A DNA stretch of 18,823 bases, taken from contig NZ_JAIWOF010000127.1 in assembly GCF_020217025.1 (NCBI RefSeq), forward strand, positions 1 to 18,823. Reading direction: 5' to 3'. Shown here in pieces: positions 1 through 18,823 of this stretch. A model generated the notes under the pieces. It worked only from the letters and a program-made list of their open reading frames with translations. It was not told where the DNA came from and ran no database searches. A program made the position numbers and the translations under genes. Numbering within the stretch: position 1 is the stretch's first letter; the number at the start of each line of letters is the position of its first letter. This DNA comes from Flavobacterium sp. (lineage in GTDB: Bacteria; Bacteroidota; Bacteroidia; Flavobacteriales; Flavobacteriaceae).

Positions 1-498
1 CAAAGTAAATAAGAATTGCAACCAAGCCATTTCACTCATTGTTTTTTCTTGAAATTCGATTAATTTTTCTTGTTTTAAATCGATTTTTTCAATGTCTAAA
101 GTATCGTAAAACTGTTTGAAGCTTTTTCTTAATTCGCTCAATTTTGACAAACTTTTCAATTTGTTTTTGTCTTCTTTCAACAACGCAACCACGAAACTTC
201 TATTAGCAGTTAGCATTTCGAAATAAGTGAAATAGAAACTCAACAATTGCGTGCGAGCATCGTATGAAGCGAATTCTTCACTTTTTCCTAATAATTCTAA
301 TGTGTTATCGAAAAGCGAGGTGAAAAAGTTTTGCTCAATTTGGTTAAAAGAAGCGTAATGCTTGTAAAACAAACCTTCTTCAAAACCAGCATGTTTGGCA
401 AACAAATAAACCGATTGCGGTTGTTTGTTGTGTTCTAAGAAATAATCGATATATAAACTTAAAATGCCTTCTTTGTTTATTTCTTTCTTTTTTGCCAT
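1..498 (-). CDS. TetR-like transcriptional regulator, 5' part (runs off the left edge)
   Basis: I translated this open frame by hand from the ATG at 498-496; it stays open for 166 codons to the window edge, so the C-terminus is missing. The product starts MAKKKEINKEGILSLYIDYF. The first ~60 residues read as a helix-turn-helix region (around QSVYLFAKHAGFEEGLFYKHY), followed by an all-helical segment with many Phe, Leu and Lys residues, as in the ligand-binding half of TetR-type repressors. From memory, flavobacterial proteins of this type are annotated as TetR family regulators with a distinct C-terminal domain and often lie next to an AarF/UbiB-type kinase gene; that neighbour would be outside the window. 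The start is supported by a strong promoter-like element just upstream. The target genes cannot be inferred. Confidence 0.75.
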   Translation of the reverse strand, partial: MAKKKEINKEGILSLYIDYFLEHNKQPQSVYLFAKHAGFEEGLFYKHYASFNQIEQNFFTSLFDNTLELLGKSEEFASYDARTQLLSFYFTYFEMLTANRSFVVALLKEDKNKLKSLSKLSELRKSFKQFYDTLDIEKIDLKQEKLIEFQEKTMSEMAWLQFLFTL

Positions 499-516
499 GA
501 TTTTAAATATTTTTCT

Positions 517-549
517 CAAAGGTACAGAATGTTTAATTTAAAATCAAAA
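517..549 (-). promoter_or_regulatory. Bacteroidota-type promoter for the TetR-like gene
   Basis: Read on the minus strand, TTTTG (549-545) is followed after 20 bp by TACCTTTG (524-517), matching the Bacteroidota primary sigma factor consensus TTTG / TAnnTTTG with ideal spacing. The start codon at 498 lies 18 nt downstream of the -7 box, so the leader would be very short. Confidence 0.7.
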
Positions 550-586
550 AAGTTAAACAAAATATTTTGTTAAAGTTCTTTCAAAA

Positions 587-620
587 AAAACCTCAAGTAC
601 AAGGTTGTAATTGAGGTTTT
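587..620 (-). terminator. Probable intrinsic terminator of the 636-1478 gene
   Basis: AAAACCTCAA (587-596) and TTGAGGTTTT (611-620) form a perfect 10 bp inverted repeat around a 14 nt loop. On the minus strand the stem runs directly into a tract of eight T residues, as in a Rho-independent terminator. It lies 16 nt beyond the stop codon of the minus-strand gene at 636. The stem is weak in G+C, which is usual in this genome. It separates that gene from the TetR-like gene, which has its own promoter. Confidence 0.65.
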
Positions 621-635
621 AATTTTTGAGTTTTT

Positions 636-1478
636 TTAAATTATTTCTCTTTCAATTATTTTATAAGTTTCATTGCTTTCAATTGCAAGATTTTTTCTTT
701 TAGCAATTCTTTTAGTCCAATCTCCATTATTATTAAATTCATATTCATAAACAATTTGAGAATTTATTTTATCTTTTGATTTGGAATAAATCTGTTCAGA
801 CAAAATTAAACCCAATTCATTAAACATATAAACTTTTTTTTCAATTGTATTATCTATTAAATCTTCAATATTATGTTCAATCTCTAAAATATTATTGACT
901 AATTTTTTTTTAACATAAGTGTTAAAAAACAACTTAGGTTTATCTAAAATTAATTGATTATCATCATCTGAATTTTCAACTTGTGAATATTCTTCAACTT
1001 TGATTATTTCTTCCGACTCATTGTATATCAATTTAAACATATCATCAATATAATTAGTTTGTTTATTAATTATAGTAATGGTGTCAACTAAAAGATTTGA
1101 ATATTTATATTCTATCAGATAAATATTTGAATCAATTTTAATTTTATTAGAATAATAATTTATTTGAAATTCTTCAAATGTTTTGTCGCTTATTGTATTT
1201 TTAATTATAATTCGCTCAAGTTTTAAAGTTTCATTGTTATAGTAAAATGAAGATTCATAAGTTTTTCCATTTTCTAAAACTCTTATTTCAGATTCAATTA
1301 AATTTAATTTGTTACAGAATGTTACAATTGATTCATATCCTTCATCTTTTGCTTTAATTGTAATTTTTTTTGCATTTATAGATTTTTTAAATCTAAAATC
1401 TTCATTTATGTTAATACAAAATTCATTTGGAAGATAAGGATGAAAAAAATTAAAATCTAAATTTAAAGAATAATGCAT
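636..1478 (-). CDS. Hypothetical protein, AT-rich, with YD-repeat-like C-terminus
   Basis: This gene encodes a 280-residue protein that I do not recognise. It has no signal peptide or membrane segment. It is rich in Ile, Asn, Lys and Glu, with alternating beta-type segments. The C-terminal part (residues ~240-275) contains YEYEFNNNGDWTKRI, resembling the 'tyrosine-rich strand, then N-x-G-[DN]-W-x-x-R' pattern seen in many Bacteroidota hypothetical proteins distantly related to RHS/YD-repeat beta proteins. Its start is 13 bp after the stop of the nucleoid-associated protein gene, so it may be the last gene of that transcript, and it has a terminator-like hairpin of its own. Its base composition is clearly more A+T-rich than the adjacent gene, which suggests recent acquisition or weak constraint. 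Function is unknown; confidence is that it is a real gene. Confidence 0.7.
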   Translation of the reverse strand: MHYSLNLDFNFFHPYLPNEFCININEDFRFKKSINAKKITIKAKDEGYESIVTFCNKLNLIESEIRVLENGKTYESSFYYNNETLKLERIIIKNTISDKTFEEFQINYYSNKIKIDSNIYLIEYKYSNLLVDTITIINKQTNYIDDMFKLIYNESEEIIKVEEYSQVENSDDDNQLILDKPKLFFNTYVKKKLVNNILEIEHNIEDLIDNTIEKKVYMFNELGLILSEQIYSKSKDKINSQIVYEYEFNNNGDWTKRIAKRKNLAIESNETYKIIEREII

Positions 1479-1491
1479 CTGTTTTTAACTT

Positions 1492-2550
1492 TTATGATTT
1501 CTGTTCTTTATTGAAGTAAACTAAGTAGTAATACATTTGTTTTTCTTCGTCCCAACCTTTCTCCACGAATTTCTCCGCACTTTCTGGGTTGATGAAATCC
1601 AATTTAATTTGAATATTCGTGTCTAATTGAATTGTATTTTTTAAAGAACGACGCACATCGGTAACAGCAGCATTTGCAATTGGAAAACTTGAAACATCTT
1701 CAATGCTATATTTCGCACCTTTATCTACTTTATAATTTTTGAATTCTGGAATGAATTCAGGATTTTGCATTACTTCGTTTAAGAAAGCCGTTTCTTCAAA
1801 CTCATCATTTTTTGCAAAGTGATTGATAGCACGGTTCATGAACAAAACTTCTTGTTGCTTGTCTTCGGCTGGTAAAACGACTTCTTTTGCGAACTCTTGA
1901 CAGAATTTCAAGTATTTCTTCGTCATGAAGTTTTCATCTTGAAACGCATCAACCGATAAGAAATGCTCTAACCAATAACGCGCATCGTAACGGTTGCTAT
2001 CTACGGTTAAAATCTTGTAGCCTTCTTCTTTTTTATAGTTAAAAATGATACAACCTTTGTCCAACTTGTTTAAGTTGATTCCTTGTTGTAAAATCATTTC
2101 TAAATTACTCCCGTTTTCTTCAAATTGTAAGAAATCGGTTTGAACTTCACTTTTGAAAACCCCGATAGCATCTACTACATTATTATCAATAGAAACGTGC
2201 GTAAAATAAGCTACATACACTTCTCCATTTTTAATATGTGGATGATTCGATTGCTCGAAAAGGTGTTTTGTGATTTTTTTAGAAACGTTGTGAATTTCGC
2301 TAGGGTTATTGAAAACTTCGGTAGCAAAATTATACATTTCGTTGTATTCTAAATCTACTTCATGAGCAAACTGAAAGTAGTTTTCTTCTTTTTCTCTAAA
2401 AGGTTTAAAGAAAAATTCCTTCAACAAAGGCATGATTTCATCATTCAATCCGTATGGATTTTCAGATAAGAAAATAGCTTCGTTTCTACTTTTATTTCCT
2501 ACGCGGTGAATTGATAAATTCTCAATATGAGCATTAAATAGATTGATCAT
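1492..2550 (-). CDS. 37-kDa nucleoid-associated protein (NdpA/YejK family)
   Basis: The 352-residue product resembles the NA37/NdpA family of nucleoid-associated proteins (YejK in E. coli) over its full length. Family-like features are the N-terminal strand MINLFNAHIENLSIHRVGNK, the Tyr/Phe-rich block near residues 50-80, the central LNKLDKGCIIFNYKKEEGYK and the R-Y-W segment DARYWLEHFLSV (~residues 188-200). Family members bind DNA and co-purify with the nucleoid; the precise role is poorly defined. The protein is soluble, with no signal peptide. The ATG at 2550 is the first in frame and lies about 57 nt from a hairpin that may end the upstream gene. The orphan gene follows 13 bp after the stop codon, so the two may be co-transcribed. 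Confidence 0.88.
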   Translation of the reverse strand: MINLFNAHIENLSIHRVGNKSRNEAIFLSENPYGLNDEIMPLLKEFFFKPFREKEENYFQFAHEVDLEYNEMYNFATEVFNNPSEIHNVSKKITKHLFEQSNHPHIKNGEVYVAYFTHVSIDNNVVDAIGVFKSEVQTDFLQFEENGSNLEMILQQGINLNKLDKGCIIFNYKKEEGYKILTVDSNRYDARYWLEHFLSVDAFQDENFMTKKYLKFCQEFAKEVVLPAEDKQQEVLFMNRAINHFAKNDEFEETAFLNEVMQNPEFIPEFKNYKVDKGAKYSIEDVSSFPIANAAVTDVRRSLKNTIQLDTNIQIKLDFINPESAEKFVEKGWDEEKQMYYYLVYFNKEQKS

Positions 2551-2567
2551 TTTTTATAGTTTAGATA

Positions 2568-2610
2568 AAAGAGCCAAGATAGAACTGATATTGTTTTTTC
2601 TTGGCTTTTT
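2568..2610 (-). terminator. Inverted repeat, probable terminator after the pRiA4b ORF-3 gene
   Basis: AGCCAAGA (2572-2579) and TCTTGGCT (2599-2606) are perfect complements around a 19 nt loop. The stem can be extended outward by one G-T and three A-T pairs to 2568 and 2610. On the minus strand it is followed by CTTTTATC, so the T-tract is short. It sits between two minus-strand genes and could end transcription from 3200 before the nucleoid-protein gene begins at 2550. A plus-strand terminator is also possible from the TTTTT on that side. Confidence 0.5.
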
Positions 2611-2651
2611 AAGATTGTATTTTGGTTTATTCTTTTCTAATTCTTTGGCTT

Positions 2652-3200
2652 TTAGTTCCAGTTTTCTTCAAATCCCATGTCTTCGAAGCTATCATCTCCA
2701 TCAAACATGTCGAAATCATCGTCATCTAAATCATCTTCAAACTCGCCAAACATGTCTTCGTCAGATAAATCACCTCGCATGCCACTTTGTAAAGCTTCAG
2801 CTGGAAGTTCTCCGTGAGAAAATAACAAAGTAGGGTATGATTCTCCTGGAGTTTTTTCTTCAATTGCGGCTAGTTCTAAGAAAAATGTCCACATAGAAAA
2901 CAAATCGTACACATATACTAATTTGGTATTTTGTTCGTGAACCAATTCATCTAATGTATATTCAGCCATAGTTTTGATTTCGCCCGGAATGTCGCCAGTG
3001 TCGAATAATGGAATTCCATCTTCTTCATGCCAAGACCAATCTGCTCCACAGGTATAAAAAGCGCCTACTTCTGTTCCGTCAAAACCAAATGCATTGATTA
3101 AAGCATTGTGTAAATCTTCTAATGAGTTGTCGCTTTCGATAGCAATATCTCTAAAAATATCTTCTTCAGCATCGAGAATAGCTCTGAATTTATAAATCAT
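2652..3200 (-). CDS. Plasmid pRiA4b ORF-3 family protein
   Basis: The 182-residue product starts MIYKFRAILDAEEDIFRDIA and contains LEDLHNALINAFGFDG and CGADWSWHEEDG. These are hallmarks of the pRiA4b ORF-3 (IS1096 passenger TnpR-like) family, whose core is an alpha/beta fold with 'V-W-R-x-I...L-x-x-L-H-x-x-I..A.GW..xHL'-like features. Despite the name there is no transposon around it, and family members in Bacteroidota are ordinary chromosomal genes of unknown function. From about residue 145 the protein ends in a very acidic tail (Asp/Glu-Asp repeats with Phe and Met), probably disordered and typical of the flavobacterial form. It is a single-gene unit, with a -7-like box upstream and a hairpin downstream. 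Confidence 0.82.
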   Translation of the reverse strand: MIYKFRAILDAEEDIFRDIAIESDNSLEDLHNALINAFGFDGTEVGAFYTCGADWSWHEEDGIPLFDTGDIPGEIKTMAEYTLDELVHEQNTKLVYVYDLFSMWTFFLELAAIEEKTPGESYPTLLFSHGELPAEALQSGMRGDLSDEDMFGEFEDDLDDDDFDMFDGDDSFEDMGFEENWN

Positions 3201-3223
3201 AATCGTTGAAATTTTAAGAACTG

Positions 3224-3231
3224 CAAAAGTA
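3224..3231 (-). promoter_or_regulatory. -7 promoter box for the pRiA4b ORF-3 gene
   Basis: The minus strand reads TACTTTTG here, an exact match to TAnnTTTG, 23 nt upstream of the ATG at 3200. No convincing -33 TTG is seen 19-23 bp further upstream, so only half of the promoter is supported. Confidence 0.4.
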
Positions 3232-3281
3232 ATTATTATTTACGAGAAACTTTTTTGCTTTTGCGATTTGTTGATAAGATT

Positions 3282-4196
3282 TTAAAATATGGATAATGAG
3301 GTTTCCGTCGTCAATCGCTCTAGGGTTTCTAACCCATAAAACGAATTTCCTTTTTTGTTTAATTTCGGACTCCAAACGGCTACGGTATAATGATTTGGAA
3401 AAACCGCCACAACTCCACCGCCAACACCACTTTTTCCAGGGAGCCCAACTTTAAACGTAAATTCTCCCGCTTGGTCGTAAAAACCACACATTTGCATTAA
3501 GGCGTTCATGCGCTTGCATTTGCTGGTAGAAAGGAATTTTTTATCGCTTTTTGGAATGACGCCATTATTAGCAAATACTTGAAAGCACTTAGCCAAATCA
3601 ACGCAAGTCATTTCAATAGAACATTGATGATAATAAAAGTCTAAAACCGCTTCGGGTTCGTTTTTGATGTTTCCAAAGGATTTGATAAAGTTGACCAAAG
3701 CTGCATTTCGGTAACCAAAAGCTTTTTCGGATTGAGCGACATTTTCGTTGTAATTGATGTTTGGATTTTCGGTCAGTTCTCTTACGAAATCAAGTAGGAA
3801 TGCTTTTGGATTTTCAAAATGATCTAACATCAAATCGGCAATAACCAAAGCACCCGCATTGATAAACGGATTTCTTGGAATACCATTTTCGTTTTCCAAT
3901 TGTACTAAAGAATTAAACGAATTTCCTGAAGGTTCATAGCCAACACGTTCCCATAAATCGTTTCCAATTTTGGAAAATATAAGCGAAGTGGTAATGACTT
4001 TTGAAATACTCTGAATCGAAAATTTCTCCAAAGCATCGCCTTTTGTAAATACGTTTTGATGTTTATTTACCAATGCAATTCCGAATTTATTCGCATCGAC
4101 TTTTGCTAATTCTGGAATGTAATCAGCTACTTTTCCGGTGTTTTCGATTTGGATGACTTCGTTGTAAATTCCGTCTAAAATATCTTGGTATGCCAT
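3282..4196 (-). CDS. glsA: Glutaminase A
   Basis: The enzyme hydrolyses L-glutamine to glutamate and ammonia in the cytoplasm. The 304-residue product matches the serine-dependent beta-lactamase-fold glutaminases in length and motifs: the nucleophile motif S-x-x-K is S63-I-S-K66 in KFSIQSISKV, RNPFINAGALV lies at 108-118, and the conserved GLPGKSGVGGGV lies at 251-262. No signal peptide is present. The gene begins 27 bp after the stop of the HPP-family gene and is probably the last gene of a clc-HPP-glsA transcript. In other bacteria this family takes part in nitrogen metabolism and sometimes acid tolerance, since the ammonia released takes up protons; pairing it with an anion transporter would suit the latter, which is inference. 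There is no obvious terminator after the stop. Confidence 0.95.
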   Translation of the reverse strand: MAYQDILDGIYNEVIQIENTGKVADYIPELAKVDANKFGIALVNKHQNVFTKGDALEKFSIQSISKVITTSLIFSKIGNDLWERVGYEPSGNSFNSLVQLENENGIPRNPFINAGALVIADLMLDHFENPKAFLLDFVRELTENPNINYNENVAQSEKAFGYRNAALVNFIKSFGNIKNEPEAVLDFYYHQCSIEMTCVDLAKCFQVFANNGVIPKSDKKFLSTSKCKRMNALMQMCGFYDQAGEFTFKVGLPGKSGVGGGVVAVFPNHYTVAVWSPKLNKKGNSFYGLETLERLTTETSLSIF

Positions 4197-4223
4197 GAAA
4201 CTAATTTTGGTAAAAATAGTTAC

Positions 4224-4823
4224 TTACAGAAAAGGAATGCGTTTTTTGAGCTCTTTTTTTGATAAAAAATTACCTTTTGACGGATAGTGTCTTTTAGACG
4301 GCATATTGTTGAAAATTAAAGCGGTCAACAATAAAATAGTAGCTCCTAATAATACAGGAGAAATTACATACCAATAGCCCAATTCTTTTATTTTATCGGA
4401 ACCTGCAATGGCAATTAAAGCAGTAGCTCCACCAGGAGGGTGTAAGGTTTTTGTAATTTGCATTAATACAATTGATAAGGAAACGGCTAAAGGAGCCGCT
4501 ACCCAAATTAAATCAGGTAATAATTTATAAATGCTAACTCCAATTATTGCTGAAATGACGTGACCTCCAATAAGATTTCGAGGCTGCGCTAAAGGACTTT
4601 CAATAACGCCATACACCAAAACACAAGAGGCACCAAACGAACCTATAAGAAAAACTAAGTCCGATGAAGTGAAAATTCTGAATTGCAATAAACTTATAAT
4701 TCCTAAACCTACAAACGATCCTAAAAAAGCCCAAAAATGTTCTTTAAAATCAACTAAAGTTTCTTTGTATAAAACGTATTTTACTTTTCTGTAATTGCGT
4801 TTTAGCTTTTTTGTTGAGGTCAT
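4224..4823 (-). CDS. HPP-family integral membrane protein
   Basis: The 199-residue membrane protein carries the signature motif LHPPGGATAL (127-136) and the second conserved block ESPLAQPRNLIGGH (75-88) of the HPP family. About four hydrophobic segments are visible (near 30-48, 55-72, 86-100 plus 105-122, and 150-172), with basic ends on both sides. Some plant and cyanobacterial members have been linked to nitrite transport; most bacterial members are uncharacterised. Its ATG overlaps the stop of the CLC gene by 4 bp (4820-4823), so the two are translationally coupled and probably work together in small-anion movement. Substrate is not deducible from the sequence. Confidence 0.9.
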   Translation of the reverse strand: MTSTKKLKRNYRKVKYVLYKETLVDFKEHFWAFLGSFVGLGIISLLQFRIFTSSDLVFLIGSFGASCVLVYGVIESPLAQPRNLIGGHVISAIIGVSIYKLLPDLIWVAAPLAVSLSIVLMQITKTLHPPGGATALIAIAGSDKIKELGYWYVISPVLLGATILLLTALIFNNMPSKRHYPSKGNFLSKKELKKRIPFL

Positions 4824-6097
4824 ATTTTGTTATTTGAAAAACTATATACTGTAAATGGATAAATTGTTTTTGAAACCTGTTTGGCAACTAAGCAAGTCAC
4901 AAGAATTGGGAATAGCAAACTGTAATCATTAATTAAGCCACATGTTATAAAAATGGCTGTAAAAGGTGCATGAATACTTGCACTAAGCATAGCTCCCATA
5001 CCAATTATCATAAAATTTAAGGGAATTACATTAGTATTAAAAAAAGTATTTAGGACAACAGCCAACAACAAACCAACAAATCCTCCAATAAAAATACTTG
5101 GTGCAAAAACACCGCCATCACCACCTCCAGCAAGTGTTAACGAAGTAATGATAGGTTTGAAAATTACAATACTCACAATAGAAAAGAAAATCGGGATGGT
5201 TAAAACGATATTATTTGAATTGGCTAAATTTTCTTTTATAGCGTGATATCCATCACCATATAATTGAGGTAGAATGAATAAACCAATACTTATTAATACC
5301 GCACTTATTATTATTTTGGTTCTACTTTTTTTGAAAGATGTAAATTTATCTTTAATGAACAAAACTGTTTTTGTTAGATAAACCGCATTCATTCCGGAAA
5401 TAACACCTAAAAGAATAAAATAAGGAAACGCTTTCCAATGCCATTCTTTGATGGTTACATGAAACAAAGGCTTTTCATTCAATAACAAACAAATTAGTAT
5501 AGAAATAGAAACAGAAATCGTAGTAACCAGTATAAATGTTTTTGAAGCTTTTTTTGAAATTACTTCATATGCAAATAAAAATCCAGCAAAAGGACTGAAG
5601 AATAGTGCTGTAATTCCTGAAGCAACACCAGCACATATTAATTCAACTTTATGACGATTTAATATGTTTTCTTTTTCTTGAGTCATAGATCCAATTGTAG
5701 CAGAAGCAACTACTGTTGAAACTTCAATGCCTGTAGAACCTCCAAATATCACCGTGAATAATCCGTTTATGAAATGAGATGGGATTTTATAAATAGGTAA
5801 ACTGTTTTTTCTTTTTTCGGTAGTTTCAAAAATCTCTTTTATGCCTTTGTTCGCTTTTTTATTGAATAAATAATATCTCAAAACGGCAATTATGGTTAAA
5901 CCAAGAAGCGGAAATAAAAACAACAAAATATTATTTTTTGAAGCTTGATTAAAAAGTAATTCTTCATAATGTTCCGTTCCTCTCTTTAATGAAATTGCTA
6001 AAAAAGCCGACAAAAAACCAATTATTAAAGCAGCAATAATGAGTTTTTGATATTTAATGAATACAAAATGCTTTTTTATTTGAGTTATACTGCTCAT
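4820..6097 (-). CDS. CLC-family chloride channel/transporter
   Basis: The 425-residue membrane protein has the CLC fold motifs in order: KGIKEI (84-89) where the classical family has GSGIP; GGSTGIEVSTV (119-129) containing the gating glutamate E125 where the classical motif is GxEGP; SPFAGFLFAYEV (168-179); and GGGDGGVFAPSIFIGG (324-339), the third anion-site motif. Lengths of 400-450 residues are normal for bacterial CLCs without CBS domains. At the place of the internal proton glutamate (E203 of E. coli ClcA) the sequence reads E178-V179, so the acid appears to be replaced by valine. That arrangement occurs in channel-type CLCs and suggests weak or no proton coupling. It is the first gene of a likely operon with HPP and glsA. 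Confidence 0.9.
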   Translation of the reverse strand: MSSITQIKKHFVFIKYQKLIIAALIIGFLSAFLAISLKRGTEHYEELLFNQASKNNILLFLFPLLGLTIIAVLRYYLFNKKANKGIKEIFETTEKRKNSLPIYKIPSHFINGLFTVIFGGSTGIEVSTVVASATIGSMTQEKENILNRHKVELICAGVASGITALFFSPFAGFLFAYEVISKKASKTFILVTTISVSISILICLLLNEKPLFHVTIKEWHWKAFPYFILLGVISGMNAVYLTKTVLFIKDKFTSFKKSRTKIIISAVLISIGLFILPQLYGDGYHAIKENLANSNNIVLTIPIFFSIVSIVIFKPIITSLTLAGGGDGGVFAPSIFIGGFVGLLLAVVLNTFFNTNVIPLNFMIIGMGAMLSASIHAPFTAIFITCGLINDYSLLFPILVTCLVAKQVSKTIYPFTVYSFSNNKI

Positions 6098-6125
6098 AAA
6101 TCTAGTTTGAAATGAAGTGAAAAGG

Positions 6126-6133
6126 CAAATTTA
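6126..6133 (-). promoter_or_regulatory. -7 promoter box for the clc-HPP-glsA operon
   Basis: The minus strand reads TAAATTTG here, an exact TAnnTTTG match, 28 nt upstream of the clc start codon. A -33 TTG is not evident at the usual distance. The 238 bp between clc and the divergent plus-strand operon (6098-6335) contains nothing else that I can identify, except a possible plus-strand -7 box CAACTTTG at 6239-6246 (one mismatch) for the signalling operon. Confidence 0.4.
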
Positions 6134-6335
6134 AGGTTTAAGAGAATAAAATAATTTAGAATAAAGTTAAAAGTTACAATTCATCCTCAAAAAATGACAG
6201 TTCGGTTAGTTTCAATTTTATGGGTGCGATTTCTGTTACAACTTTGCTTCATCAAAATAAGATAGTTCAAGCGCAAGAACAATAACAAGATCAAAATCAA
6301 AAAACGAACAGTTTAACCATTAAACAAAATTAATC

Positions 6336-6956
6336 ATGACAAAATTAATCACTATCATCGCAATGTTTGTCGCTTCAATTGTATCAGCGCAAACGCAGTT
6401 TGATCAAGCAATGAAAAATGCCTTACAAACTTGGAAAGAAGGAAAAATAACAGAAGCGGTTGCGCAATTAGAACGAATTGCTTCAGTTGAAAAAACAAAT
6501 TGGTTGCCAAATTATTACATCGCTTTTATCAAAACAACACAAGCGTTTGGTGAAAAAGACAAAATTAAAATGGAGTCTTTATTGAATGCTGCTCAAAAAG
6601 CACAAGATGTTTGTAACGAGTTAGCACAAGACAACCCAGAAGTTTTAGTACTACAAGCTATGATTCACACCGCTTGGATTGTTTATGATCCAATGACAAA
6701 CGGACAAAGATTATCAGGAGATGTGATGTATATTTTGAATAAAGCCTATAAAATAGCTCCTGAAAACCCGAGAGTTGTATTTCAAAAGGCTTCATTTGAA
6801 AAAGGTATGGCGCAATATTTTGGACAAGATACGCAACCAATGTGTGCCCAAATTGAAAAAGCAATCGAACTTTTTGCTACTTTTAAACCTGAATCGGCTT
6901 TTCATCCAAGTTGGGGATTAGATAGAGCGCAAGAAGCGGTAAAGGCTTGTAAATAA
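6336..6956 (+). CDS. Exported TPR-like protein
   Basis: The 206-residue product has a clear signal peptide (MTKLITIIAMFVASIVSA, likely cleaved after A18 before QT), so it acts in the periplasm or envelope. The mature part is all-helical, with TPR-like helix pairs around 22-60 (ALQTWKEGKITEAVAQLERI) and 128-165 (DVMYILNKAYKIAPENPRVV). Such repeats normally hold partner proteins or peptides; no catalytic motif is seen. It is the first gene of a plus-strand cluster and lies 10 bp before the histidine kinase start, so an envelope-sensing or accessory role beside that kinase is plausible but unproven. Related flavobacterial proteins are annotated only as hypothetical or TPR proteins. Confidence 0.82.
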   Translation: MTKLITIIAMFVASIVSAQTQFDQAMKNALQTWKEGKITEAVAQLERIASVEKTNWLPNYYIAFIKTTQAFGEKDKIKMESLLNAAQKAQDVCNELAQDNPEVLVLQAMIHTAWIVYDPMTNGQRLSGDVMYILNKAYKIAPENPRVVFQKASFEKGMAQYFGQDTQPMCAQIEKAIELFATFKPESAFHPSWGLDRAQEAVKACK

Positions 6957-6966
6957 AATTTTTATA

Positions 6967-8304
6967 ATGAAATATTCAAGAGAAATAGTTAAAGCAGTAG
7001 TAATTGGAATTGTAATTTTTGCAATACTTCAAGGCGTAAATATTGTAATCACTAGAAGTTTACCAAGTCTTCTTTCATTAAAATGGAATTTCATTTACAC
7101 GATGTTGTATAGTGTGGTGCTTTATTTTGCTAATGCTTTAATTTTTATCCAATTAGATAAGTATTTTGAAAAAAACAGATTTCATTTAAAAAGATTAGTA
7201 ATCGGATTTTTAGCTTCGTTTTTTGTGTCTGGATTTGCGATATTTCTTTTGAGAATGTTGGAAGATGTTGGGTTTGAAAACAAAACAATTCAAGAATTTA
7301 TCCAAAATGAAATGCCTGCTAATTATGTTGTAGCAATGGTGATTACGATTATAGTTTCGTTAGTAGTTCACCTGGTTTATTTCTATAAATCGTTTCAGGA
7401 AAACAAATTAAAAGAACAAAAAATCATTGCAGGAACAGCTTCGGCACAGTTTGAAAGTTTAAAAAATCAAATCGATCCGCATTTTCTTTTTAATAGTTTG
7501 AATGTATTGAGTTCGTTAATCGAGGAAAATCCCGAAAGTGCTCAAAAATTTACGACTTCGCTTTCCAAGATTTATCGCTATGTTTTGGAACAAAAAGATA
7601 AAGAATTGGTTTCGGTTGCAGAAGAATTAAAGTTTGCCAAAACGTACATGAATTTACTAAAAATGCGATTTGAAAATAGTATCACATTTGAAATTCCGGA
7701 AAGTTTTGATAATGAAGAAGCTAAAGTGGTTCCGTTGTCGCTGCAATTGTTATTAGAAAATTGCATCAAGCATAATGTGGTTAGTGAAGCAAAACCGTTA
7801 CATGTAAAAATTAGTATTGAAAATGGTCAGTTAGTCATCACTAACAATCTTCAAAAGAAAGAAGTTTTACAAGACCGAAAAGGCGTAGGATTACAAAATA
7901 TTGTGAATCGCTACGGAATTTTAACCAAAAGAAAAGTATTGGTAGAAGAAAACGAAAAAGAGTTCAAAGTATTTCTACCGATTTTAACAAAACAAATTAG
8001 TATTATGGAAACAACATACAATTATAATGAACAAACGGCTTATGACAGAGCGTCAAGAAGAGTCAAAGAAATAAAAGAGTTTTACGGAAGTTTAATTTCC
8101 TATTGCATCGTAATTCCGGTTTTAGTGTTTATCAATTTTAGAACTTTTTCTGAATTTCAATGGTTTTGGTTTCCAATGTTAGGTTGGGGAATGGGATTGT
8201 TATTTCATGGATTAAAAGTATTTGGTTACGGAAGTTCTTGGGAAGAACGAAAAATTCAAGAGATTTTGAAAAAAGATCAAGAAAAAAGCAATAAGTGGGA
8301 ATAA
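6967..8304 (+). CDS. LytS/YehU-type sensor histidine kinase with C-terminal 2TM domain
   Basis: The 445-residue membrane protein has four hydrophobic helices at ~8-29, 42-62, 76-97 and 120-141, then a coiled linker. Next comes the His_kinase domain with the phospho-acceptor H172 in QIDPHFLFNSLNVL (168-181), the N-box LLLENCIKHN (261-270) and the ATP-lid motif KGVGLQNIVNRYG (305-317). After the kinase (ends ~340) the chain continues into a second module (~350-445) with two more membrane helices (~375-391, 398-416) and the ending WEERKIQEILKK..NKWE. That module is a 2TM domain closely similar to the separate 2TM protein encoded next. A Met at residue 347 could start the module on its own, but the frame is continuous. 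It pairs with the LytTR regulator at 8749. Confidence 0.92.
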   Translation: MKYSREIVKAVVIGIVIFAILQGVNIVITRSLPSLLSLKWNFIYTMLYSVVLYFANALIFIQLDKYFEKNRFHLKRLVIGFLASFFVSGFAIFLLRMLEDVGFENKTIQEFIQNEMPANYVVAMVITIIVSLVVHLVYFYKSFQENKLKEQKIIAGTASAQFESLKNQIDPHFLFNSLNVLSSLIEENPESAQKFTTSLSKIYRYVLEQKDKELVSVAEELKFAKTYMNLLKMRFENSITFEIPESFDNEEAKVVPLSLQLLLENCIKHNVVSEAKPLHVKISIENGQLVITNNLQKKEVLQDRKGVGLQNIVNRYGILTKRKVLVEENEKEFKVFLPILTKQISIMETTYNYNEQTAYDRASRRVKEIKEFYGSLISYCIVIPVLVFINFRTFSEFQWFWFPMLGWGMGLLFHGLKVFGYGSSWEERKIQEILKKDQEKSNKWE

Positions 8305-8328
8305 TTAAATTTTAAAAAATAAGAAATC

Positions 8329-8697
8329 ATGAGTTTACAAGATAGAATCAATAGTAGAATGGATAAAGAAGCTTTTAAAAACTTTATTCCATCCAATGCC
8401 GAAGAAGCAAGATATTATCAAGCGGTTAAAAGAGTAAAGAAAATAAAAGGATTTTACACACACGCAGTTGTTTATTTGGTCATCAATATTATGATTGTGA
8501 TAATCAATATTCAAAATTTAAAAGATGGCGAAAGTTATTTTCAAGCGCATAATTTCTTCACGGCTTTCTTTTGGGGATTAGGATTATTAGCACACGGATT
8601 GTCCGTATTTTTACCTGATTTTATCATGGGTCAAAACTGGGAAGAACGCAAGATTAAAGAATTTATGGAGAAAGAAAAAGCGAATAAGTGGGAATAA
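8329..8697 (+). CDS. 2TM domain-containing protein
   Basis: This is a 122-residue membrane protein with two hydrophobic helices (~47-64 and ~75-93) flanked by basic helices. It carries family-like segments AVKRVKKIKGFYTHAVVYLV and NWEERKIKEFMEKEKANKWE. It is a paralogue of the C-terminal module of the preceding histidine kinase: both share A-x(4)-V-K-x-I-K-x-FY, a W/G-rich second helix with L-x-HGL-x-VF, and a near-identical W-E-E-R-K-I ending in NKWE. The domain has no known biochemical role; its regular placement beside LytS/LytTR genes in flavobacteria suggests a signalling or membrane-anchoring function. It lies 24 bp after the kinase gene, in the same operon. Confidence 0.88.
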   Translation: MSLQDRINSRMDKEAFKNFIPSNAEEARYYQAVKRVKKIKGFYTHAVVYLVINIMIVIINIQNLKDGESYFQAHNFFTAFFWGLGLLAHGLSVFLPDFIMGQNWEERKIKEFMEKEKANKWE

Positions 8698-8706
8698 TTA
8701 AACGCT

Positions 8707-8741
8707 GAATATCGAATAACGAATGTTGAATTTTGAAGTTT
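8707..8741. repeat. Five-unit 7-bp GAAT-phased intergenic repeat
   Basis: Five consecutive heptamers read GAATATC, GAATAAC, GAATGTT, GAATTTT and GAAGTTT, so GAA recurs every 7 bp. The run fills most of the 51 bp between the 2TM gene stop and the LytTR regulator start at 8749. I see no second copy in the window. I have a memory of similar GAAT-rich strings in flavobacterial intergenic regions, but cannot verify it here. It could be a dispersed element or a binding array. Confidence 0.5.
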
Positions 8742-8748
8742 AAAAACA

Positions 8749-9501
8749 ATGAACATATTAATTATCGAAGACGAAAAACCAGCAGCACGATTGTTGCAAC
8801 GCAAGGTTGAAAAATTAGGATTGCAAGTGAATACGATGTTACATTCTGTGGAAGAAGCTATTTCATGGTTTCAAAACCATCCGCATCCTGATTTGATTTT
8901 TTTGGACATTCAATTGTCTGATGGTTTGTCGTTTGAGATATTTGAGCAAATTGATATTAAAAGCGCCGTGATTTTCACAACCGCTTATGATGAATATGCT
9001 TTGCGAGCTTTCAAACTAAATAGCATTGATTATTTATTGAAACCTATTGATGAAGAAGATTTAGAGGTTGCGGTCAATAAATTCAAAGTCAGAAACCAAG
9101 CACAAAATATTTCATTAGATTTTGAAGCGATAAAGCGCATGTTAGTCAATCCAGTGGAAAAGGAATACAAAAAGCGTTTTTCGGTAAAAATTGGGCAACA
9201 ATTAAAAGTCATTTCAATTGATGAAGTCGAATGTTTTTATAGCGAAAACAAAGGAACTTATATTCACACCTTAGACAATAGAGATTATCTAATCGATTCC
9301 ACTTTAGAAGTTGTAGAAGCCGAAATCAATCCAAAAGAATTCTATCGCGTAAGCCGAAAATTCATTGTTCCATTGAAAGCAGTGAAGGAAATTCAAGTGT
9401 ATTCCAATTCAAGATTAAAAATCATTTTACCAACATACAAAGACGATGAAGTCATTGTAGCAAGAGAACGAGTTGGTGATTTTAAAGAGTGGATTGGTTA
9501 A
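8749..9501 (+). CDS. LytTR-family response regulator
   Basis: The 250-residue cytoplasmic regulator has an N-terminal receiver domain (1-~118) with acidic residues E7-D8, phosphorylation site D53 in DLIFLDIQLSDG, T77/T78 and K98 in YLLKP. A LytTR DNA-binding domain (~140-248) follows, with FSVKIGQQLKVISIDEVECF, TLEVVEAEI, FYRVSRKFIVPL and RLKIILP. This is the standard partner of the LytS-type kinase encoded at 6967, and the gene order kinase - 2TM - regulator supports a phosphorelay pair. LytTR domains bind direct repeats; whether the GAAT-phased repeat directly upstream is a target is unknown. The stop codon overlaps the stop of the convergent gene at 9498. Confidence 0.95.
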   Translation: MNILIIEDEKPAARLLQRKVEKLGLQVNTMLHSVEEAISWFQNHPHPDLIFLDIQLSDGLSFEIFEQIDIKSAVIFTTAYDEYALRAFKLNSIDYLLKPIDEEDLEVAVNKFKVRNQAQNISLDFEAIKRMLVNPVEKEYKKRFSVKIGQQLKVISIDEVECFYSENKGTYIHTLDNRDYLIDSTLEVVEAEINPKEFYRVSRKFIVPLKAVKEIQVYSNSRLKIILPTYKDDEVIVARERVGDFKEWIG

Positions 9502-10265
9502 ATAATAGTTTTTCGAATCCCAATAAGAACAAAAATCAAAAGGGAATATAGGATGAAAAAAGGTGCAATAAATTCAATCCAACCTAATGGCAACATAAAG
9601 GCAATAATTAATAATTGAAATCCTAATCCGTATAACGAAAGTAGTGTCATAAACCAATTAGGAAAAGTTTTTACTTTATACGCTTCAGAATCTAAAAAGT
9701 GAATTACTTTGTCAAATATTCCGTAAACAATAGTGTAAATTCCAAATAAAATATTGACTGCTTTTTGAGTTTCGCCAGGTAAAGCTTTCGGTGCTTTGTA
9801 TTCAAAAATTTTACTCGTATTGTCTCCACCGATTGATTTGTTTCTTAAAATTACGTAGTAATAATTGTAAAGTGTTCCTTGTAATTGTATGCTTATGAAG
9901 GCTAAAATGGCTACCCAAAAAGGTGTTTTGGAAACATAGCAAATAGTCATAAGAAAAAAGAAATTTAGAAAAATATCAAATACACTATCTAAATATCTTC
10001 CCACATAAGAAGGTGTGTTTTTCAATCGGGCTAATTCACCATCTGCGGCATCAATTCCCGATTTTAAGATGATAAAAAAACCAGCTGCTAAATAGTATTG
10101 GTTTAAAATACAATAGATTGCAAATAATCCAGAAATTCCAAATAAAAGCGTTACATGAATAGGTGTAAAGCGTGTTTCTTTTAATTGAAGTGCGAAAAAT
10201 CTTCCGAAAGATCTTCCGTAATCAGACAAATCTAAAAATTTATCCGAAGCGTTTAATTTTGACAT
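9498..10265 (-). CDS. CDP-alcohol phosphatidyltransferase
   Basis: The 255-residue multi-pass membrane enzyme has the complete catalytic signature of the CDP-alcohol phosphotransferase family: D72-x-x-D75-G76-x-x-A79-R80-x8-G89-x3-D93-x3-D97. The four aspartates bind the metal and the CDP group and D97 acts as base, by analogy with characterised members. Some six hydrophobic segments follow or surround the motif. The enzyme moves a phosphatidyl (or related) group from a CDP-linked donor to an alcohol during phospholipid synthesis, but the acceptor cannot be told from the motif. It may not be phosphatidylserine or phosphatidylglycerophosphate synthase. Its start lies 43 bp after the heme A synthase stop and it converges on the LytTR gene with overlapping stop codons. 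Confidence 0.9.
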   Translation of the reverse strand: MSKLNASDKFLDLSDYGRSFGRFFALQLKETRFTPIHVTLLFGISGLFAIYCILNQYYLAAGFFIILKSGIDAADGELARLKNTPSYVGRYLDSVFDIFLNFFFLMTICYVSKTPFWVAILAFISIQLQGTLYNYYYVILRNKSIGGDNTSKIFEYKAPKALPGETQKAVNILFGIYTIVYGIFDKVIHFLDSEAYKVKTFPNWFMTLLSLYGLGFQLLIIAFMLPLGWIEFIAPFFILYSLLIFVLIGIRKTII

Positions 10266-10308
10266 TTAAAGTTAATAACAAAGAACTGTGACAATATAGT
10301 CGGTAACC

Positions 10309-11328
10309 TTATTTTGTGAATCGATGTAATGTAAACGTCATAGCAGTTAATAAAAAGAACGCCATTATTTGATGTGCCAAACCTAACCAAAGTGGCACAT
10401 GGAAAATTAAGGTGAAAATTCCTAAGATGAATTGAATAAACACAAAAACTAAAAGTGTTTTTATACCATTATCTTGTGTTTTGTCTAATGTGATTTTTCT
10501 ACTTTTTATAAATAAGAAAATAATCATTCCAACTACCACATAAGCAAAGGTTCGGTGAATGAATTGTACACCACTTTTCCCTTCTGTAAATGCTAAAAGT
10601 AAATTCGATTGTTCTAATTGGATACTTTCATGGAAGAATTGTCCGTCGCTCATTAATGGCCAATGATTATGAATTAAACCAGCATTTAAACCAGCAACAA
10701 ATCCACCGTAAATAATTTGAATGATTAGAATTACCAAAGCAATTCGGGCAATTTTTCTTAATTCTAAAACCGGTAATTTTTGTTCTGGATAAATTAAATC
10801 TAACGCTACCCAAAGCGTATAAGCAAACGTAATAAAAGCAAACGTTAAGTGAATCGCTAATCTGAAATGACTCACATCGGGCATATCTTTTAAACCACTA
10901 GCTACCATGAACCAACCCAAAAATCCTTGAAAAGCACCCATTCCTAAAAGAATGAAACATTTTTTGATGGTTTCGTTATCTAATTGTTTTTTGATTAAGA
11001 AATAAACAAAAGGAATAATGAAAACCACACCAATAATACGGCCAATAAAACGGTGAAACCACTCCCAAAAGAAAATGAATTTGTAATCGTCTAATTGAAA
11101 ATCATTATATTGATTAATTAGTTGATATTCTGGATATTTTTTATATTCTTCAAAAGCTTCCACCCATTTTTCTTCTGACATAGGAGGGAAGGTGTCATTG
11201 ATTAAATGCCAATCGGTCATAGATAAACCGGAGTTGGTTAAACGTGTAATTCCACCAACCGTAACCATGATAAATAATAAAATACAACCAGAAAGTAGCC
11301 AATAAATGACTGATTTATTTGTTTTCAT
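10309..11328 (-). CDS. ctaA: Heme A synthase (COX15/CtaA family)
   Basis: The 339-residue inner-membrane enzyme oxidises the C8 methyl of heme O to a formyl group, giving heme A for cytochrome c oxidase. Eight hydrophobic helices can be traced. The histidines expected as heme ligands or active-site residues appear in membrane contexts: H92 in FWEWFHRFIGR (87-97), H160 in FRLAIHLTFAF, H258 in VQFIHRTFAY and H319 in LGLAHQIMAFF. The N-terminal VTVGGITRLTNSGLSMTDW (22-40) is typical of the longer type 2 (alphaproteobacterial/mitochondrial COX15-like) enzymes. It lies downstream of the CCA-adding enzyme gene, with a -7-like box in the gap, and upstream of the phosphatidyltransferase gene. Confidence 0.95.
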   Translation of the reverse strand: MKTNKSVIYWLLSGCILLFIMVTVGGITRLTNSGLSMTDWHLINDTFPPMSEEKWVEAFEEYKKYPEYQLINQYNDFQLDDYKFIFFWEWFHRFIGRIIGVVFIIPFVYFLIKKQLDNETIKKCFILLGMGAFQGFLGWFMVASGLKDMPDVSHFRLAIHLTFAFITFAYTLWVALDLIYPEQKLPVLELRKIARIALVILIIQIIYGGFVAGLNAGLIHNHWPLMSDGQFFHESIQLEQSNLLLAFTEGKSGVQFIHRTFAYVVVGMIIFLFIKSRKITLDKTQDNGIKTLLVFVFIQFILGIFTLIFHVPLWLGLAHQIMAFFLLTAMTFTLHRFTK

Positions 11329-11342
11329 TTTTCTTGATATTC

Positions 11343-11390
11343 AAAAAGCACCCCAAATTTACATAATGTGCATTTGAAAAGTGCTTTAAC
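11343..11390 (-). terminator. Possible terminator of the CCA-adding enzyme gene
   Basis: AAAGCAC (11345-11351) and GTGCTTT (11381-11387) are complementary, separated by 29 nt. On the minus strand the distal arm is followed by TTGA after GTGCTTT, so the T-run is GCTTTTTGA. The long loop makes this a weak terminator; the same gap also holds the -7-like box for ctaA. Confidence 0.3.
11354..11361 (-). promoter_or_regulatory. -7 promoter box for ctaA
   Basis: The minus strand reads TAAATTTG here, an exact TAnnTTTG match, 25 nt upstream of the ctaA start codon. No good -33 element is present at 19-23 bp, so this is tentative. Confidence 0.35.
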
Positions 11391-11402
11391 AGATTATAAT
11401 TT

Positions 11403-12818
11403 TTATACTTTTTTCAATCCCATTTTTGAAGCTTTGTTCAAGATAAAATCTTTAGCAGCTTCGTATTCGTTTGGAATTTCGCCTTCTAAAATAGCTTCTT
11501 TAACGGCTTCTTTCAAAACTCCAATTTCTCTACAAGGTTTTAATCCAAATAGTTCCATTATTTCTTCGCCCGAAATTGGTGGTTGGAAAACACGAACTCT
11601 ATCTTTTTCTTCTACTTCCACAATCTTTTCTTTTACGATGTCGAAATTCTTGTGGTATTTCTGAAATTTCTTTGGATTTTTTGTAGTGATATCGGCTTTA
11701 CACAAGGTCATCAAACTATCAATATCTTCGCCAGCATCGAAAACCAAACGACGAACTGCACTATCGGTAACAATGTCTTCGGCAATTACAATTGGTCGCG
11801 AACTCATCATAACCATTTTTTGCACGAATTTCATCTTATGATTCAAAGGCATGTGCAAACGTTCAAATATTTTTTTGACCATTTTTCCACCCAAAAATTC
11901 ATGTCCGTGAAACGTCCAACCTTGTTTTTTGTTGAATCTTTTGGTTGGTGCTTTGCCAATATCATGTAACAATGCTGACCAACGCAACCAAACATCGTCG
12001 GTATTTGGACAAATATTATCTACTACTTCTAACGTATGATAAAAATTGTTTTTGTGAGTATGACCTTCGACTTCTTCAACATTATTTAAAGCGGTTAATT
12101 CAGGTAAAATAATGTCTAATAAACCCGTTTGGTACAAATGTAAAAATCCGATGGAAGGTTTATCTGAAGCTAAAATTTTATGCAATTCATCAACAATTCT
12201 TTCGCCAGAAATTATATTGATTCTATCTTTATTTTTTGAAATCGCCTCTAAAGATTCCGATTCGATTTCGAAATTCAATTGCGTAGCAAAACGAATCGCA
12301 CGCATCATACGCAACGGATCATCGGAATAAGTAATATCTGGATTTAAAGGTGTTTTGATGATTTTGTTTTTCAAATCTTCCACCCCGTTAAAAGGATCAA
12401 CTAAATCACCAAAGTTTTCAGAATTCAATGAAAAAGCTAAGGCATTTATTGTAAAGTCACGTCTTTCTTGGTCGTCTTTTAGCGTTCCGTTTTCCACTAA
12501 TGGATTTCGGCTATCGTGCGTATAAGATTCTTTTCTAGCGCCTACAAATTCCACATCAATATCATCGTAGCGCAACATGGCTGTTCCGTAGTTTTTGAAA
12601 ACCTGTACTTTTGGATGAAACGGAATCAATTCGGAAACTTTTAAAGCCAATTCAATTCCGCTACCAACGGCAACGATATCGATGTCTTTTTTGTGATTTC
12701 TGTTGAGTACTATATCGCGAACAAAACCACCAATCACATAGCATTCCAAGTTGAGTTCTTGTGCGGCTTGCGAAATGATTTTGAAGATGTTATGTTCTAA
12801 ATGTTGTTTGTAATTCAT
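11403..12818 (-). CDS. cca: CCA tRNA nucleotidyltransferase
   Basis: The enzyme adds or repairs the 3'-CCA end of tRNA. I place the start at the ATG at 12818 (471 residues, MNYKQHLEHNIFKII...). An in-frame ATG 20 codons further upstream (12878) would read through an inverted repeat and overlap the preceding gene by 35 bp, and its extra residues do not resemble the family. With the chosen start, the nucleotidyltransferase motif GGFVRD is at 30-35 with D45-x-D47 (KKDIDIVAVG), RRDFTINALAF at 119-129, DDPLRMMRAIRFA at 166-178, and a C-terminal HD domain with HDIGK (285-289). This is a class II enzyme with HD domain. The 5' leader is made of cassette sequence (see 12825-13256). It ends in a convergent-free gap before ctaA. 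Confidence 0.93.
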   Translation of the reverse strand: MNYKQHLEHNIFKIISQAAQELNLECYVIGGFVRDIVLNRNHKKDIDIVAVGSGIELALKVSELIPFHPKVQVFKNYGTAMLRYDDIDVEFVGARKESYTHDSRNPLVENGTLKDDQERRDFTINALAFSLNSENFGDLVDPFNGVEDLKNKIIKTPLNPDITYSDDPLRMMRAIRFATQLNFEIESESLEAISKNKDRINIISGERIVDELHKILASDKPSIGFLHLYQTGLLDIILPELTALNNVEEVEGHTHKNNFYHTLEVVDNICPNTDDVWLRWSALLHDIGKAPTKRFNKKQGWTFHGHEFLGGKMVKKIFERLHMPLNHKMKFVQKMVMMSSRPIVIAEDIVTDSAVRRLVFDAGEDIDSLMTLCKADITTKNPKKFQKYHKNFDIVKEKIVEVEEKDRVRVFQPPISGEEIMELFGLKPCREIGVLKEAVKEAILEGEIPNEYEAAKDFILNKASKMGLKKV

Positions 12819-12824
12819 GTTATT

Positions 12825-12842
12825 ACCGCAGATTCGCAGATT
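12825..12842 (+). repeat. Left 18-bp inverted repeat of the GxxExxY unit
   Basis: The sequence is ACCGCAGATTCGCAGATT. It is the exact reverse complement of 13239-13256 and itself contains two tandem copies of CGCAGATT (12827-12834, 12835-12842). It sits between the GxxExxY stop codon (12844) and the CCA-enzyme start codon (12818). Confidence 0.9.
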
Positions 12843-12843
12843 T

Positions 12844-13227
12844 TTATTTTTTTGAAAGTACAACTCTTTTGTGTTCAAGTGATACAGAATTAAAATTAAC
12901 TAAAAGTGCTAATTCATTTCCTGAAACTTTCAAATAATTTAAACATTGATTGTAATGAGCATTGTTAAAACAATCGACAGTTTTTATTTCTAATATAATT
13001 TCATTAAAAACTACAAAATCAGCATAAAATTTATGTTTTAATACTGTGTTTTTGTAATTTACTACATATTCTTTTTCTCTTTCGTATGGGATGTTAGCTT
13101 GTTGAAACTCAAATTCGATGGCGTCTTTATATACAATTTCAGAAAATCCTTTCCCTAAATTTTTATGGACTTCAAATAGAACTCCAATAATTTGGTAAGT
13201 TTTGTCTTTATATAAAAAATCATCCAT
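12844..13227 (-). CDS. GxxExxY protein, PD-(D/E)XK nuclease-like
   Basis: The 127-residue product belongs to the GxxExxY family (PDDEXK_3-like). The naming motif is G27-F-S-E30-I-V-Y33 after IIGVLFEVHKNLGKGF. Candidate nuclease core residues follow: D70 in FYADFVV, then E80-x-K82 in IILEIKTV, with a later helix AHYNQCLNYLK (90-100) whose Q94 and Y98 are typical of this superfamily. No biochemical function is established for the family, and the PD-(D/E)XK assignment is known only from fold and motif similarity. It is cytoplasmic, with no signal peptide. The gene almost exactly fills an inverted-repeat-bounded unit placed between two tRNA-maturation genes on the same strand, so it is probably transcribed with them. 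The start ATG is at 13227; the stop lies 1 nt inside the left repeat. Confidence 0.9.
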   Translation of the reverse strand: MDDFLYKDKTYQIIGVLFEVHKNLGKGFSEIVYKDAIEFEFQQANIPYEREKEYVVNYKNTVLKHKFYADFVVFNEIILEIKTVDCFNNAHYNQCLNYLKVSGNELALLVNFNSVSLEHKRVVLSKK

Positions 13228-13238
13228 AATATAATTTT

Positions 13239-13256
13239 AATCTGCGAATCTGCGGT
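13239..13256 (-). repeat. Right 18-bp inverted repeat of the GxxExxY unit
   Basis: The plus strand reads AATCTGCGAATCTGCGGT, the exact reverse complement of 12825-12842. It lies 6 nt beyond the stop codon (13263-13265) of the threonylcarbamoyladenylate synthase gene and 11 nt before the GxxExxY start codon. In an mRNA spanning both, the two arms could pair and loop out the entire small gene. Confidence 0.9.
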
Positions 13257-13262
13257 GCTTTT

Positions 13263-13823
13263 TTATTTGCGAATCACTTTTACCTGGCTATCTAAACCTA
13301 ATTTGATAATCGTAGAAGGATTTTTGCAAACTTTATCGTGGTGCAAATTTACTACATAGTCCACACCTTTTATAATTTCGGGACTAATTTCTTTGAAAGT
13401 TTTTGGTGTAGGTTCGCCCGAAATATTTGCTGAGGTTGAAACCAATGGTTTTTTCATGCGTTCCATCAACTTAAAACAAAAAGGTTCGGTAACTATTCGA
13501 ACTCCTAACGTATTATCTTCAGCCACAATATTTTTGGCTACATTTCGAGGATTGTCTAAAATTAAAGTGGTTGGTTTTTCCGACAAATCTAGAATTTGCC
13601 AAGCCACATCAGGAATTTCTTTGAAAACGTTGTACATCATGCGTTCGCCATTCATTAAAACAATCATGCTTTTGGTTTCTTCACGTTGTTTTAAAGCATA
13701 GATTTTTTTAACGGCTTCTTCATTAGTAGCATCGCAACCAATTCCCCAAACGGTATCAGTTGGATATAAGATAATACCACCGTTTTTAATAACTTCATAT
13801 GCGTTGTGTACCTCTGTGTTCAT
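13263..13823 (-). CDS. L-threonylcarbamoyladenylate synthase (YrdC/Sua5 family)
   Basis: The enzyme makes threonylcarbamoyl-AMP from threonine, bicarbonate and ATP, the first step of the t6A37 tRNA modification. At 186 residues it is the short single-domain (TsaC/YrdC) form without the extra C-terminal Sua5 domain. Family motifs are LYPTDTVWGIGCDA (19-32), the nucleotide/threonine pocket KQREETKSMIVL (45-56), TLGVRIV (105-111) and STSANISGEPTP (129-140), with PSTIIKL near the end. The promoter is found in the divergent gap before the glycosyltransferase gene. Its downstream partner on the transcript is the CCA-adding enzyme, now separated by the GxxExxY unit; both act on tRNA. Confidence 0.93.
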   Translation of the reverse strand: MNTEVHNAYEVIKNGGIILYPTDTVWGIGCDATNEEAVKKIYALKQREETKSMIVLMNGERMMYNVFKEIPDVAWQILDLSEKPTTLILDNPRNVAKNIVAEDNTLGVRIVTEPFCFKLMERMKKPLVSTSANISGEPTPKTFKEISPEIIKGVDYVVNLHHDKVCKNPSTIIKLGLDSQVKVIRK

Positions 13824-13839
13824 AATTTAATTATTTTTA

Positions 13840-13874
13840 CAAAAATATTCTAAAAATTTTAAAAATGAATCAAA
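13840..13874 (-). promoter_or_regulatory. Promoter for the tRNA-maturation gene pair
   Basis: On the minus strand TTTG (13874-13871) is followed after 23 bp by TATTTTTG (13847-13840), an exact TAnnTTTG match, 17 nt before the ATG at 13823. The -33 element falls inside the first codons of the divergent glycosyltransferase gene. A weaker TATTTTTA on the plus strand at 13832-13839 may serve that gene. Confidence 0.55.
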
Positions 13875-14896
13875 CATTTGTTGGATGTTCTCTTTATCAT
13901 ATATACATTTCCATTTTATTAGCACACCAAGCAAAAAAGGAAGGTAAAAAATCATTATTGATTGTAATTAATGATAGAGTTGAAAATATTGAAAAACTTA
14001 TCCCTAAAATAAATGAATTACAATTGTTTGAATCTGTTTTGTCAATAAAGAGTTACTCTATTTTAACAGATTTTAAAAAAAATTTAGGACTTTTTAATTA
14101 TATTTTCAACAGGGAGAAAGGTTTAGTTGCGCTATTTGAAAAAACTAACCCAATTTTAGTTGAGAATGATTTTTTTATAAGAAATTCTGAAATTAATTTA
14201 TTTCATGTTGTAAGAACTAGAGCCTATTTTTTAATAAAATATCCTAATAATTTATTTAGAATGGTAGAAGAAGGATTAGGTACCTATTTGCATAGAATGC
14301 CTAAATCTAGATATTTAAAAAGAAAATATTTAATTAAGTTTCCAATTTTAATGGGCTATGATAAGCAAGTTAAAGAAATTTTAGTACAGCATCCTGAGAA
14401 CATGAAGGATCAGTTTTTGAGAAATAAATCTGTAAAAATGGATTTAAATTTATTACAACAAAATTTATCAGAAATTGAAAAAAAACAATTGATTAATTGC
14501 TTTTTAGGAGATGAAATTACATTTTCTCAGGAGAAAAAAATGATATTAATAACACAGCCTTTGTCTGAAGACGGGCATTTAACAGAAAATGTAAAAATTA
14601 AGCTTTATAAAAAAGTTGTTGAAAAAGCAATAAGTGAGGGTTACAAAGTTTACATAAAACAACATCCAAGAGAAACTACCGATTATACAAAATTGTTGTC
14701 AGATGTTTCCTTTATACCCAAATTATTTCCAATAGAGCTGCTAAATTTATCTAAGGACTTTTCGTTTGACTTAGGATTTACTTTTTATTCAAGTTCATTA
14801 GAAAACTTACAGAATATTAAAAAGAAAGTTGTTTTAGGTATGGAAAACCTCAATAAAATAAATGATATCCTAGAAAATGATATAGGTTTTCTTTAA
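13865..14896 (+). CDS. Glycosyltransferase with sialyltransferase-like motifs (GT52/polysialyltransferase-like)
   Basis: The 343-residue soluble protein shows three short motifs, in order, that recur in bacterial sialyltransferases of families GT38/GT52: an acidic-Glu-Gly motif E135-E136-G137 in RMVEEGLGTYLHR, an HP motif H267-P268 in VYIKQHPRETTDY preceded by LITQPLSEDGH (228-238), and a Ser-rich motif S309-S311 in FTFYSSSLENL. These residues bind acceptor and CMP in characterised enzymes. A gene for CMP-sialate synthesis (neuA) lies 2.7 kb away, which supports the same sugar. The enzyme probably transfers sialic acid to a surface glycan from the cytoplasmic face. Confidence in a glycosyltransferase is good; the exact donor is inferred. 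The gene ends 1 bp before the convergent YejM-like gene and is A+T-rich. Confidence 0.72.
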   Translation: MNQTFVGCSLYHIYISILLAHQAKKEGKKSLLIVINDRVENIEKLIPKINELQLFESVLSIKSYSILTDFKKNLGLFNYIFNREKGLVALFEKTNPILVENDFFIRNSEINLFHVVRTRAYFLIKYPNNLFRMVEEGLGTYLHRMPKSRYLKRKYLIKFPILMGYDKQVKEILVQHPENMKDQFLRNKSVKMDLNLLQQNLSEIEKKQLINCFLGDEITFSQEKKMILITQPLSEDGHLTENVKIKLYKKVVEKAISEGYKVYIKQHPRETTDYTKLLSDVSFIPKLFPIELLNLSKDFSFDLGFTFYSSSLENLQNIKKKVVLGMENLNKINDILENDIGFL

Positions 14897-14897
14897 T

Positions 14898-16730
14898 TTA
14901 TTTATAAAACTTTCTTATTTCGTTCATTGTTTGTAATAGATATTCACTATTTGGTTCTTCATTTAGGACGTTTAAATTATTGTCAACAACGTCTAATAAA
15001 CCTGATGTGTAAATATTGGTTATTCTATTAGTTTCTACTATAGCAAATTTTTGATTATAACCACAAATGAAAAAATCCCTTTTAGAAGTGTCAAACAAGC
15101 TTTTTCCTGAAGAATACTCTTTAGGACTATTGTTTACTCCTAAATAATTGCTCATAATTGTGGGGGCTATATCATAATGTAGCGTAAGATGATTGTATTT
15201 TTTTGGAGCTTTATTAAAATCATATAATATAAAGGGTGTGTTGATTTGATATTTTGAAAAATTCCCCCCATGCTGCCAGTATCCTTTTTTAGAATCATTA
15301 AATTCTTGTCCGTGATCAGAAGTTATAATTATAATAGTGTTTTCTAATTTGTTCTTTTTATCAAGTTGCGATATGATTTTTCCGATTAAATCATCAACAT
15401 AATGTAAACAATTTTTATACCTGTTAATTAGTGGTTTAGGGTCGTAATCATCATCAAAAGCTAAATAATCAACTTTGTCAAGATACGGTTTAAATGGAGC
15501 TTTGTAGTTTTTAGGGAAATCAAAACCATGTGCAGCATCAAAAAATAAGAAACCAAAAAACGGATTTTTTTGATTGTAATTTTCAATATAGTTGGTCCAA
15601 GAATTAAAAATACTCATGTCTCTTTCCGCAGGTGAATTACCATCAGTATTTAATTTAAGATTTTTCACTTTGGTAAAAACATTTTTATTAAAAGGAGGAT
15701 TTTCAACAGTAGAACTACTTAATATATTGACGTTATATTTTTGTTTTATAAATTGATCAATCATGACCGGACCTTTATTTATTCCTGTAAATGAGTCAAA
15801 ATAAGTTGCTGGAATTCCATAAAACATGGAGAAAATACCTCCTGTAGTCATGTTTGATCCGCTTTTATGATTGGTAAATTCTTGTGCGGATTTTTTAAAA
15901 TTATAGATGTTTGGAGTTATCTCTTCAGTTAAATAATCATATCTCCACGAGTCAATTACAATTAAAAGAATGTTTTTATTAGTTGTATTATTACTATCTA
16001 TATTTTTTAATGGATAATTTATAGTTTTAGATTCTGTTTCTATTGCGATTTCATTTTTAGACAAATCTTTATTTACAAGATTTAATTTTATAAATAAATT
16101 TTCTGCAGTTAAAGGATAATAAGCAGGAAATAAATTTTTAGTTTGAGTAATTTGTCTGTAACTATTTGCGTCAGACCATGCAAATCCGATATGAGAAACT
16201 AAAACAACTATTACGAAAGTAAATGAAGAAGTTTTTATAATTTTTCTAAATTTATTGTTCTCAAAAGAAATTCTATTAATCAACATGAATAGTAATAGTT
16301 GAAAACCAACAACTCCAATAATAAATAAAAATGCAGTAATGTAATTTTCATTTGAAAATTGAAAAATATCACTTGCTCTTTTGCCAAATGCCAATTTAAA
16401 AACCATTGGCGATAGATGGTACCTAAATTGACTAAAAACAATGGTATCTAATTTAACTAGAATTAAAAGTAAACTAGAAGATATAATATTTATAAATTTT
16501 GTAAGTAATATTCTTTTTGAAACAAAAAATAGTAAAAGAGAAAGAAACAAAGGAATACTACTTAAAACTGCAAAATGACCAATTTGTGAAATAATAATAA
16601 ATATATTTGCATTTATTGAATTTACGTTGTCAACAAAATCATAATACTTTATTGAAATTATCAATGTCAATAAAGTATTTACTAAAAAAATGAAAAATAA
16701 TTTTATTGGAAAAATTGTTTTGGAATGCAT
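14898..16730 (-). CDS. YejM/PbgA-like membrane sulfatase-fold protein
   Basis: The 610-residue inner-membrane protein has about five N-terminal transmembrane helices (~10-30, 43-70, 78-95, 130-150, 168-186), then the linker HIGFAWSDANSYRQITQTKN (180-199). This parallels 'ASHVVYIWADANFYRPITM' of E. coli YejM (PbgA/LapC), which senses lipid A and controls LPS synthesis. A periplasmic alkaline-phosphatase/sulfatase domain follows. Unlike E. coli YejM, where much of the metal site is degraded, this protein retains a plausible full set: D260 (LLIVIDSWRYDYL), T295/T296 (SNMTTGGIFSMFYG), D472-H473 (ITSDHGQEF) and H487 (WQHGGNF). It could therefore be catalytically active, for example as a phospho-group transferase or phosphatase. 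The comparison rests on memory of the E. coli sequence. It is A+T-rich. Confidence 0.85.
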   Translation of the reverse strand: MHSKTIFPIKLFFIFLVNTLLTLIISIKYYDFVDNVNSINANIFIIISQIGHFAVLSSIPLFLSLLLFFVSKRILLTKFINIISSSLLLILVKLDTIVFSQFRYHLSPMVFKLAFGKRASDIFQFSNENYITAFLFIIGVVGFQLLLFMLINRISFENNKFRKIIKTSSFTFVIVVLVSHIGFAWSDANSYRQITQTKNLFPAYYPLTAENLFIKLNLVNKDLSKNEIAIETESKTINYPLKNIDSNNTTNKNILLIVIDSWRYDYLTEEITPNIYNFKKSAQEFTNHKSGSNMTTGGIFSMFYGIPATYFDSFTGINKGPVMIDQFIKQKYNVNILSSSTVENPPFNKNVFTKVKNLKLNTDGNSPAERDMSIFNSWTNYIENYNQKNPFFGFLFFDAAHGFDFPKNYKAPFKPYLDKVDYLAFDDDYDPKPLINRYKNCLHYVDDLIGKIISQLDKKNKLENTIIIITSDHGQEFNDSKKGYWQHGGNFSKYQINTPFILYDFNKAPKKYNHLTLHYDIAPTIMSNYLGVNNSPKEYSSGKSLFDTSKRDFFICGYNQKFAIVETNRITNIYTSGLLDVVDNNLNVLNEEPNSEYLLQTMNEIRKFYK

Positions 16731-16743
16731 ATTTTATTTTTTG

Positions 16744-16774
16744 CAAAAATAAAGCATAGTTGTTGATTATTAAC
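16744..16774 (-). promoter_or_regulatory. Promoter-like element for the YejM-like gene
   Basis: The minus strand reads TATTTTTG at 16751-16744, an exact TAnnTTTG match, 14 nt upstream of the ATG at 16730. Twenty-two bp further up is ATG (16776-16774 region), a weak -33. The same gap (16731-16816) must also hold the promoter of the divergent Kdo-kinase-like gene, which I could not locate. Confidence 0.4.
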
Positions 16775-16816
16775 ATAAATTTAGTATTAAGTTAATTTAA
16801 TTTTAAAATATTTTAA

Positions 16817-17581
16817 ATGAAGTATTTAATTCATAACAAGTTTAAAGATTTTCAAGAAAGGATTGTTTTTTTTATTGATCATTTTTTAATCGAAGGAAAA
16901 ATTCTTGTTAACGGACAAAGAAATATAATTAAACTATTTGAATTTGAAGAAATTACGCTCAGTATTAAATCGTTTAAAAAACCAAATTTAATTAACAAAA
17001 TAGTTTATCGATACTTTAGAAAATCAAAAGCATGTCGCTCCTTCGAATTTGCTTCAAAATTGATGGAAATGCAAATAGGAACTCCTCAACCCGTCGCTTT
17101 TTTCGAAAATTATGATTTCATTGGACTTAAAGATAGTTATTACGTTTGTGAACATTTAGAAAATGTATTCGAATTCAGAGAAATTGTCCAAAATGAAGCT
17201 TTTGAAAACCGAGATTTTATTATTAGAAAGTTTGCCCAATTTACCTTTGAAATGCACGAAAAAGGCATTGAGTTTTTAGATCATTCACCTGGAAATACTC
17301 TAATTCGAAAAAATAACGACGGAAGTTATTCCTTTTTTTTGGTGGATTTGAACCGAATGCAATTTCATGAAACTATGAATTTTCAAACCCGAATGAAGAA
17401 TTTATCAAAGATTACACATAAGAAGGACATGATTGCAGTAATGAGTAACGAATATGCCAAACTTTCAGGTGATGATGAAAATACAGTTTTTGAAACCATG
17501 TGGAAACTAACTTCTGATTTCCAATATCGATTTCATCGAAAAAAAAGAATTAAAAAGAAATTAAAGTTCTGGAAAAAGTAA
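16817..17581 (+). CDS. Lipopolysaccharide (Kdo) kinase-like protein
   Basis: The 254-residue protein has the protein-kinase-like fold of the KdkA/WaaP/InaA group, which phosphorylates LPS inner-core sugars. Visible elements are a candidate ATP lysine K51 (LSIKSFKK), E77 in CRSFEFASKLMEMQIGTPQPVAFFE (74-98), the catalytic loop D155-H-S-P-G-N160 in IEFLDHSPGNTLI, and the metal-binding aspartate D177 in FLVDLNRMQF. The C-terminus is strongly basic (KKRIKKKLKFWKK), which suits contact with the membrane or LPS phosphates. From memory, flavobacterial homologues are annotated as 'Kdo domain containing'. It precedes neuA by 42 bp and is divergent from the YejM-like gene, so it belongs to the same surface-glycan neighbourhood. 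The substrate is inferred. Confidence 0.85.
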   Translation: MKYLIHNKFKDFQERIVFFIDHFLIEGKILVNGQRNIIKLFEFEEITLSIKSFKKPNLINKIVYRYFRKSKACRSFEFASKLMEMQIGTPQPVAFFENYDFIGLKDSYYVCEHLENVFEFREIVQNEAFENRDFIIRKFAQFTFEMHEKGIEFLDHSPGNTLIRKNNDGSYSFFLVDLNRMQFHETMNFQTRMKNLSKITHKKDMIAVMSNEYAKLSGDDENTVFETMWKLTSDFQYRFHRKKRIKKKLKFWKK

Positions 17582-17623
17582 TACCTTTTATATGTTTAAC
17601 ATCGTTTTATTGTAAAATTAAAA

Positions 17624-18286
17624 ATGAAAACTATAGCCATAATCCCAGCACGAGGCGGATCCAAACGTTTACCTGGGAAAAATACAAAACTATTGGGCGA
17701 AATTCCTTTGTTGGCCCACAGTATTCTATATGCCAAACAGCATAATTTTATCCATGCGGTTTATGTTTCTACCGATGATGTTGTTATTAAAGAAATAGCT
17801 TTGCAATATGGAGCTATAGTTATTGATAGACCTCAAGCACTTTCGGGTGATTTGGAGCCTACTGTTTCTGCTTTAAAACATGTTTTAGAATCAATTGATG
17901 AAATAATTGAAAATGTAATTTTATTACAAGCTACCAATCCACTGCGACCACAAAATTTACTACAAAATGCTTTTGCGATTTTTCAAGAACAACAGACAAA
18001 TAGTCTGTTTACCGTTTCGCGCAGTCATCATAAATTAGGAAAAATTATAAATAATAGATTTATTCCTTATAACTATGAAGTGGGGCAACGTAGTCAAGAT
18101 TTAGAGCCCTTATATTATGAAAATGGGTTGCTTTATATTTCAAAATCATCCGTTATACTAAATAATGAAATCATTACAAAAGATGCTTTTCCGTTAGAAG
18201 TAAATCATCCTTTTGCTAATGTAGATATCGATACACAAGAAGACTTTGATTATGCAGAGTATTTGCTTAACAAAAAGAACTTTTAA
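17624..18286 (+). CDS. neuA: CMP-N-acetylneuraminate (acylneuraminate) cytidylyltransferase
   Basis: The enzyme joins CTP to sialic acid to give CMP-sialic acid, the donor for sialyltransferases. The 220-residue product matches NeuA in length and motifs: [15 protein letters not shown] (6-20), the CTP-binding N-terminus; VSTDD (48-52); [10 protein letters not shown] (100-109); YENG (165-168); and the metal-binding [13 protein letters not shown] (201-213). The equivalent enzymes for legionaminic or pseudaminic acid have similar motifs, so sugar specificity rests on the neighbouring synthase, which looks like a true Neu5Ac synthase. It lies 31 bp before neuB, in the same direction. Confidence 0.93.
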
Positions 18287-18317
18287 CCCATTATCTAACA
18301 CTTTAAACCAAATAAAA

Positions 18318-18823
18318 ATGAATCCCTACATAGAAATAGCAGGAAGAAAAATAGGACCCGATTTTCCACCATTAGTTATCGCTGAAATCGGAATTAATCA
18401 CGAAGGCTCTTTGCAAGTAGCTAAAGAAATGGTAGATGCTGCACATAGAGCAGGAGTTGAGGTCGTGAAACACCAAACTCATATTGTGGCTGACGAAATG
18501 AGTGGTGCTGCCAAAAAAGTTATTCCAGGCAATGCCGATGTTTCCATTTACGAAATTATGGAACGTTGTGCTTTAAACGAAGAAGACGAATTAGAATTGA
18601 AAAATTACGTGGAAAGTAAAGGTATGATTTTCATTTCAACTCCTTTCTCGCGAGCTGCAGCCGAGCGTTTGAAAAAGTTTGATATTCCAGCTTATAAAAT
18701 TGGTTCTGGAGAATGTAATAATTATCCATTATTGGAGCATATTGCTTCTTTTGGAAAACCTGTTATTTTAAGTACGGGTATGAATACCATAGCAAGTATT
18801 CAAAAAGCGGTAGCTATTTTTGA
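18318..18823 (+). CDS. neuB: N-acetylneuraminate synthase, 5' part (runs off the right edge)
   Basis: I translated this frame by hand: ATG at 18318, open for 168 codons to the window edge with no stop. The enzyme condenses N-acetylmannosamine with phosphoenolpyruvate to make Neu5Ac. The TIM-barrel N-terminus is complete: [20 protein letters not shown] (21-40), [14 protein letters not shown] (49-62, including K51 and Q53), [18 protein letters not shown] (69-86), [14 protein letters not shown] (105-118) and [14 protein letters not shown] (127-140). It is strikingly similar, by memory, to Neu5Ac synthases of pathogenic Proteobacteria such as Neisseria meningitidis NeuB, more so than to legionaminic or pseudaminic acid synthases. 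The C-terminal antifreeze-like SAF domain is beyond the window. Confidence 0.93.

Follow-up and report, generated by a model that had tools for sequence, protein, structure and literature searches.

The cassette, its nuclease and its neighbours

In the window, by which we mean the whole 18,823-nucleotide stretch of Flavobacterium DNA analysed here, a cassette of 432 bp (12825..13256, minus strand) lies between two genes of tRNA maturation that were assigned by profile matches. These are cca (11403..12818, minus strand), the downstream neighbour, encoding the CCA tRNA nucleotidyltransferase (CCA-adding enzyme), and tsaC (13263..13823, minus strand), the upstream neighbour, encoding a TsaC/Sua5-type threonylcarbamoyladenylate synthase. 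The cassette contains one gene for a GxxExxY protein of 127 aa (12844..13227, minus strand), which has the same direction as tsaC and cca. The outer arm on the cca side (12825..12842, plus strand) is ACCGCAGATTCGCAGATT, two tandem copies of CGCAGATT, and the inverted arm on the tsaC side (13239..13256, minus strand) is the exact reverse complement of ACCGCAGATTCGCAGATT. An earlier note on this DNA had described a perfect 18-bp inverted repeat with CGCAGATT twice in each copy, and both the tandem words and the coordinates agree exactly, with gaps of 1 and 11 nt between the arms and the gene and of 6 nt between each arm and the neighbouring gene. As the same note had remarked, there is no known transposase inside the unit, the GxxExxY gene being the only one found between the arms. 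Its “two tRNA genes” had to be corrected to the protein genes cca and tsaC; ARAGORN finds no tRNA gene in the window. Elsewhere in the window, the region of 13865-14896 and 17624-18823 includes a polysialyltransferase-like gene (PF07388) and genes that we take, by motifs, to be NeuA- and NeuB-like, and it is likely a sialic-acid-type surface glycan locus.

The protein belongs to the GxxExxY family over its whole length (TIGR04256, 130.8 bits with a cut-off of 35) and matches PF13366 (PDDEXK_3) over its whole length as well (118.7 bits with a cut-off of 22). The residues G27xxE30xxY33 and D70/E80/K82, already pointed out from the single sequence, are all invariant in an alignment of 61 sequences, and in a second one of 64 sequences E30, Y33, D70 and K82 are invariant, with G27 and E80 conserved in at least 90%. 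The structure is predicted to adopt a PD-(D/E)XK fold, whose nearest models are nucleases of Cas4/RecB type, and the nuclease core of this type with D, E-x-K and QxxxY is present. Pfam, NCBIfam and the fold all give PD-(D/E)XK and not an HUH Y1 transposase. Cas4, the family of SSO0001, has four conserved cysteines for an Fe-S cluster; in neither alignment is there a cysteine in the invariant or at least 90% conserved columns. Sequence search for relatives with solved structures gave nothing significant, and neither a functional study of GxxExxY nor a description of its cassette system was found in the open-access literature searched. Two other assignments were tried and dropped: no PADLOC model for defence genes matches GxxExxY, and for a phage origin there were 0 matches among 50,697 phage records and weak matches only in PHROGs. 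The family is abundant: one database search gave 4030 proteins, and 122 of the 247 genomes sampled from the phylum carry it.

Inverted arms at GxxExxY genes and at two gene junctions

The host genome (2.53 Mb, 238 contigs) carries four GxxExxY genes, and each of them has, by eye, its own inverted arm pair, with four different arm sequences. We scored each locus by its ungapped inverted repeat (IR) within the 150-nt flanks, with a threshold of 12. The locus in the window (L003) scores 18, and none of 585 shuffled flank pairs reached 16. Of the four host loci, three were scored 18, 19 and 17 by the script; the fourth (L010) received no more than 6, as the script chose an ORF start that overlaps with the arms. 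In a set of 117 GxxExxY genes, mostly from Flavobacteriaceae (117 of 119 distinct proteins, genes shorter than 100 aa or near a locus end being left out), 90 reached the threshold and 27 stayed below it, whereas of the 402 other genes present in these loci 16 reached it. Among the controls, 1.2% of 585 shuffles and 24% of 3000 mispaired flanks did so, the latter because orthologues have arm types in common. In a wider set, composed of a phylum sample (with 40 further regions added by choice, about one per genome) and seven plasmid loci, 46 of 78 GxxExxY genes reached the threshold and 32 did not; other genes reached it in 4 of 63 cases, and mispaired flanks in 4.2% of 2998. At least two inward tandem CRCDRA motifs, mostly spaced by 8-11 nt, occur on both sides of 48 of the 78 loci. 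The arm-bearing loci span three phyla, namely Bacteroidota, one Spirochaetota locus and one Alphaproteobacteria locus; arms of this style stand at plasmid loci from Treponema, Bernardetia and Bacteroides and, judged by score, also at the one from Sphingomonas. At the Gemmatirosa locus just one side carries a motif hairpin, the Persicobacter locus has no convincing arms, and in L153 (Fusobacteria bacterium ZRK30 plasmid) the repeat around the gene is direct instead of inverted and contains AATCCGTG. The search for repeat-flanked GxxExxY genes at other loci, which the earlier note had proposed, was thus successful, so the arms are not unique to the window, and the association of the gene with inverted arms is general and beyond chance.

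To describe the junction in relatives, we used loci that were the best-scoring matches rather than a random sample, as in the C150 and phylum sets. The GxxExxY gene stands between cca and tsaC in 86 loci examined (83 without three copies of the own locus), from Flavobacterium, Mariniflexile, Confluentibacter, Gelidibacter, Tamlana and Wocania, and the genes are co-directional in the twelve loci inspected. Four of the best-scoring loci (L076, L092, L105 and L143) come from MAGs titled Limnohabitans, Klebsiella pneumoniae, Bdellovibrio and Rhizobium, yet are Flavobacterium-like, so we regard them as mislabelled or mixed bins. A degenerate arm consensus finds both arms in 81 of the 83 loci, a count which is not independent of the IR scores since the consensus was derived from the same loci, and the difference between arms is 0.96 nt for those of one locus and 3.74 nt for those of different loci. 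Among co-directional contexts the gene is in sense orientation in 72 of 77. The site preference seems to be for a sense position within pairs of co-directional genes rather than for the essential-gene junctions considered in the earlier note. The gene may be expressed by read-through, or opposing units may be selected against.

The junction is not always occupied. In a survey of 30 cca-tsaC junctions, 12 contain the full gene, 12 have no gene, one has a truncated gene with both arms, and five could not be judged. The truncated one (L036, G001) keeps both arms intact around an internally shortened gene, of which 68 aa are matched, and is plausibly an intermediate between a cassette and a gene-less hairpin. 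The gene-less junctions mostly hold other hairpins (by eye), and that of L041 is only 11 nt long. In L022, L023, L026-L032 and L034 these hairpins are about 75-130 bp long, differ by species and are built of short tandem words, such as TTTAAAGTTTAAAG, TTTGAAAATTTG and TTCGACGAAGGAGAAATC. At a second junction, that of the host's C150 copy, the GxxExxY gene is full in 13 of 30 loci and truncated in one (L174), 12 loci have no gene, and four have a different gene start. The arms of the 13 full units differ between species, and a solo arm remains at one gene-less site (L182). Three of the four loci with a different start have an ORF of 168-172 aa, another small gene inside inverted repeats (L175:2085-2603, L176:2071-2577 and L185:910-1416). 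The ORF of L176 is YcxB-like (PF14317, 35.8 bits with a cut-off of 23.3), and that of L175 falls just below the cut-off with 23.1 bits; this gene is possibly a second cargo of repeat-ended cassettes. Units are thus present in some relatives and absent in others at the same junctions, as an empty-site comparison was expected to reveal if the unit moves. The same unit at the cca-tsaC junction in all relatives, with no empty sites and with arms absent from other GxxExxY genes, would have spoken against mobility according to the earlier note, and it is not what we observed.

Exchange of whole units and dispersed hairpins

Trees and flank comparisons reveal that arm, gene and arm are swapped between species as one unit. 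From the 83 loci, two without both arms were removed (81), then L069 and three loci with short flanking proteins (77), and after removal of identical GxxExxY sequences 71 remained. Distances of cca and tsaC correlate well (r 0.87), while those of GxxExxY and cca+tsaC correlate weakly (r 0.35). On the tree of the flanking genes, 84 arm changes coincide on both arms versus 14.5 expected. Most of the changes vanish on the GxxExxY tree, where the two arms have 60 and 37 changes, with 11 coinciding and 1.9 expected. From trimmed alignments of the 71 loci, the GxxExxY tree accounts for the arms in 95 steps, compared with 269 for the flanking tree and about 320 when labels are shuffled. The GxxExxY data and the flanking data each reject the tree of the other (AU test, with 2000 replicates, a number below the program's advice). 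The topology tests and the arm steps led us to reject fast evolution of GxxExxY in place without exchange. The arms follow the GxxExxY tree and not the flanking tree; therefore, arms and gene travel together and have been exchanged between hosts.

The exchange can be seen directly in close relatives. Eleven pairs of loci have both flanks at DNA identities of at least 90%, of which five have a swapped unit (64-77% identical) and six an unswapped one (93-99%), and the arm type is different in all five swapped pairs. The pairs are not independent, with loci recurring in four of the six unswapped ones; ten different loci make up the five swapped ones. Four further pairs (L106/L015, L116/L014, L119/L013 and L131/L017) do not differ in any of the three proteins and probably represent the same genomes twice; both members were kept in the count of 81 of 83, and one of each was dropped from the 11-pair set. 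For example, in the clearest swap, Flavobacterium turcicum (L118) and F. erciyesense (L094) share 99% protein identity in cca, 100% in tsaC and 75% in GxxExxY, and their arms are of the CGCAGATT and CGCAAATT types, respectively. Across 6 kb, all 37 windows outside the cassette are at least 88% identical, and the five touching it comprise three at 73-76% and two edge ones at 93 and 96%. Identity is lost right after the tsaC stop and regained at the cca start codon. In four swap pairs the outside windows below 80% number 0 of 37, 0 of 29, 0 of 17 and 1 of 24, and the fifth pair (L109/L099) is less clean with 17 of 38. In L102/L016 the common outer sequence, in which a remnant of an older arm survives, reaches to a few bases from the inner arm, and it is at the inner arm that the two units start to differ. 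Ordinary homologous recombination with very short tracts could give the same swap pattern. Mobility of the repeat-gene-repeat unit, as proposed earlier, is well supported on an evolutionary time scale by the swaps, the presence and absence at junctions and the dispersed gene-less copies. A recent insertion at the own locus did not hold up, because the cca-tsaC unit is old and common to Flavobacterium and its relatives.

Besides, the arms occur without the gene. Searching the host genome for the 18-bp repeat, as had been suggested, yielded two gene-less hairpin-like pairs, 44 and 96 bp across, both of which fold better as DNA than 200 shuffles. Among 149 genomes of the family, the pattern CRCDRATTN{0,2}CRCDRATT has a mean of 8.7 matches in 37 GxxExxY-positive genomes versus 0.82 in 112 negative ones, and at least seven matches are found in 12 of 37 versus 2 of 112 (Fisher p 7e-7, ignoring kinship). 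In 44 of the 112 negative genomes there is at least one match, with 20 in G079, 7 in G118 and 5 in G172. Seven repeat-bearing negative genomes were searched again with the A2 profile, in a run with no positive control, and no GxxExxY gene was found; therefore, the repeats can exist without a detectable GxxExxY gene. In G079 the gene may have been lost, or another mobiliser may be at work.

Copies across a genome tend to match the unit beside cca in arm type, by which the genomes were grouped (50 of 80 loci chosen by arm type, 49 searched). The following counts include the arms themselves and are uncorrected for kinship, the CACGAATT-rich genomes being near relatives: 11 genomes with CACGAATT arms contain 312 copies of CACGAATT, 1 of CGCAAATT and 0 of CGCAGATT; 15 with CGCAAATT arms contain 117 of CGCAAATT, 48 of CGCAGATT and 21 of CACGAATT; 16 with CGCAGATT arms contain 88 of CGCAGATT, 64 of CGCAAATT and 4 of CACGAATT; and six others contain 25 of CGCAAATT and 1 each of CGCAGATT and CACGAATT. 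In seven genomes of the CACGAATT group the unit is beside cca without tsaC within 700 nt. The genome of L131 (G250), with arms CACAGATT/CGCTGATT, has no copy of the CGCAGATT, CGCAAATT or CACGAATT patterns.

In F. chilense, several hairpin copies at unrelated loci have a body of 60-70 bp in common. F. chilense has the hairpin at two sites that are empty in F. reichenbachii (G246); at one of the two, F. piscis (G249) has it as well, and other relatives hold different content there. The hairpin is nested in, or adjoins, an older one of CGCAAAG type, and the junctions of filled and empty sites are too diverged for reading any target-site duplication. With terminal inverted repeats, multiple related copies and a non-coding length, the gene-less copies have the features of MITEs. 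Same-strand arrays of arm repeats, with steps of about 100-120 bp or larger, are seen at G248:C6:85727-88924 and G217:C8:119185-119805. A known structured RNA on the arms was considered and dropped, since four loci compared with Rfam at the gathering threshold gave only Flavo-1, off the arms. In F. chilense, this Flavo-1 (RF01705, 46.7 bits; L258:4799-4873) lies in 74 nt between repeat stretches of a repeat-rich junction.

Proposed mechanism and rival explanations

The 432-bp stretch is, in our judgement, probably a mobile cassette of REP/RAYT-like architecture around an unrelated nuclease, whose protein would cut its own arms. The ends of the cassette would be the inverted arms of tandem CRCDRA motifs, and GxxExxY, as a small Cas4/RecB-like PD-(D/E)XK nuclease, would most likely read these motifs and cut the DNA at the arms or next to them, probably while the arms are extruded as hairpins in single-stranded DNA. 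Cutting might then lead to the replacement of the cassette by another one at the same junction and to the spread of gene-less hairpins with the same ends in trans. DNA binding, cleavage, hairpin extrusion and the role of GxxExxY, rather than another enzyme, as the mover are what we infer from the genomic patterns. Recognition of CRCDRA by the nuclease would fit the arms, in which the type-defining columns 7 and 15 have one mismatch between arms in 160 cells, and 38 of 76 arm-arm mismatches fall on the degenerate D position. Some residues of the protein track the arm type, for example those at positions 14 and 114.

This architecture resembles REP/RAYT systems, in which one small nuclease gene is enclosed by two inverted repeats, hairpin doublets cognate to it are scattered between genes, the repeats co-vary with the gene, and the presence of the gene correlates with repeat number (PMC2817692, PMC3116915); RAYT subclass 2.6 is flanked by atypical structures with copies elsewhere (PMC6006769). 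GxxExxY shares the gene between inverted repeats, the dispersed cognate repeats, the co-variation and, with the exception of G079 and with kinship ignored, the correlation with repeat number. Unlike in REP/RAYT, the enzyme is a Cas4/RecB-like PD-(D/E)XK protein and not an HUH Y1 transposase, the arms are tandem CRCDRA motifs, and whole cassettes are swapped at a fixed junction. Since the genomic signs are nearly the same as those so described and the enzyme is different, GxxExxY is better seen as a variant of the architecture than as a member of the RAYT family.

Several rival explanations address the same observations. It seems unlikely to us that a RAYT (HUH transposase) from another place in the genome moves the hairpins as ordinary REPINs, with GxxExxY a passenger or captured by chance between two REPs. 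Hairpin-forming REP doublets with RAYTs are already known (PMC3116915, PMC2817692), RAYT subclasses 2.4 and 2.6 occur in Bacteroidetes (PMC6006769), the YcxB-like gene at the C150 junction sits within similar repeats, and the pattern-bearing negative genomes, above all G079, would be natural for a mover other than GxxExxY. However, the arms accompany GxxExxY loci of three phyla, their type follows the GxxExxY phylogeny with the genome-wide copies tending to follow the type, and the four genes of one host have four different arm pairs. A homing-type selfish nuclease, cutting cassette-less or other-arm alleles so that repair from the donor copies the cassette and leaving hairpins as decayed remnants, is a rather poor candidate: it would suit swaps at one fixed junction with near-identical flanks, the shortened gene of L036 and the solo arm of L182, but the common hairpin body at unrelated loci and the filled and empty orthologous sites indicate that the hairpins themselves have been copied.

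We give little credit to a device at the RNA level, in which the arms pair in a tsaC-GxxExxY-cca transcript for mRNA processing, stability or termination. The arms would be complementary in the transcript and the genes are largely in sense orientation, but the differences between arms have no G-U preference (15 preserving, 21 breaking and 40 transversions), and the two half-copies in tandem change in concert, for which pairing by itself gives no reason; the RNA stem was rejected for the lack of a wobble bias among the 76 differences. That the gene merely lies by chance within a repeat-rich intergenic region, as the many other hairpins of 75-130 bp at gene-less junctions might propose, is scarcely credible given the neighbour-gene, mispaired-flank and shuffle controls and the motif in other phyla.

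Returning to the nuclease cassette, its sequence patterns suggest that the GxxExxY unit and the gene-less hairpins may together be an unrecognised kind of small mobile element. A stronger version, to which we incline only tentatively, is that of a separate class, in which a Cas4-like nuclease of about 15 kDa, with no DDE, HUH, serine or tyrosine recombinase, would recognise CRCDRA ends, swap cassettes at fixed operon junctions and spread hairpins in trans, and could explain many intergenic palindromes of Bacteroidota and other phyla. The cassette offers a concrete, testable role for a widespread protein family, ties one class of short palindromic repeats to one enzyme, and supplies natural cognate arm types for specificity tests. 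If the reading is true, the REP/RAYT architecture also evolved around a second type of nuclease chemistry, unrelated to the first.

Other known systems share single features with the cassette. Unlike Cas4 and solo-Cas4, GxxExxY is a protein of 127 aa with no cysteine in the invariant or near-invariant columns. Its two neighbours, from a Pfam scan of five window ORFs, are cca and tsaC, and a term search in the Cas4 phylogenomics paper PMC5704561 did not find PF13366 named. Like MITEs, the gene-less hairpins have the same terminal repeats and a common body at many loci, the junctions being too diverged to read any target-site duplication of the MITE kind. Like free-standing homing endonucleases, the unit has a single nuclease gene and replaces alleles at a fixed site with preserved flanks, but unlike them it is bordered by inverted repeats of its own, its arms come in many types, and hairpins that share its ends are dispersed.
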